Assembly (NCBI GenBank): GCA_021848385.1 | Contig: JAJZUQ010000010.1 | Coordinates: forward strand, 1 to 64,000 | Length of the DNA: 64,000 nucleotides | Origin: Deltaproteobacteria bacterium | Lineage (GTDB): Bacteria > Desulfobacterota > Desulfuromonadia > Geobacterales > Geobacteraceae | Direction: 5' to 3' | Shown here: positions 1-64,000 of the stretch, piece after piece | Position numbering within the stretch: position 1 is the first letter of the stretch | Layout of the letters: the number at the start of each line of letters is the position of its first letter | Program-made: the position numbers and the translations under genes | The notes under the pieces: generated by a model | What the model was told of the DNA's origin: nothing | What the model saw: the letters and a program-made list of their open reading frames with translations, nothing else | Databases searched by the model: none

Positions 1-1
1 C

Positions 2-52
2 ATATTGCAAGGGATTGAAGCTGACGAAGTGAGCTTTTCTGCGGAGAACTGA
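2..52 (+). CDS. 3' end of an upstream gene, partial
   Basis: One frame is open from the window edge and stops with TGA at 50-52, one base before the ATG of the next ORF. The 16 visible codons (ending SFSAEN) carry no recognisable motif. The tight junction suggests a two-gene unit with the HEPN-like gene that follows. HEPN genes are often paired with a small MNT nucleotidyltransferase, so that is one guess for its identity, but nothing visible tests it. The open stretch is short enough to be chance. Confidence 0.3.
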   Translation: MLQGIEADEVSFSAEN

Positions 53-53
53 C

Positions 54-542
54 ATGGCGGAATACAATCTCGGGTTATGTCAGAAGTTAGCCGAAACTGC
101 TGAAATTGTGGCGATGGATGGGCTTACTGATTTTGATGCCGTTCAAACAGTCATCTACCTTAGCCTGCTTGCAAGCGAAATCGCCTTGAAGGCCCTACTG
201 GAAAAGGCTGGACAGCCAGTGGGGCAAATAAGGACTCGCTCTCATAATCTTAAGGCACTTCTTGAAGACCTAGGCAGATGCCAAATTCGAGTGGAAATCG
301 CCCCCGGCCAAGACAGATGGGTGCCAGCTACAAGACTTAGAGCTGTCACTGTCGACCCGAATTACGGAAATGCTACAGTAGGGACATTGCTTGAGGCAGA
401 GGATGCTGGAGCGTCAAGGTACCCGAATCAAGTACGGTACGGCGAATCATTTCGGCATTACCCACCGCAAGTAATCGTAAAAATGGCGTCAGAGATAGTG
501 AAGTGGGCCAAGCAATACTGGGACGAAATACGGCTCCCATAA
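54..542 (+). CDS. HEPN-like domain protein
   Basis: This 162-aa soluble protein has no signal peptide or membrane segment. Residues about 35-75 (SLLASEIALKALLEKAG followed by RTRSHNLKALLEDL) look like the helical core of HEPN proteins, in which an R-x(4-6)-H motif forms an RNase active site. Here the relevant stretch is around RTRSH, so the spacing is tighter than canonical if the nearest Arg is used. HEPN proteins are commonly toxins or defence RNases paired with a nucleotidyltransferase. An upstream ORF ends two bases before this start and may be the partner. The setting beside a TA pair and an integrase fits an accessory defence region. The assignment is by pattern only; a function without nuclease activity is possible. 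Confidence 0.5.
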   Translation: MAEYNLGLCQKLAETAEIVAMDGLTDFDAVQTVIYLSLLASEIALKALLEKAGQPVGQIRTRSHNLKALLEDLGRCQIRVEIAPGQDRWVPATRLRAVTVDPNYGNATVGTLLEAEDAGASRYPNQVRYGESFRHYPPQVIVKMASEIVKWAKQYWDEIRLP

Positions 543-663
543 CATATGAACGCCCAACACGCGAATTGACCTGTTTCGCTATGCTCTCAGGTCATCCGCG
601 AGCCGTTATGTCAATTGAGACGAGAGGAGAGCATCTAACCTTCAATGCGGATGGATGGGTAAG

Positions 664-1539
664 TCATGCGCTTTGCATCCCCTGGAATTTTTCAGAGAAA
701 CCTTCATACAGCTTTTTGAGCTTGCCGATCAGCTCGGCAGTCCGGTCATGCAACCTGGCTCCTTGCGCCATGTCCTGTACCAGACGCAATCGGCCCTGCT
801 CGTCGGTTTCGGCAGCAAGGATGGCTCTGATCACTTCGCCGGTAGCTTCTGTTGTCACAGATGCCAAATCGCGTCCCAACAGCCTGATCCCGGCAAGTGT
901 CTGATCGAATTCTTCCGCCTGCAGCAACTCGACTTCATCCTCGTACAACCGATCAAGGTTGCCGGCTTCGGCATAATGCTCCATCAGGAACAACAAATCC
1001 TCGGCATCCTTGGAGCGTCCCGGATAACGGTCATTCCAGGAGATGAGCTTCATCATTGCCATACCCGGTATAGTTGGCACCTTCACATCGAGAACCGGAT
1101 CATCGCTCAATCTCACTGTAATGCCATAGTCATAGGCTTCCTGAAAACCCATGATGCTCATGACTACCTGATGATCAGGCGGCCAACTGATGGTCTGGTT
1201 ATCCGGACTGACGCCGCCATAGGGAACGATATCGACGGGGAATCGGCCATACATCAAGCGGTATGGCGCTCTGCCGGCGGTAAAGCGTCCGTTAGCAATC
1301 AACGCCCCGGAAAGTTGTTGGAACTCATCCCAACCGGCCACTTCGACACCGATGTCAAGATCCCGTGTCTGCCGATAGCTCCTGATGGCGTGACAATGAT
1401 TGAGCACTATGTCGCGCGCCGTGGCACCAACCACAAAAAAGAGCACGCCACGTGAGTCCGACTCCTGCTGGACGAGCCGCAGAATTTTGACCAGAACCGG
1501 GTCAATTCTCCCGGACAAGTTGTACGATATATTCGTCAT
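664..1539 (-). CDS. AbiEii-like nucleotidyltransferase (type IV toxin candidate)
   Basis: This 291-aa protein has a nucleotidyltransferase signature: VGATARDI at about residues 37-44, followed by RDLDIGV at about 59-65, which supplies the metal-binding Asp pair. That arrangement is typical of the AbiEii/AbiGii toxin family (DUF1814-type) of type IV toxin-antitoxin systems. The gene overlaps the end of the upstream AbiEi-like gene by 38 bp, so the two are co-transcribed and probably translationally coupled, as in AbiE operons. AbiEii toxins act as nucleotidyltransferases; some modify tRNA. Substrate here is unknown. The overlapping + strand ORF at 655-1455 is a shadow. Confidence 0.7.
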   Translation of the reverse strand: MTNISYNLSGRIDPVLVKILRLVQQESDSRGVLFFVVGATARDIVLNHCHAIRSYRQTRDLDIGVEVAGWDEFQQLSGALIANGRFTAGRAPYRLMYGRFPVDIVPYGGVSPDNQTISWPPDHQVVMSIMGFQEAYDYGITVRLSDDPVLDVKVPTIPGMAMMKLISWNDRYPGRSKDAEDLLFLMEHYAEAGNLDRLYEDEVELLQAEEFDQTLAGIRLLGRDLASVTTEATGEVIRAILAAETDEQGRLRLVQDMAQGARLHDRTAELIGKLKKLYEGFSEKFQGMQSA

Positions 1540-2521
1540 AGATCATCCGTGCCGTTTCGATATTACGCTGATTGCCGGTCGCAATCAGGTCGGCGTAGAC
1601 CAGAACCGGATGAACCGTTTCCCCATGCGGAGCTACGGTCGCCGGCTGCCAGAAGCGGGCAACCAACTCGACATTGCCAGCGGGGTCTTTCTTGAGCCTG
1701 TTCGGGATAAGCACTGCTGCGGGATTATCCTTGTCCAGATAGACGGTAATCATCTGCGGTTTCAGGTAATCGGTCAGCTTGGCAGCGGCAGTCTCTCCAC
1801 CCCATAAGGCTTGCTCTGGATTGAGCTGTGCGTTCTGCCACCACCCTTCGGCACCGCGATAGCGTCCGAGCAGCAGTTTGGGTCGTAACTGCTCCGCATA
1901 GGCGGTTATCCAGCGCTCAAGAAGTTTTTCTTTGTTGATCAGTCGCACTTTGTTATTGCGGCCTGTGCCTGTTTCCAGCAGGAACCCCAGTTCGCTCAAA
2001 TCCTTGAAGACCCAGTTGACCATGCCCAAGGCAACGTCTGTTCTTGCGGCGAGGGTGCGGTAGGTTTCATTCTCCATCCCCGGGTTGCAGAGCAGGGCAT
2101 AGAGGACCCGGAGACCGGTCTGTTTGAAGACACGGTTGACGGTCGGTGGTTTAATTTCCAGTCTCGCCTTGTTTCCCTTTACAAACAGGTACACTGGTGG
2201 TTGGTTGATATAGCCATTGCCGGCAGTATCGATAAATTGGATATCTTTGCTTCTGAGTGTATCCGCCATCTCGGCAGTTATCTGATTAAAGACCGCAATC
2301 TCCCCTTGATGCTGCAACCTGTCGCCATACATAAGTGCCGCATATGCCAGTCCGGTTGTATTCGCTATAATCCTTACGTCCAATGCCTTTGCATCAGGCA
2401 TATTCAGACGTAATTTCTTTCGGTTCGGGCCTTTGTTGACAAGCTCGAATTTGATCCCGGTCTGTCGTTCAAAGGTATCTCGGGCAGTTTTCAGGATTTC
2501 TTTCTCAGCCCCAGTCAGCAT
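1502..2521 (-). CDS. AbiEi-like antitoxin / autorepressor
   Basis: This 339-aa protein is the first gene of the pair with the nucleotidyltransferase downstream. Residues about 135-180 (LRVLYALLCNPGMENETYRTLA and on to a second helix pair) look like a winged helix-turn-helix. The C-terminal part is a mixed alpha/beta region without motifs I recognise. The architecture and the overlap with an AbiEii-like gene fit an AbiEi antitoxin, which in known systems neutralises the toxin and represses its own promoter by binding inverted repeats cooperatively. The four-half-site array directly upstream fits that role. The gene is longer than classical AbiEi (about 200-280 aa), so this is probably a subfamily. 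Confidence 0.65.
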   Translation of the reverse strand: MLTGAEKEILKTARDTFERQTGIKFELVNKGPNRKKLRLNMPDAKALDVRIIANTTGLAYAALMYGDRLQHQGEIAVFNQITAEMADTLRSKDIQFIDTAGNGYINQPPVYLFVKGNKARLEIKPPTVNRVFKQTGLRVLYALLCNPGMENETYRTLAARTDVALGMVNWVFKDLSELGFLLETGTGRNNKVRLINKEKLLERWITAYAEQLRPKLLLGRYRGAEGWWQNAQLNPEQALWGGETAAAKLTDYLKPQMITVYLDKDNPAAVLIPNRLKKDPAGNVELVARFWQPATVAPHGETVHPVLVYADLIATGNQRNIETARMIYDEYIVQLVREN

Positions 2522-2522
2522 A

Positions 2523-2575
2523 TGTTCACTCCATGCGGTTGTTCATATTTTGTGAACATACTATTTTTGTGAACA
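2523..2575. promoter_or_regulatory. Four-half-site operator upstream of the AbiEi-like gene
   Basis: TGTTCA occurs at 2523-2528 and 2540-2545, and its complement TGAACA at 2553-2558 and 2570-2575. Each like pair is spaced exactly 17 bp, and the whole array is symmetrical about position 2549. It begins two bases upstream of the start codon of the AbiEi-like gene. The geometry suggests two dimers binding on similar faces of the helix and autoregulation of the toxin-antitoxin operon. The binding protein is inferred. Confidence 0.65.
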
Positions 2576-2583
2576 ATATGCAA

Positions 2584-2805
2584 CTAAATAATTATATTAA
2601 CAATGGTAATAGTACGTACACTCCGAGCAAATACATGGGCAATACCGGGATGAACTACCTGGAATCGTTTGCCATCCATCAGGGAACTGAACCGCTCATG
2701 GGCCTCCATCAGCTTCGTGGATTGCTGCTCGGCAGCTTTATCGAATTCAGCCGTAAATGATTGGAGCAGCTTCAGTTCGTTATCGAGGAAGTTCATCCTT
2801 TGCAT
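2584..2805 (-). CDS. Small hypothetical protein downstream of the integrase
   Basis: This 73-aa ORF starts 26 bp inside the 3' end of the recombinase gene on the same strand. The first two thirds (FLDNELKLLQSF, KAAEQQSTKLMEAHERF) are amphipathic helix with coiled-coil character; the C-terminus ends in hydrophobic residues. A second ATG lies three codons in. No good ribosome-binding site is visible for either start, so expression would depend on coupling to the integrase. I do not recognise a family. It could be a chance ORF. Confidence 0.35.
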   Translation of the reverse strand: MQRMNFLDNELKLLQSFTAEFDKAAEQQSTKLMEAHERFSSLMDGKRFQVVHPGIAHVFARSVRTITIVNIII

Positions 2806-4120
2806 TTGCCGTTGCCAGCTGAACCACCTTCGCTTTAACCCCTTCGATCATTAGCCGCTCGATCTCATTGACAATAGCTTGCAATGGTTGCCTTAAGTCG
2901 TCCACCTCCCTGCCATCATAATGTCTGCCGGTTACTGAGCTATCGACATGATTTGTCAGCCGATCTGCTTCCTCATGCAGCTTCAGTTTTTTACCTGTAG
3001 TAATGAAAGATCGACGCAAGGCGTGAACGGTAAGGTTCAACCCTGTTTTTGCCCTTAATTCAGCAGCCATCAACCGGACATGGCCGGTCTTGTTCACGCA
3101 TTGAGGGCGTGGCAGGGATGGGAAAACAAAGGGATTCCCCTCAGGGTTCTTTGCCTGTCTTCGCTTGAGGATTGCCAGCGATTGACGACACAAGGGAACA
3201 TGGAGAGGGAGCCGGTTCTTGGTGTCAGGGATTCGCATTTCTTCTTTCTCTAAGTCAATGCCTCCTAATATTTTGCCATTCTCATTTTTGTACTCCCATC
3301 GTAAAGATGCCGCTTCCGACGTGGCCCTCAAGCCGTGGAAGAGGCACATGAGATAGGCATCTCTGGTTATTTCATTGAATTTCTTGATTCCATCGTGGAA
3401 TACGCGGAAATCCTCACCAGCAAGGCATTCCGTACGACGCTTCACCGGCCTTATGTGCTTGCCAAGACGAAGGACATTGAAGGGATTTGTTCTGACCGAC
3501 GAGGGATATTTGACAGTGGCGTAGTTAATTACCGCTGTCAGCATGACAAAGGCATTGCGAGCCGCGAATGGACCGTGATCTTCATGATTTTCGATCTGCG
3601 TATGTCTTGCGATGATCGTTTCCGGCGTCAACTTGGCGATTTCCGGCAGGGTAAGGTGTAGCCAGCTTGCAAAGTGGTGCTCTATGATCCGAGTATATCC
3701 AGTAACGGTAGAAAGCTTGTGCTTTTCACCATAGTGTGTCCGCTTCTCGGTGAAATAAGCTTTCACCATCTCCTTCAGGGTTATATTTCTGCCGTTATCA
3801 GTGTTCAGCTTGAGTTCATGTCGTTTGCCGACAACAAAATCACCGAATTGGTCATGGTGGCCGTTAACCAACTTTCTAGCCTGCTCCGGTGTAAGGTCGC
3901 CATACCGCCCGATGGCTTTTTTTACGGTTCGGAATCCTTTTTTCTTGGTGGAGTCTTTAACATCTACTTGAATGAAGAAGGTCTTGGATCTCTTCCCTAC
4001 GAGAAGGCCAAAGCCAGGGATTGTCGCATCCCAATAAACCTTCTGGCCTTCATTGATAAAAGGGATCTTTTTGATTTCGCTTTGAATCAGATCAATCCGG
4101 TTCGATCCGTTCCGGTTCAT
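2780..4120 (-). CDS. Tyrosine-type site-specific recombinase (integrase)
   Basis: This 446-aa protein has the domain order of phage/island integrases: an N-terminal arm domain (WDATIPGFGLLVGKRSKTF) of the DUF4102 kind, a helical core-binding SAM-like domain, and a C-terminal catalytic domain. Catalytic residues visible are the first Arg in LFHGLRATSEAASLRW, the HALRRSF His/Arg box, the His in TNHVDSS and the nucleophilic Tyr in GRHYDG. Such enzymes insert genomic islands, often at tRNA genes. No tRNA or att repeat is visible beside it; the island probably extends left of the window. The gene is AT-richer than the core genome to its right, which supports transfer. Confidence 0.9.
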   Translation of the reverse strand: MNRNGSNRIDLIQSEIKKIPFINEGQKVYWDATIPGFGLLVGKRSKTFFIQVDVKDSTKKKGFRTVKKAIGRYGDLTPEQARKLVNGHHDQFGDFVVGKRHELKLNTDNGRNITLKEMVKAYFTEKRTHYGEKHKLSTVTGYTRIIEHHFASWLHLTLPEIAKLTPETIIARHTQIENHEDHGPFAARNAFVMLTAVINYATVKYPSSVRTNPFNVLRLGKHIRPVKRRTECLAGEDFRVFHDGIKKFNEITRDAYLMCLFHGLRATSEAASLRWEYKNENGKILGGIDLEKEEMRIPDTKNRLPLHVPLCRQSLAILKRRQAKNPEGNPFVFPSLPRPQCVNKTGHVRLMAAELRAKTGLNLTVHALRRSFITTGKKLKLHEEADRLTNHVDSSVTGRHYDGREVDDLRQPLQAIVNEIERLMIEGVKAKVVQLATANAKDELPR

Positions 4121-4194
4121 ACATGTCCCCCCAGTTTTTTACTCCATAATTTTGTTACAGAAAAATTACGTAGGATATGAGAAGGAATGAAATT

Positions 4195-4216
4195 AAAAAA
4201 GCCGCATAATGCGGCT
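4195..4216 (-). terminator. Rho-independent terminator downstream of the GAF/sigma54 regulator
   Basis: The stem is AGCCGCA/TGCGGCT with a TAA loop (4200-4216). On the minus strand it is followed by a run of six T (4195-4200 read in reverse). It lies about 110 bp past the stop codon of the sigma54-type regulator and may mark the edge of the core genome beside the integrase. Confidence 0.75.
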
Positions 4217-4328
4217 CAAAGATTAACAAATAAAATCCGAGAAGTCAAATGTATAACCAACTGATTTAGTGGAATATTTAGCAACATTTCCTAACCCTTA
4301 ACAATATATCAAAACCCACTGTTTAAAA

Positions 4329-7139
4329 CTATATTTTGACCGTCTTATACAAAAAATTTTTGAACTTGAAGAACCGTTTCCGCTCTTCCTCGTCCCCGTT
4401 CACGTCGCCGCTGATTGCCTTGAGATGACGGGCTATCTGGGGCATCCCCTTTCCGGCCCTTCCCCTGCTCTGTTCGATGACGAGCCGTACCACGTCCCGT
4501 GAAATCATGTTGCGCGAATAAGGTTCGTAGACCGCGGTCCAGAAATCCTTTCCCTTGTCGATGTCGGCCAGGATTTCCCCTGCCACCTGTTCGTTGAGGG
4601 TCGCTGCTGCCAGGGGGAGCGTCTCCCGTATTCCGTCCCGGATGGCCCGGCGGATATCGTCTCCCGTCACCACCATTCCCTTGCGGAAGAAGAGCGCCCG
4701 CAGGAGGATGCTCCGCAGTTCCCGGATATTCCCTTCGTAACTGTGACCGACGAGCACCTGTTTGGCCTCGTCCGACAGGGCGGGCGGCTCGTCACGGGCA
4801 TCGTCCTTGCCGCGGTAGGTGCGGTACAGTTTGCCGAGGAAGTGGACGGCCAGGTCCGGAATGTCCTCGCGCCGTTCGTTGAGTGATGGCACCTGCATGG
4901 ACAGCTCGGACAGGCGGTGGTAGAGGTCTTCCCTGAAATTCCCCTTCGCTATCTCCTCCCGCAGGTTCCTGTTGGTGGCGGCGACCAGGAGAACCCGGCT
5001 GTAGCGCTCCAGGTTGTCCCCCAGGCGGACGAAGCCGCCGTTGTCCAGGAAACGGAGCAGCTGGACCTGGGTCTTCGGGTCGGCGTCGCCGATTTCATCA
5101 AGGAAGACGACCCCTCCTCCCGCCTCTTCCAGTATGCCCTTGCGGTCGCTGTAGGCGCCGGTAAAGGCCCCTTTCTTGTGGCCGAACAGCTCCGAATAGG
5201 TCAGTTCGCCGCTGTATGCCGCGATGTTGGTCTTTTTCACAGGGAGTTCGCCGGCCGGATTGATCTCGGCCCGGTACATCTCGTTCAGCTTGTTGTAGAG
5301 GTTGTTGAAGAAAAACTCCTTGCCGGCGCCGGTCTGGCCGAGGACGAGGATCGAGGGAAGACCGATGGTCGCTTCCTGGAGTACGTTCTTGCTCCAGAGG
5401 GTGATCCGGTTAAAGAGCGGCAGTGACACCGTGTTTATGAAGTCGACGATCTCCTGGGCCTTGCGGCTGTTGCCGATGATGTTGCCGAGCCGGTAGGAGG
5501 AGACGTGGGGGTCCTTGTAGGCAACGTCCGACTGAAGCCGCGTCACCTCGTCCTGGAGCCGTTCGATCCTCTGCAGGTCGGAGATGTGGCGGCTGGTCAA
5601 TCGTTCGATGATCTGGAGTATCCGCTTGTGCTCTTCGGTGAAGTAGGCCGGTTTCAGGGAGTTGAGGCAAACGACGGCGATCACCTCGTCGTCGCTTACC
5701 ACCGGCACGGCGATTTCACTTTTGATGAGGTCGTGCATGGAGCGGTGGAACCCCCCACGCTGCTGCTCTTCCTCAACGTGGGCAATGATCTTCGGCTGTT
5801 TGGCCCATGCCACGTACCCGGTCAGGCTCCTTTCGGCAGGCGCCAGATCGGGGCCGCCGATCCTGAAAGGGGGGATGTTTTTCTTCAACCATTCCTTGCT
5901 TTTTGCGCCGACGATCGTGCCGTCTTCATCTTCCACCACCAGCCATTTTCCCCCCTCACGCTCTGCGACAACCGCGATGCTGCCGGTATCGGCGCCGATG
6001 AGTTCGGTCGCTTTGGAAAGGACCTTGGTCAGGAAAGGGTGAAGCTCTTCGTTCCGTTCCTGGAGCAGTTCGGTAATTTCGGCAAGTACCTGTATCTCAA
6101 GGTGTTCACCCCCGATCTCGGTGATGACCCGCTCCACCATCTCCGCATGGGTCTGGAGAAGCCCCATTTCGAAGTCTGAGAAGCGGTACTGTTCGTGGGT
6201 GAAGTAGTTGACGAGGCAGATAACCTTATGGGTTTCCGGTTCGTAGCGGGGGACGACGTAGAGGGATCGTAGCGCCATCTGTTCTGTGAGAGCGCGCTTC
6301 TGCAAGGTATGTTGGGTAAGGTCGGGGATATAGAGAGGTCGCAGGAGCCGGTTGTCGGCAATTACCGCATCGTCCCCCAGATAGGTGGCCATGAGGGATT
6401 TCCCCCGCTGGAGGTCGATTGCCCCCTGGGCGTCGTACTGAGCCTTCAGTTCCGGGTCGTCCGAGTGACTGGCGAGGATTGCCAGGGTCCGGTTCCCTTC
6501 CGGGCTGCTTACCGGCACAAGCACTGCTGCAAGTGAAAGCCGGTCGATCAACTGCACTGCCGAACGGACCATGAAGCCGGCGGCTTCCCGCTTCTTGTAT
6601 TCTTCTACCCGGCGGGCCAGGAGGAGCTGCTGGTGGTATTTGCGCGCATGGTCGAGCCGGTCGGCGGCTGCCGAGATGAACTCGCCAAGCAGCGCCTTGC
6701 CGCGGGCCTGGAGGACTTCGCCGGTTCGGTCGCTGTCGATGCAGACCACCCCGATGGATTTACCCTGGCTGATGACGGGGAGGATATAGGAGGCGGCGAT
6801 ACCGAAACGCTTCGCCCAGTCCCGGTCAAGGGCCAGACCGTGGCGGTGGGTGTCGCGGAACTCTGCCGGGTATTGGGAGACGAAAACGCTTGAGACCATG
6901 GCGTCACGGGAGATGATGGGAAAGGTCTCCCCGCGGATTTCAGTTGCCTGTGGTCCGGTAGCGTAGACGCAGGAGAGGGCGCCGCGGGTCAGGTCCTCCA
7001 GGTAGACCCGGAGCTGATCTCGGCCCGTCACCAGTCTGGCTCCTTCGGCTACGGCGTGGAGCATCTCATCCAGATTCTCCTTGCCGAAGACGGCAATTTT
7101 CTCCCTCAATTTGGCAAGGCGTGCCTGCACAGATTCCAT
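4329..7139 (-). CDS. Sigma54-dependent transcriptional activator with GAF sensor domains
   Basis: This 936-aa protein has about three N-terminal GAF-like domains (residues about 15-170, 185-345 and 355-520) and a short coiled coil (DLQRIERLQDEVTRLQSDV). A bacterial enhancer-binding AAA+ domain follows with Walker A GQTGAGKE, the sigma54-contacting GAFTGA loop, and Walker B VVFLDEIGD. The C-terminal 60 residues (RGRAGKGMPQIARHLKAI and on) may be the DNA-binding helix-turn-helix. The Walker A differs from the usual GESGTGKE. The protein senses a small molecule or redox signal through its GAF domains and has no receiver domain, so no partner kinase is needed. Its target is unknown; no neighbouring sigma54 promoter was seen. 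A dispersed repeat ends just upstream of the start. Confidence 0.85.
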   Translation of the reverse strand: MESVQARLAKLREKIAVFGKENLDEMLHAVAEGARLVTGRDQLRVYLEDLTRGALSCVYATGPQATEIRGETFPIISRDAMVSSVFVSQYPAEFRDTHRHGLALDRDWAKRFGIAASYILPVISQGKSIGVVCIDSDRTGEVLQARGKALLGEFISAAADRLDHARKYHQQLLLARRVEEYKKREAAGFMVRSAVQLIDRLSLAAVLVPVSSPEGNRTLAILASHSDDPELKAQYDAQGAIDLQRGKSLMATYLGDDAVIADNRLLRPLYIPDLTQHTLQKRALTEQMALRSLYVVPRYEPETHKVICLVNYFTHEQYRFSDFEMGLLQTHAEMVERVITEIGGEHLEIQVLAEITELLQERNEELHPFLTKVLSKATELIGADTGSIAVVAEREGGKWLVVEDEDGTIVGAKSKEWLKKNIPPFRIGGPDLAPAERSLTGYVAWAKQPKIIAHVEEEQQRGGFHRSMHDLIKSEIAVPVVSDDEVIAVVCLNSLKPAYFTEEHKRILQIIERLTSRHISDLQRIERLQDEVTRLQSDVAYKDPHVSSYRLGNIIGNSRKAQEIVDFINTVSLPLFNRITLWSKNVLQEATIGLPSILVLGQTGAGKEFFFNNLYNKLNEMYRAEINPAGELPVKKTNIAAYSGELTYSELFGHKKGAFTGAYSDRKGILEEAGGGVVFLDEIGDADPKTQVQLLRFLDNGGFVRLGDNLERYSRVLLVAATNRNLREEIAKGNFREDLYHRLSELSMQVPSLNERREDIPDLAVHFLGKLYRTYRGKDDARDEPPALSDEAKQVLVGHSYEGNIRELRSILLRALFFRKGMVVTGDDIRRAIRDGIRETLPLAAATLNEQVAGEILADIDKGKDFWTAVYEPYSRNMISRDVVRLVIEQSRGRAGKGMPQIARHLKAISGDVNGDEEERKRFFKFKNFLYKTVKI

Positions 7140-7148
7140 GGATACCCC

Positions 7149-7276
7149 GCTCTGATATTGATCCGGTGGTTAAACATAATGAACGGTAGGGGCGGCGCTT
7201 GCTCCGCCCACTCAGGGCGCAGCAAGCAGCGCCCCTACATCAGGGTTTCAATGTTTAATCGCCGGAGCAATAACTG
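7149..7276 (-). repeat. Dispersed palindromic repeat, copy 1
   Basis: Read on the minus strand, this 128-bp segment matches 58302-58429 over its whole length with roughly 80% identity by eye. Shared landmarks are GGCGATTAAACAT, TGTAGGGGCG, CGCCCCTACC and CACCGGATCAA. The centre is a GC-rich hairpin (GGGGCG/CGCCCC) flanked by the inverted ends ATTAAACAT/ATGTTTAA. No ORF is present. The copy ends about 10 bp upstream of the ATG of the sigma54 regulator, in the same orientation as that gene. Confidence 0.8.
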
Positions 7277-7350
7277 AGTAGTATTTTTACACACTGGGAT
7301 ACTTTAGGGGAAAAAGAGGGGGGATGTCAAGGGGGATGTGGGGCTGGGGG

Positions 7351-9201
7351 CTAGTTAAGCCCTTTCCTGATCTGGTAGAGTTCTTCCATGTTGAGGCCGT
7401 TCAGTTCGTAGTACTCACGTTCCAGTTCCTCTACGTAGAAGCGGTCGAGCCCCGAGTTTTCCAGGAAGTCCTCGCGCAGGGCGATGTCCCTGGTATCGAT
7501 GATGGTGGGGAGGAGGTTGTGGATGTAAATGGCCTCCTTCTTGATGGCAAGAATGGTTTCGCGGAACAGGGAATCCGGAATTTCGCCGTTGATGAGCTTC
7601 TTGTGACGCAGTTCATCGCTGACTTCGCGCTTCAGGGCATCCTGGTCGGCCTTGGTGGCATACTTGGAGTAGAAATTACGTATCCGCTCTCGTACATGCT
7701 CCAGAAGAACAAGGAATATCCTCTCTTCGGCATCGATGGTGAGTAGTTGCTGGAGGAGATCGGGAATGGTCATGCGTTTTTCTTCGATAAGGTTGAGGCC
7801 GCGAGTAAGGGTGGTGACTTTTTTCCGCCCGTAATTACCCAGGTACTTGTTTTCGAGAATGCCAGTGATGAAAAGTGTCTCGAAGAGCTTCGGTTTGAGT
7901 GCGTCGAACTCGGTTTTGTTGCCGAGGAGACTGCGCAGCATCTCTTCCGAGTTCCTGACGTTCTCCATGAACGCCAGCTGGCTTATGATGGAGGAAGCGG
8001 CGTCGTACCGGTCGAAGTAGGTGATGATGTAGGAAAAGTCTTCCAGCAGGGAGATGTCGGCCCCATCACGGATCTTTTCGTCACAGGCCTTGCTGGCATC
8101 GAGGAGGAGCTCTTCGAAAGTGTGGTCGCGGTTTTCTGCCGCCAGCTTCTTGGCAACGAGGAGTTTGAGCATATCCTCCCGGTCGATGGTGCTTTCGATC
8201 TGACGTTCGGAGAGGAAAAGCCCTTCGAGGATCTGCCTGGTCTCGGAAATGTAGTCGTTTTCCTCCAGATCGACCAGCTTCTTGTCTTTTTTCAGCATCT
8301 CATCCAGGGTGTAGAAGAGGGCACCGGGAATCTTGTTTCTGACGGAGAGGGTCTTCAGTCTGGTCAGGCGGGCATTCTCCAGCTTGTTGATCTCTCCCTT
8401 GCGGTTGCAGTCGATGAGGATGTTCTTGTATTCGTCGACGATTCTCCTGTTGTCCGGGTGCTTGTACATGACGTCGATGCGTATCCGCTCCTGCTGGTAG
8501 CGGTCTATGCCGTAGCGGTGGGCAATTTCCGAGAGGCGGGAGAACTCTTCGTCGGAGATCTTCTTGTTGCGGAAATAGAGGAATTTGAATACGTCGCAGT
8601 ATTCCTGGTGATTCTTGTTGATCAGCTTGAAGAGGTAGAGCTGGGCAGCAGGGTCGTCGAGAAGGGAGAATATTTCGCTGATGAGAGCGTTGTCGTCCTG
8701 GTCGCCCACGGAGGTAGAGCGTTTGATCGCCTTCCCGAGAAGCCTCAGTATCAGTTCCTGCTGCTGCTGAGGGGTCCCGGTGATGTTTCTGGAATGAAGA
8801 AAGAAAAAGTAGTTGAATACGGCATTCCCCTCGAAGAATATCTTGTCGTAGGAGAGGAAACCGTTGGTTGAATCGCTGAACATGAGGTTGCCGGCATCCT
8901 TGCCATAGCGACCGCCGTAGAGGACCAGCCGGTTTATGACGTCGCCCTTGGCCAGGTCGGCGATGGGCTGGTCGACGCCGAACATGTACTCGCAGAAGGT
9001 GCCGCCGTTCCCATGGTGGCTGATGCCGGTTTTGCTGATGGTGAATTCGTTGCCGGTCGAGAAGAAGCGGAGCTCGTCATCGCTTGACTGGTCGAAGTTG
9101 AAAAAGAACCGTTTGTGGGCGTCAACGCCGGCAGCAATGGCGTAATATTCGATATGCTGGTCTGGTTGCCCGTGCAGGCGGATGTCAGTGTGCATCAGCA
9201 C
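7351..9201 (-). CDS. Conserved protein of unknown function, 616 aa
   Basis: This is a soluble, largely helical 616-aa protein with no signal peptide, membrane span or catalytic motif that I recognise. It resembles my recollection of the Geobacter family TIGR04442, but I cannot verify this. The first 130 residues are beta-rich (NEFTISKTGISHHGNGGTF); the rest consists of helices rich in charged residues. A second ATG lies two codons downstream of the chosen start. It sits 11 bp downstream of the MBL-fold hydrolase gene on the same strand, so the two are probably co-transcribed. Confidence 0.6.
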   Translation of the reverse strand: MLMHTDIRLHGQPDQHIEYYAIAAGVDAHKRFFFNFDQSSDDELRFFSTGNEFTISKTGISHHGNGGTFCEYMFGVDQPIADLAKGDVINRLVLYGGRYGKDAGNLMFSDSTNGFLSYDKIFFEGNAVFNYFFFLHSRNITGTPQQQQELILRLLGKAIKRSTSVGDQDDNALISEIFSLLDDPAAQLYLFKLINKNHQEYCDVFKFLYFRNKKISDEEFSRLSEIAHRYGIDRYQQERIRIDVMYKHPDNRRIVDEYKNILIDCNRKGEINKLENARLTRLKTLSVRNKIPGALFYTLDEMLKKDKKLVDLEENDYISETRQILEGLFLSERQIESTIDREDMLKLLVAKKLAAENRDHTFEELLLDASKACDEKIRDGADISLLEDFSYIITYFDRYDAASSIISQLAFMENVRNSEEMLRSLLGNKTEFDALKPKLFETLFITGILENKYLGNYGRKKVTTLTRGLNLIEEKRMTIPDLLQQLLTIDAEERIFLVLLEHVRERIRNFYSKYATKADQDALKREVSDELRHKKLINGEIPDSLFRETILAIKKEAIYIHNLLPTIIDTRDIALREDFLENSGLDRFYVEELEREYYELNGLNMEELYQIRKGLN

Positions 9202-9212
9202 CGTCCATTAAT

Positions 9213-9965
9213 CTATTCAAGTGTCATGCCGTCGTAGGCGAATTCGATCCCCGCCGGCAGCTTCGACCCGTCACGATAGGGGACTTCGTGGGTCAGATGG
9301 GTGAAAATGGCTCGTTCCGGCTTGAGCCGGGCAACCACGTCCAATGCCCCCGCGATGTTGAAGTGGTTGTCGTGGGGGGTATAGCGCAGGGCGTCGATTA
9401 TCAGAATCCTCAGCCCGGTGAGAAGGTTGAGGGAATCAGCCGGAATCCGGCTGCAGTCGGTCAGGTACGCCATGTCGCCGAACCGGTAGCCGGTAGTGGG
9501 CATTTCCCCGTGCAGGAGCGGAACCGGAACAATGGCTGCGCCGAAAAGTGCGAACGGTCCGGTTACGACGTGGGGGTCAAGGAGTGGTGCGTACCCCGCC
9601 GATGACTGCCCCTGGAAGATGTACGCGAAGTTCCGGGAGATGACCGCCATGGTTTCCTCACTGCCGTAACAGGGAACGACCCGCTTGTGGATGAAGTGGA
9701 AGCCGCGCAGATCGTCGATTCCGTGGATATGGTCGGCATGGGAATGGGTAAACAACACCGCGTCGATACGCGGGAGATTCTCACGGATGGCCTGTTTCCT
9801 CAGATCGGTGGAGGTGTCCACCAGGATGTAGCGGCCGTCGATCTCGACGACGATTGAGGCACGCGTCCTTTTGTCCCGCGGGTCGCCAGAGAGACAGACC
9901 GGGCAACGGCAACCGACCATCGGCACACCGGTTGACGTTCCGCTGCCGAGAACGGTTATTTTCAT
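9213..9965 (-). CDS. MBL-fold metallo-hydrolase (PhnP-like)
   Basis: This 250-aa cytosolic protein starts MKITVLGSGTSTGVPMVGC. It carries the metallo-beta-lactamase zinc motif THSHADHIHG at about residue 73, further ligands including H in LLHGEMPTTG, Asp in LTDCSRI and His in FTHLTHE, and a Cys pair (CRCPVC) near residue 20 typical of PhnP-type phosphodiesterases. PhnP hydrolyses cyclic phosphodiesters. Other members of the same group act in RNA processing or are uncharacterised, so the substrate is open. No phosphonate genes are nearby. The gene precedes the 616-aa unknown ORF in the same direction. Confidence 0.8.
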   Translation of the reverse strand: MKITVLGSGTSTGVPMVGCRCPVCLSGDPRDKRTRASIVVEIDGRYILVDTSTDLRKQAIRENLPRIDAVLFTHSHADHIHGIDDLRGFHFIHKRVVPCYGSEETMAVISRNFAYIFQGQSSAGYAPLLDPHVVTGPFALFGAAIVPVPLLHGEMPTTGYRFGDMAYLTDCSRIPADSLNLLTGLRILIIDALRYTPHDNHFNIAGALDVVARLKPERAIFTHLTHEVPYRDGSKLPAGIEFAYDGMTLE

Positions 9966-10066
9966 GGTTCGGTTACTCCGCTTCGGATGCTACTACATAG
10001 CATGATTGCCCGCTCCAGGCAAGGGGTTTGTCCTGTTTGCCGATGTTTACGGGGGAGGTCAACCGC

Positions 10067-13036
10067 TCATTCTGCGGAGAAGTTCCGGGTCAGATGCAGC
10101 CTGATGGCATCCTCGAACTCCGCTTCCCGGTCCCCCCTGTAGACCATGGAAGAGCCGATCTCGGCGGCGAGGATGGCGGACAGGTATTTGGGGGGGAGTT
10201 TGGCAAGGCGTCGCCGGTATCGGGGTTCCTCGCGCAGCATGCGCGGCAGGTGGCTGAGAATGACGCGACGGTACAGCGGTTGCCGGCAGAGCTCCGGTCG
10301 TCCCTGGAAGAACCGGAAGAGACGGGTGTAATTGCCGTTGATCTCGGTACTCAGGGAGTTGGAGATGTCGGTGAAGAGAAGCGCCGGCTGTTCACGATGC
10401 CGCTTCAGAATCAGCCGCGCCTCGTCGCGCGCCCGTTTTTCCAGGATTTCGAGGACATCGCGGACGTACCGCTCCTTTTCCGCCATGAACTCCTCCTCTG
10501 AGAGGAGCAGATTGGCGATGATCTCATAGGAGGAGGAGATGACCCCGCACTTGTTGGCCGACGCGTCGCGCATGACGATGATGCCTCTCTTCTGGAGTTC
10601 GATCCTGGCCACGGGGGTAATGAAAGAGTTGGCCCCCTCCACGATGGCCCGTGCCGAGGGGGTGCCGTCCGGAAGGATGAACCGTTCCCAGTTCCCTTCG
10701 TCGATGCTTTCCGGGCGGCCGCCGGCGGGAATGAAGATATCCGCAGGGACGGTAAAGGGGAGCTCGCCGTACTCCCGGGAGAATTCGTCGATGGAGATCC
10801 ATTCCTCGTGGAGGCCAGCAGAGTCCTTTGTTACCTTCCGGTAGAGCTCGCGCAGGCCTTCCTTTCTGCTGCCGGTCTTAAAGAGCATGATCCCGCCGGG
10901 ATTGAGCGCCGCCGGGGCGAAGTCATCCAGGTCCCTGGAGAGGAGTATGCGCCTGAGTTCACCATGGTCGGCTCCCTGGGGGTCGGCCACGGCAGCAGTA
11001 CCGTCCAGAATGAGGGCGATTTTCATCCTCGGGCAGCGCTCCAGCATGATGCGCATGGCGTTTCCCGCCACGTCGCCGTTGGGACCGCCGGTGAACTTGA
11101 CGGCGAAAGGGTCCCTGCGGATGTCTATCCCCAGTTCTTCCATGGTTATTTCGGCGAAGGTCACCACCCCGGTGGAGGTGACGCCGTACTCCTTGTGGTT
11201 GATTCCCACCCGCTTGCTCGACATGATGCCGATGCCGAGCATGTAGCCGCGGCGCCGGGAAAGACGGGCGATCGCTTCGATCATGCCGTCATGCATGTTC
11301 TCGTCGGGGCCGAGTTCAATCGGTTCGTCTTCCCGGTAGTAGTCGACCACGGCAGGGTTTCGCGCCACGCCGTTTTCGGTTATGAAGATGTCAAGGAACG
11401 CGTTGGTTATCCCGTACTGGAGCTTGTAGAGGCGCCAGATCTCCAGTTCCCGTTCCCTCGCCCGCATCAGGTCGGAGGCGTCCAGAAGCATCACCAGCTT
11501 TGAGCCCCCCTCGTAGATGTCCTTGTTTTTGAAATGCTGGGTATGGGCCAGGACGAAGTTTTCCCGGAAGAGGGTGGCTGCGTTGGTGGTAAAGTCGTCC
11601 GGTGACCGGGCTATGACCGTGCGCCACCCTCCCCTGGCGATGTCGGAAAAGCCGATGTGATAACCGAAGCCGTACCGGCTGAAGAAAAAGGTGACCCTGA
11701 ACGGCGCCGCTGGCGGGAGGTCGGCGGTGAACTCGGAGCCCAGGTCGGTCAGGTAGGCAGGATCGAGACGGAAGGCGAGCGCCTGCTTACCCGGGACGAA
11801 GAAATTGGTCTTCAGGATGTGCCGGATGAAGGTGAGGCAGCAGCGGAAGATGGTGCGTCGCACCTCGTCCAGGTGGCGGTGGCCGGTGTTGTACCCTTCG
11901 ATCTCCTGCGCCGTTTCGGCGAGAACCTTTGGGTAAAGGGGGTCACGGTCGGTGCGTGCCGGGTCGAACCTGACTCGGAAGAGCCTGATGAGCTGGAACC
12001 CCATTTCCGGATGGCTGTGGAACGCCGACTGCACGTCGTCGAGGCCGAAGCGGTCGGGCTGGTTGTGGGCCAGGTTGGAATGGCAGAAGGAGATGAAGGC
12101 GTTGACGAGGGATGCATCTTCTCCGGTCATGAAACCGTTGACAACGAATTCCCGGTAAGCATGGGAACGGGTTGAGAGAATCTGGGTGGTGGCGAGTTCC
12201 TGCCGGAGCCTGATGTAGAGGTTTGATTCGCAGTCCAGGGGATCCCCCTGGCAGCGGACATAGAAGGTGCCGAGAAAGTAGGGGTGGACGCCGTTGGAGA
12301 TGGTCAGGCAGTAAGCGCGGTTCACCCCCAGTTCCAGCCGTTTGAATACTTCCATCACCTGGATGAGGAAATCCTTCTGGGGAGGATTTCCCACGGCGAA
12401 GTGGACCCGTGATTCGTTGCCCGCGCCAATCGGCTCCACGTCAAGGTAGAGCCCCCCGCCCTGGTTCCCCTTCTGGAAAAGGTTCAGGACCTGAGCGATG
12501 CGAATCGGCGGTGCTACCCGGACATACCCCTCGTGGTTCAGCCAGATGATCCGGAACAGCCGGTCGAATTCGCTCATGTCAAAGTCGGGGTAGTTACGGC
12601 GCAATTCCCTGCGTACTTTCGCCCGGATCGAGGCGGGGATGGTCGTGTCCCCCCCGGCATTGATCTCTTCGTTGCTCTTTCGGTCGAATTCGAACCGCTG
12701 TATCTCAAGGGACTCGGGGATACCCGGCAACGCCCCTTCCGAGTGAACGAACATGGCGAAGGATATCTCCCGCTCCTGGATCTCCCGGAGGGTAAGGGTC
12801 TCGTAGAGCGAGCCCGGATAGTTCCGTACGGCGAGTATATGGGTCTTGTCCCGGTCGGCCAGGATCAGCCGGCGGTTTTTCTTGAGACTCCCCAGTTCCC
12901 GCTCCAGGATGCCGAGCGCTTCCGGTTCGTCCTTCATGGCGATGAAGAAGTAAGGGGTCATCTGCTCCCGGAGCCAGCGGCGGTTTTCCGATTTCCCGCC
13001 AGCTCCTGCGCTGCTTGTGGTCACTGATACGCTCAT
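10067..13036 (-). CDS. NAD-specific glutamate dehydrogenase, large type
   Basis: This 989-aa protein belongs to the large (about 115 kDa) class of NAD-dependent glutamate dehydrogenases, which oxidatively deaminate glutamate to 2-oxoglutarate and ammonium. The N-terminal 400 residues are a regulatory region. The catalytic core includes SDIARGGWRTVIARSPDD, the substrate/nucleotide region KFTGGPNGDVAGNAMRIML, and VEGANSFITPVAR near the C-terminus. It feeds amino-acid carbon into the TCA cycle. It lies 14 bp after metX on the same strand, so it may be partly under the SAM riboswitch, although no functional link is known. Confidence 0.85.
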   Translation of the reverse strand: MSVSVTTSSAGAGGKSENRRWLREQMTPYFFIAMKDEPEALGILERELGSLKKNRRLILADRDKTHILAVRNYPGSLYETLTLREIQEREISFAMFVHSEGALPGIPESLEIQRFEFDRKSNEEINAGGDTTIPASIRAKVRRELRRNYPDFDMSEFDRLFRIIWLNHEGYVRVAPPIRIAQVLNLFQKGNQGGGLYLDVEPIGAGNESRVHFAVGNPPQKDFLIQVMEVFKRLELGVNRAYCLTISNGVHPYFLGTFYVRCQGDPLDCESNLYIRLRQELATTQILSTRSHAYREFVVNGFMTGEDASLVNAFISFCHSNLAHNQPDRFGLDDVQSAFHSHPEMGFQLIRLFRVRFDPARTDRDPLYPKVLAETAQEIEGYNTGHRHLDEVRRTIFRCCLTFIRHILKTNFFVPGKQALAFRLDPAYLTDLGSEFTADLPPAAPFRVTFFFSRYGFGYHIGFSDIARGGWRTVIARSPDDFTTNAATLFRENFVLAHTQHFKNKDIYEGGSKLVMLLDASDLMRARERELEIWRLYKLQYGITNAFLDIFITENGVARNPAVVDYYREDEPIELGPDENMHDGMIEAIARLSRRRGYMLGIGIMSSKRVGINHKEYGVTSTGVVTFAEITMEELGIDIRRDPFAVKFTGGPNGDVAGNAMRIMLERCPRMKIALILDGTAAVADPQGADHGELRRILLSRDLDDFAPAALNPGGIMLFKTGSRKEGLRELYRKVTKDSAGLHEEWISIDEFSREYGELPFTVPADIFIPAGGRPESIDEGNWERFILPDGTPSARAIVEGANSFITPVARIELQKRGIIVMRDASANKCGVISSSYEIIANLLLSEEEFMAEKERYVRDVLEILEKRARDEARLILKRHREQPALLFTDISNSLSTEINGNYTRLFRFFQGRPELCRQPLYRRVILSHLPRMLREEPRYRRRLAKLPPKYLSAILAAEIGSSMVYRGDREAEFEDAIRLHLTRNFSAE

Positions 13037-13050
13037 GATGGCATGCTCCG

Positions 13051-14172
13051 TTACCGCTCCCCTACGGTTTCCAGAAAGTCTTTGACCATGGGGGCGAATG
13101 TTTCGTGCTCGAGGAGGAAAGCGTCGTGGCCGTAGGAGGAAGGGATGAGGTGGTATTCCACCTTCTTGCCGATCTTGCGCAGGACGTTTACCATCTCTTC
13201 AGTCTGGTAGGGTGGGTAGAGCCAGTCGGAGGTGAAGGCGAAGAACTGAAGCGGCGCCTCCACCCGGGAGAAGGCTTCCTCCAGGGATTCGTACCCCAGG
13301 GAGACGTCGTAGAGGTCCAGGGCCTTGGCGAGGTAAAGGAAGGAGTTTGCGTCGAAGCGGTCGACGAAGTTGTAGCCGTTATACGAAAGATAGCGCTCCA
13401 CCTCGAACTGGCCGAAAAAGTCGAACAGACCGTCCCTGGCGGAGAACCGGCGATCGAACTTCGCGGTCATGGATTCGTCGGAGAGAAAGGTGATGTGTCC
13501 TATTCCCCGTGCCAGGGCCAGGCCGTCCTTGGGGTTCTTGCGGTACTCCCCCTTTTTCCAGGTCGGGTCGTTGAAAATGGCCCAACGGGCCACGGCGTTC
13601 AAGGCGATTGCCTGGGCCGACGGGCGGGGTGTCGCGGCAAGCACGACTGCGGAGGCGATGCGCTCCGGCAGCTGGGTAGCCCACTCCAGAGCCTGCATCC
13701 CCCCCATGCTACCCCCCAGGACAGTGAGAAGCCGGTCGATTCCCAGGTGGTCGATGAGGAACTCCTGGGCACGCACCATGTCGCGCACGGTGATGACCGG
13801 AAAGGAGAGGTTGTAGCGTTTGCCCGTGCGGGGGTTTATGGAGGCAGGCCCGGTTGATCCGAAGCATGAGCCGATGACGTTCGGGCAGATGACGAAATAC
13901 CGGTCGGTATCGAGGAGACGGCCGGGGCCGACGATGGCGTCCCACCATCCCGGTTTCTGGTCGTCTTCGGATGATTTGCCCGCCAGGTGGGCGTTGCCGG
14001 TCCAGGCGTGGGTTACCAGGATGGCGTTGGAACGTGCCGCGTTGAGGGTCCCGTAGGTCTCGTAGACGAGGGTGATCGGTGACAGGATGCGGCCGCTCTC
14101 AAGCCGGAGCCCCGTGTCGATGGTCAGTGATTGTTCTTGTACGATGCCGACGGACATTGGATTCTCACTCAT
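13051..14172 (-). CDS. metX: Homoserine O-acetyltransferase
   Basis: This 373-aa alpha/beta hydrolase-fold enzyme transfers an acetyl group from acetyl-CoA to homoserine, the first step of the methionine branch via direct sulfhydrylation. The nucleophile elbow [12 protein letters not shown] holds the catalytic Ser, and Asp (TSDWLYPP) and His (YGHDAFLLE) complete the triad. [13 protein letters not shown] and the NxxGSCxGSTGP stretch are typical of MetX. Some members of the family use succinyl-CoA; sequence alone does not settle it. Length is normal. Expression is under a SAM-I riboswitch and terminator in its leader, consistent with methionine control. Confidence 0.93.
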
Positions 14173-14237
14173 CAGTGCGGAAGGGGAGACAGGGACATCC
14201 CTTCTTCCGTGATTCTGTTTTTCAGCCCTTCTGATAG

Positions 14238-14275
14238 AAAAAGCCCCTTCTCACGAGTGATGATGAGAAGGGGCT
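14238..14275 (-). terminator. Riboswitch-controlled terminator of metX
   Basis: On the minus strand a 12-bp stem AGCCCCTTCTCA/TGAGAAGGGGCT is followed by a T run. It lies between the SAM-I aptamer and the metX start. It should form when SAM is bound and stop transcription. Confidence 0.88.
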
Positions 14276-14306
14276 TCAGATGTGCGACCATCGTCCAAGC
14301 GCCTCT

Positions 14307-14511
14307 CTCATCTTTGCCTTGCGGCAGGATTTAGCACCTGACGTTCTCCGCTTCGCCGCCGGTTCAATGTCTGCGGGCTTCGCCGGAAACTCCCTGTACT
14401 CATTGGTACGCTCGTCGTCTCCTCTCTGCCGTTGACCTCGAACCGAATGCGAACCGGAGTAACCGGTTGCTGTGGCTTCACAGGGCCTTTCCCTCCACCA
14501 CTCTCGATAAG
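14307..14511 (-). ncRNA. SAM-I riboswitch (S-box) with an extended P3 arm
   Basis: On the minus strand the aptamer begins CTTATCGAGAGTGGTGGAGG, continues through GGCCCTGTGAAGCCACAGCAACC, and ends GGTGCTAAATCCTGC and GATGAG, which pairs with CTTATC to form P1. These are the conserved S-box segments in order. The aptamer spans about 205 nt, where roughly 100-120 nt is usual. The extra length is between CAACC and GGTGCTAAATCC, where the two sides (CTCCGGTTCGC and GCGAAGCGGAG, then further pairs) form a long imperfect P3 helix. Confidence 0.93.
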
Positions 14512-14539
14512 AAAGCTAGCTATTCAATTTTCATGAAAA

Positions 14540-14568
14540 AGAATACGAGAGGGGTGTGGTTTTGTCAA
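14540..14568 (-). promoter_or_regulatory. Sigma70-type promoter of metX leader
   Basis: Minus strand TTGACA, a 17-bp spacer, and TATTCT. It lies just upstream of the SAM-I aptamer, so transcription would start a few bases before the riboswitch P1 helix. Confidence 0.75.
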
Positions 14569-14600
14569 CAATTTGTTGCCCCCATGTCACTCCTGTCCTG

Positions 14601-16526
14601 CTAGAACTGCTCGCCGGTCCACATCTCCTCGGTGAAGCGGATGGCCTTGTTTCTTCCCGTCTCCTTTGCTTTGTAAAGCGCGACGTCGGCGTATTTGATG
14701 GCCTGCCAGAAGAGCTGGGTGTCGATGGGGAATTCGCTGACGCCGAGGCTGATGGTCTTTTTGAGCACCCCGTCCTGTACTTTGAACTTGGCATTCTGCA
14801 CGCTTTCCCTTATCTTTTCGGCCACCTTCATGGTTTCATCTTTGTTGGTGTCCAGAAGGACCACGAGGAATTCCTCACCACCGAATCGTATGACCAGGTC
14901 GGATGTCCTGACGCTGCTCCTGATGAGGCCGGAAGTTTCCTTGAGCACGGCATCGCCCGCGTTGTGGCCGTACACGTCGTTTACCTGTTTGAAAAAGTCC
15001 AGGTCGCACATGATGAGACCGATATTCTTGCCGCGTCGCATAACCCCGGCGACCATGTTCTCGGTGCACTCCTGCAGGAATCTTCTGTTGTACAGGCCGG
15101 TCAGCGAGTCCTTGAGAGCGGAATCCCGTAGCGTATCCATGAGCCTCTTGGCTTCGATCACCGAGAGAGACTCTTTGACGTACTGCCTCGCCTTGAACAC
15201 TTTCTGGTCTATGGTGTGCTGGTCCCGGTAACGCGGGTCAGCCCTGTCGAACACGAGCTGCACCACTCCGCCGGTCCCTCCGCCGATGATCATCGGGATG
15301 CAGTAGTGTTCCTTCCCCTGCTCAACCTGGAACTGCTTGCAGATATGGGGATAGACCATGGAAGAGATGGCGTGGCCGGTCTTCTTTGCCTTGCACAGCT
15401 CGCTGCTGTCCAGGATGTCGGGGCTGCAGAACGACTCATTGTCGGAGAGGACCAGGGGGAAGACCGGGCTCATCTTGTTCTGGTTGGTTGGAATCTCGTA
15501 GATGAGGAATTCATCGATGCCGACCTGTTCCCGCAGTACATTCCCAAGGCGGGAGTATACGTCTGCCAGGGTGTCGTCTTCTTCGATGACCTTTTTGAAG
15601 GTCGTCATGCCGTGTATGGATTCCATCAAACCGTTGAATTCGGCGGAGAGGATACCGATTTCATCTTTGGAGTGGATGGCGATCTTCTTGGACAGATCGA
15701 CGTCTCCGGTCCCCAGGGCGTGAATCTGCTCGATAATGGATTTTACCGGATTGGCGATGGATCGGGATATCCAGATAGTAAAAATGCCGAGGAGAACCAG
15801 GGCGATGAGCAGGACAACAACAACGATGGTAGTGGTATACGTGACGGTGGAGTTTATTGTCCCGGCGTTCTCTGTATAGAGGTGGGAGGCGTTGGCTGAA
15901 TAGTCGTTGGACAGAGCCAGCGCCTCGGCAAGGGTCTGCTGGTATTCCTTCAGTTTCACGTTGTCCCGGTTGTTGTCCTGTTGGGTGTCAGGCAGGTTTT
16001 TCATCTTCTGGTCGGTGAATGCCTGAAATTTCTTGACGAGAACCCCTTGGAGAACTGTCATTTCACTAACGTATTTTTCTCCTGCCAGATCTCCCCTGAC
16101 GGGCGAGGTGGTAAACGTTTCGATCAGTTTGCCGTTTTCCCGCGAGTAGTCATTCACCCTCCCCCCTGCTTGCAGGGCTGAGAGAAACGCACTGATGTCT
16201 TCCATCCGGGCCTTGGACGTCTCGATTCTGTGCAGAGCGCTCCTGATGTCGGACGTTCTGGAAAGTTCGAGGGCATCCAGGTTCAGACTCTGAATGTTTC
16301 GGGCAATTTTTTGCGCCAGCCTGTCCTGGGGAATAAGGTCCCTGACTATGGTGTCGGTCTTCTTGTCCACGGTGAGGAGTGCAGCCAGCGTTACGACGAA
16401 GAGCATCACGAACCAGAAAAGGACGCCGACGGAAAAGAGGCGGAATTTCTTCTTGATGGGGAGATCGATAAAGGTAATGAAATTTATGAAACGACGGGAC
16501 ATGTCTTTGACATTGTTTTCAGGCAT
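14601..16526 (-). CDS. Membrane diguanylate cyclase with HAMP domain
   Basis: This protein makes cyclic di-GMP. From the N-terminus it shows a transmembrane segment (LFSVGVLFWFVMLFVVTLAALL), a helical periplasmic sensor region, a second transmembrane segment (TIVVVVLLIALVLLGIFTIW), a HAMP domain, a GAF-like region with several Cys and His residues, and a C-terminal GGDEF domain with active-site motif GGEEF. The product-inhibition I-site RTSD lies exactly five residues before GGEEF, so feedback control is expected. The track ORF begins at 16577; I prefer the ATG at 16526 (MPENNVKDM), preceded by GAGGGAG. The gene appears monocistronic. Confidence 0.88.
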   Translation of the reverse strand: MPENNVKDMSRRFINFITFIDLPIKKKFRLFSVGVLFWFVMLFVVTLAALLTVDKKTDTIVRDLIPQDRLAQKIARNIQSLNLDALELSRTSDIRSALHRIETSKARMEDISAFLSALQAGGRVNDYSRENGKLIETFTTSPVRGDLAGEKYVSEMTVLQGVLVKKFQAFTDQKMKNLPDTQQDNNRDNVKLKEYQQTLAEALALSNDYSANASHLYTENAGTINSTVTYTTTIVVVVLLIALVLLGIFTIWISRSIANPVKSIIEQIHALGTGDVDLSKKIAIHSKDEIGILSAEFNGLMESIHGMTTFKKVIEEDDTLADVYSRLGNVLREQVGIDEFLIYEIPTNQNKMSPVFPLVLSDNESFCSPDILDSSELCKAKKTGHAISSMVYPHICKQFQVEQGKEHYCIPMIIGGGTGGVVQLVFDRADPRYRDQHTIDQKVFKARQYVKESLSVIEAKRLMDTLRDSALKDSLTGLYNRRFLQECTENMVAGVMRRGKNIGLIMCDLDFFKQVNDVYGHNAGDAVLKETSGLIRSSVRTSDLVIRFGGEEFLVVLLDTNKDETMKVAEKIRESVQNAKFKVQDGVLKKTISLGVSEFPIDTQLFWQAIKYADVALYKAKETGRNKAIRFTEEMWTGEQF

Positions 16527-16704
16527 GCAGGTGGATTCTCCCTCGCACAATTGAATATCGGTTGGAAAACCCGCCAATTATTCCAGATAAAGTGCCATTA
16601 ATCAACATATTTTGGCATGTTTGAGCCGGGACAGTTGAGGAGAGGGACATCCCAATGGGAAGGCGTGTGGTGAGAATAAACAAGGGAGGATGTCAGTCGG
16701 TGCG

Positions 16705-17547
16705 TTACCCGGCGAGGAGCGGAGTGAGAGCGGCCTTCATCTTTTTCAGGGCACCCTCTTCGATCTGGCGCACCCGTTCGCGGGAGATGGCGAAGTGGTC
16801 GGCTATCCCCTGGAGCGTGAGGGGTTCGTCGGCGGTGATGCGGTGCTCAATGATGTAGCGCTCCTTCTCATTGAGCGAGGTAAGGGCGGAAGCTATTCCC
16901 CGTTGCAGCAGCCTGTTCTCCTGGAGCTCGGCCAGCTGTTCCTCCTGGTTCTGGCGATCATCTGCCAGGGTTTCCAGAAGGGTGAGCCCGTCGCCATCGG
17001 CAATTTCCGCATCGAGGGAGTGTTCGCCGCGCATCCGCTGTTCCATCTCTACGACGTCCGACTCCCGCACATCCAGGGAGAGGGCGGTTGCTTCGCTGTC
17101 GTCATGGCCAGTCATCTGCCTGATGGCATTTTTGGCCTGGCTCAGCTTGAAAAAGAGCTTCTTCTGCGCCTGGGTGGTACCGATTTTCAGGAGGCTCCAG
17201 CCGGAGATGATGTGGTTCTGGATGTAGGCGCGAATCCACCAGACAGCGTAGGAGATGAGCCGGAATCCTTTGTAGGGGTTGAACTTGCGTACGGCCATCA
17301 TGAGCCCTACGTTCCCCTCCTGGATCAGGTCGAGCATCTTCATGCCGTAGTCCCGGTATTCGGCGGCTATCTTCACCACGAAGCGGAGATTGGCAGTAAT
17401 CAGGCGGTGTGCCGCTTCCAGGTCCTTCTCTTCGTAAAATTTTACGGCGAGACGCTGTTCCTCTTCGGGAGAAAGAAGGGGGAATTTCTTTATTTCGGAC
17501 ATATAGAGATTGAGGCTGTCGGCGACGACAGGCATGGTCATGGTCAT
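16705..17547 (-). CDS. rpoH: Heat-shock sigma factor RpoH
   Basis: This 280-aa sigma factor directs RNA polymerase to heat-shock promoters. Region 2 has LITANLRFVVKIAAEYRDYG, LDLIQEGNVGLMMAVRKF and SYAVWWIRAYIQNHI. The RpoH box QKKLFFKLSQAK separates it from other sigma70-family members. Region 4 ends with a helix-turn-helix (LTLQGIADHFAISRERVRQIE). It starts MTMTMPVVADSLNLYMSEI. A CIRCE operator sits between its promoter and start codon, so HrcA should repress it, a wiring reported for Geobacter. Confidence 0.95.
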   Translation of the reverse strand: MTMTMPVVADSLNLYMSEIKKFPLLSPEEEQRLAVKFYEEKDLEAAHRLITANLRFVVKIAAEYRDYGMKMLDLIQEGNVGLMMAVRKFNPYKGFRLISYAVWWIRAYIQNHIISGWSLLKIGTTQAQKKLFFKLSQAKNAIRQMTGHDDSEATALSLDVRESDVVEMEQRMRGEHSLDAEIADGDGLTLLETLADDRQNQEEQLAELQENRLLQRGIASALTSLNEKERYIIEHRITADEPLTLQGIADHFAISRERVRQIEEGALKKMKAALTPLLAG

Positions 17548-17598
17548 GGCGTGTTTTCTCCTCCGTCAGTACGTGCGCGATTTCCGGTCACAGCTTTG

Positions 17599-17625
17599 TT
17601 AGCACTCTCGACAGTGGAGTGCTAA
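17599..17625. promoter_or_regulatory. CIRCE element (HrcA operator) of rpoH
   Basis: The sequence TTAGCACTC-N9-GAGTGCTAA is a perfect CIRCE inverted repeat. It lies six bases downstream of the -10 box of the rpoH promoter and about 50 bp before the rpoH start. HrcA bound here would block transcription initiation until heat shock. Confidence 0.95.
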
Positions 17626-17630
17626 TCGTA

Positions 17631-17659
17631 AATATAACAACCGTTGGAGAAAAAATCAA
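17631..17659 (-). promoter_or_regulatory. Sigma70-type promoter of rpoH
   Basis: Minus strand TTGATT, a 17-bp spacer, and TATATT. The CIRCE operator follows immediately, overlapping the expected start of transcription. Confidence 0.7.
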
Positions 17660-17666
17660 GGCGGGA

Positions 17667-18122
17667 TTATTGCTGCTGGAAAATCATGATGGTCATGTCG
17701 GGGCGTTTTGGCACATAGCCAAAGGAGATGCGGGTTGCCCCGCTTTCCCAGGTATAGGTTATTACGTGGGGAGAGGGGGCTCGTTCGTAAGCCCCTTCGC
17801 CGAACATTTTCCGGTAGGTGGCGAGGATCCTGCTGGTGCCACGCCGTTTGACGTAGTCGGGGTTGAACCTGATTGATACGCCGACCAGTTTGTCGCCCTT
17901 GAAGCTGAAGGTACGAATGAAGATTTCCCAATTGGGATTGAACTGGCGGTACACGTAATCGTTCTGGAACCTCCCCAGGTTCCCGCTGGGGTAGTCTGCC
18001 ATGACTTTGCGCAGGTCGGTTCCCCAGGGGGTTTCCCGGTATCCGTCAGGTATCCTGTCTGCGTAGGCGGCCAGGGCTGTCAGGCAGAGAACGGTGCTTA
18101 TCAGGGCTGTCAGCCTCTTCAT
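17667..18122 (-). CDS. Small exported protein of unknown function
   Basis: The track ORF runs from 18425, but the ATG at 18122 gives a clear Sec signal peptide (MKRLTALISTVLCLTALAAYA) and avoids overlap with the divergent ilvE. The mature part is about 130 residues, predicted mainly beta (WEIFIRTFSFKGDKLVGVSIRF), and begins RIPDGYRETPWGTDL. PWGT followed by basic residues recalls small periplasmic proteins that compute a simple beta fold, but I do not recognise the family. It would be periplasmic. The gene ends just upstream of the rpoH promoter and is transcribed in the same direction. Confidence 0.7.
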   Translation of the reverse strand: MKRLTALISTVLCLTALAAYADRIPDGYRETPWGTDLRKVMADYPSGNLGRFQNDYVYRQFNPNWEIFIRTFSFKGDKLVGVSIRFNPDYVKRRGTSRILATYRKMFGEGAYERAPSPHVITYTWESGATRISFGYVPKRPDMTIMIFQQQ

Positions 18123-18288
18123 ACAGGCTCCATTTAATGAGTGATTGTGCTCGCTCCACAATACAGGAGAATCCCTTCCGGTGTCAATGGCGGTAGAGGA
18201 AAACCCTTGCCCGTTAAGGGCTTTGTATGGTAAATCATTAAAGGTACAAAAATCCGACGCTGAGCGCCGCAACCGGAGGTTTTCGCAG

Positions 18289-19362
18289 ATGGACATCAAA
18301 ATTTTACCCCTTTCCGATGACAAGAAAAAGCCCAAATATGCCGACGAATCAAAGCTCGGCTTTGGCCGGCTATTTACCGACCGGATGCTGCTCGTCGAAT
18401 GGAAGGAAGGCGAGGGGTGGATCAACGGACGGATTGAACCCTATGGCCCCTTTTCCCTTGATCCGGCGTGTTCCGTTTTTCATTACTCCCAGGAGATTTT
18501 TGAGGGGCTCAAAGCCTACAAGTGGAGAGACGGCACAATAACCCTCTTTCGCCCCGAGATGAACGCCCGGCGTTTCAATCAATCTGCCGACAGGCTCTGC
18601 ATGCCCGAACTGCCGGAAGATATCTTTATTGGCGGTATCGAAAAGCTCGTTTCGCTGGAGCGCGACTGGATACCTTCGTCGGAAGGGACCTCCCTCTACA
18701 TCCGCCCCACCATGATCGGTGTCGAGGCTGCTTTGGGAGTAAAACCCGCGAACCATTACTACTTCTACGTGATCCTCTCGCCGGTCGGTGCATACTACTC
18801 CACGGGGTTCAACCCCATCAAGATCATGGTGGAAGACCGTTATGCCCGCTCCGTCCCCGGAGGCACGGGAGAGGCCAAAACCGGCGGCAACTACGCCTGT
18901 TCTCTCAAGGCCGGACTTGAAGCGAAAAAGAAGGGGTACGACCAGGTCCTCTGGCTCGATGGCGTCGAGCGCCGCTACATTGAAGAGGTGGGGGCAATGA
19001 ATATGCTCTTTGCCTATGGGAAGACCATCGTTACCTCCGAACTCACCGGCACCATCCTGAACGGCGTCACCCGCGACTCTGCGCTCAAGTTGGCCGCGAG
19101 CCTTGGCTATACTGTCGAGGAGCGGCCCATCGACGTGAATGAGCTGATGGCCGACATTCTGGCAGGCAAGGTGACTGAAGCCTTCGGTAGTGGAACCGCA
19201 GCAGTCATCAGCCCGGTCGGCGTCCTTGCTTACCAGGGTGAGGACTACACGGTGGGCGATGGTCGTGTGGGCGCTATTACCCGCCAGCTTTACGACACCC
19301 TTACCGGCATCCAGACCGGCAAAATTGAAGACCGTTTCGGCTGGGTGAGAAAAATCGGGTAA
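18289..19362 (+). CDS. ilvE: Branched-chain amino acid aminotransferase
   Basis: This 357-aa PLP enzyme catalyses the last step of Leu, Ile and Val synthesis. It is of the longer class II type (MDIKILPLSDDKKKPKY at the N-terminus). Landmarks are VFHYSQEIFEGLKAYKW, GGNYACSLKAGLEAKKKGYDQVLWLDG (containing the Schiff-base Lys) and EAFGSGTAAVISPVG for cofactor phosphate binding. I start at 18289 because GGAGG lies 10 bases upstream; the track start at 18145 adds an implausible extension. A coupled small ORF and ferredoxin gene follow. Confidence 0.93.
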   Translation: MDIKILPLSDDKKKPKYADESKLGFGRLFTDRMLLVEWKEGEGWINGRIEPYGPFSLDPACSVFHYSQEIFEGLKAYKWRDGTITLFRPEMNARRFNQSADRLCMPELPEDIFIGGIEKLVSLERDWIPSSEGTSLYIRPTMIGVEAALGVKPANHYYFYVILSPVGAYYSTGFNPIKIMVEDRYARSVPGGTGEAKTGGNYACSLKAGLEAKKKGYDQVLWLDGVERRYIEEVGAMNMLFAYGKTIVTSELTGTILNGVTRDSALKLAASLGYTVEERPIDVNELMADILAGKVTEAFGSGTAAVISPVGVLAYQGEDYTVGDGRVGAITRQLYDTLTGIQTGKIEDRFGWVRKIG

Positions 19363-19365
19363 CTT

Positions 19366-19521
19366 ATGAAAGAGCGGCACGTCGAGGCAAACAGGCTCTG
19401 TCTTTCCTGTCGTCGCATCTGCAAGCAGCCTGTTGCGGTGGTGATAACCTCCTGCCCCCGTTACTATGCGGGGCCGAAGGTGAAACGCTGCACCTGGAAG
19501 CAGTTGGAACTCGGTTTGTGA
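19366..19521 (+). CDS. 51-aa Cys-rich protein coupled to a ferredoxin gene
   Basis: This ORF is too short for the supplied track. It begins MKERHVEANRLCLSCRRICK and ends WKQLELGL, with Cys at positions 12, 15, 19, 30 and 42. CLSCRRIC could bind a metal. It starts 3 bases after the ilvE stop. Its TGA overlaps the GTG start of the ferredoxin gene (GTGA), a typical sign of translational coupling, which argues that both are real. I do not recognise a family name. Function may relate to Fe-S or zinc binding; that is inference. Confidence 0.6.
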   Translation: MKERHVEANRLCLSCRRICKQPVAVVITSCPRYYAGPKVKRCTWKQLELGL

Positions 19522-19754
19522 TCGATTCCGCCGGACCGTACACCGCGACCCCACTGGTTGATTGCCAGCGCTGCAGTGCCTGTGGTCGGTGCGTGGCGGC
19601 ATGCCCGGAGAAGCTCTTTACCCTCGAAGTTGACGGATTCCGAAAAACCGCGCGCCGGCAGGATTCAACCGACTGCCGGCGCTGCTTTGCCTGCGGCCTC
19701 TGTTGCCCCGTTCATGCGATCAGTCCGGAAGAGGCATCCGGTCAGGGCACATAG
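19518..19754 (+). CDS. Two-cluster [4Fe-4S] ferredoxin
   Basis: This 78-aa protein carries two [4Fe-4S] motifs: CQRCSACGRCVAACP at about residues 16-30 and CRRCFACGLCCP at about 53-64. The second has an extra Cys next to the last ligand. It is a soluble electron carrier; redox partners are unknown. The GTG start overlaps the preceding ORF's stop by four bases. It lies in an apparent ilvE-small ORF-ferredoxin unit. Confidence 0.8.
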   Translation: MIDSAGPYTATPLVDCQRCSACGRCVAACPEKLFTLEVDGFRKTARRQDSTDCRRCFACGLCCPVHAISPEEASGQGT

Positions 19755-19882
19755 TAGCCCCCCCCCCGCACCACTCAGCATCCTTCCCGCTTTTCTTCGA
19801 TTATCCTGCGAACGTCTCCTGCATGCCATCTCCCCGGTGATCCGGAGCGGGAGGCAAACACCATTCCCCCGGTTCCTCCTGC

Positions 19883-19912
19883 CTTGACAGGCTCTCCTGC
19901 CGTACCTATTAT
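19883..19912 (+). promoter_or_regulatory. Promoter of clpB, sigma70-like with sigma32-like features
   Basis: TTGACA, a 17-bp spacer and TATTAT give a near-consensus sigma70 promoter. The same bases read as CTTGACA-N15-CCTATTAT resemble a heat-shock sigma promoter. It lies about 65 bp upstream of the clpB start. Confidence 0.6.
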
Positions 19913-19978
19913 TCTTGTACGTGACGTGCGCCGAACGGTAATGCATCGAACTGTCCATGGCACGAAAAGGAGACATTC

Positions 19979-22573
19979 ATGATCAGACCGGAAAAAATGA
20001 CCATAAAAACCCAGGAGGCACTGGCGAGCGCCCAGGAACTGGCATCCCGGCAGGGGAACAGTGCCATTGAGCCGGAACATCTTCTCGCAGCAATGCTGGA
20101 GCAGGAGGGGGGGGTGGTAACGCCACTTCTCCAGAAGGTGGGCGCAACTCCCGCCGCCATCCAGACACTGGTGGCAGCCGCTCTTAAGAAGCTCCCCACG
20201 GCGAGCGGCGCAACCATGCAGCTGCATATCTCCTCATCTCTTAACCACCTGCTCGATGCTTCCCAGAAGGAAGCGGATGCCATGAAGGACGAGTTTGTCT
20301 CCACTGAGCATCTGCTCCTTGGCATTGTGGCGGAAAAGGGGTGCGAAGCGGCCCGCATCCTGGCCGAAGCCGGCGTCAGCCGCCAGGCGCTTCTGTCTGC
20401 TCTCAAGGAGATGCGGGGGGAGGAACGGGTTACGGACCAGAATCCGGAGGAGAAATACCAGGCCCTTGCCAAGTACGCCCGTGACCTGACCGACCTGGCC
20501 CGTCAGGGGAAGCTCGATCCGGTCATCGGCCGGGACGACGAGATCCGGCGCGTGCTCCAGGTCCTCTCCCGTCGTACGAAAAACAACCCGGTCCTCATCG
20601 GCGAGCCGGGTGTGGGCAAGACTGCCATCGTTGAAGGCTTGGCACAGCGGATCGTTGCCGGTGACGTGCCGGAAACCCTCAAGGAGAAGAGGGTGGTTGC
20701 CCTCGACATGGGGGCGCTCATCGCCGGGGCAAAATACCGGGGGGAATTCGAGGACCGGCTCAAGGCGGTGATCAAGGAGGTGGCCAAGTCCGAGGGGCGG
20801 GTCATCCTCTTCATCGACGAACTTCATACCCTGGTGGGGGCCGGTGCCGCCGAAGGGGCACTGGATGCCTCCAACATGCTCAAGCCGGCCCTGGCACGGG
20901 GGGAGCTCCACTGCATTGGCGCCACGACCCTCAACGAATACCGCAAGTACATCGAGAAGGATGCCGCCTTGGAGCGTCGCTTTCAACAGGTGTATGCCGG
21001 TGAGCCGAGTGTGGAGGAGACCATCTCCATCCTGCGCGGCCTCAAGGAGAAGTACGAGGCCTACCACGGCATCCGGATCAAGGACGGCGCCATCATTGCC
21101 GCGGCGACCCTGTCGGACCGCTACATCACCGACCGGTTTCTTCCCGACAAGGCCATCGATCTGATAGACGAGGCCGCATCCCGGCTCAGGATCGAGATCG
21201 ATTCCCTGCCGACCGAGATCGATGAACTCGAGCGAAAGATCATCCAGTTGGAGATCGAGAAACAGGCCCTCCTGCGGGAACAGGATACCCGTGCGCTGGA
21301 ACGGCTAAAGAAGGTGACCGATGACCTGGCGGCGCTTAAGGCCGAGTCTTCATTGCTGAAGGACCACTGGCGTAAAGAGAAGGTTATAATCCAGGCCCAG
21401 CGGGAGTTGAAACAGCGGCTGGAGGAGAAAAAGGAGGAGGCGAAGAAGGGGGAGCGGGAGGGAAACCTGGCGCGAACAGCTGAAATCCGCTACGGCGAAA
21501 TCCCTGCCCTGGAAAAGGATATGGCGGAGAAGGAGAGGGAGCTCGCGGAACTTCAGCAGGAAGGGAAGATGCTCGCGGAGGAGGTGGATGCCGATCAGGT
21601 GGCGGAGATTGTGGCCAAATGGACCGGTATCCCGGTGAGCCGGATGCTGGAGACTGAGGCGGAGAAGCTGATCCACATGGAAGAACGGCTCCGGAGCCGG
21701 GTGGTCGGGCAGGATGACGCCCTCCTGCTGGTGGCCAACGCCATACGCCGTGCCCGCTCAGGTCTTTCCGACCCCAACCGTCCCATTGGCTCCTTCATGT
21801 TTCTCGGCCCGACCGGGGTCGGCAAGACCGAAACCGCCAAGGCGCTCGCCTCGTTCCTGTTCGACGATGATCAGGCAGTGGTCCGGATCGACATGAGCGA
21901 GTACCAGGAGAAGCATACGGTTGCCCGTCTCATTGGCGCTCCTCCCGGCTATGTGGGGTACGAAGAGGGGGGGCAGCTGACCGAGGCGGTCCGGCGCCGC
22001 CCGTACAGCATCATCCTGTTCGACGAAATCGAGAAGGCCCATCCGGAAGTGTTCAACGTCCTGCTCCAGGTACTGGACGATGGCCGGCTCACCGATGGGC
22101 AGGGACGGACCGTCGACTTCCGGAATGCGGTCATCATCATGACGAGCAACCTGGGGTCCCAGTGGATCCAACAGTACGGGGCGAGCGACTACGCGAAGAT
22201 GCGCACCATGGTCATGGAGACGCTGCGGGAAAACTTCAAGCCGGAATTCCTCAACCGGGTCGACGAGATCGCCATCTACCATTCCCTTCCCCTGGAGCAG
22301 ATCAAGAAGATCGTCGATATTCAGGTGGGGGAACTGGAAAAGCGGCTGGCAGAGCGGGGCATATCCCTTGTCATCAGCGACAAGGCACGGGAATACCTGG
22401 CCAGGGAAGGCTTCGATCCGGCCTATGGCGCCCGCCCCCTGAAGCGGACGCTGCAGCGCAAGATACAGGATCCGCTGGCGCTCATGCTCCTGGACGGAAA
22501 ATTTGCCGACGGGGATACGGTGCTCGTGGAACTTTCTGTGACCGGAGAGGATCTGGTTATCCATAAAAAATGA
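19979..22573 (+). CDS. clpB: ATP-dependent disaggregase ClpB
   Basis: This 864-aa hexameric AAA+ chaperone dissolves protein aggregates together with DnaK. Domain order: Clp N-domain (residues about 1-145, [14 protein letters not shown] repeat), first AAA with Walker [10 protein letters not shown], a long coiled-coil middle domain (about 410-525) that docks DnaK, and second AAA with GPTGVGKTE and the GYVGYEEGG pore loop. Length is as expected. AAGGAG lies just before the ATG. A promoter with heat-shock character lies upstream, and the gene stands alone. Confidence 0.97.
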
Positions 22574-22603
22574 TGGGATGCAGTACAGAAACAGACAAAC
22601 ACT

Positions 22604-22636
22604 GCAAACGGCTCGATCTCCGGACGGGCCGTTTGC
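22604..22636 (+). terminator. Terminator hairpin after clpB
   Basis: GCAAACGGC pairs with GCCGTTTGC around a 15-base loop, followed by a weak T-rich tail (TTTA). It lies about 30 bp past the clpB stop. Confidence 0.6.
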
Positions 22637-22739
22637 TTTACCGGCTGGCGGTGATTGCCGATTTTACCCTTGATTTATGAGGCGTTTTGATTTAGAAAAA
22701 ACCTCTTTTCGAACGTGAACATTTCACAGGAAACGGTTA

Positions 22740-23582
22740 ATGCGAACTCTCACCTTGCAGGCTCCCGCAAAAATAAACTACCGGCTCGACGTGCTGCGGC
22801 GCCGTCCTGACGGCTACCACGATCTGCGCATGATCATGCAGCGGTTCGATCTGTGCGACGATATCCTGATTACCCTGAACGATACTCCCGGTATCAGGGT
22901 CACCTGCGGCAGTGAAGGGGTGCCTGACGGCCCGGGTAACATAGCCTGGCGGGCAGCAGATGAGCTTCTTTCCCTTGCCGGTCGCGAGGTCGGGGTCGAT
23001 ATCGTGATCACCAAACGGATCCCGGTGGCGGCCGGTCTCGGGGGGGGGAGCAGCGACTGCGCAGCGGTCCTCATGGGGCTGAACCAGCTCCTGGAACTGG
23101 GTTTGTCCGATGCCCGGCTCATGGAGATCGGGGTGAAGCTGGGGGCCGACGTCCCATTTTTCATTTTCAAGAAAACCGCCCTGGCTGAGGGTATCGGTGA
23201 GCAACTGACCGCCATTGAACAGATTCCCCAGGTCTGGCTGGTGATCGTCAATCCCAATGTCCCCGTTTCCACCGCCTGGGTCTATCAAAATTTACAATTG
23301 ACAAACCGCTCCGATGACTTTAAAATGCCTCGTTTCTATAGCAGTATCGCGGACATCTGCGCCGTCCTCGGCAATGATCTGGAGGCGGTGACTATCCGGC
23401 GCTACCCGGTCATCAGTGAGATCAAGGGGCGTTTGCAGGCCCTGGGTGCGGCAGGGGTGCTGATGTCCGGCAGCGGCCCAACGGTATTCGGAATTTTTGA
23501 ACAGGAAGACGCTGCGCGTCAGGCGGTGGTGGAGCTGACACGGGGAACCGGGTGGTTCGCCGCTGCCGCCCGGACAATTTGA
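22740..23582 (+). CDS. ispE: 4-diphosphocytidyl-2-C-methyl-D-erythritol kinase
   Basis: This 280-aa GHMP kinase phosphorylates CDP-methylerythritol in the non-mevalonate isoprenoid pathway. It shows the N-terminal [21 protein letters not shown], the ATP-binding glycine loop [17 protein letters not shown] at about residue 96-112, and the C-terminal GHMP motif [13 protein letters not shown]. Length is normal. An AGGAAA ribosome-binding site precedes the ATG. The tRNA-Gln gene and prs follow, an arrangement common in bacteria. Confidence 0.95.
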
Positions 23583-23589
23583 TGCTTGA

Positions 23590-23664
23590 TGGGGTGTCGC
23601 CAAGCGGTAAGGCACCGGATTTTGATTCCGGCATTCCCAGGTTCGATCCCTGGCACCCCAGCCA
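23590..23664 (+). tRNA. tRNA-Gln (anticodon TTG)
   Basis: The 75-nt sequence folds as a cloverleaf. Acceptor stem TGGGGTG pairs with CACCCCA, followed by G73 and encoded CCA. The anticodon arm is CCGGA-TTTTGAT-TCCGG with TTG at positions 34-36. The T arm is CCAGG-TTCGATC-CCTGG. It starts seven bases after ispE. Confidence 0.97.
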
Positions 23665-23757
23665 CCTTTACCGATAGTCGACTGCGGGATCGCCGTCCCG
23701 GCAGAGATGACCGGTCCGGACGTCACGAAAAAATATAGCGAGAAAGAAGCGGAGCGC

Positions 23758-24702
23758 ATGGAAAACAAGATCAGGGTGTTCAGTGGCAACTCCAACCCGG
23801 GACTGGCGGAAAATATCTGCACCCATCTCCACGTCCCCCTCGGCCAGGCCAAGGTCAAGACCTTCTCCGACGGTGAGATCATGGTGGAGATCGGCGAGAA
23901 CGTCCGCGGTCGTGATATCTACGTGGTGCAGTCAACCTGCGCTCCGAGCAATAACAACCTGATGGAACTGCTGATCATGATAGATGCCCTGAAGAGGGCA
24001 TCTGCAGCCACCATCACGGCGGTCATCCCCTATTTCGGCTATGCGCGTCAGGATCGCAAGGTCGCTCCCCGCACGCCGATCACGTCCAAGCTGGTGGCGG
24101 ACCTGATAACCACCGCAGGCGCAGACCGGGTGGTGACCGTTGATCTCCATGCCGGCCAGATCCAGGGTTTCTTCAATATTCCGGTGGACAACCTCTATGC
24201 TGCCCCGGTCCTTCTTGAGCGCCTCAGGGAGCGTTTCCCCAATAATAATCTGGTCATGGTCTCGCCTGATGCCGGCGGCACCGAGCGGGCCCGGGCCTTC
24301 GCCAAGCGGCTTGGCTGCACTCTGGCGGTTATAGACAAGCGGCGGACCGGTCCTAACGTGGCGGAGGTCATGCACCTCATCGGTGATGTCAAGGATAAGA
24401 CCGCAATCATCCTCGACGACATGATCGACACGGCCGGCACCCTTACCCAGGCTGCAAAGGCACTGAAGGCGCATGGTGCCAAGACCATCTATGCCTGTGC
24501 GACCCATGGCGTACTGTCGGGCCCAGCCATCGACCGGATCAACGATTCGGACATTGAGAAGGTTCTGATAACCGATACCGTCACTCTCGGTGAAAAAACT
24601 GAAAGAACTGCTAAAATTGAGGTTCTGGGGGTAGCGGAGCTTCTGGCCGAAGCCATCAGGCGTATTCACGAGGACGAATCGGTCAGTTCACTATTTGTAT
24701 AA
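23758..24702 (+). CDS. prs: Ribose-phosphate pyrophosphokinase
   Basis: This 314-aa enzyme makes PRPP from ribose 5-phosphate and ATP for nucleotide, His and Trp synthesis. Signatures are RDIYVVQSTCAPSNNNLMELL, the ATP loop YARQDRK, the cation-binding VDLHAGQIQGFF, and the PRPP loop ILDDMIDTAGTL. I start at MENKIRVFSGNSNPGLA (23758), which matches the usual N-terminus; the track start adds 17 unlikely residues. The gene for L25/Ctc follows, a common neighbour. Confidence 0.96.
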   Translation: MENKIRVFSGNSNPGLAENICTHLHVPLGQAKVKTFSDGEIMVEIGENVRGRDIYVVQSTCAPSNNNLMELLIMIDALKRASAATITAVIPYFGYARQDRKVAPRTPITSKLVADLITTAGADRVVTVDLHAGQIQGFFNIPVDNLYAAPVLLERLRERFPNNNLVMVSPDAGGTERARAFAKRLGCTLAVIDKRRTGPNVAEVMHLIGDVKDKTAIILDDMIDTAGTLTQAAKALKAHGAKTIYACATHGVLSGPAIDRINDSDIEKVLITDTVTLGEKTERTAKIEVLGVAELLAEAIRRIHEDESVSSLFV

Positions 24703-24783
24703 ATCGAGCGTACCTGTCAGGGTGCCAGACTCAGGGCAAGGCGGCGCCTTGCTCATATGAAAAAAGACAACATCGGAGGATGT

Positions 24784-25374
24784 ATGGAACAGAGAGAACT
24801 GAACGTTGAATTGAGGACCATGTCCGGCAAGAATGGCTGCCGGAAGCTGAGAAGCAATGACCTCCTTCCCGGTGTGGTGTACGGCAAGGGGATGGATGCC
24901 GTCCCCGTTACGGTGAAGCCGAAGGAGCTTGCTGCTGCCATTACCGGCGAGGGGGGACTCAACCATCTTATCACCCTGAAAGGCGGGGGGAGCCTCGACG
25001 GTAGCATGGTGATCGTGGCCGACCTGCTGCGCGGTGCGCTTCGTGGCGAGTTTCGGCATGTGGACCTGCACAGGGTGAATCTGGAGGAAAAGGTCCGGGT
25101 AGAAGTAGCCTTCAACCTGGTCGGTACCGCTAAGGGTGTGAAGGACGGCGGTATGCTGGATTTTGCCATGCATAACATTGAAATCGAGTGCCTGCCGGCC
25201 CAGATACCTGAGCATATTGACGTGGACGTCACTGAGCTCACTATCGGTCACTCCATTCACATATCCAACCTGCAGCTCCCCGCCGGGGTTAAGGTGCTCG
25301 CAGATCCCAGGGCATCCATTGTCAGCGTGCTTGGCAAGGCCCGCGAAGAGGAAGCCGCTCCCGCCGCCGAGTAA
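24784..25374 (+). CDS. rplY: 50S ribosomal protein L25/general stress protein Ctc
   Basis: This 196-aa protein is the two-domain Ctc form of L25, which binds 5S rRNA in the large subunit. The N-terminal L25 domain (about residues 1-90) includes KLRSNDLLPGVVYGKG and EFRHVDLHRV. The C-terminal beta domain includes CLPAQIPEHIDVDVTEL. The start is at 24784, after GGAGG; the track start nine codons upstream lacks such a site. A GCAAGGC/GCCTTGC hairpin lies at 24736-24752 in the leader. The pth gene follows 32 bp later, as in many genomes. Confidence 0.93.
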   Translation: MEQRELNVELRTMSGKNGCRKLRSNDLLPGVVYGKGMDAVPVTVKPKELAAAITGEGGLNHLITLKGGGSLDGSMVIVADLLRGALRGEFRHVDLHRVNLEEKVRVEVAFNLVGTAKGVKDGGMLDFAMHNIEIECLPAQIPEHIDVDVTELTIGHSIHISNLQLPAGVKVLADPRASIVSVLGKAREEEAAPAAE

Positions 25375-25406
25375 TCGGCGCGCTGCGGCATCTGGCCGGC
25401 TGTGTA

Positions 25407-25991
25407 ATGTCTGCAAAACTTATCGTCGGGCTGGGAAATCCCGGCCCCAAGTACCAGGGAACCCGCCACAACGCGGGTTTCATGGTTTTGGACCGGCTGG
25501 CGAACGAGGCGGGTATTCCCGTCACCCGCAAGACATTCAGCGGGCTTTATGGCGAGGGGACTTTCCAGGGGGAGCGGCTTCTGCTCCTCAAGCCCCAGAC
25601 CTTCATGAACCTGTCGGGCCGGTCAGTCGCCGAGGCACTCCGCTTTCACAAGCTTGCGCTCTCTGACCTCGTAATCATCCACGACGACCTTGATATCCCT
25701 TTCGGCCGGGTGAAGCTGAAGGATGGAGGTGGCCATGGCGGCCACAACGGGCTTCGTTCCCTCATGCAGGAGCTTGGCGGTGGCCAGTTTGTGCGGTTGC
25801 GCATCGGGGTCGGCCGTCCGCTGCATGGCGATGTCGCCGATTACGTCCTGACAAATTTTTCCCGTGAAGAACAGAGCGGTCTCGACAGGCTTCTCGACGG
25901 AATGGTCGGACTGCTGGCCATGTTCGTGCGGGAAGGGCTCCCCAAGACCATGAGTCTTTGCAATAACAGGGATTTTCTGGAAGGGCCATAG
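25407..25991 (+). CDS. pth: Peptidyl-tRNA hydrolase
   Basis: This 194-aa enzyme frees tRNA from peptidyl-tRNA that drops off ribosomes. It shows the N-terminal GLGNPGPKYQGTRHNAGF containing the catalytic His, KPQTFMNLSG, the HDDLDIPFGRVKLK segment and GGHGGHNGLRSL. Length is normal. It sits in the conserved prs-rplY-pth-ychF order. Confidence 0.96.
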   Translation: MSAKLIVGLGNPGPKYQGTRHNAGFMVLDRLANEAGIPVTRKTFSGLYGEGTFQGERLLLLKPQTFMNLSGRSVAEALRFHKLALSDLVIIHDDLDIPFGRVKLKDGGGHGGHNGLRSLMQELGGGQFVRLRIGVGRPLHGDVADYVLTNFSREEQSGLDRLLDGMVGLLAMFVREGLPKTMSLCNNRDFLEGP

Positions 25992-26037
25992 GGACGGCCC
26001 GAAGTGGTCGTCTGCATCATGAAGTCGTCGTAATCAC

Positions 26038-26070
26038 GGGCACCCGCAGCGGGGTGCCCCTACATTTTTT
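26038..26070 (+). terminator. Hairpin after pth, possible terminator
   Basis: GGGCACCC pairs with GGGTGCCC around a 6-base loop, and CTACATTTTTT follows. The T run begins four bases beyond the stem, so termination may be weak. The GGGGTGCCCC core resembles the centre of the dispersed repeat at 58302-58429. Confidence 0.5.
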
Positions 26071-26084
26071 AAGGAAGCATCTCC

Positions 26085-27179
26085 ATGGGTTTTAATTGTG
26101 GCATCGTCGGGCTCCCCAATGTGGGGAAGTCTACCATTTTCAATGCACTCACCTCGGCCGGTGCCGAGTCTGCCAACTATCCCTTCTGTACCATCGACCC
26201 CAACGTGGGAATCGTCCAGGTGCCGGATCCCCGGCTCCACCAGCTGTCGGAGATCGTCAACCCGGAGCGCATCCTTCCCACCACCATCGAGTTTCTCGAT
26301 ATTGCCGGTCTGGTCAAGGGCGCAAGTCAAGGGGAGGGGCTTGGGAACCAGTTCCTTGGCCACATCCGCTCCGTAGATGCCATCGTTCACGTGGTCCGCT
26401 GTTTTGATGATGAGAACGTGGTGCATGTCTCCGGCAGTGTTGACCCCCTGAGGGACATCGATATCATCAAGACCGAACTGGCACTTGCCGACCTGGACAC
26501 GGTGGAGAAGAAATTCCAGCGGGTGGAGAAGCAGTCCAAAAGTGGAGACCGGAAGATCAAGGACGAGGCGGATTTCTATGCCCGCGTTAAAAGCGCCCTG
26601 GAAAAGGGTGCTGCCGTGACCGGGCTGGCGGAAAATGCTGACGAGCGGCTCTGGATGCGGGATATGCACCTCCTCACCGACAAGCCGGTTCTTTACGTAG
26701 CCAACGTTGCGGAGGATGACCTTGCGGGGAACCACCCCTTTGTGGCCATGGTGCGGGAGCTGGCAGCCGGCGAGGGGGCGAAGGTGGTTACCATCTGCGG
26801 CCGTATCGAGGCGGAGATATCAGAACTGGAAGGGGAGGAAAAACAGGTATTTCTGAATGAGATGGGGCTCGCGGAGTCGGGGCTTGACCAGCTCATCCGT
26901 TCCGGCTACGAACTGCTCGGCCTCATCACCTATTTTACCGCGGGGGTCAAGGAGGTGCGGGCCTGGACCATCACCAGGGGGACCAAAGCACCGCAGGCGG
27001 CCGGCGTCATTCACACCGACTTCGAAAAGGGGTTCATCCGTGCTGAAGTGATTGCCTTTGCCGACTACATCGCCTCGGGCGGTGAGGCCGGGGCCAAGGA
27101 GAAGGGGCTGATGCGGCTGGAAGGTAAAGAGTATGTGGTGCAAGACGGGGATGTCATGCACTTCCGGTTCAACGTGTAG
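26085..27179 (+). CDS. ychF: Ribosome-binding ATPase/GTPase YchF
   Basis: This 364-aa Obg-family P-loop NTPase prefers ATP and binds ribosomes. It is linked to translation and the oxidative stress response. The P-loop is [15 protein letters not shown] near the N-terminus, followed by [11 protein letters not shown] (switch I) and [20 protein letters not shown] (switch II). A coiled-coil insert and a C-terminal TGS-like domain ([18 protein letters not shown] to the end) complete the usual architecture. The stop codon lies at the left arm of a long inverted repeat. Confidence 0.96.
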
Positions 27180-27298
27180 AAAATGCCACTTTTGCGCTAT
27201 CTCGGCGTCAGCCTTCACGTGTGCTTGTGCGGCATACTGATGTATGCCTCCGCGCAAACGTTCGACTTCCTTGATCTAGCACAAAATTGACATTTTCT
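27178..27298. repeat. 121-bp imperfect palindrome after ychF
   Basis: The left arm AGAAAATGCCACTTTTGCGC (27178 onward) is matched by the reverse complement of the right arm (27277-27298), with four mismatches in 22 bases. The interior contains a second strong hairpin, TTGTGCGGCATAC/GTATGCCTCCGCGCAA, around a TGAT loop. It overlaps the last two bases of the ychF stop codon. It may act as an mRNA 3' end or be a dispersed palindromic repeat. Confidence 0.6.
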
Positions 27299-27456
27299 TG
27301 GCAACTACAACGGCCCTTCGGCGGAATCTGTAACAAAAAGCTTGTCAATAATCTGTAAGTGTAGTAAAAGTCATAGTTTCCAAAGAGCAGCCATGTGGCT
27401 GTATCTCCTTGCTCCGGGTAGGACCGGGGCTACAAAACCGTGAGGAGGAAGTAAAC

Positions 27457-27825
27457 ATGAGGATGTACGAGACGATTTACATCGTCCAGCCCGACCTCGG
27501 TGACGACGACGTCAAAGCGTTGTCGGCCAAGGTTCAGGACGTCATCGCCAAGAAGAACGGCGAACTGAAGCGGCTGGAAGACTGGGGTAGCCGGAAACTG
27601 GCCTATCCCATCGAGAAGTTCAACCGGGGGCGCTATTTCTACCTCCGCTGCGACGGGGATGAGACCCTTATCGCCGAGTTGGAGCGCCGTCTCCGTCTTG
27701 ACGACAAGGTGCTTCGCTACCAGAGCGTCAAGCTCGAAAAAGAGGTCGAGGCCCCTGCCGCGGCCGCGCCGAAGGCTGCCGTCGAAGAAGCGGCTCCCGA
27801 GGCTGCTACCCCTGAAAGCGAATAA
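27457..27825 (+). CDS. rpsF: 30S ribosomal protein S6
   Basis: This 122-aa protein of the small-subunit platform pairs with S18. It starts MRMYETIYIVQPDLGDDD, and includes GSRKLAYPIEKFNRGRYF and the conserved C-terminal core, then an Ala/Glu/Pro-rich tail (EAPAAAAPKAAVEEAAPE). The start is at 27457, after GAGGAGG; the track start 16 codons earlier is not plausible. The 158-base leader before it holds small hairpins (CAGCC/GGCTG and CCGG/CCGG near 27390-27435) where an S6:S18 autoregulatory site could lie, but I cannot confirm one. Confidence 0.95.
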   Translation: MRMYETIYIVQPDLGDDDVKALSAKVQDVIAKKNGELKRLEDWGSRKLAYPIEKFNRGRYFYLRCDGDETLIAELERRLRLDDKVLRYQSVKLEKEVEAPAAAAPKAAVEEAAPEAATPESE

Positions 27826-27850
27826 TAATCAATTTGGAGGATTATCATAG

Positions 27851-28126
27851 ATGAGCGACGAAAGAACTCCCCAGAGAAGCTCAGGTCCGCGCAAGAAGCG
27901 GCCCTTCCAGCGCAGGAAAGTCTGCCGTTTCTGCGCAGACAAGCAGGTTACCATCGATTACAAAGACCCGCGTACCCTTCGCTATTTCATAACCGAACGG
28001 GGGAAGATCATCCCGCGCCGTATTTCCGGCAACTGTTCCAAGCACCAGCGGGAAATCACCGAGGCCATCAAGCGGGCCCGCAACATCGCCCTGCTGCCGG
28101 TTGCCGGTACGCACATAGTTCCGTAA
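27851..28126 (+). CDS. rpsR: 30S ribosomal protein S18
   Basis: This 91-aa basic protein binds 16S rRNA next to S6. It has [17 protein letters not shown], the [20 protein letters not shown] core and [13 protein letters not shown] at the C-terminus. The Cys residues (CRFC and NC) are those of the zinc-binding S18 form. It is 25 bp after rpsF and preceded by TTGGAGG. Confidence 0.97.
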
Positions 28127-28141
28127 CTGAGTGCTGACCAG

Positions 28142-29086
28142 ATGAAATCCCTTTCGCCCGGCCTCTGGCTGGAGATGGTCAAGGGGAGTGTCATCACCCT
28201 TGCGCTGTTTCTGGCCTATGTCAGTTTTCCGCTGCTGGGAATGTTTCCCGGCCTTTTTGTGCCGTTGCCGGGAATGTATTTCGCCCACAAGCACGGGAAC
28301 ATGATGGGGGCGGCAATCGTCGCGGTGTGCCTGGTAGCCATAGTGCCAGTTGCCGGTATGTCAGCTGCCATTATCTACCTCCTGCAGTGTGGCATCTTGA
28401 CCCTTGCAGTCCCCCATTTCCTCTCCCGGGGATGGGGCGGGGCCCGAACTATCGCCGTAAGCGTTGCACTCAATCTGCTGGTGATCGTGCTGTTTGCCGT
28501 TGTCTTTGCCACCAGCCAGGGAGTTGACCTCCATGGACAGGTGCTGAAGGGGATCAGCTCAAGTATCACCCAGACCGCTGCGGTCTACGAGAAGAGCGGA
28601 CTTACGGGTGAGGAGCTGCAATCCTTCAAGTCGGCAATGGAGCAGGCCGGCGCCCTTATCGGGCGGATATATCCGGCACTGCTTGTGATTTCCCTCTCGA
28701 CCATTGCAGGACTGAACCTGTGGCTCCTGGCACAGTTGGCGATACGCCTGCCGAAACGCCTCGCACTTGGAGAATTCACACGCTTCAAGCTTCCGGAGCA
28801 TCTGATATGGGTGGTCATCGCCGCCGGTTTTTCCCTGCTTCTTCCCCAGCGGGAGGCATCGGGGGTGGCGCTGAATGTACTGATTGTCATCCTTTCGCTC
28901 TATTTCATGCAAGGGTTGGCGGTCATCAGCTGGTTCTTCAATCGATTTGCCGTACCCGGTCTGGTGCGGGCTATTTTTTACGTACTTTTGACGCTGCAAC
29001 CCTACCTCGCGGTAATGGTGGCGGCTCTTGGCATATTCGACCTGTGGGGTGATTTCCGTGCTCCCCGGCAACCCAAAAACCTGTAA
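28142..29086 (+). CDS. DUF2232 (YybS-like) membrane protein
   Basis: This 314-aa integral membrane protein has about eight hydrophobic segments (for example SVITLALFLAYVSFPLLGMF and LLVIVLFAVVFATSQGV). It fits the DUF2232/YybS family, which is usually encoded between rpsR and rplI, as here. Function is unknown. The gene follows rpsR by 15 bp and precedes rplI by 22 bp, so it belongs to the ribosomal protein operon. Confidence 0.85.
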   Translation: MKSLSPGLWLEMVKGSVITLALFLAYVSFPLLGMFPGLFVPLPGMYFAHKHGNMMGAAIVAVCLVAIVPVAGMSAAIIYLLQCGILTLAVPHFLSRGWGGARTIAVSVALNLLVIVLFAVVFATSQGVDLHGQVLKGISSSITQTAAVYEKSGLTGEELQSFKSAMEQAGALIGRIYPALLVISLSTIAGLNLWLLAQLAIRLPKRLALGEFTRFKLPEHLIWVVIAAGFSLLLPQREASGVALNVLIVILSLYFMQGLAVISWFFNRFAVPGLVRAIFYVLLTLQPYLAVMVAALGIFDLWGDFRAPRQPKNL

Positions 29087-29108
29087 CTCAGGCTAGGAGG
29101 AAAAGGAC

Positions 29109-29555
29109 ATGAAGGTAATTCTGAAGGAAAACGTGGAAAATCTTGGCACTATCGGAGACATCGTGAAGGTTGCCCCCGGCTATGCCCGCAACTTCCTGAT
29201 TCCGAAGGGATTTGCCCTTGAGGCGACTCTCAAGAACACCAAGGCGCTTGATCATCAGAAGCGTCATTTGGAGTACAAGAAAAACAAGGTTACGGAAGCG
29301 GCCAAGCAGCTTGCCGCACGGATCGAAGGGCTTGCACTGAGCATTGCCCACCAGGCAGGCGAGGAAGGAAAACTGTTCGGTGCCGTCACCAACATGGAAC
29401 TGGCCGAGCTGCTCAAAGCACAGGGTATTGAACTCGACCGGAAGAAAATCATCCTTGCCGAGCCGATCAAGCACATCGGTGAGTTTACTGCCACTGTCAA
29501 GCTTCACCCTGAAGTGAATGCGAGCCTGAAGGTGACCGTTACCAAGGCTGACTAA
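29109..29555 (+). CDS. rplI: 50S ribosomal protein L9
   Basis: This 148-aa protein has the standard two-domain dumbbell. The N-terminal 23S rRNA-binding domain reads MKVILKENVENLGTIGDIVKV and GYARNFLIPKGFA. A long connecting helix and a C-terminal domain (KHIGEFTATVKLHPEVNASLKV) follow. AGGAGG precedes the ATG. It is the last gene of the rpsF operon, and a strong terminator follows. Confidence 0.97.
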   Translation: MKVILKENVENLGTIGDIVKVAPGYARNFLIPKGFALEATLKNTKALDHQKRHLEYKKNKVTEAAKQLAARIEGLALSIAHQAGEEGKLFGAVTNMELAELLKAQGIELDRKKIILAEPIKHIGEFTATVKLHPEVNASLKVTVTKAD

Positions 29556-29587
29556 GTAACGTTCTCCCGTATACTCTATCGAAGCAG

Positions 29588-29625
29588 AAGCGGCGTCCGG
29601 CAATTTTTCCGGACGCCGCTTTTTT
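29588..29625. terminator. Terminator after rplI, shared with convergent mutM
   Basis: A 13-bp stem AAGCGGCGTCCGG/CCGGACGCCGCTT with loop CAATTTTT is followed by T run TTTTT on the + strand. It separates convergent rplI and mutM and serves rplI most clearly. Confidence 0.9.
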
Positions 29626-29636
29626 GTCGCAGACGG

Positions 29637-30452
29637 TCAGCGCTGGCAGTGAGCACAGAAATAGGTGGAGCGGCCACCCTGCCGTTCCATGATAATGGGC
29701 GCCCTGCATGTCGGACATGGTAAGCCCCCCCTGCCATAGACCTTGAGCTGCACGGTGAAGTACCCGGTCTGTTCTTCTCCGACCCGGAAATTACGGATGG
29801 TGGTTCCTCCATCAGCAATGGCTGACTGCAGCACCTCCCGTATTGCCGTAACAAGCCGCCGGTAGTGCTCCGGGGAGAGTTCGCCCGCCGGCCGGTCAGG
29901 GCGTATTCCGGCGCGAAACAGTGCTTCGCTGGCATAGATATTCCCTACGCCGACAAGAACGTGACTGTCCATGATGAACTTCTTCACGGTCACTTTCCGG
30001 CGATGGCTTTTTCTGAACAGGTATGCATCGTCAAACCCTGCTTCCAGCGGTTCCGGGCCGAGCTTTGCCAGAAGCTCGTGCAGAAGGGGGTTGCCATCGG
30101 TCCAGAGGACCGTGCCGAATCGCCGCGGATCATTGAAACGGAGTGCGTTGCCGTCTGCGAAAAGAATGTCAAGTTGGTCGTGTTTCCCGGCCGGTCTGGT
30201 GCCGGGTACGATGCCAAGGTTTCCCGACATCCCCAGGTGGAGGATCAGAGTCCCGTCCACGCAGCGAAAGAGAAGATACTTCCCACGCCGGTCAAGACTG
30301 GTTACCCGCTGTCCGGAGAGAGTGGCCGGCAGCTCTGCGGGAACCGGCCGGCGAAGACCGGCGTTTCGTACCACTACACCCGTGATGGTATTTCCTTCGA
30401 CATACGGCGCGATTGCACGCCGGGTCGTTTCGACGTCCGGTAATTCGGGCAT
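29637..30452 (-). CDS. mutM: Formamidopyrimidine-DNA glycosylase
   Basis: This 271-aa bifunctional glycosylase/AP lyase removes 8-oxoguanine. The mature N-terminus PELPDVETTRR supplies the catalytic Pro and Glu; Asp replaces the more usual Glu at the fifth position. LHLGMSGNL, NDPRRFGTV and GVGNIYASEALF are family motifs. A C-terminal zinc finger is intact (CPTC...CAHC). Length is normal. The gene is transcribed towards rplI and diverges from glyQ. Confidence 0.95.
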   Translation of the reverse strand: MPELPDVETTRRAIAPYVEGNTITGVVVRNAGLRRPVPAELPATLSGQRVTSLDRRGKYLLFRCVDGTLILHLGMSGNLGIVPGTRPAGKHDQLDILFADGNALRFNDPRRFGTVLWTDGNPLLHELLAKLGPEPLEAGFDDAYLFRKSHRRKVTVKKFIMDSHVLVGVGNIYASEALFRAGIRPDRPAGELSPEHYRRLVTAIREVLQSAIADGGTTIRNFRVGEEQTGYFTVQLKVYGRGGLPCPTCRAPIIMERQGGRSTYFCAHCQR

Positions 30453-30545
30453 GGGTTATGTCCTTTTGCCTTGCATCTTAGGTAGATAGAGCGGGCTGCG
30501 GGTGGTGCGCATGGTAGCGTGACAGGTCGGTCAAGTCAATAATCC

Positions 30546-30574
30546 TTGACAGAGAGATGGATAAACTGTAATCT
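30546..30574 (+). promoter_or_regulatory. Sigma70-type promoter of glyQS
   Basis: TTGACA, 17-bp spacer, TAATCT. It lies about 100 bp upstream of the glyQ start. No T-box leader is seen between it and the gene. Confidence 0.7.
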
Positions 30575-30675
30575 TGCGCGGCTAACCTATTGGATACTAT
30601 ATGCTTTTTTCAGTCTGCCGAAACCGCTTTTACAGCGGGTAAAATTGCGGACTGATTGCCGGAGGAGGTGCGCGT

Positions 30676-31545
30676 TTGACATTTCAGGATCTGATCCTTT
30701 CATTGCAGGGGTACTGGGCCAAACAGGGGTGCGTTATCCAGCAGCCCTATGATACGGAGAAGGGTGCGGGGACCTTCAATCCTGCCACCTTCCTGCGCGT
30801 TCTCGGCCCTGAGCCGTGGAAAGCAGCCTACGTTGAGCCGTCCCGCCGCCCCACCGACGGGCGTTACGGTGAAAACCCCAACCGCCTCCAGCACTACTAC
30901 CAGTTCCAGGTCATCATGAAGCCGTCACCCCTCAACATCCTCGACCTCTACCTGGATTCCCTGCGGGCCTTCGGCATAAATCCCAACCAGCACGACATCC
31001 GTTTCGTGGAGGACGACTGGGAATCGCCGACCCTCGGCGCATGGGGACTCGGCTGGGAGGTCTGGCTCGACGGGATGGAGATCACCCAGTTCACCTACTT
31101 TCAGCAGGCGGGCGGCATTGACCTGAAGCCGGTTGCAGGGGAGATCACCTACGGCTGCGAGCGGATTGCCATGTACCTGCAGGGGGTGGACAACGTCTAC
31201 GACCTGGAGTGGGTCAAGGGGGTCAAATACGGTGACATTCATCATATCACCGAAGTAGAGTTCTCGACCTACAACTTTGAGGAAGCCAATGTGCCGCTTC
31301 TCCTGGATTCGTTTACCAACTTCGAGAAGGAGTGCATCCGGCTGGTGGAGAAGGACCTGGTTTTTCCCGCCTATGACTTCGTCATGAAATGCTCCCACAC
31401 CTTCAACCTGCTTGATGCCCGAGGGGCCATTTCGGTGACCGAGCGGGCCTCCTACATCGGACGGGTCCGCAACGTAGCCCGTCTCTGCGCCGAGGCTTAT
31501 GTGCGTCAGCGGGAACGTCTCGGTTATCCGATGCTGAAAAAATGA
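30676..31545 (+). CDS. glyQ: Glycyl-tRNA synthetase alpha subunit
   Basis: This 289-aa catalytic subunit of the tetrameric bacterial glycyl-tRNA synthetase activates glycine with ATP. It includes [39 protein letters not shown], the class II core, and [23 protein letters not shown]. It starts with TTG, supported by GGAGGAGG a few bases upstream. glyS follows and the two subunits are made from one mRNA. Confidence 0.97.
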
Positions 31546-31641
31546 AAAACCTGCCACAGAGGTGGAGAACGGCTGGACGTGTTCGTGCAGCACTCCGCTC
31601 TGTGTCACCGCGGCGGATTTTTGGGGTTTGAAAGGACAGCT

Positions 31642-33705
31642 ATGAGCAAAGAGCTTTTTTTAGAAATAGGTACGGAAGAGATTCCCGCAGGTTTTATTCC
31701 CAAGGCGATGGCCGATGTTGAGACGCTGATCGGGAAAGAGCTGGAAACAGCCCGACTTTCCTGTTCCTCCATCAGGACCATGGCGACTCCGCGCCGTATT
31801 GCCCTCTGCGTGCAGGGACTTCCGGCGGTGCAGTCCGACGCCGAGACGACCGTTCTGGGGCCGGCAAGAAACGTTGCCTTTGGACCGGACGGCAAGCCGA
31901 CCAAGGCCGGCGAGGGTTTTGCACGGGGGCAGAGGGTAGAAGTGGCTGCCCTGACCATCGTTAGCACCGACAAGGGCGAGTACGTCGCTGCTGTCAAGAA
32001 GGAAACGGGGCGTCCGGTGGCGGATCTGCTTGCCGAGATCCTGCCGCGGATGATCGGCAATATCCCTTTCAAGAAGTCGATGCGCTGGGGGGATCAGGAG
32101 ATCCGCTTTGTCCGGCCTGTCCACTGGATCGTTGCCCTGTTCGACGGCATTGTGATCCCCTTTACGTTCGGCACTATCGAGAGCGGTACCGCTTCCCGCG
32201 GCCACCGGTTCATGGCTGATACCACCTTTCCGGTGCGCGATTTTGCCCATTACCAGGAAGAGTGCGAGCGCCACTTTGTCATTCCCGATCCTGCCAAGCG
32301 CAAGGAGATCATCCGCCGCGAGATCGAGCGGGTTGCAGCCGGTGCAGGCGGAACCGTCCTGCCGGACGAGGCGCTGCTGGAACAGGTGACCTACCTGGTG
32401 GAATACCCTTCCGCAGTGCGCGGCGGCTTCTCGACGGTCTTTCTCGATGTACCCAAGGAGGTGCTCATCACCTCCATGCGTGAGCATCAGCGCTACTTCT
32501 CCCTGGTGGACGGGAAGGGAAAACTCCTCCCCAACTTCATCACCATCAACAACACCCTCGCGGAAGACCCGTCAGTGGTGGTGAAGGGGAACGAGCGGGT
32601 GCTCCGTGCCCGCCTTTCCGATGCCCGCTTCTTCTTCGAGGAAGATCAGAAGGTCAGGCTGGAAACGCGGGTGGAATCCCTGAAGGCGGTCGTCTATCAG
32701 CAGAAACTTGGGACCTCCTATGAAAAGATGGAGCGCTTCAGGACCATCGCAGAGGGACTTGCCGACCAGTTGAACCCATCTGTCAAGGCCAAGGCGAGCC
32801 GGGCAGCCTTCCTTTGCAAGGCCGACCTTGTCTCCGGCATGGTCGGTGAATTCCCCGAGGTGCAGGGGGTCATGGGGCGAGAGTACGCCCTGCTCCAGGG
32901 TGAGGATGCCGAGGTGGCGGCTGCCATCGCGGAGCACTACCTCCCTACCCAGGGGGGGGGCGACCTCCCCGCCTCGGACATCGGCGCCATCGTCTCCATC
33001 GCCGACAAACTCGACACCATCTGCGGCTGCTTCGGGGTGGGGCTCATTCCGACCGGTTCCGCAGATCCCTATGCCCTGCGCCGGTCGGCGCTCGGAATCA
33101 TCAATATCATAATCGATCGGGAGTACGGACTGTCGCTGAGGGCACTCATCGACAATGCTCTCGAACTTCTTGCCTCAAAGCTGACCCGCCCCCGGCACGA
33201 AGTTGCTGATGACGTGCTGGAATTCTTCCGCGGCCGTCTGGTCAATCTCCTTGCCGACCGTTATCCGGCAGATGCGGTGGATGCCGCCGTGTCCGCCTCC
33301 TTCGACGATCTTGTTGACGTCACGGCGCGGGTTGCGGCATTGGCCGAGTTCAAGAGCCGCCCCGATTTCGAGCCGCTCGCCATCGCCTTCAAGCGGGTCT
33401 GCAACATCGTGAAAGAAGAGGTTATAACGCCCGTAACCGCCGATCTGTTCCAGGATGCGGCGGAAGGGGAACTGCACGGTGCATTTCAGGCGGTACAGAC
33501 CAGGGTCGCTGCTGCCGTTGCCAGCCGTGCCTACCTGGATGCCTTGACCGGGATCGCCACCCTGCGCGGACCGGTGGATACCTTCTTCGAGCGGGTCATG
33601 GTCATGGCAGAGGACGAACGGGTCCGAACGAACCGGCTGGCCCTCCTGCAAGAGATAAAAGGTCTCTTCCGGGACATCGCAGACTTTGCAAAGATAGCCG
33701 CTTAG
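31642..33705 (+). CDS. glyS: Glycyl-tRNA synthetase beta subunit
   Basis: This 687-aa beta subunit binds tRNA-Gly and carries a C-terminal anticodon-binding-like domain. It begins MSKELFLEIGTEEIPAGFIP, and includes the HD-type region VYQQKLGTSYEKMERF and the conserved ALRRSALGIINIIID. I start at 31642 (AAAGGA upstream) and drop the 21 extra residues of the track ORF. Length is typical. Confidence 0.96.
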   Translation: MSKELFLEIGTEEIPAGFIPKAMADVETLIGKELETARLSCSSIRTMATPRRIALCVQGLPAVQSDAETTVLGPARNVAFGPDGKPTKAGEGFARGQRVEVAALTIVSTDKGEYVAAVKKETGRPVADLLAEILPRMIGNIPFKKSMRWGDQEIRFVRPVHWIVALFDGIVIPFTFGTIESGTASRGHRFMADTTFPVRDFAHYQEECERHFVIPDPAKRKEIIRREIERVAAGAGGTVLPDEALLEQVTYLVEYPSAVRGGFSTVFLDVPKEVLITSMREHQRYFSLVDGKGKLLPNFITINNTLAEDPSVVVKGNERVLRARLSDARFFFEEDQKVRLETRVESLKAVVYQQKLGTSYEKMERFRTIAEGLADQLNPSVKAKASRAAFLCKADLVSGMVGEFPEVQGVMGREYALLQGEDAEVAAAIAEHYLPTQGGGDLPASDIGAIVSIADKLDTICGCFGVGLIPTGSADPYALRRSALGIINIIIDREYGLSLRALIDNALELLASKLTRPRHEVADDVLEFFRGRLVNLLADRYPADAVDAAVSASFDDLVDVTARVAALAEFKSRPDFEPLAIAFKRVCNIVKEEVITPVTADLFQDAAEGELHGAFQAVQTRVAAAVASRAYLDALTGIATLRGPVDTFFERVMVMAEDERVRTNRLALLQEIKGLFRDIADFAKIAA

Positions 33706-33727
33706 CCGAAAGGCAGGCGGCTTTTTT
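33696..33727 (+). terminator. Terminator after glyS
   Basis: AGCCGC pairs with GCGGCT around a 15-base loop, followed by TTTTTT. The stem overlaps the last codons and stop of glyS. Confidence 0.7.
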
Positions 33728-33782
33728 ATTGTTTTAATTTGCCTAAACCCGCTTAATTATTAATAAAATGAGGAGGAGTGCC

Positions 33783-36446
33783 ATGGCTGCAAAGTACGTT
33801 TATTTCTTTGGTGACGGTAAGGCTGAGGGGAGCGCGGAGATGAAGAATCTCCTGGGGGGGAAGGGTGCCAATCTGGCGGAGATGACGGCGATCGGCCTGC
33901 CGGTTCCGGCCGGATTCACCATTTCCACCGAGGTCTGCACCGAATTCTATAAGAACAACCGCCAGTATCCGGCAGGTCTTGCGGAAGAGGTGGCGTTGAA
34001 CCTGAAGATGGTCGAGGGCCTCATGGGGAAGAAGTTCGGTGATCCTGCCAACCCGCTGCTGGTTTCGGTCCGCTCCGGTGCCCGGGCATCGATGCCCGGC
34101 ATGATGGATACCATCCTCAATCTGGGGCTCAACGATACAACAGTTCAGGGAATCATCGCCCAGAGCGGCGACGAACGATTCGCCTATGACGCTTACCGGC
34201 GTTTTGTCCAGATGTACTCCGACGTGGTGATGGGGATGGACAAGGAAGCCCTGGAGCACCTCCTGGAGCACAAGAAGGAAGACCGGGGAGTCCGTCTCGA
34301 CACCGACCTGACGGCTGATGACTGGAAGGAGCTGGTGGGGAAATTCAAGATGAAGATCAAGGAGACCCTGGGGCAGGAGTTTCCGGAAGATCCGCAGAAA
34401 CAGCTCTGGGGCGCCATCGGGGCGGTGTTCGGTTCCTGGATGAACCCGCGAGCCATTACGTACCGCAGGCTCAACAACATCCCGGCCGAATGGGGGACGG
34501 CGGTCAACGTCCAGTCCATGGTCTTCGGCAACATGGGGAACGACTGCGCCACCGGTGTCGCCTTCACGCGCGACCCATCAACCGGCGAAAACTACTTCTA
34601 CGGGGAATACCTTGTCAACGCCCAGGGTGAGGACGTGGTGGCCGGCATCCGGACCCCGCAGCCGATCAACAAGGCGAAGAAGAAGGACGGTGACCTGCCG
34701 GCGATGGAAGACGTAATGCCTGCCTGTTACCAGCAACTGGTGGATATCCGGAGTATCCTGGAAAAGCATTACAAGGACATGCAGGACATCGAGTTTACCA
34801 TCGAAAAGGGCAAGCTCTACATGCTCCAGACGCGGAACGGCAAAAGGACCGCCAGGGCGGCCATAAAGACTGCCGTGGACATGGTCAGTGAGGGGCTTAT
34901 CGACGAGCGGACCGCCGTGCTCCGCGTCGCTCCGTCCCAACTGGACCAGCTGCTTCATCCTTCCCTCGATCCGAAGGCGGATAAGAAGGTGATCGCCAAG
35001 GGGCTTCCCGCATCCCCCGGTGCGGCCAGTGGCGAGGTCATTTTCAATGCCGATGAGGCTGAAGCGGCCGCCAAGCTGGGGTTAAAGGTGATCCTGGTCC
35101 GGGTAGAGACGAGCCCGGAGGATATCCACGGAATGCATGCTGCCCAGGGGATTCTGACCGCTCGTGGCGGGATGACCTCCCATGCGGCAGTCGTCGCTCG
35201 CGGCATGGGGAAATGCTGCGTGGCAGGCTGTGGTGACATCAAGGTCAACTACGCCGCCAGTCAGTTTGCGGACAGAAACGGCAATATCGTCAAAAAGGGG
35301 GATATCATCACCCTGGACGGGTCCACCGGCGAGGTTATGCTTGGCATGGTGCCGACCGTTTCGCCCGAACTGACGGGCGATTTCGGCACTCTCATGGGGT
35401 GGGTTGACCAGTTCCGCCGTCTCAAGGTGCGGGCCAATGCTGACAACCCCAACGATGCCAAAGTGGCCCGCGCGTTCGGAGCCCAGGGAATCGGCCTCTG
35501 TCGGACGGAGCACATGTTCTTCGAAGCCGATCGGATTGCGGCGGTGCGGGAGATGATCCTCTCCGAGGATCTGGAGGGGCGGCAACGGGCGCTGGCCAAG
35601 ATCCTGCCGATGCAGAAAGGGGATTTCACAGGCATTTTCCGGGAGATGAAGGGGCTTCCCGTCACCATCCGTCTTCTCGATCCGCCGCTTCACGAGTTTC
35701 TCCCCCAGGAGGAGAAGGACATTGAGTCTCTCGCCAAAACCATGGGGGTCAGCATCCAGGCGCTCAAGGCCAAGGTCGAATTCCTCCACGAGTTCAACCC
35801 CATGCTTGGCCACCGTGGCTGCCGGCTTGGCCTCACCTTCCCTGAAATCTACGACATGCAGGTGCAGGCCATTATGGAGGCAGCCTGTGAGCTGGTGAAG
35901 AATGAAGGGTTTATCATCGTCCCCGAGATCATGATCCCGCTTGTGGCGGTTGTTGATGAGCTGAAACGGCTGAGGGAGAATGCCATCCGGGTCTGTGAAG
36001 ACGTCATTGCCCGGTATGGCGTAAAGATTGACTACCTGATCGGCACCATGATCGAGCTCCCCCGGGCCGCGTTGACCGCCGATGAGATCGCTACCGAGGC
36101 GGAGTTTTTCTCCTTCGGCACCAATGACCTTACCCAGACCACCTTCGGTCTCTCCCGTGACGATGCGGGCAAGTTCCTCCCGTTCTACGTGGAGACAGGC
36201 CTTCTGGAGGAGGATCCTTTTGTCTCCCTGGACCAGAAGGGCGTCGGACTACTTGTCAAGATGGGATGTGAGAAGGGGCGGGCGACCCGGCCGGAGATCA
36301 AGCTCGGCATCTGCGGGGAGCATGGTGGTGACCCTGCGTCGGTAATCTTCTGCCACAAAGTGGGACTCGATTATGTTTCCTGTTCGCCGTTCCGGGTCCC
36401 CATTGCCCGGCTTGCCGCTGCCCACGCGGTGTTGACGGGTGAGTAG
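33783..36446 (+). CDS. ppdK: Pyruvate, phosphate dikinase
   Basis: This 887-aa enzyme interconverts pyruvate, ATP and phosphate with PEP, AMP and PPi and can make PEP for gluconeogenesis. An N-terminal ATP-grasp domain starts [31 protein letters not shown]. The central phosphohistidine domain has [16 protein letters not shown] with the catalytic His. The C-terminal PEP/pyruvate barrel has the catalytic Cys in [11 protein letters not shown]. The start at 33783 follows GAGGAGG. It lies between two terminators and is probably monocistronic. Confidence 0.97.
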
Positions 36447-36469
36447 CGAAGAATCTACAAGTGGTAATG

Positions 36470-36495
36470 AAAAGGGGGCGTTTCCGCCCCCTTTT
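36470..36495. terminator. Bidirectional terminator between ppdK and the UGA-containing gene
   Basis: An 11-bp stem AAAAGGGGGCG/CGCCCCCTTTT with loop TTTC has A and T runs on both sides and works in both directions. It directly abuts the stop codon of the minus-strand small ORF. Confidence 0.9.
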
Positions 36496-36641
36496 CATTT
36501 GCTGCAATCGCAATCTCCCATAGTACCGCTGGCAAAAGGCATCTTTTTGCCGCACTTCTGGCACCGCCAGAAGAGGCCCCCTCAGCCGGGGAGCAGTATC
36601 ATGGACCCTTCACATTCAGGGCAGGTTTTCTCTGTTTCCAT
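36495..36641 (-). CDS. Small zinc-ribbon protein with in-frame UGA, candidate selenoprotein
   Basis: This ORF is missing from the supplied track because TGA is codon 20. Reading through, the 48-residue product is METEKTCPECEGSMILLPG-U-GGLFWRCQKCGKKMPFAS... with Cys pairs CPEC and CQKC, a C4 zinc ribbon like those at topoisomerase I C-termini, and a CDC near the end. Signals of a real gene are GGAGG seven bases before ATG, its own promoter upstream and a strong terminator at its stop. A perfect hairpin with a CGGUG loop begins eight bases after the UGA, as expected of a bacterial SECIS element. Alternatively, the codon is a nonsense mutation: related zinc ribbons often have a basic residue there, and CGA to TGA is one change. 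Length is within the normal range for a stand-alone zinc ribbon. Confidence 0.55.
36555..36573 (-). promoter_or_regulatory. SECIS-like hairpin downstream of UGA codon
   Basis: On the minus strand CTTCTGG pairs perfectly with CCAGAAG around the 5-base loop CGGTG. The loop begins 15 bases after the UGA. A lower GCC/GGC pairing with an unpaired U on the 5' side can extend the stem. The GGU in the loop and an unpaired U are features of bacterial SECIS hairpins bound by SelB. The distance is slightly shorter than in E. coli fdhF. Confidence 0.45.
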
Positions 36642-36671
36642 GACTCATCCTCCAAATAAAGTGGTGGGTAA

Positions 36672-36701
36672 AATGTAATCCGGAGCAGGGTAAGATGTCA
36701 A
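36672..36701 (-). promoter_or_regulatory. Putative promoter of the UGA-containing zinc-ribbon gene
   Basis: Minus strand TTGACA (perfect -35), 18-bp spacer and TACATT. It lies 31 bp upstream of the start codon, between the FAA hydrolase stop and this gene. Confidence 0.5.
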
Positions 36702-36718
36702 TAATATAAATATAGCTA

Positions 36719-37375
36719 TTACTTGACTGTTACCTTGAGTGCACCGACTCCGCTTATTTCGGCATACACCAGATCACCAGGGACAAGCGGGCCGACCCCC
36801 GCCGGTGTGCCGGTGAGGATGATGTCGCCCGGTTCCAGGGTGAAGATGGTCGAGATATGACTGACGATCCGGGTGACGGAGTGGATCATCAGCGAGGTGC
36901 TGCCATCCTGCCGCAAGTCACCGTTAACGGTCAACCTGATTTGCAACTGTTGGGGGTTGTCGACCATGCCGGCAGGGACGAAGTCGGACAAAGGGCAGGC
37001 GGTGTCGAACCCCTTGGCGATCTCCCACGGGAGCCCCTTTTTCTTCAGTTCATCCTGGACGTCCCGCAAGGTCAGGTCAATGGCGACGCCATAGCCGGCC
37101 AGATGGGAAAGTGCCTGGTCAACGGGGATGTCCTTGCCGCCGGTTCCGATAAGGAGTGCCAGTTCCGCCTCGTGGTGACAGTTCTTCGAATAGGGAGGGA
37201 TGACGATCTCATCGCCGTCGCCGATGACAGAAGTGGCAGGTTTCATGAAAATAACGGGAGCAGCAGGTGTCTCGTTCCCCAATTCCTTGATGTGGTCAAC
37301 GTAGTTGCGGCCGATGCAGAGAATCTTGCCGATGGGAAATTCCTTGCCGACAGCGGGGATACGGGCGGTTTTCAT
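36719..37375 (-). CDS. Fumarylacetoacetate hydrolase family protein
   Basis: This 218-aa enzyme of the FAH fold carries KILCIGRNYVDHIKELG, the metal-binding Glu pair in HHEAELALLIG and the downstream Asp in AIDLTLRDVQ. Members hydrolyse or decarboxylate acylpyruvates and oxaloacetate-type compounds. The single-domain form is most like acylpyruvate hydrolase/oxaloacetate decarboxylase (YcgM-like), but the substrate cannot be assigned here. The gene is transcribed with the radical SAM gene upstream, 52 bp away. Confidence 0.85.
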   Translation of the reverse strand: MKTARIPAVGKEFPIGKILCIGRNYVDHIKELGNETPAAPVIFMKPATSVIGDGDEIVIPPYSKNCHHEAELALLIGTGGKDIPVDQALSHLAGYGVAIDLTLRDVQDELKKKGLPWEIAKGFDTACPLSDFVPAGMVDNPQQLQIRLTVNGDLRQDGSTSLMIHSVTRIVSHISTIFTLEPGDIILTGTPAGVGPLVPGDLVYAEISGVGALKVTVK

Positions 37376-37427
37376 GGACAGTCCTCCTTCAGGGTAGGGA
37401 GATAGAGCTTTGCCGGTTTTACGGGAT

Positions 37428-38387
37428 TTACAGATTTCCGACCAAGGAGCATTCCCCCGTCAGTCGGCATCCCTGCCACGTGCCGCGACGGCGCAGTTCG
37501 TTGACGATGGCGTACCACATCTGGTTGTTTTTCAGGTCCCAGGTCGGAGCAACGCGGATTGTCAAGGGGGCCGAGCCGTAGAGCCGCTGGATGGCGACCT
37601 CCGCAGGGAGTCGCTCGATGAAATCACAGACTGTCGCTACGTACTCTGCCAAGGTAAGGGGGATGAATTCACCCCGGCGGTAGAGGTCGGCCAGTCGGGT
37701 ACCGGTAACGGCGTGGAGCTGGTGGATCTTGAGTGAGGTTACCGGCAGGGATGCGATCAGTTCTGCGGTCCGGAGGAATCCTTCCCTCGTTTCGCCGGGG
37801 AAGCCGTAGATGAGGTGGGTGCAGAGATCTATGCCTCGTCCGGCCACCCGGTCCACCGCCTGGAGATATTCAGCCAAAGTGTGGCCACGGTTGATACGTG
37901 CCAGGATGGCATCGTCCATGGACTGGAGCCCCAGTTCCAGGCAGACGTAGTGATCTTTGGCCAGTTCTTGCAGGAGATCAATTGCCTCGTTGCTCAGGGC
38001 GTCGGGTCGCGTGCCGACGGAAATGCCGAGAACGTCCGGATGGGCAAGGGCGCGGGTGAAGAGGTCACGGAGTTTTGCCGGCGGACCGTAGGTATTAGTG
38101 TGTTTCTGAAAATAGATGATGAATTTTTCGCTTCCGAGGCGACGACGATGGTACGCCATCCCCTCGGCCATCTGTGTTTCCATGGGGATGACCGGTTGGG
38201 TGGAGCCGGGAGAGAAGGAACTGTTGTTGCAGTAGATGCAGCCGCCCCTCCCTCTGCTGCCGTCGCGGTTCGGGCACGTGAAGTCGCCGTCCACGTTGAC
38301 CTTGCTGACACGGCAGCCGAAATGGCGGCGGAGCCAGGTGCCGTAGGAGTTGATCCGGAGCTCGGGATGAATGAAAGTTGCAGGCAT
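37428..38387 (-). CDS. Radical SAM protein, TIGR01212/YhcC type
   Basis: This 319-aa radical SAM protein has the family signature FTCPNRDGSRGRGGCIYCNN, in which the iron-sulfur Cys residues are spread wider than the standard CX3CX2C. The rest is a TIM-barrel-like core (YIIYFQKHTNTYG, VCLELGLQSM and GYFICTHLIYGFPGE-type segments). The function of the YhcC family is not well established; a role in tRNA or metabolite modification has been suggested. It lies 3 bp after thiE on the same strand, so it is at the end of the thiamine operon. Confidence 0.85.
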   Translation of the reverse strand: MPATFIHPELRINSYGTWLRRHFGCRVSKVNVDGDFTCPNRDGSRGRGGCIYCNNSSFSPGSTQPVIPMETQMAEGMAYHRRRLGSEKFIIYFQKHTNTYGPPAKLRDLFTRALAHPDVLGISVGTRPDALSNEAIDLLQELAKDHYVCLELGLQSMDDAILARINRGHTLAEYLQAVDRVAGRGIDLCTHLIYGFPGETREGFLRTAELIASLPVTSLKIHQLHAVTGTRLADLYRRGEFIPLTLAEYVATVCDFIERLPAEVAIQRLYGSAPLTIRVAPTWDLKNNQMWYAIVNELRRRGTWQGCRLTGECSLVGNL

Positions 38388-38390
38388 GAA

Positions 38391-39044
38391 TCAGTCTTCG
38401 TGTTCTTCGGGGAGGAGTGACAGGAGGGCCTTTGCTTCATCGCGGGGATTTTCGGCGGCGAGGACCGCCGAAACCAGAGCAATCCCACGTGCACCGCATG
38501 CGACAACATCCGGTACATTATCCCTTTTTATACCCCCCAGCGCAAAAACCGGAATCTGCAGAAGGCTGACGATCCCTTCCAGTTTTGCGGTGCCGAGCGG
38601 TTCACCGTAGACCGCCTTGGACGGTGTGGGAAACACTGGGCCGAAGGTGATAAAGTCCGCCCCTTTTTCCTGGGCGGTGATGGCGTTGACCTGGTTATGG
38701 CAGGACACGCCGATGAGTTTTTTCTCTCCCAGTACCATTCTCGCCCGGTAGATGGGCATGCTTTCTGCGCCGAGGTGGACGCCGTCCGCATCAACCGCCA
38801 GGGCAATATCGACGCGGTCATTGATGAAGAGCCTGGCGTCATACCGGCCGGTCAGTTTGCGCATTTCATAGGCGAGTTCGTACAGTTCCCGGCTGGAGAG
38901 GTCCTTTTCCCGCAACTGGACAGCGCGCACCCCCCCCCGGAGGGCTTCTTCCACAACTTCGCGCAGATCTCTCCCGCACGTATTGCGGCGGTCGGTGATG
39001 AGGTAGAAGTTGAAATCTATCCAGGGAGTTTCCCCGTTTTTCAT
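38391..39044 (-). CDS. thiE: Thiamine phosphate synthase
   Basis: This 217-aa TIM-barrel enzyme joins HMP-PP and HET-P to give thiamine phosphate. Motifs include [43 protein letters not shown] and FALGGI near the C-terminus. Its ATG overlaps the thiG stop by four bases. It belongs to the thiS-thiG-thiE operon under the TPP riboswitch. Confidence 0.95.
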
Positions 39045-39826
39045 GCGATTATCCCTTCAATCGGGCTGGACGCCGTTGCGTAGAGTTTCTTCGGAATGCG
39101 GCCGGCAAGGTAGGCAAGGCGGCCTGCCCGTACGGCCAGATTCATGGCCTCTGCCATGGCTATGGGATTCCGGGCGCCGGCAATGCCGGTGTTCATCAGG
39201 ATACCGTCACAGCCGAGTTCCATGGCGATGGCGGCGTCCGATGCGGTGCCGACCCCCGCGTCAACGATGACCGGCACCTTGACCGTGTCCATGATGATCC
39301 GGATGTTGTAGGGGTTCCTGATGCCGAGGCCGCTGCCGATGGGTGCGCCGAGGGGCATGACAGCGGCGCAGCCGATATCCTCCAGTTTCTTGCAGACAAT
39401 TGGGTCGTCGCTCGTGTACGGGAGGACGGTAAATCCTTCCTTTACCAGCACCGCCGCGGCCTTGAGCAGTTCCTCGTTGTCAGGGAAGAGGGTTTTCTCG
39501 TCTCCGAGCACTTCCAGCTTGACAAAGTCGGACAGGCCCGCTTCCCGGGCCAGCCGACAGGTACGGATGGCGTCGTCTGCGGTATAGCAGCCGGCGGTAT
39601 TGGGGAGGAGGGTGTATTTTTTCAGGTCGATGTGGTCGAGGAGCGACTCCTTGCTTCGGTCGCTGATGTTCACGCGACGCACCGCAACGGTGATAATCTC
39701 GGCGCCGGAAATTTCAATCGCCCGGACCATCTGTTCCATGCTGGCATACTTGCCGGTTCCGACCATAAGCCTGGAGGTAAACTCCCTCCCGCCGATGACG
39801 AGTTTGTCTGGATTCTGCTGCGGCAT
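39041..39826 (-). CDS. thiG: Thiazole synthase
   Basis: This 261-aa enzyme forms the thiazole phosphate moiety of thiamine from deoxyxylulose phosphate, dehydroglycine and ThiS thiocarboxylate. It has [19 protein letters not shown], a Schiff-base Lys in [28 protein letters not shown] and [12 protein letters not shown]. Length is normal. The 105-bp gap to thiS upstream contains no clear ORF. Confidence 0.96.
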
Positions 39827-39931
39827 ATACGTGTCTCCTTTTATGCGAATGCTGTCAGGCGTGAATCAATTGTAGTCCTGAAACTGAAAGCTTTCCGGCT
39901 GTTCGGCAGCGTTTCCGTGGTTTCTGACGGA

Positions 39932-40135
39932 CTACCCGCCCCCCACGAAATGGACAATCTCCAGCTGATCCCCCTGTTTGAGCATGGTCGAGGCGTATTC
40001 CCCTTTGGGGAGGATATCCATGTTGAGTTCCACTGCCACCCGTGCCGGGTCGATTTCCAGTGAGCGGAGGTAGTCGAGGACAGAGAGAGGGGTGGTGGTC
40101 CTGCTTTCACCATTGACGATGATTTCCAGAGACAT
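39932..40135 (-). CDS. thiS: Sulfur carrier protein ThiS
   Basis: This 67-aa ubiquitin-like protein ends VHFVGGG; its C-terminal Gly is adenylated and thiocarboxylated to supply sulfur for the thiazole. It is the first gene of the thiamine operon after the TPP riboswitch and terminator. No thiF is present in the window. Confidence 0.93.
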   Translation of the reverse strand: MSLEIIVNGESRTTTPLSVLDYLRSLEIDPARVAVELNMDILPKGEYASTMLKQGDQLEIVHFVGGG

Positions 40136-40175
40136 GGTGTATGTTCCTTGATGGGGGAAATGGCTGAGTTAAAAC

Positions 40176-40196
40176 AAAAAGGCCGCGGAAGCGGCC
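40176..40196 (-). terminator. Riboswitch-associated terminator before thiS
   Basis: Minus strand GGCCGC-TTCC-GCGGCC followed by TTTTT. It lies between the TPP aptamer and thiS and should form when TPP is bound. Confidence 0.85.
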
Positions 40197-40213
40197 AAAG
40201 AGAAGGTCTTGTG

Positions 40214-40306
40214 GTCCGCTTCCCTACGCCGGCGTTAACCGGATCAGGTTCAAAGGGTTGTCCGCTCCTGTTCGGATGGGACTCTCAGCCGAAACACCCC
40301 CAGCGA
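40214..40306 (-). ncRNA. TPP riboswitch (THI element)
   Basis: On the minus strand the conserved segments appear in order: GGGGGTGTTTCGGCTGAGAG, ACCCTTTGAACCTGATC, and GGTTAACGCCGGCGTAGGGAAG. This is the standard TPP-binding aptamer in the leader of the thiSGE operon. Confidence 0.97.
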
Positions 40307-40373
40307 GATAGCGCCGATATGCGGTTGTCGAACGTCGTGCAGGGTGGGCTCGCACGACAGCAATTCGGTATGT

Positions 40374-40402
40374 AAGCTAGCAATATGGCGTGATTCTGTC
40401 AA
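40374..40402 (-). promoter_or_regulatory. Promoter of the thiSGE leader
   Basis: Minus strand TTGACA, a 17-bp spacer and TAGCTT. A hairpin GTCGTGC/GCACGAC (40334-40358) lies between it and the aptamer. Confidence 0.6.
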
Positions 40403-40455
40403 CTCTTTTATTGACTGAATACGCACTCTCCAATCGAGTGTCGTGGCCAGTTTTA

Positions 40456-41004
40456 TCAACGGGGTTCACCCTCGGACCAGAAGGCTCGCTTCCGTTCCAG
40501 TTCCATCAATCGTTCCTGCTCTTTGCGAATCTCGTCGTGGCTGTAGGTCCAGATACGATAGCTTTCAAGACCGAGAACGGTGAGTCCTGCCGCGAAGACT
40601 GCCCAGAAGTTATCGTCGAGTCCCTTGGCAAAATGGTAAAAACCGTAGAAGGCCGCCAAGTAGAGGACGTGGGGGAAGGGGCTTCCTTCTCCCGAGCCAC
40701 CCATCATCCTGGAAAGAGTAAGAATAATGGCGGAGAAGCTGTAGAGGACGAGGGCGCCACTGATCATGTTGAAGGAGGGTGGTTTGCCCATCATGGACTG
40801 GAATTCGTCGGGGATGGACGGAAAGAAACTGAAGTCCCTCAGCGCGCAGGTGCTCAGCGCGATGAACAACGCCATAGCCCAGAGCCCATGGTTTGCAGTG
40901 GCCTGCAGTCTGCCGATCCTGCTCTTGATCTCCTTGCGGAGCTGGTCGAGGTCTCGGGACTTGTCGATCGTTTCTTCAAGATGATTTTCAAGGTTTTGCG
41001 TCAT
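40456..41004 (-). CDS. Four-helix membrane protein of the cytochrome locus (CbcE-like)
   Basis: This 182-aa protein has a charged N-terminal helix, then four predicted membrane segments (LWAMALFIALSTCAL, MISGALVLYSFSAIILTL, VLYLAAFYGFYHF and FWAVFAAGLTVLGL) and a charged C-terminal helix. It has no heme motif. It is the last gene of the cytochrome locus. The G. sulfurreducens Cbc5 cluster, as I recall it, has an uncharacterised membrane protein in this place. Its role may be quinone interaction or assembly; this is inference. Confidence 0.6.
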   Translation of the reverse strand: MTQNLENHLEETIDKSRDLDQLRKEIKSRIGRLQATANHGLWAMALFIALSTCALRDFSFFPSIPDEFQSMMGKPPSFNMISGALVLYSFSAIILTLSRMMGGSGEGSPFPHVLYLAAFYGFYHFAKGLDDNFWAVFAAGLTVLGLESYRIWTYSHDEIRKEQERLMELERKRAFWSEGEPR

Positions 41005-41072
41005 GCGTTGGGGTAACTTTCTGGCGGTGTCGTCGACCGCTGTGTCGTTAACGGCCGGCAGCAGGGCATGGA

Positions 41073-41900
41073 TCAGCTGCCGGGGAGGTCCCCCTGTTTA
41101 CGCTGTGACCGGGATTCTCTCAGCTGTCTGGATGTCTGATGAAGGGTGTCGGCAACTTCCTTCAACTCCCCATCCAGGGAAGGAGGAGGAGTGTCAATGC
41201 TGCCGCCACGGAGTTCTGCCGCGTAGCTCCGCAGTAATTGAAGCGGTACAAAGACGCTGCGGCGCAGGAGTGCCGCCACACCACCAATTGTGAGGATAAG
41301 GATCATGAGGGTGAAGACGGCCATCCTCTCCCCCAGGGTTATGAGTGTTTTTCTCAGCGGTTCCTGGGAGAGGCCTATGTCGAGAGTCCCCAGAACCTTC
41401 TGGCTCTCGTTGTGGTAGTGGCAGGGGGCAGTGTAACAGGACGGTTCGTTGTAGATAGGGGCTGTTATGGCCAGAACCTTTACCCCCTTTCTGTTTTTGA
41501 ACTGCCGGGCTTGCTCCATTTTTCCGAGGGTGGTTAGCGGTTTCGGGCCGCTGTGACAACCAATACATCCCGCCTCCTTCTTGTCGACGAGATGGTTCAA
41601 TTCGTCGCTTGCGGCGGAGAACATGACGGTCCCCTTCTTGTTGAAGATGCGAACATGCTCCACTCCCTGCTGGTCGCCGACGTTGCGGATGATGTTTCCG
41701 AGCGTTTCTCGATCCGACTTTAGCATGGCGTAGCGAGTAGATTTGACGATGGTGTCGGCAAGATTCGCAGCGTGCTGCATTGCATCACGGGTCATATCCC
41801 GTTTCATGACTGAATAGAGGAGCAGACAGCAGACTACGACGAAACCTGTTATGGCAAGGGCGACCGGGACTATGGCCCGGGCGGAAAAGCTCTTCGGCAT
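41073..41900 (-). CDS. Membrane sensor-like protein with periplasmic heme motifs
   Basis: This 275-aa protein has an N-terminal membrane helix (IVPVALAITGFVVVCCLLLYSV), a periplasmic domain and a second helix (MAVFTLMILILTIGGVAAL) followed by a HAMP-like helical region. The periplasmic part holds CIGCH, a c-type heme site, and SCYTAPCHYH, a CX4CH variant. The same pair of motifs occurs in the histidine kinase at 48271-49902. It has no kinase, cyclase or methyl-accepting domain, so it may pass a redox signal to a partner or bind heme for electron transfer. Its position matches CbcD in my memory of Cbc5. Confidence 0.65.
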   Translation of the reverse strand: MPKSFSARAIVPVALAITGFVVVCCLLLYSVMKRDMTRDAMQHAANLADTIVKSTRYAMLKSDRETLGNIIRNVGDQQGVEHVRIFNKKGTVMFSAASDELNHLVDKKEAGCIGCHSGPKPLTTLGKMEQARQFKNRKGVKVLAITAPIYNEPSCYTAPCHYHNESQKVLGTLDIGLSQEPLRKTLITLGERMAVFTLMILILTIGGVAALLRRSVFVPLQLLRSYAAELRGGSIDTPPPSLDGELKEVADTLHQTSRQLRESRSQRKQGDLPGS

Positions 41901-42053
41901 GACATCTCCTTGCTTGATACCTGAATACGTGAGGGCAGAACGTCCGTTTATGCTCAGAGTTACCTCGTCGCAGCGCCACGGTAAGGCTTATTGGTGCTGG
42001 TCGATACCCTTCGTCTCACGGGACACCCAACCCTCACGGATTCAGATAATGCT

Positions 42054-43043
42054 TTACATGCTTGGATGACATTTAAGGCAGTCTTCCCGCACGGTGAAGG
42101 CTGTTTTGCCGTCGTGGCATGCTCCGCAGGATTTACCCTCTCCCATTGCCAACATTGATACTGGCTTGCTTTTCTTTTTCCCCTGGGGGTAGATGCGGGC
42201 ATGGCAATCGCTGCACTTGTAGATGCTCATGTGCACCTTGTGGCTGAACTTGGCATTCCCTGCGCCAGTCACCTTGAACTCCACATCCTTTACTGCGTGG
42301 CACTTGGAGCAATCCGCCACGCTGAAGCCGTCCTTGCCGTTATGGCATGCACCGCACGACTTCCCTTTCTCCATTTCCGCCATGGTCACCCGTTTATTGT
42401 GGCCTGCGGCGAAGAGTCTGGTATGACAATCTCCGCATTGGTACATCTCGATATGTTTTTTGTGGCTGAAAGGGGTAGGCCCGGTCTCTTTGACCTGGAA
42501 CGATATCTCTTTTACCGGATGGCAGGTGGTGCACTTGTCGAGGCTGAACGCTTTCTTGCCGTTGTGACAGGCACCACAGGACTTCCCTTTGCCCATTTCC
42601 GCCATGGTCACCGGTTTTGTGGGTCCGGTGGGATAGAGGGCGGGATGGCAGGTGCCGCACGTGGGGGTGGCGGGGAGGTGGACATTATGGCTGAAACGGG
42701 TAGGCCCGGTCGCTTTGACCTGGAAGATGACGTCCTTCACCTTGTGACATCTGGCGCAATCTTTGAGGGGAAAGGCGCTCTTGCCGTGGCAGGCGCCGCA
42801 GGATTTCCCCTTGTCCATGTCTGCCATGGTGTAGGTCACCCTTTTCCTCATGCTGAAGATGGCATCGTGACAGGCCTTGCAGTTGTTGTTTATCCCCTTC
42901 TGGCGGATGTGCTGTTTGTGGCTGAAAATTACCTTGCCTCCTCCTTTGGAGGTGTAGGTGACGTCCCTGAGATCCAGCGCAATGGCCATAACGGCTGAGA
43001 ATGTAACAACAAGAGCAGTGAGAAGGATGAAGCGGAATTTCAT
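42054..43043 (-). CDS. cbcC: Dodecaheme c-type cytochrome with four triheme repeats
   Basis: This 329-aa exported protein starts with a signal peptide (MKFRFILLTALVVTFSAVMA) and has 12 CXXCH motifs in four repeated triheme units of about 75 residues. Each has the pattern FSHxxH...CxxCH...MxxMxxGKSCGACH...CxxCH, similar to cytochrome c7 repeats of the 'nanowire' class, in which Met and His residues are axial ligands. It probably carries electrons across the periplasm. It has its own promoter and follows the cbcBA terminator. The symbol rests on recollection of the G. sulfurreducens Cbc5 cluster. Confidence 0.8.
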   Translation of the reverse strand: MKFRFILLTALVVTFSAVMAIALDLRDVTYTSKGGGKVIFSHKQHIRQKGINNNCKACHDAIFSMRKRVTYTMADMDKGKSCGACHGKSAFPLKDCARCHKVKDVIFQVKATGPTRFSHNVHLPATPTCGTCHPALYPTGPTKPVTMAEMGKGKSCGACHNGKKAFSLDKCTTCHPVKEISFQVKETGPTPFSHKKHIEMYQCGDCHTRLFAAGHNKRVTMAEMEKGKSCGACHNGKDGFSVADCSKCHAVKDVEFKVTGAGNAKFSHKVHMSIYKCSDCHARIYPQGKKKSKPVSMLAMGEGKSCGACHDGKTAFTVREDCLKCHPSM

Positions 43044-43093
43044 GATTGCCTCCTGTGTAAATGATAGCTGGTTCCCGGTGGGAATCGGTCAGG

Positions 43094-43122
43094 ATTATAA
43101 GGAACCGCTGTCAATTAGTCAA
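43094..43122 (-). promoter_or_regulatory. Sigma70-type promoter of the dodecaheme cytochrome gene
   Basis: Minus strand TTGACT, a 17-bp spacer and perfect TATAAT. It lies about 50 bp upstream of the gene start, just downstream of the terminator of the preceding operon. Confidence 0.8.
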
Positions 43123-43159
43123 ATTTAAATATGTTGGTTTAACCCGGCGGGCGATGACA

Positions 43160-43195
43160 TAAAAACGGCGCTCCGGCAAAACAGCCGGAGCGCCG
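43160..43195 (-). terminator. Terminator after the cytochrome b gene
   Basis: A 12-bp GC-rich stem CGGCGCTCCGGC/GCCGGAGCGCCG with loop around TGTTTT is followed on the minus strand by TTTTT. It ends the sigma54-driven operon about 20 bp past the cytochrome b stop. Confidence 0.9.
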
Positions 43196-43215
43196 CAATG
43201 TCGCAGCGAGGGAAG

Positions 43216-43854
43216 TCAGTGATGCCCTTCTGATTCTTCCCATCCGGTCCACATCGGTTTGAAGTGGGCGAACGGGGTATGTCCCATGGTTGCCAAATAG
43301 ACGTGGACGAAGAGAAAGGCCAGGAAGGAGCAGGCGATGAGGTAGTGGGCGCTGACGAGCATCTTGATGCCACCGGCAACGAGGATCAGTTCCCGCAAAG
43401 GCGCAACATTCATGATCAGTATGCCGGTAAAAATCACCAGGGGGAGGAGCACCAGCATTATCACGAGGTAGCCGGCCTTCTGCAACGGGTTGAACTTGTT
43501 ATCCGGCGTTTCATGATGGGGGTTGGGGCTCCCCTTGAAGTAATAGAAGCAGTAAAAGAGCGCCTGGCGCAGAAAACCGCGTTTGATGTCCTCCAGATTC
43601 GGTACGTAGAGCTTTGCCAGGCTGCGGGTCACGAACATATAGTAGAAGAGCCAGAGAAAATAGGAGATGGATACTACGATGCCGGCGGTGTTATGGAGAC
43701 GGATGGCGGCCTTGTAGGTGCCGAAGATGTTTACATACTCGGGAAAACGTATCTGCAGACCGGTGATGCAGAGAGTGACGATACCGAGGGCATTAAGCCA
43801 ATGCCAGATCCTGACCGGCATGGGGGTGAGGTAGATGTATTCAGTGGGTTTCAT
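43216..43854 (-). CDS. cbcB: Membrane cytochrome b, quinone-oxidising subunit
   Basis: This 212-aa integral membrane protein has four or five helices and candidate heme-b His residues (IWHWLNALG, IRLHNTAGI, SAHYLIACSFLAFLFVHVYLA). It resembles the cytochrome b561/thiosulfate-reductase gamma fold. It should accept electrons from menaquinol and pass them to the adjacent heptaheme cytochrome. The ATG at 43854 is two bases after the upstream TGA; the track start lies inside that gene and is wrong. The symbol follows my recollection of Cbc5. Confidence 0.8.
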   Translation of the reverse strand: MKPTEYIYLTPMPVRIWHWLNALGIVTLCITGLQIRFPEYVNIFGTYKAAIRLHNTAGIVVSISYFLWLFYYMFVTRSLAKLYVPNLEDIKRGFLRQALFYCFYYFKGSPNPHHETPDNKFNPLQKAGYLVIMLVLLPLVIFTGILIMNVAPLRELILVAGGIKMLVSAHYLIACSFLAFLFVHVYLATMGHTPFAHFKPMWTGWEESEGHH

Positions 43855-43856
43855 GT

Positions 43857-44915
43857 TCAGTGCTCCTTTCTGTTTTTCCGGGTCAGGAATCGGAATGTGC
43901 CATGGCCGATCGGCACCATAAGCCCGCCGGCAAGGATGAGGGCGCCGACGATGTTGAGCGGCGTGCTCCGGGTCGAGCCCATCATGTAGAAGTCGGGGGT
44001 GCCGTAGAGGAGGTCGAGCACCGCACCTTTTTCCACGGCAACGCGGCTGTATGTTCCGTTCTGATCGGGGAATGCCACATAACTGGTCTGCATTGTCTTC
44101 GGACCGGCGGCGTGGCAGAAAGAGCAGTCCCACCGATTGTCGAGGATCTGGTAGCTGTGGGTGACGACTTCCGGGGTCATCATCCCCCAGAGACGCATGT
44201 CTTTCCTCCGTGCTTCGATGTTGAACTTCCGGAGTTCCTGCAGCGAAATGGAGCCGTCTCCGTTCTTGTCAACGAGGCTCTTGATATCCTTCCCTGCGGG
44301 GACGAGACGGGCGAGTTCCTCGTAGGTGGCGACCTTGAAATCAGCGTGTTTTTTCTTCTCGGGCCGATCCTGTATGTACAGGGTGATCACGTAGTTCTTT
44401 GAGCCGGTATGGCAGGTTATGCAGGGGATTGCGTCCATGTGGAGGTCGGCCTGGGGAAGCCACTTGGCGTGGCTGGTAATGATCTTTTGAGTGCCATGAC
44501 ACTTGGCGCACTGGGCATTGATGTCATCACCCGACACGCTTAAAGGCTTCTTCACGGTATGGGGATTGTGACAATCGTTGCAGGCGGCCTTACTGCCGTG
44601 AAGGCTTTGGGCATATTCGCTCTGGATTGCGCTGTGGCATTCCTTGCATCTTGCCTTAGGAGGTCTGAAGCCATCCTGCGGGTGGCCTGGCGTGACACCT
44701 TCGTGGCAGGACGTGCAGCCGATCATGGCATGGGTTGTAGCGGCAAACTTGGCCTCATCGACATAAAGGCGTTCCCCCCCCTTGCCGACAATATCCTTGC
44801 TGCCGTGGCAGCTGAGACATTTCCCGTTCTCTGCTCCCGTTGCGGCTGCGACGCTGACGACCGACAGCACCAACATGATTAGATACGACATGAGCCTGCA
44901 TGTTTGCATATTCAC
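43857..44915 (-). CDS. cbcA: Heptaheme c-type cytochrome with EF-hand and C-terminal membrane anchor
   Basis: This 352-aa protein has an N-terminal signal region, seven CXXCH motifs (CLSCH, CTSCH, CKECH, CNDCH, CAKCH, CITCH and CSFCH), and a C-terminal membrane helix ([18 protein letters not shown]). Between the sixth and seventh hemes is an EF-hand loop, [13 protein letters not shown], which should bind calcium. The GTG start follows GAGGAGG by six bases. It is co-encoded with the cytochrome b and likely forms a periplasm-facing menaquinol oxidoreductase with it. An EF-hand inside a multiheme cytochrome is unusual. Confidence 0.82.
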
Positions 44916-44974
44916 TTATTTCCTCCTCTGTGCTGGTGTCAGCTTCGTGCTATGACGAGGCAGTGTCACGACGT

Positions 44975-45226
44975 TTAGTTTGAGTCCTGGTTCGTCACTC
45001 TTTCAGTAGCCTCTACCGGAGTTTCTTCTCCCCTCACGGGAGAGCGGAAGGCAGCAATGACAGCCCTGATTCCGTGGGGTACGATGATTATCGCGCAGTA
45101 TGCCACGAAAACCCAGAAGACGATACCGATCAGATCCTCGGGAGGTCCACCGGTTGCGGCATGGGACGGCAAGACGGATGCCAATACAAAGGTGACAGGT
45201 GTCAAAATGTGGACAGCTTTTTTCAT
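44975..45226 (-). CDS. Small membrane protein, cytochrome-locus paralog 3
   Basis: This 83-aa protein has a Sec signal (MKKAVHILTPVTFVLASVLPSHA) and one hydrophobic segment (IGIVFWVFVAYCAIIIVPHGI), then a charged tail. It resembles the 78-aa and 82-aa products upstream in the operon in length, order of segments and spacing. GGGAGG precedes the ATG. Its function is unknown; a scaffold or accessory role for the cytochrome b complex is plausible. Confidence 0.65.
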   Translation of the reverse strand: MKKAVHILTPVTFVLASVLPSHAATGGPPEDLIGIVFWVFVAYCAIIIVPHGIRAVIAAFRSPVRGEETPVEATERVTNQDSN

Positions 45227-45266
45227 AGCAACCTCCCGCGTCAGCGTCCGACCGTTACATCGTGGA

Positions 45267-45503
45267 TTATTTTGTCGCAGTCTGGTGCGCCACTTCCCTC
45301 TCCTTGCTGATCCCTTTCGCGAATCCCAGGGTTACCATGACTGCAGGTATCAACTGGGCGGCCACGATCAGGGCACAGAACCCAAGGAATATCCAGACGA
45401 ACATTCCACTATTGTCCTCCCGTGCTCCTGATGCGGCGAAAGCTGTTGAAGCGGACCCGATAACCAGTGCCAAAGAGCTTTTTAAAGATGTTCCCGTTTT
45501 CAT
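45267..45503 (-). CDS. Small membrane protein, cytochrome-locus paralog 2
   Basis: This 78-aa protein starts at ATG 45503 (AAGGAGGACATC upstream); the longer track ORF is unlikely. It has a signal peptide (MKTGTSLKSSLALVIGSASTAFA), then ASGAREDNSGMF and the membrane segment WIFLGFCALIVAAQLIPAVM. The mature part is clearly paralogous to the 82-aa product at 45999-46247 (ASGAxxxxxG, LGFxALI, QL(I/V)P). The function is unknown. Confidence 0.7.
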   Translation of the reverse strand: MKTGTSLKSSLALVIGSASTAFAASGAREDNSGMFVWIFLGFCALIVAAQLIPAVMVTLGFAKGISKEREVAHQTATK

Positions 45504-45558
45504 GATGTCCTCCTTGTAATGATGTGCTTGTACGTTCTGCTGCCCGCATGGCAGCTGT

Positions 45559-45945
45559 TTACCATTTATGGTTGGCCTGGAGCTGGTTGAGATTTTCAAA
45601 GGCGCATTGCACCGCCTCACGAATTTCATCTTTGTCCTGCTTCAATGCGTGGAAGAAAATCCCCTCGCGCCGAACCTTGCGAATCAGGGGGAGAGAAACC
45701 TCGTCGGAGACCAGGATGATGGTCAGGTTGCGGTTGCATTTCTTCAGAAGCGGAATCAGATCGACGGCGGTCAACTCATCGAACTCGCTCCCGAGAATTA
45801 CTACCTGCGCGGACTTTTTCAGGATTCCATAGAGAGCCGTGACTGCCGAGTTTGTTACGGTGACGTTGTAACCAGCCTCGATAAAGATGTCAGCCATCTG
45901 TTTGCGGGCATCCACGTCTTTGTCTGCAATGAGAAGTCCTAACAT
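45559..45945 (-). CDS. Response-regulator receiver domain lacking the phosphoacceptor Asp
   Basis: This 128-aa stand-alone receiver-like domain starts MLGLLIADKDVDARKQMADIF, the usual first strand with acidic residues. The phosphorylation position after beta-strand 3, normally LLD, reads VVILGSEFDEL, so the Asp appears replaced by Gly. The Thr/Ser region (IILVSDE) and Lys region (FFHALKQD) are partly retained. It is probably an unphosphorylated protein-interaction domain. It lies between two small membrane protein genes in the cytochrome operon. Confidence 0.7.
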   Translation of the reverse strand: MLGLLIADKDVDARKQMADIFIEAGYNVTVTNSAVTALYGILKKSAQVVILGSEFDELTAVDLIPLLKKCNRNLTIILVSDEVSLPLIRKVRREGIFFHALKQDKDEIREAVQCAFENLNQLQANHKW

Positions 45946-45998
45946 GGTGGTGTCCCTCTCTTTCCAGGGTAACTGTCCAAGGGGGGATCGTGCGGCCC

Positions 45999-46247
45999 TC
46001 AGGCAGATTCCCCGCCGTTACTTCTCTTTGCCATTGACGTTTCGGTGGCGGATTTGGAGAAAATCCCTTTGAGCATGGATCCGAACAGCACCATTCCCGG
46101 CACCAGCTGAAAGGCGATGATGAGGGCCCCGAAGCCAAGGAACAAAGTGACCAGCAGGCCATTCCCTTCCGTTCCTGCGCCGGAAGCGGCGACGGCTGAC
46201 GAACAGGCTATCAGGAGCATGGCGATGATGTTGGTTAAAGTTTTCAT
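45999..46247 (-). CDS. Small membrane protein, cytochrome-locus paralog 1
   Basis: This 82-aa protein is the first gene after the sigma54 promoter. It has a signal peptide (MKTLTNIIAMLLIACSSAVA), then ASGAGTEGNG and the membrane segment LFLGFGALIIAFQLVPGMVL, with a charged tail. AAGGAGGACGTC precedes the ATG. It is paralogous to the 78-aa and, less closely, the 83-aa proteins downstream. No family is recognised. Confidence 0.7.
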   Translation of the reverse strand: MKTLTNIIAMLLIACSSAVAASGAGTEGNGLLVTLFLGFGALIIAFQLVPGMVLFGSMLKGIFSKSATETSMAKRSNGGESA

Positions 46248-46294
46248 GACGTCCTCCTTGTAAAATCCATCTTTGACGTTTCTGCTCTTTTATG

Positions 46295-46310
46295 TGCACT
46301 GGATGTGCCA
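46295..46310 (-). promoter_or_regulatory. Sigma54 (-24/-12) promoter of the cytochrome operon
   Basis: Minus strand TGGCACATCCAGTGCA matches the consensus TGGCAC-N5-TTGCA at nearly all informative positions, with the -24 GG and -12 GC exactly 12 bases apart. It lies about 50 bp upstream of the first small gene. The divergent NtrC-type activator is the likely regulator. Confidence 0.85.
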
Positions 46311-46839
46311 CAATAAGCCATGATTTATTAAATATTTCTAACTAGCTGTTTTTGTTGGATATAATTCTCGCGAGGCGGTGTGCCGGGCCGATGATTAACC
46401 GTCAAAATGTATAGTTAACTTATGCGGGTGAGAGACGGATACCCCCCCGGTTTTTTTCTTGCTGGGGGTGTAGTATTCAATGATACCAGCAGGTTAAGTG
46501 CCTGATGAATGGATGCATAAAAAAAATATACGCGCTTACGTCAAGTGTGTGTAGTGCCAAAACAGACGCAAAGCCTTTCCCTTAGCCATTCTGACGCCAT
46601 AATTCAACTTTGACGTGCATGTTTATGGGGATTTATAGGGTTTGACTTGTGTGGCGAAATACGGTATTTTTTGAAAAAGTTCATTATATCCCGCAAACTG
46701 GCGGCTGTTCTAGGCTCAGAATCACGACTGTCTCCGAAGCGACGTCACGTGGGGCAGCAGGTAGCTTCCTGTTTGTAACTTTTCCGGCAATGAACCGCAC
46801 CAGGCCGAGTCGCAAGTCAATTGGGAAGGGAGTTCTGAA
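46311..46839. other. Divergent intergenic regulatory region
   Basis: About 530 bp without a credible ORF lie between the sigma54 promoter and the NtrC-type regulator gene. It is AT-rich. Visible items are imperfect palindromes near 46441-46491 (TGCTGG/CCAGCA enclosing GTAT-N6-ATAC) that could be activator sites upstream of the sigma54 promoter, CTTTGACGT repeated near 46271 and 46611, and the sigma70-like promoter of the regulator. The activator-site assignment is a guess. Confidence 0.4.
46642..46670 (+). promoter_or_regulatory. Promoter of the NtrC-type regulator gene
   Basis: TTGACT, 17-bp spacer and TATTTT lie about 170 bp upstream of the regulator start. Confidence 0.55.
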
Positions 46840-48255
46840 ATGGAAGTAATTGACGTTCTCGTGGTTGATGACGAAGCGATTATTCGTGAAGGGCTCAAGC
46901 GAATTCTGGAACATAAAGGGTACAATGTCGCGAGTTCTGCAAGCGGCCAGCATGCGTTGGAATGCATGCAGAAGGAAAATTTCGGGTTGGTGATTACTGA
47001 CCTGAAAATGCCGGGAATGAGCGGCATGGAGGTGCTTAAGGCGATCAAGGTTCTGCAGCCCGAAGTTCCTGTCATAATCATTACCGGCTATTCCACGGTA
47101 GACACTGCGGTGGAGGCGATGAAGAATGGTGCGTTCGACTATATTGCGAAGCCGTTCACGCCCGATCAAATTCTTGAGAAGGTAAGCAAGGCTCTCGAAC
47201 AGAAGGCGATGATACAGGAGAATCTTTACCTGAAGAAAGAGCTGGGAGAGCACAACGGTTTTGATATGTTCATAGGTGAAAGCCGCGAAATGCAAAAGGT
47301 TTACCGCCGGATAATGCAGGTGGCTCCTACTGACAGCACTGTTCTTGTAACCGGTGAGTCCGGGACGGGGAAAGAACTTGTGGCTCAGGCAATTCACCGG
47401 CATAGTAAGCGCAGGGAGCAGCCCTTTGTGGCGGTGGACTGCACCTCCCTGTCCGAGAATCTACTCGAGAGCGAACTTTTCGGCCACATAAAGGGGTCGT
47501 TCACCGGAGCCATACAGACAAAAACCGGCCTCTTCAAGGTTGCCGACGGTGGCACGCTTTTCCTCGACGAAGTAGCCAACATCAGTCTCACTACCCAGGC
47601 CAAGCTTCTGCGCGTTCTCCAGGAACGGGAGATTACACCTATCGGCGGCACCCAGCCGGTTCCCATCGACATCCGGCTGGTGGCGGCCAGCAACAAGGGA
47701 CTGCGCGAGATGGTAGCCAACGGCACCTTCCGGGAGGACCTTTTTTTCCGGCTCAACATCATTCCCATCGACCTTCCCCCTCTGCGGGAACGCACAGGGG
47801 ATATTCCCCTTCTTATCGGTCATTTTTTGCGGGAGTTTTCTGAAGAGATGGGGAAAGATCTCAGGGGGTTGGCTCCCGATGCGCGGGCACTCATGGAAGA
47901 ATACCCCTTTCCGGGCAACGTCCGGGAACTGGAAAACATCATTGAGCGGGCTGTCGTGCTGGCTGAAGGGACCATGATCCAGCGGGAGGACCTGGAGATG
48001 CAGGTTATGGGGGAGGAGCAGCCGGAGCAGTCAGGCGATTACGTGCCGTTGAATGCCGACGAACTCAAGGAAACCAAGCGCCAGATAAGGGAGCGGGCTG
48101 TCGAGCCTGTCGAAAAGGCCTTCGTCCTCCATGCCCTCAAACGGAATAACTGGAATATTACCCGGGCGGCAGAGGAAACCGGAATGCTTCGCCCCAATTT
48201 TCAGGCACTCCTGAAGAAACTCAAGATTTCGGTCCGCGACGAAGCCAATAGCTGA
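46840..48255 (+). CDS. NtrC-family sigma54-dependent response regulator
   Basis: This 471-aa protein has a receiver domain (residues about 1-120; phospho-Asp in LVITDLKMPGMSG), an AAA+ domain with Walker A GESGTGKE, the sigma54 loop as GSFTGA rather than GAFTGA, and Walker B GGTLFLDEV, and a C-terminal Fis-type helix-turn-helix (WNITRAAEETGMLRPNFQALLKKL). GSFTGA occurs in some activators. It is convergent with the heme-motif histidine kinase, whose stop is 15 bp away. It is divergent from the sigma54-promoter cytochrome operon, which it probably activates. GGGAAGGGAG precedes the start. Confidence 0.93.
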   Translation: MEVIDVLVVDDEAIIREGLKRILEHKGYNVASSASGQHALECMQKENFGLVITDLKMPGMSGMEVLKAIKVLQPEVPVIIITGYSTVDTAVEAMKNGAFDYIAKPFTPDQILEKVSKALEQKAMIQENLYLKKELGEHNGFDMFIGESREMQKVYRRIMQVAPTDSTVLVTGESGTGKELVAQAIHRHSKRREQPFVAVDCTSLSENLLESELFGHIKGSFTGAIQTKTGLFKVADGGTLFLDEVANISLTTQAKLLRVLQEREITPIGGTQPVPIDIRLVAASNKGLREMVANGTFREDLFFRLNIIPIDLPPLRERTGDIPLLIGHFLREFSEEMGKDLRGLAPDARALMEEYPFPGNVRELENIIERAVVLAEGTMIQREDLEMQVMGEEQPEQSGDYVPLNADELKETKRQIRERAVEPVEKAFVLHALKRNNWNITRAAEETGMLRPNFQALLKKLKISVRDEANS

Positions 48256-48270
48256 TCCTGGACTCTACCC

Positions 48271-49902
48271 CTACAACGCAACCGAAGCCGGCCCCTCCCC
48301 ATCGCTTCCCTCCGATGTGTCCCCAACAGTCTCACCATCGGAAGGGAGCGGCAACCGGATAGTAAAGGCAGTTCCCTCACCAACGGTACTCTGCACCTCG
48401 ATTTTCCCTCCGTGACTCTCAATTATTCCGTAGGACACGGCAAGTCCGAGACCGGTCCCCAGATTTTCCTTAGTGGTAAAGAACGGGTCGAAAATCTTTC
48501 CGAGGTTTCCTTCCGGAATTCCGCACCCTGTGTCGCGGATGCAGATGAAAAGGCCGGTGTCGCCGCCTGTCAGGCCGGTGGAGATTGTCAGTGTCCCTCC
48601 GTTTGCCATGGCATGACTGGCGTTCACCATCATATTCACGAGCACCTGCTCGATCTGGTTCGGGTCGACGAGGGCCTGCGGCAGCGCATCATGGTAAGCC
48701 CTGACGACTGTGATATCGTGGAAACTCGACTGGTGTGTTACCAGCTCAAGGGTGGCGTCGATGAGGTCGTTGATCTGGGTCGGAATCTTGTGGGGTAGAG
48801 ACTCATGGGCAAAGTCGAGGAGCCCCCGGACAATCTTGGCGCAACGCTGGGTTTCCCGCCGGATCTTTTCCAGGTCTTCCTTGAGTTCCGGGTTGAGACG
48901 GGGATCGTCACCGACAAGGGAGGAAAATACCAGTATTCCCGTAAGGGGGTTGTTGATCTCATGGGCGATTCCTGCCACGAGTTCCCCCAGGGAGGCAAGT
49001 TTCTCCGAGCGGATCAGCTGGTCCTGAATCTGTTTCAGCTGTTGGGTTCGCTCATCAACTTTTACCTCAAGATTCCTGCCCCAGTCCTCCAGTTCGTCAC
49101 GCGCCTTTTTGAGGCTGACCGTCATAGTATTGAACGCGGCTGCAAGTTCACCCAGTTCGTCGCTTGAGGAGGTCAGGACTTTAGAGGTCAGTTCGCCGCG
49201 GGCGACCAGGTTCGTGTGCTTGAGGAGTTGCTTGACCGGACGGCTTACCAGCGCCTGGGTACAAAAGGTGATGCTTATCCAGATGAGCAGCAAGAGAAAG
49301 AACGTCAATGAGGTGAATTTATACCGGTAGGAGTTGGTAATGGCTATGACCTTGTCGAGGGACACCACGACATCAAGTACCCCCAGGACCCGGAAATTCT
49401 CAGGATGAAAGTGGCATTCCGCCGTGTAACAGCTCTCTTCGTTGTAGATTGCCTTGGCCAGCCCCAAAACCTGCTTACCCTTGGCATTGGTGAAAAAACG
49501 GCTCCGGTTCATGGACGATGCTTGGATCAGGGGGGTTGCTCCGGCATGACATACGTTGCAGGCGGCTGCCTTCTTGTCGACAAACGTGCCGATCTCATCG
49601 TCATTGGTGGAATAGATGATGCGGCCGTCCTTGTTGATCAGCCGGATACTTTCGACGCCGCTCTGGGTGCCCATCTCCTGGATCATCTGGTTTGCCCGCA
49701 TCCGGTCGTCATCCAGCATCTGGTGGTGGGTGGTCTTGATGATGGACTCGCTCAGATTTTCCACGTCAGAGATGGCTTCGTCGAGAAAAATCTTCTGGAG
49801 GGTCTCGATATTGATATAGGCGAACAGGGCCATTAATGCCAGCAATACGAGGCTGGTCGAAATGGCAAGTTTTGCTATGAGGCTGAGGCGGAGAATGGGC
49901 AA
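48271..49902 (-). CDS. Heme-sensing membrane histidine kinase
   Basis: This 543-aa sensor kinase has an N-terminal membrane helix, a periplasmic sensor domain with CNVCH and SCYTAECHFH (CXXCH plus a CX4CH variant), a second helix (FTSLTFFLLLLIWISITF), HAMP, a coiled coil, a dimerisation H-box (GIAHEINNPLTG) and an ATPase domain with N and G boxes (NASHAMANGG, DTGCGIP and GTGLGLAVSYG). Bound c-type heme would report periplasmic redox state. The likely partner is the convergent NtrC-type regulator. The same sensor motifs occur in the 275-aa protein at 41073-41900. Confidence 0.9.
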   Translation of the reverse strand: MPILRLSLIAKLAISTSLVLLALMALFAYINIETLQKIFLDEAISDVENLSESIIKTTHHQMLDDDRMRANQMIQEMGTQSGVESIRLINKDGRIIYSTNDDEIGTFVDKKAAACNVCHAGATPLIQASSMNRSRFFTNAKGKQVLGLAKAIYNEESCYTAECHFHPENFRVLGVLDVVVSLDKVIAITNSYRYKFTSLTFFLLLLIWISITFCTQALVSRPVKQLLKHTNLVARGELTSKVLTSSSDELGELAAAFNTMTVSLKKARDELEDWGRNLEVKVDERTQQLKQIQDQLIRSEKLASLGELVAGIAHEINNPLTGILVFSSLVGDDPRLNPELKEDLEKIRRETQRCAKIVRGLLDFAHESLPHKIPTQINDLIDATLELVTHQSSFHDITVVRAYHDALPQALVDPNQIEQVLVNMMVNASHAMANGGTLTISTGLTGGDTGLFICIRDTGCGIPEGNLGKIFDPFFTTKENLGTGLGLAVSYGIIESHGGKIEVQSTVGEGTAFTIRLPLPSDGETVGDTSEGSDGEGPASVAL

Positions 49903-50083
49903 GATGGAGTCCTGTCATTACAGACAAGGTGCGCAACTGTACATTAGTTCACATTAAAGTATAAAATTGCTATTCGTCAAGAGATTATTCTCTTCTTGGG
50001 GGAATTGGAATACACGCCGGGAGCCTCCCGTCCAATGCCTCTCAGCTCTGTATGGCGTGAAAGCGCACTGCTCCGCGCATATA

Positions 50084-50112
50084 TTGACTTGTCTGCATAA
50101 ATGGTGTAATCT
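50084..50112 (+). promoter_or_regulatory. Sigma70-type promoter of the lipid biosynthesis operon
   Basis: TTGACT, a 17-bp spacer and TAATCT lie 33 bp upstream of the polysaccharide deacetylase start. This is the only clear promoter I see before the operon. Confidence 0.7.
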
Positions 50113-50145
50113 CGCAAAGCTAAACTTCATGCAAAATCAAGGGGA

Positions 50146-50994
50146 TTGCCGGATATCACACCCTCAGGAACAGTACTTAACGCGTTGACCATAGATGTCG
50201 AGGACTGGTATCATGTCTGTGGAGAAGAGGAAAGAGTTTCTCGACTGTCTCCGGAGCGACGGGTCCGCAGGAACATTGAGCTTATTCTGGAGCTGTTGGC
50301 GGACGAAGGGTGCGCGGCCACCTTTTTCATGCTCGGTTCAGTGGCCCAACGGGAACCAGGACTTCTTCCCCTGATCGCAGGTGCGGGGCATGAAATCGCG
50401 TCCCACGGCTATTCCCATCGACTGGTCTCCGAACTCGGTGCGACGGCCTTCCGTGATGAGCTCCGGCGGGCATCCGACATCATGGGGCGACAGGCGCAGG
50501 TCGTTCCGGCCGGTTTCCGGGCGCCCCGTTGGTCGCTCTCGCAGGGAACCCCCTGGGCGTTCGAAATTCTTGCTGAAGAGGGGTACCTTTACGATTCCAG
50601 TCTCAACCCTCTTCCCTTCGTGGGGGATCGACGCGGGCCCATGTTGCCGTCCCGTCAGACAACAACCGGCGGGGTGCTGCTGGAACTGCCGCCGCTGGTT
50701 ACCCCGTTCGCCGGTTTCAACCTCCCTACGGGGGGAGGATGGGGATTCCGGTTTTTCCCGCTCTCCCTGATACGTTACACCATGGAAAGACTGAACCGGC
50801 AGGGGGCGCCGGCGGTGCTCTACCTCCATCCCCGTGAGCTTGACCCCGACGGGCCCCGCCTGAAGCTTTCCCCTCTGAAATCATTCGTGGCCTACGGGCC
50901 GCGATCGGACGCCCGGGGACGACTGCGGCATCTATTGCGGCGTTTCCGCTTCGGGACCATGCAACAACTGGCTGAGCAGTGGCGATCTGCGTAA
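50146..50994 (+). CDS. Polysaccharide deacetylase family protein
   Basis: This 282-aa NodB-fold protein has LTIDVEDWYHV (metal and base Asp), the HSHxxH-like motif as EIASHGYSHRLVSE, and a C-terminal DUF3473-like part (LYLHPRELDPDGPR). Members of this group remove N-acetyl groups from polysaccharide or glycolipid sugars, often in exopolysaccharide loci. The start is TTG; AAGGGG lies very close, so the start is uncertain by some codons. It is the first gene of the operon and overlaps the glycosyltransferase gene by 16 bp. Confidence 0.82.
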   Translation: MPDITPSGTVLNALTIDVEDWYHVCGEEERVSRLSPERRVRRNIELILELLADEGCAATFFMLGSVAQREPGLLPLIAGAGHEIASHGYSHRLVSELGATAFRDELRRASDIMGRQAQVVPAGFRAPRWSLSQGTPWAFEILAEEGYLYDSSLNPLPFVGDRRGPMLPSRQTTTGGVLLELPPLVTPFAGFNLPTGGGWGFRFFPLSLIRYTMERLNRQGAPAVLYLHPRELDPDGPRLKLSPLKSFVAYGPRSDARGRLRHLLRRFRFGTMQQLAEQWRSA

Positions 50995-51641
50995 TCATAC
51001 CGGCGTACAACGCCGTTAGCACTTTGCCTGCGGTGGTTCGGGAGGTCCTCCAGTCGGGTATGCCCGTTCTTGTTGTGGATGATGGTTCCAGCGACGGGAC
51101 AACCGCCAGCGTGGCAGGCCTGCCGGTCAACCTGCTCCGGCACCGGGAAAACCGGGGTAAGGGGGCCGCCCTCCGGACCGGTTTTGCCTGGGCGTTGCAG
51201 CATGGTTTTGCCGGGGTGGTCACCCTGGATGCGGACGGCCAGCACGAACCGGCGGCCATCCCGCTTCTTGCCGACACGGCTCATCGTCATGGCTGGGATA
51301 TCCTCCTGGCGTCCCGGTTTGTTCAGTTTCAGCAGATGGCGGGACTCCGCCGCCACTGGAACCGTTTCGGCGCCTGGTGCATGAAGAAACGAACCGGCTT
51401 TGACATAGACGACAGCCAGTCGGGCTTCCGCTATTACTCGGCCCGGCTGCTGCGGACGGTCACGCTGGTCAACGACGGTTACAACCTGGAGATGGAAATC
51501 CTCATAAAGGCATGGAAGGCCGGCATGACCATCGGCACGATCCCTGTGCCTGCCCGGGTCGCGGACGGCCGGGCAACCAGCCACTTCCGGCCGGTGCGGG
51601 ACACCTGGAATATCTGCATGACCTTCCTGCGGTATATGTAG
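50979..51641 (+). CDS. Family 2 glycosyltransferase
   Basis: This 220-aa GT-A fold enzyme has VIIPAYNAVSTLPAVV, VVDDGSSDGT and the metal-binding DADGQHEP. It resembles dolichyl-phosphate mannosyltransferase-like GT2 enzymes without a membrane domain. Similar genes occur in aryl polyene and lipid clusters, where they add a sugar to the lipid head. It overlaps the deacetylase gene and precedes the SPASM radical SAM gene by 28 bp. Confidence 0.82.
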   Translation: MAICVIIPAYNAVSTLPAVVREVLQSGMPVLVVDDGSSDGTTASVAGLPVNLLRHRENRGKGAALRTGFAWALQHGFAGVVTLDADGQHEPAAIPLLADTAHRHGWDILLASRFVQFQQMAGLRRHWNRFGAWCMKKRTGFDIDDSQSGFRYYSARLLRTVTLVNDGYNLEMEILIKAWKAGMTIGTIPVPARVADGRATSHFRPVRDTWNICMTFLRYM

Positions 51642-51669
51642 TATCTGCCGCCATAAAGAGAGACCACGA

Positions 51670-53052
51670 ATGCTGCAGAGCATTAAGAACTATTCGACGG
51701 AAAAAATTGTCTCCCTCCTCCTCTCCCTTGCCACCAGCTCGTCCAACGAGAACCTGGCACGGATGACCTACCTCATGGAGCTGATTCCCCGGAAGGATTA
51801 CTACAAGGAGCGGATCCGCTGGATTCGTCAGCTGATCCGGGCGAACCACCCGAGCATCGAGTTTCCCCGCCGTATCCTCCGCGATGTCCATCCCAACCAG
51901 CGGCAGAAATGGATTACCAACCTGGCGGTGAACCATCTCCTTGCGGGAACCAATAAAAGGAAGGCCTGGGCCGACCGGGAAGGTTTCTATCCCCCCTCCA
52001 CGGTGGTCATCAGCCCGACCATGAAGTGCAATCTCTCCTGCTACGGCTGTTATGCCGGCGACTACGGCAAGAACCTTGAACTGAGCCTGGATGAGGTCGA
52101 TTCGGTCCTCATGCAGATGAAGGAGATGGGAGTCTATTTCGCGGTCATTTCCGGCGGAGAGCCGTTCTTCAAGAAGGATATCTTCGAGATCTTCAAAAAG
52201 CACTCGGACATGGCCTTCCTGGTTTTCACCCATGGGGGGCTGATTGACGAGCAGGTCGTGGAGCAGCTCATCGAAGTGGGGAATGTGATGCCTGCCTTCT
52301 CCCTGGAGGGGTACGAAGCGGAGACCGATGCCCGGCGCGGCGCGGGGCACTTCAAGAAGGTTATGCACGCCATGGACCTCCTGCGGGAGGCCGGGCTCTC
52401 CTTCTGCGGCTCCTTTACCCAGACCAGCAGGAATACGGACATCATCACCGATGGTGCCTACATCGACATGCTGCTGGGAAAGGGGGTGTTTGCTCTCTGG
52501 CTCTTCACCTACGTGCCTGTCGGCAGGGAGCCGAGCCTGGAGCTCATGGCAACCCCTGAACAACGCGATCTGATCCGGAGCCGGGTTGCCGAGTTCCGTG
52601 CCACCAAGCCGATGCTCTTCGTCGACTTCTGGAACGACGGTCCGATTATCAGCGGCTGCATCGCCGGTGGCCGCAAATATTTTCACATCAATGCCAACGG
52701 TGATATCGAGCCGTGCGTCTTCTGCCATTTCGCGGTGGACAATATTCGCCGGACTTCCCTCAAGGATGCCCTTAATTCTCCCTTGTTCCGGAAAATCCGG
52801 GAGAAACAGGGAGAGCATGACAACCTGCTCCGTCCCTGCATGCTGATCGACCATCCAGAAGTGGGACGCGAGCTGTATAACTCCGCTGGCGCCTACGCTA
52901 CCCACGAGGGGGCCGGCGAGATATTCACCGACCTGGCCGGACAGATGGACGGGTACGCCGAAGCCTATGCAGCCATTGCCGATCCCGCTTGGGAAAAGGA
53001 GTTTGTCGAACCCGGACGGGATGGTGCACGGGGCTGTTGTCTGAAACGATGA
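51670..53052 (+). CDS. Radical SAM protein with SPASM-like C-terminus
   Basis: This 460-aa protein has a radical SAM cluster CNLSCYGC (Cys 120, 124 and 127; CX3CX2C), the GGE motif FAVISGGEPFF, and a C-terminal Cys-rich region (GCIAGGRKYFHINANGDIEPCVFC, RPCML, GCC), which would bind one or two auxiliary [4Fe-4S] clusters. The N-terminal 110 residues form a helical extension. The substrate is unknown. Its TGA overlaps the next ATG by four bases, tying it to the acyltransferase. Confidence 0.82.
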   Translation: MLQSIKNYSTEKIVSLLLSLATSSSNENLARMTYLMELIPRKDYYKERIRWIRQLIRANHPSIEFPRRILRDVHPNQRQKWITNLAVNHLLAGTNKRKAWADREGFYPPSTVVISPTMKCNLSCYGCYAGDYGKNLELSLDEVDSVLMQMKEMGVYFAVISGGEPFFKKDIFEIFKKHSDMAFLVFTHGGLIDEQVVEQLIEVGNVMPAFSLEGYEAETDARRGAGHFKKVMHAMDLLREAGLSFCGSFTQTSRNTDIITDGAYIDMLLGKGVFALWLFTYVPVGREPSLELMATPEQRDLIRSRVAEFRATKPMLFVDFWNDGPIISGCIAGGRKYFHINANGDIEPCVFCHFAVDNIRRTSLKDALNSPLFRKIREKQGEHDNLLRPCMLIDHPEVGRELYNSAGAYATHEGAGEIFTDLAGQMDGYAEAYAAIADPAWEKEFVEPGRDGARGCCLKR

Positions 53053-53987
53053 GCGCCGGTTCCGGTGCAGCACCCACAGGGTATGTGGAAGGGGTATACA
53101 GCAGTCTCAGCCTCTTTCTCATCAAGCTCTTTACCATCCTGGTCCCGCGCTGGCTCTTCCCCCCTTTCGCCTTCGTCACAGGGGGACTGTTCTATCTCCT
53201 GACGGTCGAGCGGCGGCGAGGCATCCGGGCAAACCTGCGGATCATAACCGGTCGGGGGGATGTGGAGCGTCTTGTCCTCTCCACGTATTATAAGTTCGCC
53301 CGCAACTGGTGCGACATCATGTTGATGATGCGGCTCCGGGGAGAGCGTCTGGAGCGGCTCATTGCCTCGAAGGGGGCTGGGCGCCCCCTGGATGAGGCGC
53401 TGGCGAAGGGGAACGGCGCGATTCTCGTTACCCCTCACCTGGGAAACTGGGAGCTGGGGGGACTTGGGCTTGCGGAGCGGGGGTACCGGATCAACGTCAT
53501 GACCTTCCGGGAGCCTGACGAGAAGATTAATGCCATGCGCGAACGGGTACGGCTGGAGCGGGGGATCGGTTTCATCTATGTCGATCGGGATGCCACCTCG
53601 CCTCTGGCGATCATCGAGGCGGTCAACGCCCTGCGTCGAAACGAGGTGGTAGCCCTGCTGGGGGATCGTGACGGCTCCTCACACTCCCGGCAGATGGAGT
53701 TCTTCGGGCGCCCTACCGGCATTCCTGTGGGGGCCGCCTACCTGGCGTTGGCGAGCGGCGCGCCGATCCTGCCGGTCTTTCTTCCCCTCGAGGGGAATCG
53801 CTACGCAACCTACATGGAAGAGGCAATCTATCTTTCGGGGGGCCACGGTGACCGGGATGACATCATCCGGACCGGCATGGGCAAGGTTCTCCGGATATTC
53901 GAGACGTACATGCGGAACTACCCTGACCAGTGGTACAACCTGTTTGACTACTGGCAGATCACTACCAGAGACACAAAGGAATCATGA
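53049..53987 (+). CDS. Lysophospholipid/lipid A-type acyltransferase (LpxL-like)
   Basis: This 312-aa protein has an N-terminal membrane segment (LSLFLIKLFTILVPRWLFPPFAFV) and the LpxL/HtrB family motif HX4E as VTPHLGNWELGG, then LLGDRDG and PTGIPVGAAYLALASGAPILPVF. It should transfer an acyl chain from ACP to an envelope lipid at the inner face of the inner membrane. In aryl polyene clusters similar enzymes attach the polyene. The start at 53049 overlaps the upstream stop (ATGA); the track start is too early. Confidence 0.85.
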   Translation: MSAGSGAAPTGYVEGVYSSLSLFLIKLFTILVPRWLFPPFAFVTGGLFYLLTVERRRGIRANLRIITGRGDVERLVLSTYYKFARNWCDIMLMMRLRGERLERLIASKGAGRPLDEALAKGNGAILVTPHLGNWELGGLGLAERGYRINVMTFREPDEKINAMRERVRLERGIGFIYVDRDATSPLAIIEAVNALRRNEVVALLGDRDGSSHSRQMEFFGRPTGIPVGAAYLALASGAPILPVFLPLEGNRYATYMEEAIYLSGGHGDRDDIIRTGMGKVLRIFETYMRNYPDQWYNLFDYWQITTRDTKES

Positions 53988-54245
53988 ATGCCCGAAGAAC
54001 TGATTGATAAGGTGAAGCAACTGATTATCGACGCCCTCAGGATCGAGGGAATGACGCCGGCGGATATCGAAACCGATGCGCCTCTTTTCGGCGAAGGCCT
54101 GGGGCTCGACTCCATCGATGCGCTGCAGCTGGTGGTTGCCATGGAGAAGGAGTACGGCGTCGTGGTTCCCGATGCGGCAACCGGGACCAAGGTCTTCAGC
54201 TCGGTTCGCAGCATGGCCGACTATATCGCGGAACATCGCAAATGA
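53988..54245 (+). CDS. Acyl carrier protein
   Basis: This 85-aa acidic four-helix protein carries the phosphopantetheine site GLGLDSIDALQLV (Ser 42). The ATG is immediately after the acyltransferase stop, and its last bases overlap the next gene (ATGA). It is a dedicated carrier for the cluster, not the main AcpP. Confidence 0.92.
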   Translation: MPEELIDKVKQLIIDALRIEGMTPADIETDAPLFGEGLGLDSIDALQLVVAMEKEYGVVVPDAATGTKVFSSVRSMADYIAEHRK

Positions 54246-55543
54246 AGCTCCTGCTCGTCTCTCCCGGCTGGGAACGGGGGAGACTGTGGGGCGAACTGGG
54301 GTTCAAGTTCCCTTCGCTGTCACTGGCCTCTCTGGCGGCGGTGACCCCTCCTGAATGGGAGGTGGCGCTCTGTGACGAGAACATCGAACCCCTTCCCCTG
54401 GACACCGATGCCGACGTGGTAGCGCTTACCGCCATGACCCCCCAGGCGCCCCGGGCGTACCGGATAGCGGCCGAGTTCAAAGCCCGGGGGAAGACCGTGG
54501 TCATGGGGGGGTTCCATGCCAGCAACCTTCCCGACGAAGCACTTCTGCATGTGGATGCCGTGGTCGTCGGCGAGGGGGATCTGGTCTGGCCCCAACTGCT
54601 GGATGACTATTGCCAGGGTCGTCTGCAGCGGCTCTACCGTTCCACCTCCCTCATCGACATGACCGCCATCCCCGTTGCCCGGCGGGAGATATTCGCGGGC
54701 AAACGGTACCTCCTCACCAATACCCTGCAAACAACCCGCGGTTGCCCCTTCGACTGCGAGTTCTGTTCCGTCACCGCCTTCTATGGCCGGAAGTACCGGA
54801 AGCGCCCCGTGGAGAGCGTGCTGGCAGAGCTGGAGTCCCTGCGCAAGGTCAACTCCTTTGCCTTCTTCGTCGACGACAACCTGGTGGCGGACCGGCAGTA
54901 TGCCATGGAGCTTTTCGCCGGGATGAAGGGGATGAACTTCAAATGGCTCTCCCACGCCCCCATCGATTTTGCCCGTGATGCCGGATTCATCGCGGCCGCC
55001 GGCGAGGCGGGGTGCGTGGGGATGTTCGTCGGGTTCGAATCCCTCAACCAGCAGGCTCTTTCGGCCATGGGGAAGGTGACCAACACGGCCCGCTCCTACC
55101 TGGATGACGCCAAGGTCTTTCGCGACCATGGCATCGGCATTCTCGGCTCCTTCGTCCTCGGTTACGACGGCGATACACCTGACGTCTTCGAACGCCTGCT
55201 CCGCTTCTGCGAGGAAGCCCGGATCGAGGCGGCCATCTTCCCGATCCTCACCCCCTATCCCGGCACCGATGTCCGTCGCCGTCTGGAGGCGGAGGGGCGG
55301 ATCACCTCCGATGCCTGGGAAGACTACGACATGGAGCATGTCAATTTCCGGCCGGTGGGGATGAGTGCAGCCGAACTGCAGGAAGGCTACAACTGGCTCA
55401 ACCGCTCCTTCTATTCCCTTCCCTCCATGTACCGGCGAATCTTCAAGCTGCACCGCTCCGTGCAGGTGTTCGCCCCCATGAACTTCGGCTTCAGGAGCGC
55501 GCTCAAGCGCACCAAACGCACCATGATCGGAGATGTCCCGTAA
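54242..55543 (+). CDS. B12-binding-domain radical SAM protein, first copy
   Basis: This 433-aa protein has an N-terminal cobalamin-binding-like Rossmann domain (MKLLLVSPGWERGR to VVVGEGD, residues about 1-115) and a radical SAM core with CPFDCEFC (Cys 168, 172 and 175; CX3CX2C), followed by a DUF4070-like C-terminal region. The classical DxHxxG cobalamin His motif is absent, as in many of this class. Such enzymes methylate or rearrange unactivated carbons, but the substrate is unknown. It follows the ACP gene with a four-base overlap. Confidence 0.85.
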   Translation: MKLLLVSPGWERGRLWGELGFKFPSLSLASLAAVTPPEWEVALCDENIEPLPLDTDADVVALTAMTPQAPRAYRIAAEFKARGKTVVMGGFHASNLPDEALLHVDAVVVGEGDLVWPQLLDDYCQGRLQRLYRSTSLIDMTAIPVARREIFAGKRYLLTNTLQTTRGCPFDCEFCSVTAFYGRKYRKRPVESVLAELESLRKVNSFAFFVDDNLVADRQYAMELFAGMKGMNFKWLSHAPIDFARDAGFIAAAGEAGCVGMFVGFESLNQQALSAMGKVTNTARSYLDDAKVFRDHGIGILGSFVLGYDGDTPDVFERLLRFCEEARIEAAIFPILTPYPGTDVRRRLEAEGRITSDAWEDYDMEHVNFRPVGMSAAELQEGYNWLNRSFYSLPSMYRRIFKLHRSVQVFAPMNFGFRSALKRTKRTMIGDVP

Positions 55544-56386
55544 ATGAACTGCTTCATGTTTCCCGGCCAGCCCCTTACCTGTGGGACTGACCTGCCCGAC
55601 GACTCCGATTTCAGAGCTATTGCAGCCATGACCCGCGACCGGGCTTTTTTCGATATTGAAGGATTTTCCTGGGTTGGGAATGCGGCTACTGACAATGTGA
55701 AACTGCAGGTGTTCGGCACCGCCATGAGCCTCTACCGGTTCAGGGTGTTGCGCCGGGAGAACTCCCTCCCCGATTTCGTTGCCGAGCACAGCATGGGGAT
55801 CTATCCGGCCCTGGCCGCCTGCGGCTGCCTGGCCGAGGAGGAGGCGATTGAGATGACCTTCCGGATCGGGGCCTGCCTTGCCCGGATGGGGGAGATCCGT
55901 CGCTACGCGCTCGGCTGCGTGGTCGGCCTCTGCCGGGAACCTCTCCTCGCCATTGCCGAGAACCACGGGGTGTTCATGGCCAACTACAACACCTCCCGCC
56001 ATTTTCTCCTGGCCGGCGAACGTTCCAACATGGAAGCGGCGATGGCGGAGGCCCTGGACACGGGCGCCTTTTCCGCCCGGACCTTCCCCTGTGACGCGCC
56101 GCTTCACACTCCCCTTGTCGGCGTGATCGACGGCGAGCTGCGGGAGATTTTCGCCGACTATCGGTATGCCGAACCACGGACCCGCCTGATGGACCACATC
56201 AACCAGGATTGCCTGGAGGGGGTCGATCTGGCCGATTTCCTCCGAGAAGAGCTCCAGCGCCCGGTATACTGGGAAAAGACCTACCGCGCCCTGCGGGCGT
56301 CCGGCGTTACCGGCTTTATTGAAGTCGGGATGGGGGATTCCCTGAAGAAATACAACCGGTGGATCGATGGCGAGATGCGTTCATGA
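55544..56386 (+). CDS. FabD-like malonyl/acyl transferase, divergent
   Basis: This 280-aa protein aligns by eye to FabD: the N-terminal MFPGQ, a nucleophile motif EHSMGIYPALAACG where the usual GHSLG is EHSMG, an Arg in EMTFRIGACLAR at the place of the malonate-binding Arg, DAPLHTPLV with the catalytic His, and PVYWEKTYRALRASGVTGFIEVGMG at the C-terminus. It should load malonyl (or another acyl) onto the cluster ACP. The N-terminal region after FPGQ is divergent. Its stop overlaps the thioesterase ATG. Confidence 0.72.
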   Translation: MNCFMFPGQPLTCGTDLPDDSDFRAIAAMTRDRAFFDIEGFSWVGNAATDNVKLQVFGTAMSLYRFRVLRRENSLPDFVAEHSMGIYPALAACGCLAEEEAIEMTFRIGACLARMGEIRRYALGCVVGLCREPLLAIAENHGVFMANYNTSRHFLLAGERSNMEAAMAEALDTGAFSARTFPCDAPLHTPLVGVIDGELREIFADYRYAEPRTRLMDHINQDCLEGVDLADFLREELQRPVYWEKTYRALRASGVTGFIEVGMGDSLKKYNRWIDGEMRS

Positions 56387-56802
56387 AGTATCACGAAACC
56401 CCCATAACGGTCCGTTTCAACGAGGTGGACGCCTATCGTGTGGCGTGGCATGGCCACTATGTCACCTGGATGGAAGTGGGACGGAGCGACCTGGCAGGGC
56501 GGTTCGGCCTGAACGCCTTCGATATCGAGGCCGCCGGCTATCAGGCGCCCGTCGTGGAACTGGAGCTCAAGTTCAAGCGGCCGCTTCGTTTCAATGATGA
56601 GGCACGGGTCCAGACTACGGTCCGGCGGACGGAGACCGCCACACTTGAATTCCTCTGCCGGATCGTCGGCGGGGATGGGATGGTTGCGGCAACCGGCCGG
56701 ACGGTGCATGTTCTGACCGATGGTGCAGGGGTCCTCCAGTACACCCTCCCGCCGGTGATCGGCGAACGGCTGGAGCGCCTCATTGCCTACCTGGAGGTGT
56801 AA
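56383..56802 (+). CDS. 4HBT-type hotdog thioesterase
   Basis: This 139-aa hotdog-fold protein starts MKYHETPITVRFNEVDAYRVAWHGHYVTWMEVGR, which matches YbgC/4-hydroxybenzoyl-CoA thioesterases (Asp near VDAYRVAWHGHY). It probably releases an acyl chain from ACP or CoA, or edits the line. I start at 56383, where ATGA overlaps the preceding stop. The next gene starts immediately after the stop. Confidence 0.85.
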   Translation: MKYHETPITVRFNEVDAYRVAWHGHYVTWMEVGRSDLAGRFGLNAFDIEAAGYQAPVVELELKFKRPLRFNDEARVQTTVRRTETATLEFLCRIVGGDGMVAATGRTVHVLTDGAGVLQYTLPPVIGERLERLIAYLEV

Positions 56803-58182
56803 GTGAAGGTTCTGCTCATCTCCGCCAACCGGGAACGAAGTCCCTACCCGGTTTTCCCCCTGGGGCTTGCCTATCTGGCCGGCCCGCTGGCCACGGCGGG
56901 ACATTCACTGGAGCTCCTCGACCTCTGCTTTGAACCCGATGCCGTTGCCGCCGTCACCGACGCCATGGAACGGTTTGCCCCCGCCGCTGTCATCCTTTCC
57001 ATCCGCAACATCGATAATGTGACCTATCCGGGTTCCCGCTCCTATCTGGAGGGAGTCCGGGGGGTGGTGACGGCCTGCAGCTGCGGGGTACCGGTCATCC
57101 TCGGCGGGTCCGGCTTTTCCATCATGCCGCGTGAGGTTCTGGACGCCGTCGGAGGTGATTACGGCGTCATGGGTGAGGGAGAAGAAGTTCTCCCCCGGCT
57201 CCTGGCGGCCATTGCCCGAGGGGAGGACGCCGGACTGCTGCCGGGTGTCTTCGTCAAGGAGAAGGATGGCCATATTCCCCCCAGTCCGGTCCAACGGATC
57301 GGCACGCCGGACCGGCGGCTTTTCCCCGTGGAGCGTTACAGCCGCGAGGGAGGGATGGCGAACCTGCAGACCAAGCGGGGCTGTCCATTTTCCTGCATCT
57401 ACTGCACCTATCCCCTTCTTGAGGGGAGCCGGATGCGGCTTCGTCCTATCCCCGACATCATCGCCGAAATCCGTGACCTCCGGGACGGTTACGGCGTCAG
57501 TTACGTCTATTTCGTGGATGATATTTTCAATTTTCCGATGGATTTTGCCGCCGACCTCTGCCGGGCCATGGTGGACGCGGAGCTGAATGTCAACTGGTCT
57601 GCATTCATCAATCCCGGTTTCGTGACCCCTGAGCTTCTGGAGGCCATGGTTGCGGCGGGGTGCGATGCGGTTGAGTTCGGCACCGAAGCGGGGTCGCCGG
57701 TCATGCTGCGGAACCTGGGGAAATCCTTTGGCGTGGCGGAGGTGCGGGATGCGTCCCGGCACTGCCGCGACCTGGGGGTGGATTTTGCCCATTACATCCT
57801 GTTTGGCGGACCCGGAGAGTGCGAGTCCACGATCCGGGAGACCTTTGCCCTCATGGATGAGGTGGAACCGACGGCGGTCATCGCCATGACCGGCATCCGG
57901 ATCTTTCCCGATACGCCACTCTACCGGCAGGCTCTGGAAGAGGGGGTGATCACCCCGGAGACATCCCTTCTGGAGCCGGTCTTCTATATTTCGTCGGCGA
58001 TTCGCGATACGCTTTGCGACATGGTGACAGAAGAGGCGATGAAACGGAAAAACTGGGTAGCGGCCGGCCTTGAGATAAATATCAGCGATGCCATGCTCGA
58101 CGCCCTGCGCCATTTCCCCGTGCGGGGTCCCCTCTGGAAGCTGATGAAGCGGCTGGGACGGAGCCGGGTAAAACCGATGTAA
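56803..58182 (+). CDS. B12-binding-domain radical SAM protein, second copy
   Basis: This 459-aa protein has the same layout as the first copy: a Rossmann-like B12 domain (MKVLLISANRERSPYPVFPLG to VMGEGEE), a radical SAM core with CPFSCIYC (Cys 194, 198 and 201), and a C-terminal extension. GTG is the start, immediately after the previous TAA. The two B12/SAM proteins differ strongly in sequence, so they probably act at different steps. Substrates are unknown. It is the last gene before a repeat-filled gap. Confidence 0.83.
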   Translation: MKVLLISANRERSPYPVFPLGLAYLAGPLATAGHSLELLDLCFEPDAVAAVTDAMERFAPAAVILSIRNIDNVTYPGSRSYLEGVRGVVTACSCGVPVILGGSGFSIMPREVLDAVGGDYGVMGEGEEVLPRLLAAIARGEDAGLLPGVFVKEKDGHIPPSPVQRIGTPDRRLFPVERYSREGGMANLQTKRGCPFSCIYCTYPLLEGSRMRLRPIPDIIAEIRDLRDGYGVSYVYFVDDIFNFPMDFAADLCRAMVDAELNVNWSAFINPGFVTPELLEAMVAAGCDAVEFGTEAGSPVMLRNLGKSFGVAEVRDASRHCRDLGVDFAHYILFGGPGECESTIRETFALMDEVEPTAVIAMTGIRIFPDTPLYRQALEEGVITPETSLLEPVFYISSAIRDTLCDMVTEEAMKRKNWVAAGLEINISDAMLDALRHFPVRGPLWKLMKRLGRSRVKPM

Positions 58183-58221
58183 CCAAATAATGCTTACAAG
58201 GCGAAAAATCTTACTTAACAA

Positions 58222-58301
58222 GGATGAACATGATAAACAGGATTTTAAAAGCATTGCCTAAACAAGATACCCGGTTTTCATCCTGTCCATCCTGTATATC
58301 C
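58222..58301. repeat. Inverted repeat pair, GGATGAACA type
   Basis: The left arm GGATGAACATGATAAACAGG (58222 onward) and the reverse complement of the right arm ATCCTGTCCATCCTGTATAT (58280 onward) agree at about 17 of 22 positions. The two flank a 36-bp spacer. Similar sequence families occur widely as intergenic repeats. Confidence 0.6.
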
Positions 58302-58429
58302 CTGTAATTGCTTCGGCGATTAAACATCGAAAACCTGCTGTAGGGGCGGGGTGCCCCCGCCCCAGATTGGGCGAGGCAAGCCTCGCCCCTACCATTCAGA
58401 TGTTTAATCACCGGATCAAGTTGAGGAGC
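58302..58429 (+). repeat. Dispersed palindromic repeat, copy 2
   Basis: This segment matches the minus strand of 7149-7276 over about 128 bp. Ends are ATTAAACAT/ATGTTTAAT and the core is TGTAGGGGCG/CGCCCCTACC. It ends at the GAGGAGC ribosome-binding site of fabG, in the same orientation, so it lies in the middle of the biosynthetic operon. It has no ORF. Together with the repeat before it, it fills the 251-bp gap between the two genes. Confidence 0.8.
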
Positions 58430-58433
58430 ATTC

Positions 58434-59174
58434 ATGGAATTCACTGACAAGATCGTTGTCGTCACCGGTGGCACCCGGGGGATCGGGCGGGCCATCTCCC
58501 GTTACTTTGCCCGTGCGGGGGCACGGGTGACTGCCGCGTACCTTGCTGACGAAAAGGCTGCTCGGGATCTGGAATCGGAAGCGAGCGGGCTTGCCGGTTC
58601 CATCGTCACGGTGAAGGCCGACGTCAGCAGTGCCGAGGGCGCGATCTCCGTCATCGAGGCGGCCGCGAAGGAGACGGGGCACCTGGATGTACTCGTCAAC
58701 AATGCCGGTATCATTCGCGACGGCTTTCTCCCCATGATGTCCGAAGAGGATTGGGACGCCGTGCTCAGGACCAACATCGATCCGCTCTTCCACTGCTGCA
58801 AATGGGGGGTACGGAAGATGCTCGGACGGAGAAAGGGGAGCATCGTCAACCTGTCGTCCGTCTCCGCCCTGACAGGTACCGCCGGTCAGACCAACTACGC
58901 TGCCTCAAAGGGGGCGGCCATCAGCTTTACCAAGGCGCTTGCCCGCGAGGTCGGCCCCATGGGGATACGGGTGAACGCCGTGGCACCGGGGTTGATCGAG
59001 ACCGAGATGATTGCCGTCATGAAACGGGAGGCGGTCGATGCCATTATCAAGGGGGCTTCCCTTGGCCGGATCGGGCAGGCGGATGAGGTGGCCGAAGCGG
59101 TTGCCTTTCTCGCCTCGGATCGGGCCGCCTATATCACCGGGCAATGCCTGGTGGTGGATGGCGGCATAGTCTAG
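58434..59174 (+). CDS. 3-oxoacyl-ACP reductase (FabG-like)
   Basis: This 246-aa short-chain dehydrogenase reduces beta-ketoacyl-ACP with NADPH. TGGTRGIGRAISR is the nucleotide loop, NNAG the second motif, and Ser-Tyr-Lys appear in NLSSVSALTGTAGQTNYAASKGA. The C-terminus ITGQCLVVDGGI is typical. It belongs to the type II cluster, downstream of the repeat element that supplies or abuts its ribosome-binding site. Confidence 0.93.
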   Translation: MEFTDKIVVVTGGTRGIGRAISRYFARAGARVTAAYLADEKAARDLESEASGLAGSIVTVKADVSSAEGAISVIEAAAKETGHLDVLVNNAGIIRDGFLPMMSEEDWDAVLRTNIDPLFHCCKWGVRKMLGRRKGSIVNLSSVSALTGTAGQTNYAASKGAAISFTKALAREVGPMGIRVNAVAPGLIETEMIAVMKREAVDAIIKGASLGRIGQADEVAEAVAFLASDRAAYITGQCLVVDGGIV

Positions 59175-59281
59175 TTTTACCACCCAGGTTTCCTTTGCGT
59201 TCTTCCCGGTTTTGCGGTTAAAATAGGGTACCGTTCCCCGCGGAAACGGGTTCTCGATGAAAGTGATATACGGAAGGTTCA

Positions 59282-60487
59282 ATGGTACGTAAGCGGATCG
59301 CCATAACCGGCCTCGGCGTCTTCAGCGCTGCCGGAAAGAATGTCCCCGCCTACCGGGATGCTCTGCTCAACGGCCGTTGTGCCGTCGGGCCAATCGACCT
59401 GTTCGACGTCTCCCCCTTTCCAGCCCGGATAGGTGCCCAGGTGCGGGATTTCGATCCTCGTGACCATTTCGACCGCCGGACAGCAGACCGGCTCTCACGC
59501 GCCGACCAGTTCGGCGTCATCGCCGCCGGCGAAGCCCTGGCCGACAGCGGCATCGCCGGTCACTACTCTCCCTATGACTTGGGTGTTTCCATGGGGGCAG
59601 GGGCGGGAGGGATGTTCCAGGCCGAGTCCTGGCTCCAGGATGTTCTGGCGGGGCGCAAGGGACACCCGAACGCGCTGAGGGGACTCCTGCCGGACCGGAC
59701 CTCCACGTCCGTTGCCGCCACTTACAACCTGGCAGGCTACCAGGGGAGCATCACCACCGCCTGTTCGTCGTCGGCCACCGCCATCGGCTGGGGTGCCGAT
59801 CTCATTGCTGCCGGTCTGCAGAAGGCGGTCCTCTGCGGCGGATCGGACAGCCTCTGTGTCCTTACCTACGCCGGCTTCAACTCCCTGCGGTTGGTGGACC
59901 CGGAACCGTGTTCCCCTTTCAGCCTTGGTCGCCAGGGAATATCCCTCGGCGAAGGGTCCGCTTTTATGGTGCTGGAGGGGGAAGAGGATGCTTTACGCCG
60001 TGGGGCGAGGATTTACGGCTCTATCCTCGGTTATGCCATCGTTGGCGAGGCTTATCACATGACCGCCCCCGAACCGAACGGCACCGACGCGGCCCGGGCG
60101 ATGACCGGCGCACTGCGCGCGGCCGGTGTTGAAATCGATGCTGTGGGTTGGGTGAACGCCCACGGGACGGGCACCCCCCTGAATGATGTGGTCGAATCCA
60201 AGGCGATGAAGCTGGTCTTCGGCTCGCGGGCGGCGGCAGTTCCCCTCGTCTCTACCAAGGCGCTCACCGGCCACTGCCTGGGGGCGGCAGGTTCCATGGA
60301 AGCAGTTGCCACCATCATTGCTCTGGACGAGGGGATCATTCCCCAGACCCTCAACTTCCGCGGGGCCGACCCGGAATGCGACCTGGATTACTGCCACGCC
60401 GGCCTGCGCCGGAGCGATGTTGCCGTGGCCCTTTCCAACTCATTTGCCTTCGGGGGGAACATAACCTCCCTGGTGATAGCGAAATGA
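59282..60487 (+). CDS. Beta-ketoacyl-ACP synthase, catalytic (FabF-like)
   Basis: This 401-aa condensing enzyme has an intact triad: Cys 161 in ITTACSSSAT, His 294 in NAHGTGTPLND and His 331 in KALTGHCLGAAGSMEA. It extends acyl-ACP by decarboxylative condensation with malonyl-ACP. The next gene is a shorter ketosynthase without the His pair, suggesting a KS/chain-length-factor heterodimer. Confidence 0.92.
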   Translation: MVRKRIAITGLGVFSAAGKNVPAYRDALLNGRCAVGPIDLFDVSPFPARIGAQVRDFDPRDHFDRRTADRLSRADQFGVIAAGEALADSGIAGHYSPYDLGVSMGAGAGGMFQAESWLQDVLAGRKGHPNALRGLLPDRTSTSVAATYNLAGYQGSITTACSSSATAIGWGADLIAAGLQKAVLCGGSDSLCVLTYAGFNSLRLVDPEPCSPFSLGRQGISLGEGSAFMVLEGEEDALRRGARIYGSILGYAIVGEAYHMTAPEPNGTDAARAMTGALRAAGVEIDAVGWVNAHGTGTPLNDVVESKAMKLVFGSRAAAVPLVSTKALTGHCLGAAGSMEAVATIIALDEGIIPQTLNFRGADPECDLDYCHAGLRRSDVAVALSNSFAFGGNITSLVIAK

Positions 60488-60556
60488 TGTTCAGGGGTGA
60501 ACCTCGTGTCCGCCCGGAAGGCGGGCGATTACAAGAATCGCCTCTGCGAGTTAACA

Positions 60557-61606
60557 ATGGCTAGCGAATTCGACAATATTGTTGTGACCGGTCTGGCCGC
60601 CATCTCGGCGGCAGGGGTTGGATTGGAGCCGCTGCGGGAGGCTTTGGCCGACGGAGTGAGCCGTTTGACGGCGGTTCCCGAAGAGGTGCTGGGGGAAACC
60701 GGTCATTTCTGGGGGAAGGCCACCGCCTTCCGTGCTGCCGACTTCATGCCTCCCCTCAAGGCGCGCAAGTTCGATCGGGCAAGCCTTTTCGCCGTCGTTG
60801 CCACCGGTATGGCCCTGAAGTCTGCCGGGATTGATCCGGGAGGATTCGATCCCGCCCGCACGGGAATCATGCTCGGCTGCGGTTTCGGCGGCATCGCCAA
60901 TTCGGAAGAGTTCCTGCGGGAGTACTTCACCAAGGGAAGCGACGGCCTTATCCCCATGCTCTTTCCCAACACGGTCCCCAACGCGCCGGCCAGCAACGCA
61001 TCCATCGAACATGGCCTCAAGGGTCCAAACGTCACCTTCGTGCAGCGATTCTGTTCCGCCGAATCGGCCCTGTTCATGGCAATGCATCTCCTTGAGGAGG
61101 GACGTGCCGATGCCATGGTGGTTGGCGGGGTCGATGAGCTCAATCCCGCGCAGATGCGGGGTTTCATGTCCATGGGGCAGCTTTCCCGCTATGCCGGCGG
61201 TTTCGGTGAGGGGGCCGGTCTTCTGGTCCTCGAACGCGCTGATCATGCCAGGCGCCGCGGTGCCCGCATCCTTGCCGGGGTAGGGGGGAGGCGGACCGTC
61301 GGCCTGCTCGTCACCGGGGCTGAAGGGGAAGGGGTGGCCCGGCTCCTCGGCGGGAAAGCCGCGGCGGAACTGGTCTCCCTGTCCGGTACTGCCGCCGATG
61401 TTGCCCCTCTGTTGGAGCCTCTTTCCGGCGTACCGCGTCTGGAAACTGCGCCCCTCACCGGTCGTTCCCTGGCCATGGGGGGACTGGCGCTTGTTGCTCA
61501 TCTCCTGTCCCTCACCGATGGCGCACACGGCCTTCACCTGGCTGCATCGCCGGAGGGGCCCTATTATGCGTTCCGGTTCCGGGGAGGCGACCCTGCTCAA
61601 TCCTGA
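60557..61606 (+). CDS. Chain-length-factor-like ketosynthase homolog
   Basis: This protein of about 349 aa resembles the ketosynthase fold (NIVVTGLAAISAAGVGLEPL, GIMLGCGFGGIANSEEF and VQRFCSAESALFMAMHLLEEGRADAMVVGGVDE) but lacks HGTGT and GHxxGAAG, so both catalytic His residues are missing. The Cys position is kept (RFCSAE). It is shorter than the catalytic KS. It probably partners it and sets chain length, as in aryl polyene and aromatic polyketide systems. The ATG at 60557 gives a normal N-terminus; a GTG at 60497 is an alternative. Confidence 0.8.
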   Translation: MASEFDNIVVTGLAAISAAGVGLEPLREALADGVSRLTAVPEEVLGETGHFWGKATAFRAADFMPPLKARKFDRASLFAVVATGMALKSAGIDPGGFDPARTGIMLGCGFGGIANSEEFLREYFTKGSDGLIPMLFPNTVPNAPASNASIEHGLKGPNVTFVQRFCSAESALFMAMHLLEEGRADAMVVGGVDELNPAQMRGFMSMGQLSRYAGGFGEGAGLLVLERADHARRRGARILAGVGGRRTVGLLVTGAEGEGVARLLGGKAAAELVSLSGTAADVAPLLEPLSGVPRLETAPLTGRSLAMGGLALVAHLLSLTDGAHGLHLAASPEGPYYAFRFRGGDPAQS

Positions 61607-61985
61607 CCCCGCCGCATACCTTCCCCACCGCTATCCGTTTCTCCATCTCGACCGGGTCGTCGCCCTGGAATCGGGTGTCAGTGCCACCGGTACGATCGGG
61701 ATCACTGCCGACAGTTTTGCCTGCCCGCCGATCCTCCTCGTGGAGGCCATGGCTCAATTGGGGGGTATCGCTGCCGGCCAGGAGGAGGGGAGCATGGGTA
61801 TTCTGGCCGCCCTGGACCGGGTGGAGTTGCCGGCGTACGTTTCGCCGGGTACCGGTGTAAGGGTTACGGCCCGGATCGTCAAGACCTTCGGTACCCTCTT
61901 CCTTGTGGAGGGTGAGGCGCGGGATGGAGAGCGGCTTCTGGCCCGGGCGGAGCTGACGCTGGCGGTGATGAAAGGTGAAGATTGA
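61566..61985 (+). CDS. 3-hydroxyacyl-ACP dehydratase (FabZ/hotdog type)
   Basis: This 139-aa hotdog protein carries YLPHRYPFLHLDRV (catalytic His) and CPPILLVEAMAQLGG (catalytic Glu), the FabZ pair. It dehydrates the 3-hydroxyacyl intermediate. The chosen ATG at 61566 lies 41 bp inside the end of the upstream gene. The longer track ORF is not plausible upstream of this. LolA-like gene follows directly. Confidence 0.88.
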   Translation: MRSGSGEATLLNPDPAAYLPHRYPFLHLDRVVALESGVSATGTIGITADSFACPPILLVEAMAQLGGIAAGQEEGSMGILAALDRVELPAYVSPGTGVRVTARIVKTFGTLFLVEGEARDGERLLARAELTLAVMKGED

Positions 61986-61987
61986 CG

Positions 61988-62599
61988 ATGAAAAAGATTT
62001 TGATCCTCTTACTTATAACGTTCAACGTTACGGCGGCTCCCGCCCAGGCCGTGCCGGACAGGAAGGCCCTGGAGGGGCTTGAGGTCTTGCGACGGGGCTT
62101 TGCGGAGCTCACTGACTTCACCGCCGAGATCACCCAGGAGAAGCACCTGGCGCTCATGAAACAGAAGATGGTTTCCCGGGGGATGATACGCTTCCGGAAG
62201 CCCGGCACCTTCTACATGGAGCTCTATCCTCCCCATGGGAGCCGGTTGCTCATGCAGGACAACGTGCTGTCCATCCGACTGACGGATCAGGGGACTATCG
62301 ACCGGATGGTGCTCCCGCCGGAACAGAGCCTGACGAAGTGGATGGCCTTCCTCTCCCGCCCCATCACCACTCTCCCCGAAGGGATGGGGGTCAAGGGGGT
62401 GCTCCAGGGGAACAGCTGGACAGTTCACATCCTTCCCGCCGGCACAGGGGGGGTGAAGGAGTTGCAGATCACCTTCGATCTGGAGGGGCGGATCAAACGG
62501 CTCGCCATTGAGGAACGGAACCGGGACCGGACCGTCATCAGGTTCACCTCCATGCGCCGGAACGTGGGTCTGAAGGAGAAGGATTTTCGGCTGAACTGA
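61988..62599 (+). CDS. LolA-like outer-membrane lipoprotein carrier
   Basis: This protein of about 203 aa has a Sec signal (MKKILILLLITFNVTAAPAQA) and a LolA-like beta fold (LTDFTAEITQEKHLALMKQK, RGMIRFRKPGTFYMELYPP). Periplasmic carriers of this kind occur in aryl polyene clusters and probably shuttle the lipid product to the outer membrane, not lipoproteins. The ATG at 61988 is preferred to TTG at 61982. It starts two bases after the dehydratase stop. Confidence 0.83.
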   Translation: MKKILILLLITFNVTAAPAQAVPDRKALEGLEVLRRGFAELTDFTAEITQEKHLALMKQKMVSRGMIRFRKPGTFYMELYPPHGSRLLMQDNVLSIRLTDQGTIDRMVLPPEQSLTKWMAFLSRPITTLPEGMGVKGVLQGNSWTVHILPAGTGGVKELQITFDLEGRIKRLAIEERNRDRTVIRFTSMRRNVGLKEKDFRLN

Positions 62600-62648
62600 G
62601 GACCATGCAGATTTGCCATCCCATACAGCAGGAAGATTCGAGGTCACT

Positions 62649-64000
62649 ATGAACGGAACCGGCAAAGGGCCGTGCTATTTCCCCTACGACATCCAGATAA
62701 GGGGAACCCTGTGGGGACTTCTGGAGTTGGATGACGCGGCACGGGAGGTCGGGGGAGGGAACGTCCCCCGGATCATGTTTTTCCGCCGTCTGGCAGAGCG
62801 CCTGGGTCACTACTCCGGTCAGCCGGTCCAGGCAGGGCTCCTCAACCTCTATGCCCTGTACCTGAAAGCCCTGCGTTACCTGGTTGATGTCACCGAGAAG
62901 CAGAAGCCGGGACTGCTGGAAGAGGGGCTGGAGACTGCCGGATTCCCCTGTGGATCGGCGGAGCTGGCCCGCCTTCTGGAGGGGTTTGGCGACTGTTTTC
63001 CCTGTGGCGACCTCCTGAGCGGAGCTGCCCCCGACCCGGCAGCGTGGCTCGCTGGTGACGGCCCGGGGCACGGCCGGAAAAAACTCGGGGTCAAGGAATT
63101 GCTCCTCCTCCGTGCTGTCGTCGAGAACCCCGCCCTGGCAACATTCCGGGAGGTGCTGGACGACAGCGAGCTGGAGGCACACTCTGGTTACCGCTCCGCC
63201 ATCGAAGCCCTTGAGAGGGCGCTGACCAAGGCCGGGCCGGTAGCCCCCTTTGCCCTTACTCTCCCCGAACTGCTGCGCGCCCCTGTCAAGGCGTCACCCC
63301 ATTCCCTGGAAGGGCAGATGGAGTATATCCGCACCCATTGGGGCTCTCTTCTCCCTTCCGGTCTGATAGCAGAGCTGGCGGCTGCCTTTGCCGTGCTGGC
63401 GGAAGAGGGACGGATGTTCGCCCCCCGGGGCGAGCCGGGTGGCGCTGACGTGCTGGAATTCCTGAAGGGACGGCGGCACGGGAAGGGGGGGGACGACTAC
63501 CCGGAGTACGAGCGGTTCTCCCGCGACGCCGACTGGATGGCCAACGTGGTGATGCTCGCCAAGATGACCTACGTCTGGCTCGACCAGCTCTCCCGCAAGT
63601 ACCAGCGCCCCCTCCACCGCCTTGACCAGGTGCCGGACGAGGAACTTGACCTCCTTGCCCGCTGGGGATTCACCTCCCTCTGGCTCATCGGGTTATGGGA
63701 ACGTTCCCCCGCCTCCCAGAAGATCAAGCAGATCGCCGGCAACCCTGATGCCATCTCCTCCGCCTACTCCCTCTACGACTACGTCATTGCCCACGATCTG
63801 GGTGGCGAGGAGGCCCTTGCGAACCTGAAGGAGCGCTGCCGCCAGCGGGGCATCCGCCTGGCAAGCGACATGGTCCCGAACCATACCGGTCTCTTTTCCC
63901 GCTGGACCGTTGAGCATCCCGACTGGTTCGTCCAGCTGGAGTACCCGCCGTATCCTGCCTACACCTTCAACGGTCCGGACCTCTCTTTTTCTCCCGAGAT
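62649..64000 (+). CDS. GH13 (alpha-amylase family) glycosidase, 3' truncated
   Basis: The open frame from ATG 62649 runs to the window edge (450 codons seen), which is why it is not in the track. The first 300 or so residues form a helical domain that I do not recognise. From about residue 320 a GH13 barrel begins: YQRPLHRLDQVPDEELDLLARWGFTSLWLIGLWERSPASQKIKQ and SAYSLYDYVIAHDLGGEEAL, then region I as DMVPNHTG. Further regions lie outside. It may act on glycogen or alpha-glucans, or on the sugar of the cluster product. There are 49 bp between it and the LolA-like gene. Confidence 0.75.
   Translation, partial: MNGTGKGPCYFPYDIQIRGTLWGLLELDDAAREVGGGNVPRIMFFRRLAERLGHYSGQPVQAGLLNLYALYLKALRYLVDVTEKQKPGLLEEGLETAGFPCGSAELARLLEGFGDCFPCGDLLSGAAPDPAAWLAGDGPGHGRKKLGVKELLLLRAVVENPALATFREVLDDSELEAHSGYRSAIEALERALTKAGPVAPFALTLPELLRAPVKASPHSLEGQMEYIRTHWGSLLPSGLIAELAAAFAVLAEEGRMFAPRGEPGGADVLEFLKGRRHGKGGDDYPEYERFSRDADWMANVVMLAKMTYVWLDQLSRKYQRPLHRLDQVPDEELDLLARWGFTSLWLIGLWERSPASQKIKQIAGNPDAISSAYSLYDYVIAHDLGGEEALANLKERCRQRGIRLASDMVPNHTGLFSRWTVEHPDWFVQLEYPPYPAYTFNGPDLSFSPE

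Follow-up and report, generated by a model that had tools for sequence, protein, structure and literature searches.

A small minus-strand gene with an in-frame UGA

The window considered here is the whole 64,000-nucleotide stretch of DNA that was analysed. On its minus strand lies a gene of 49 codons, counting the stop, in which codon 20 is TGA. Translated with TGA as U, the product is METEKTCPECEGSMILLPG-U-GGLFWRCQKCGKKMPFASGTMGDCDCSK, followed by the stop. The standard ORF list of the window has no entry for this gene; plain ORF calling misses it because of its UGA stop codon, which is very probably used for selenocysteine (Sec). The features of the locus are as follows:

36495–36641, minus strand: predicted selenoprotein gene of 48 residues plus stop, with a C4 zinc ribbon, Sec20 and a C-terminal CxC tail (translation with TGA as U; 28 and 42 strong orthologues)
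36582–36584, minus strand: UGA codon 20, very probably read as selenocysteine (TGA in every strong orthologue from read-through searches)
36555–36573, minus strand: putative bSECIS hairpin, CUUCUGG-CGGUG-CCAGAAG (no third-position changes in six degenerate codons, 44 sequences; published bSECIS rules; −10.9 kcal/mol)
36649–36653, minus strand: Shine-Dalgarno sequence GGAGG, 7 nt 5′ of the ATG (read from the sequence; a similar motif in 44 of 44 orthologues)
36672–36701, minus strand: predicted promoter TTGACA-18-TACATT (consensus scan)
36470–36495, minus strand: predicted Rho-independent terminator, probably common to the convergent ppdK-like gene (read from the sequence)
36722–37375, minus strand, stop codon at 36719–36721: upstream neighbour, a fumarylacetoacetate hydrolase (FAH) family protein, FAHD1/YcgM-like (Pfam PF01557, E 5e-65; NF007967 over cut-off)

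A sequence-only reading had proposed a 49-codon gene outside the ORF track with UGA at codon 20, preceded by GGAGG and a -35/-10 promoter and followed by a terminator, and each of these elements is borne out. The promoter matches the consensus at 10 of 12 positions, where 0.2 such sites are expected in shuffled sequence, and its TTGAC element, along with an upstream AT-rich stretch, is kept in most relatives in which the gap to the preceding gene is long. The terminator, which follows the selenoprotein stop, is a GC-rich hairpin of 11 bp capped by GAAA; it went unlisted in the terminator scan because its T run numbers only four. Similar hairpins follow the gene in most of the relatives examined.

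Upstream of the gene, within 36640–36720 (minus strand), we also noticed a TATTTATATTATTGAC-like stretch that is conserved in most of the relatives whose intergenic gap is long (L005–L012, L025, L123 and L126). We read it as a conserved promoter, possibly including an UP-like element or a regulator site.

Conservation of the UGA codon and of the hairpin beyond it

To find orthologues, whole genomes were read through stops, in a family set of 48 genomes and a class sample of 195. Strong orthologues are present in 28 of the 48 family genomes, which hold one frameshifted copy besides, and in 42 of the 195 class genomes, all of the latter from three families (f1–f3) of one order; strong matches in a phylum sample are confined to the same order. 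Each strong orthologue contains exactly one in-frame stop, always TGA and always at the same position (28/28 in the family, 42/42 in the class). Neither TAA nor TAG was ever seen at this site among them, and none of the 28 and 42 carries Cys, Arg or Lys there. The search would have given a Cys or Arg version at least an equal score, and none emerged. Likewise, no Cys or Arg version was found 3′ of the FAH gene at the readable loci of genomes that lack the selenoprotein gene, a count that leaves aside L138, L145 and L146 (end of the FAH gene unlocated) and L140 and L143 (anchor in the wrong frame).

These data bear on the idea, raised as an alternative by the sequence-only reading, that an Arg or Lys codon such as CGA has mutated to TGA in this one genome and left a pseudogene. 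Many zinc ribbons do have a basic residue between their knuckles, and the genome to which the window belongs is a draft in 122 contigs. The same TGA is found, though, in all strong orthologues, among them those of the isolates Geobacter sp. AOG1, Geomobilimonas luticola, Citrifermentans bremense and several Geomonas, which rules out an error of assembly. Versions with CGA or AAA were looked for and not found, and purifying selection persists downstream of the codon. We regard a nonsense mutation as hardly credible, and on the orthologues it is rejected.

Two matches call for comment. L053 (Lachnospiraceae) is a chance match that lacks the second CxxC, and G032, which looked like a split gene, reflects a frameshift in that assembly and has an intact hairpin.

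For codon analysis, 44 distinct sequences were gathered with a pattern that requires TGA, so the unbiased counts for the UGA itself are the 28 and 42 given above. At codons +1, +2, +10 and +11 relative to the UGA, the amino acids are invariant while the third base is free to vary, with 0 amino-acid and 5–10 synonymous changes, which implies that the region is translated beyond the UGA. All 44 orthologues have a C-terminal tail with at least two Cys. These are the patterns expected of a protein-coding gene before and after the UGA alike, in line with the earlier suggestion that a single protein spans it.

Between these codons the pattern is different. Codons +3 to +9 (CTC TTC TGG CGG TGC CAG AAG) are identical to the third base across the 44 sequences, the one exception being a Leu-to-His change at +3 (CTC to CAC) in a single sequence, in which the third base, a stem base, is unchanged. 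Six of the seven codons are degenerate, yet not one synonymous change is seen. By parsimony, there are 0 third-position changes within the hairpin versus 5–10 per invariant-residue codon outside it, as counted on a tree built from 66 nt without the hairpin, so that these counts are rough. A Poisson estimate puts the chance of zero changes in the hairpin near e^-37.

The RNA encoded by these codons can form a 19-nt hairpin, starting 8 nt 3′ of the UGA, with stem CUUCUGG/CCAGAAG and loop CGGUG. The sequence-only reading had described this hairpin with 7 bp; counting the closing C-G pair, the stem has 8 bp. Published rules for bSECIS elements specify a loop of 3–9 nt, a stem of 4–16 bp, a G within loop positions 1–2, a loop 16–37 nt past the UGA and an MFE of −7.5 or lower (PMC13188914). 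With 8 bp, loop GGU, 16 nt and −10.9 kcal/mol for the 19-mer, the hairpin falls within all of these ranges, and its loop also fits the bSECIS rule N-G-G-N-N. The distance from UGA to loop, 15–16 nt, is at the lower limit of the published range; counted with a 7-bp stem it is 15, just outside. When the surrounding 50 nt are folded, the energy is unremarkable (z = −1.3), and for this reason we take conservation, rather than energy, as the evidence for the hairpin. There is no covariation in the stem, which is invariant. Conservation of the downstream hairpin in relatives was one of the checks set out with the earlier proposal; it is conserved base for base, synonymous sites included. Fixed at every synonymous site, the hairpin is a clear example from nature of RNA constraint superimposed on coding sequence.

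The genome also contains the means to decode UGA as Sec. Family searches identify SelA (613 bits) and SelB (369 bits), SelD is present and carries an in-frame TGA of its own, and ARAGORN finds tRNA-SeC with anticodon TCA. It is conceivable that the UGA is instead a true stop, or is subject to regulated or near-cognate read-through (inserting Trp, for example), with the hairpin serving a regulatory role and no Sec involved. Conserved hairpins past a stop may have other roles, and our Sec reading is drawn from sequence. Against this, the sequence beyond the UGA is still under coding constraint, the loop has the bSECIS form, the Sec machinery is complete, homologues in the wider family have Cys at the same column, and the codon is never TAA or TAG. 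Termination or read-through of this kind seems to us very unlikely, and UGA codon 20 is, with high confidence, decoded as selenocysteine. In the mechanism we envisage, once the ribosome arrives at UGA codon 20, SelB carrying Sec-tRNA(UCA) would bind the hairpin that begins 8 nt past this codon, and selenocysteine would be inserted in place of termination. The product would be a 48-residue selenoprotein with a C4 zinc ribbon (CPEC...CQKC) and a conserved two-cysteine tail, in which Sec20 would sit at the turn of a beta-hairpin between the two zinc knuckles.

Relationship to NF041197 and other dual-CXXC proteins

The sequence-only reading had called this a candidate new small selenoprotein. The selenoprotein part of that claim holds up, but the protein is not an isolated new family, since its spacing and profile similarity point to a sister relationship with NCBIfam NF041197. 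The latter, named "dual CXXC motif small (seleno)protein", is listed as OS_HP3 (RxU) and DW (GxU) in a 2026 review (PMC13188914). The 48-residue protein has the spacing C-x2-C-x9-U-x6-C-x2-C, equal to the C-x2-C-x9-[CU]-x6-C-x2-C of NF041197, and matches the model with 23.9 bits (E 3.4e-5), below the curated cut-off of 40 bits. The match ends at position 30–31 of 53, leaving the C-terminal segment 32–53 unmatched. In a profile-profile comparison, the Geobacter-type subfamily aligns to NF041197 over 31 columns at E 5e-12 (97.5 percent), and Sec occupies a shared column. Members of NF041197 have either Cys (most of L058–L080, and L085) or Sec (L081–L084 and L086) at this column, and in a second, lower-scoring GxU group most members have Sec. 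Exchange of Sec and Cys is seen in the wider family only; no Cys orthologue was found inside the subfamily.

Is the protein then merely a divergent member of NF041197? The shared spacing and Sec column, the profile-profile score and the existence, in other families, of intermediates with an FWRC block speak for membership. One such intermediate, L156 (CKHCGGLIVLVRTURAVFWRCKECG), scores 59.5 bits against NF041197 and is matched by the subfamily profile at 2e-6. On the other hand, the direct score of 24 bits falls short of the 40-bit cut-off, homology is limited to the ribbon, the C-terminal E..DRI segment of NF041197 is replaced by a CxC-type tail, and NF041197 has no match at E<=0.001 in any of the same-class genomes listed in the phylum sample. 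We consider simple membership a serious possibility but the weaker reading, and file the protein as a sister subfamily of NF041197 in the Geobacter order because of its score, the missing model C-terminus and its own two-Cys tail. On profile and motif comparison, it appears to be neither a member nor an isolated family.

Several further differences from NF041197/OS_HP3 are apparent. Both proteins are small, with Sec on the same column, and the Sec members of NF041197 also have a downstream hairpin with a GGU-type loop. Our protein has PGU rather than RxU, no Cys form of it has been seen, and its hairpin, which lies near the UGA, differs in sequence and is fixed. A consequence of the missing Cys form is that detection via Cys homologues would miss the subfamily. 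Hypothetical protein DW, the GxU form, was reported in the deep-Sep paper (PMC12013277) and is placed under NF041197 in PMC13188914. Taking GxU loci as DW on the basis of their motif, DW is likewise small and dual-CxxC with Sec on the same column; unlike our protein it has "GGxA" and a Tyr/Glu-rich tail, and direct similarity between the two is weak (hhalign 48 percent). The selenoprotein DG (NF049953) has the motif GUxG, which fits our PGUGG, and CxxC ribbon motifs occur in both. DG, however, is 172 residues long and carries CxxC pairs at each terminus, with a domain between them. It was rejected as the family of the 48-residue protein, which does not match the 172-position model at E<=10, and the model has no match in the source genome.

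The subfamily is not mentioned in the selenoprotein literature searched, a scope that excludes Deng et al. 2026, the Olavius symbiont paper and NCBI protein records. It appears to be an unreported selenoprotein subfamily, added to a well studied bacterial order.

Other observations concern the wider family. L156, L159 and L162 are NF041197-like proteins with "U-R-x-x-FWRC", whose FWRC block is shared with the Geobacter subfamily; judged by this motif, they may be its closest outgroup. Many Desulfobacterota genomes (L088–L107; for example L091, L094 and L103) have a strong NF041197 match together with a second dual-CXXC Sec protein of the G-x-U type (CxxCGGxAxIxGRU). Some of these G-x-U proteins fell below the cut-off of NF041197 when the genomes were searched, and from their motif they are probably the "DW" of deep-Sep. 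Finally, at position 498 (plus strand) of L105 there is a dual-CXXC-like frame, CPACQKERLIVRACUQGLEISCPGCG, in which Cys and then an in-frame TGA (C-U) lie between the knuckles, a possible further Sec variant.

Structure, gene neighbourhood and possible roles

An AlphaFold model of moderate confidence (pLDDT 74, pTM 0.50) shows a zinc ribbon in which strands 13–19 and 22–27 flank Sec20, which places Sec at the turn. Zinc binding and the ribbon fold are predictions from this model. The best shapes found by Foldseek are RPB9/Rpc10-type ribbons and Thermus ZifS, with E 0.15 at best and none significant. ZifS (TTHA0897) resembles the model in its zinc-ribbon shape (rmsd 1.3 over 32 columns, TM 0.59); however, the entry titles of ZifS and the RPB9-type ribbons mention no Sec, and with Foldseek E >0.1 the likeness is one of shape only. 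A sequence search against solved structures gave nothing significant.

The gene immediately upstream offers a second clue. In 37 of the 44 orthologue loci (L004–L127), the next gene upstream, also on the same strand, belongs to the FAH family (PF01557) and is separated by a gap of 17–113 bp. The pairing occurs in at least two families, with differing genes farther upstream, and genomes of genus g13 have neither the selenoprotein gene nor the FAH gene. The shortest gaps, of 17–33 bp, are found in Geomonas, Citrifermentans and some f2 genomes and suggest co-transcription with the FAH gene; at the loci with longer gaps, the TTGAC promoter element described above is retained in most relatives.

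On this basis, namely the anatomy of the protein and one neighbouring gene, we offer a tentative guess at function. The product could act in the cytosol as a redox protein whose Sec would attack an oxidant, an electrophile or a metal-thiolate, with the C-terminal dithiol as the resolving partner, and it could be functionally tied to its FAH-family neighbour. More broadly, it might be speculated that this subfamily, Sec-only, restricted to the Geobacter order and never found with Cys, with its hairpin frozen base for base, represents an undescribed redox or metal-thiolate module of keto-acid (FAH-family) metabolism, built on a turn-exposed Sec and a C-terminal dithiol. Alternatively, the ribbon may be mainly structural, or bind nucleic acid or RNA polymerase, with Sec tuning affinity for zinc or heavy metals instead of serving redox chemistry. 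The weak resemblance in fold to RPB9/Rpc10-type ribbons and to ZifS points in this direction, whereas the modelled position of Sec, at the turn and away from the zinc knuckles, and the conserved tail dithiol, which suggests redox resolution, argue against it; we think such a role possible but less likely than not. A protein of 48 residues is readily expressed, so that what Sec does in a zinc ribbon can be put to the test.

Lastly, the region downstream of the FAH gene differs among relatives. In six that lack the selenoprotein gene (L147–L152), a phospholipase-D/cardiolipin-synthase-like gene comes straight after the FAH gene; a gene of this kind also stands just 3′ of the selenoprotein gene in L041, L111 and L117. 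These junctions look like clean gain or loss of the selenoprotein gene.

Follow-up and report, generated by a model that had tools for sequence, protein, structure and literature searches.

Which role do the small membrane proteins play whose genes stand at the head of a cytochrome operon? We addressed this question at the cbcBA (Cbc5) locus of a Geobacter genome, where a region of small genes occupies positions 44975-46247 of the window, the whole stretch of 64,000 nucleotides analyzed here. The initial annotation had read the region as three tandem copies of one membrane protein with a structural role. We call the three products p1, p2, and p3, and use SMP (small membrane protein) for any member of their family.

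The small genes of a cbcBA locus

The operon is transcribed on the minus strand and begins with p1 (45999-46247), followed by a degenerate receiver-domain protein of 128 aa (45559-45945), p2 (45267-45503, with its start placed at the conserved Met), and p3 (44975-45226). Downstream are CbcA, a 7-heme cytochrome c (43857-44915, minus strand); CbcB, a b561-type cytochrome b (43216-43869, minus strand; Pfam Ni_hydr_CYTB, 1e-26); a 12-heme cytochrome c resembling CbcC/OmcQ (42054-43043, minus strand); and a HAMP-domain diheme protein resembling CbcD (41073-41900, minus strand). A sigma-54-dependent response regulator with an intact receiver is encoded divergently (46840-48255, plus strand; Pfam Sigma54_activat, 3.6e-70), in what we take to be the bccR position. 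Beyond it lies the gene for a histidine kinase (48271-49902, minus strand), recognized by domain match; the protein has a HAMP domain, its translated sensor part contains two c-type heme motifs, and it is probably the partner of this regulator. The set of four Cbc5 subunits (7-heme CbcA, b561-type CbcB, and the 12-heme and HAMP diheme proteins) is complete, and together with the genes for the divergent sigma-54 regulator and the heme-type kinase it matches the gene set of the cbcBA/Cbc5 locus of G. sulfurreducens. Subunit naming follows PMC7894505 and PMC7726332. In G. sulfurreducens, cbcBA is GSU0593-0594 according to passages of PMC12307469 that cite Joshi et al. 2021; judging from gene order, p1 is probably GSU0597, annotated as "hypothetical", and the receiver-like protein is probably GSU0596, annotated as "response receiver" (PMC10599522). 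The order p1-receiver-p2-p3-cbcA also occurs in Geobacter argillaceus.

Two side observations concern the surroundings. One is that the HAMP diheme protein has the same heme-bearing type of sensor architecture as the histidine kinase and looks like a copy of that sensor without the kinase. The window also contains a TPP riboswitch at 40204-40311 (Rfam RF00059, 62.9 bits) upstream of minus-strand ThiS/ThiG/ThiE-like genes; control of the operon by a riboswitch was discarded, as Rfam gave no match at the operon locus or the orphan locus.

We confirmed all three small genes, and their products of 82, 78, and 83 aa have the architecture first ascribed to them, a signal peptide, a short soluble piece, and one membrane segment. 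In each, an N-terminal hydrophobic segment with an AxA-type cleavage site at its end is followed by a gap of about 10 residues, predicted to be periplasmic, and then by one strongly hydrophobic 19-mer (mean Kyte-Doolittle value of 2.5-2.7). The proposed paralogy of p1 and p2 is borne out by a local alignment score of 122 against a block-shuffle mean of 34, with none of 1000 shuffles reaching 122. The suggested similarity of p3 to the other two holds as well: p2 and p3 score 81 against 29 (0 of 1000 shuffles), and the family profile places p3 at E 4.5e-18. Pairwise similarity between p1 and p3 alone is weak (49 of 1000 shuffles reach the score), and it is the profile that unites all three. A search of 9,454 ORFs with this profile identified 204 family members at E<=1e-7, the next match lying at 0.03. 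Within an alignment of about 230 members, Phe39 is conserved in nearly 100%, Gln50 in 97%, Pro53 in 95%, and the Ala at position -1 of the signal peptide in 96%. Between four species of the genus, dN/dS values are 0.07-0.22 for p1, 0.04-0.09 for p2, and 0.24-0.39 for p3. Hence, p1, p2, and p3 are real genes of one family. Short genes that belong to no database family could be chance or decaying ORFs, but the conservation and selection tests refute this: purifying selection, conservation across the phylum, and dedicated promoters leave it next to no probability.

Among 61 SMPs scanned against Pfam and NCBIfam no family was supported, with only sub-threshold scatter, and a PDB search for solved relatives found none (best E 0.14). 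The AlphaFold monomer has a signal helix at residues 6-24 and one long helix at 32-76, at low confidence (mean pLDDT 64). Thus p1, p2 (here of the RxD subtype, "ASGAREDNSG"), and p3 (the third or "YC" subtype) represent three subtypes within a single family of small inner-membrane proteins that is apparently undescribed. Some copies of the p1 subtype have no AxA cleavage site and apparently form a two-helix hairpin (L064:5329-5592, L067:7303-7551, L070:4667-4957, L078:11274-11540, and L091:7193-7507); these sit in CbcBA operons downstream of a co-directional sigma-54 regulator.

The degenerate receiver and the genomic contexts of the family

The three copies are not strictly tandem, since the receiver-like gene separates p1 from p2, and on this point the initial annotation has to be corrected. 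The intervening protein matches the response-regulator receiver profile (Pfam PF00072, Response_reg, 4.5e-8), and its best solved relatives are Spo0F. In contrast to PF00072 receivers, it has Gly in place of the phospho-acceptor Asp and Lys in place of the second residue of the acidic pair. Loss of the Asp and of part of the acidic pair is general in the class, the protein has no output domain, and its gene is flanked by, or fused to, those of small membrane proteins. The acceptor position was Gly in 30, Ser in 4, and Ala in 1 of the first 35 aligned copies, and Gly in 45, Asp in 8, Ser in 6, and Ala in 1 of 60 SMP-adjacent copies across the phylum. Thus, 52 of these 60 lack the Asp that, along with the acidic pair, marks a functional receiver; the eight that keep it are distant, and those inspected (in family f26, L154, and L156) do not have the acidic pair. 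The pseudo-receiver is almost frozen, with dN/dS of 0.00-0.02 between the four species of the genus.

Within a sample of 296 genomes of the phylum, SMPs are present in 32, and the receiver profile (E<=1e-20) also matches 32; 31 genomes have both, so that 31 of the 32 SMP-bearing genomes encode the receiver. In the loci that we read, receiver and SMP genes are mostly adjacent, and we therefore regard p1, p2, and the receiver as the conserved unit. In genus g13 (L070 and L078) and in L167, receiver and p2 are fused in frame and no internal start is evident; the former signal peptide region is a plain membrane segment there. The joined frames of L122, L129, L154, and L156 are weaker evidence of fusion because p2 has its own likely start there. 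The fusions are an argument for joint action of receiver and p2 at the membrane. The closest partner of the SMPs is the pseudo-receiver and not the cytochrome.

A receiver fold that has lost its phosphorylation site raises the possibility of signaling, in which SMPs would sense the state of the membrane or of the quinone pool and act jointly with the pseudo-receiver to adjust the heme-type kinase and BccR, giving feedback on the same promoter. Regulator and kinase genes adjoin most complex-linked loci, the fusions put the receiver at the membrane, and orphan SMP genes on the same promoter (see below) could give graded feedback. However, standalone modules and orphans often have no neighboring kinase or activator, and SMP genes far outnumber receivers per genome. 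We consider this reading rather unlikely.

We then searched relatives for copy number and gene order. The family is present in 47 of 58 relatives and, at the level of the class, in 116 of 146 genomes, with 1-17 copies each, and a search of named genomes with a single protein gave 9 loci. Absence from related loci, which would have spoken against a link with the cytochromes, was not what we saw: SMPs are conserved beside genes for cytochrome b and multiheme cytochromes c. CbcA orthologs are present in 100 of the 146 class genomes, and 98 of these 100 contain SMPs versus 18 of the 46 without CbcA (Fisher p 1e-15, a statistic that ignores kinship); SMPs were not detectable in two genomes with CbcA. 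p3-type copies precede CbcA in Geobacter argillaceus and in other genera.

The module also precedes a second complex, made up of a 5-heme cytochrome, a 4Fe-4S protein, and a protein of about 460 aa. Pfam confirmed the 4Fe-4S protein and, weakly, the cytochrome; the third had no Pfam match, and the designation "NrfD-like" is for this reason our inference. Next to CbcBA, p2 is of the RxD type (20 cases, plus two receiver fusions), and next to the FeS/NrfD-like complex it is of the VYxSG type in 13 of 13 cases; in L122, an additional, receiver-joined VY-like copy precedes the RxD copy. This match between p2 subtype and complex may reflect common descent only.

The linkage with cytochromes is strong but not obligatory. 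Neither complex nor receiver was found at 56 of 122 loci examined, and many SMP copies are orphans at a great distance from cytochrome genes. In genomes of family f26, the module stands mostly alone beside unrelated genes, often after peptide-transporter genes. Given these contexts, the complex-free loci, and the genomes without CbcA, cytochrome complexes cannot be the sole partner. The neighbors of orphan copies conserved across genera were generic regulators and transporters, and no others. The genome of the window has two further copies, tandem orphans with identical proteins (L008:8721-8951 and 9483-9713; genome G000, contig C117). These lie near hydrogenase-like genes, and other species of the genus have one orphan. 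A probable membrane protein of about 115-130 aa is encoded beside SMP genes in five genomes (L100, L102, L106, L113, and L117).

The same contexts bear on the structural role proposed at the outset, in which p1-p3, as stoichiometric subunits, would surround CbcB with a ring or a quinone channel. The near-constant presence of the family in CbcA genomes, the match of p2 subtypes to complexes, and the long conserved helix with its Gln and Pro are in line with it, and the large excess of SMP copies over complexes would fit a high-stoichiometry role. Single-helix subunits of respiratory oxidases of the CydX/CcoQ type, encoded with a quinol- or cytochrome-linked complex, offer a precedent that the SMPs resemble in both respects. 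They differ from it in having no Pfam or NCBIfam match (the 61 scanned members matched no described small-subunit family), a signal peptide, paralogous sets, many orphans, and a pseudo-receiver as partner. Light-harvesting-like antenna proteins, which form a closed ring around a quinone-reactive core, are a functional analogy only, the SMPs being known as a monomer prediction. Because of the many orphans and complex-free modules, a cbcA operon that has no SMP genes (in genome G009), and a constant partner that is the pseudo-receiver rather than a cytochrome, we find a ring or channel distinctly improbable.

A promoter common to the operon and the orphans

Upstream of p1 lies a sigma-54 -24/-12 element, TGGCACATCCAGTGCA (46295-46310, minus strand), with its 5' end 63 bp before the start codon. 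A predicted upstream activator palindrome, CGCATAAGTTAACTATACA (46408-46426, minus strand), starts 116 bp upstream of the -24 element and agrees at 10 of 12 positions with TGTATA-N7-TATACA. The divergent regulator at 46840-48255 is, from its position, probably the activator of this promoter.

We compared promoter-proximal SMP genes with internal copies and with other genes. The fraction with a sigma-54 element scoring >=17 is 90% for promoter-proximal genes (120 of 133), 10% for internal copies, and 17% for other genes; a cutoff of >=19 gives 57%, 1%, and 2%. The palindrome was obtained by unbiased repeat counting in the upstream regions. At >=10/12, it is present in 68% of promoter-proximal genes; the figure is 1.4% for other genes, 2.8% for shuffles, and 0% for internal copies. 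This enrichment is partly circular, since these upstream regions also supplied the motif. Most starts of the palindrome fall 101-105, 112-119, or 124-128 bp ahead of the -24 element (103/115/126), spacings that are one helical turn apart, and second sites occur near 205-230.

A genome-wide search for the composite promoter is a freer test. When the -24 element was relaxed to admit the form TGGCCC of the orphans, the genome of the window gave three matches, namely the p1 operon and both orphans. Each of the three other species of the genus yielded exactly the operon and the orphan; the reversed control pattern gave no match in the genome-wide search. With a stricter -24 element, 25 genomes yielded 35 matches, most of them before SMP genes, versus one control match. 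The composite promoter also precedes the SMP-free cbcA operon of G009. Further copies stand before genes for a formate dehydrogenase (L169:2302-2433) and for a hydrogenase-like small subunit plus FeS protein (L175:2427-2534), and before a cbcB-HAMP operon (L168:2705-2833); the matches in L170, L171, L173, and L174 look like chance.

This arrangement recalls the phage-shock protein PspG, a small inner-membrane protein encoded apart from the main operon under the same type of sigma-54 promoter. SMP orphans share with PspG the position outside the main operon and the promoter type; the differences are that we detected no sequence relation and that SMPs have a signal peptide, one helix, and a receiver partner. 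Proteins of general membrane adaptation, either PspG-like or a scaffold for intracytoplasmic membranes, could be induced on energy limitation and act on the bilayer rather than on one enzyme. Sigma-54 control of operon and orphans, up to 17 copies per genome, and the f26 genomes without the complexes would agree with this, as would the intracytoplasmic membranes that G. sulfurreducens is reported to form under limiting conditions (PMC10082016), although the portions of that paper available do not tie these membranes to SMP genes. The 61 scanned members had no profile match to PspG, phage-shock proteins, or other known membrane-stress families in Pfam and NCBIfam, and the complex-specific p2 subtypes would be left unexplained. 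We regard such a role as improbable.

Published expression data are available for the G. sulfurreducens genes. In a gsu1771 mutant, GSU0597, GSU0596, and GSU3409/GSU3410 change in concert (PMC10599522); GSU0597, GSU3409, and GSU3410 are lower in a csrA mutant (PMC11934962), and cbcA/cbcB and GSU3410 rise together under cobalt (PMC7726332). A hypothetical family with 10 members across six Geobacter genomes is named after GSU3410 (PMC2825233). From their tandem arrangement and co-regulation we infer that GSU3409 and GSU3410 are the orphan pair. The accessible Geobacter literature contained no described function of SMPs or the pseudo-receiver, and no description of the SMP family, the orphans, or the shared promoter.

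A possible accessory module for low-energy respiration

We tentatively favor, at slightly below an even chance, that p1, p2, p3, and the pseudo-receiver form an accessory module of the inner membrane that is induced via sigma-54 and serves menaquinone-linked low-energy respiration. The features behind this proposal can be read from sequence: the homology of the SMPs, their topology signals, the pseudo-receiver, the near-obligate pairing, the receiver-p2 fusions, and the promoter common to operon and orphans. A ring or quinone channel would be a narrower case of this accessory-module idea. After cleavage of the signal peptide, the SMPs would be oriented N-out/C-in, and p1 and p2, with p3 where present, would bundle via their Gln/Pro-containing helices. 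On the cytoplasmic side, the pseudo-receiver would dock as an adaptor that works independently of phosphorylation. Less certainly, the module may be made under energy-limited respiration via the heme-type kinase and BccR, and may serve as an accessory or assembly platform on menaquinone-reactive complexes, CbcBA and the FeS/NrfD-like complex, which it might stabilize or adjust in the membrane, the orphan genes perhaps supplying extra SMP copies. A bolder version, conceivable if on the unlikely side, is that Desulfuromonadia and related lineages have an undescribed inner-membrane apparatus that organizes or gates menaquinone-linked electron transfer close to the energetic limit. It would consist of hetero-oligomers of the three SMP types with a phosphorylation-dead receiver as their cap, made in large excess from many sigma-54-driven genes.

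Overall, the SMPs are now a defined family with a partner, the pseudo-receiver, and a regulon signature able to find members in a whole genome. The composite promoter offers a practical marker for genes of a low-energy respiratory regulon. If SMPs assist quinone-linked complexes, they would be missing parts of extracellular electron transfer; if they do not, they would represent a new sigma-54-induced membrane response.
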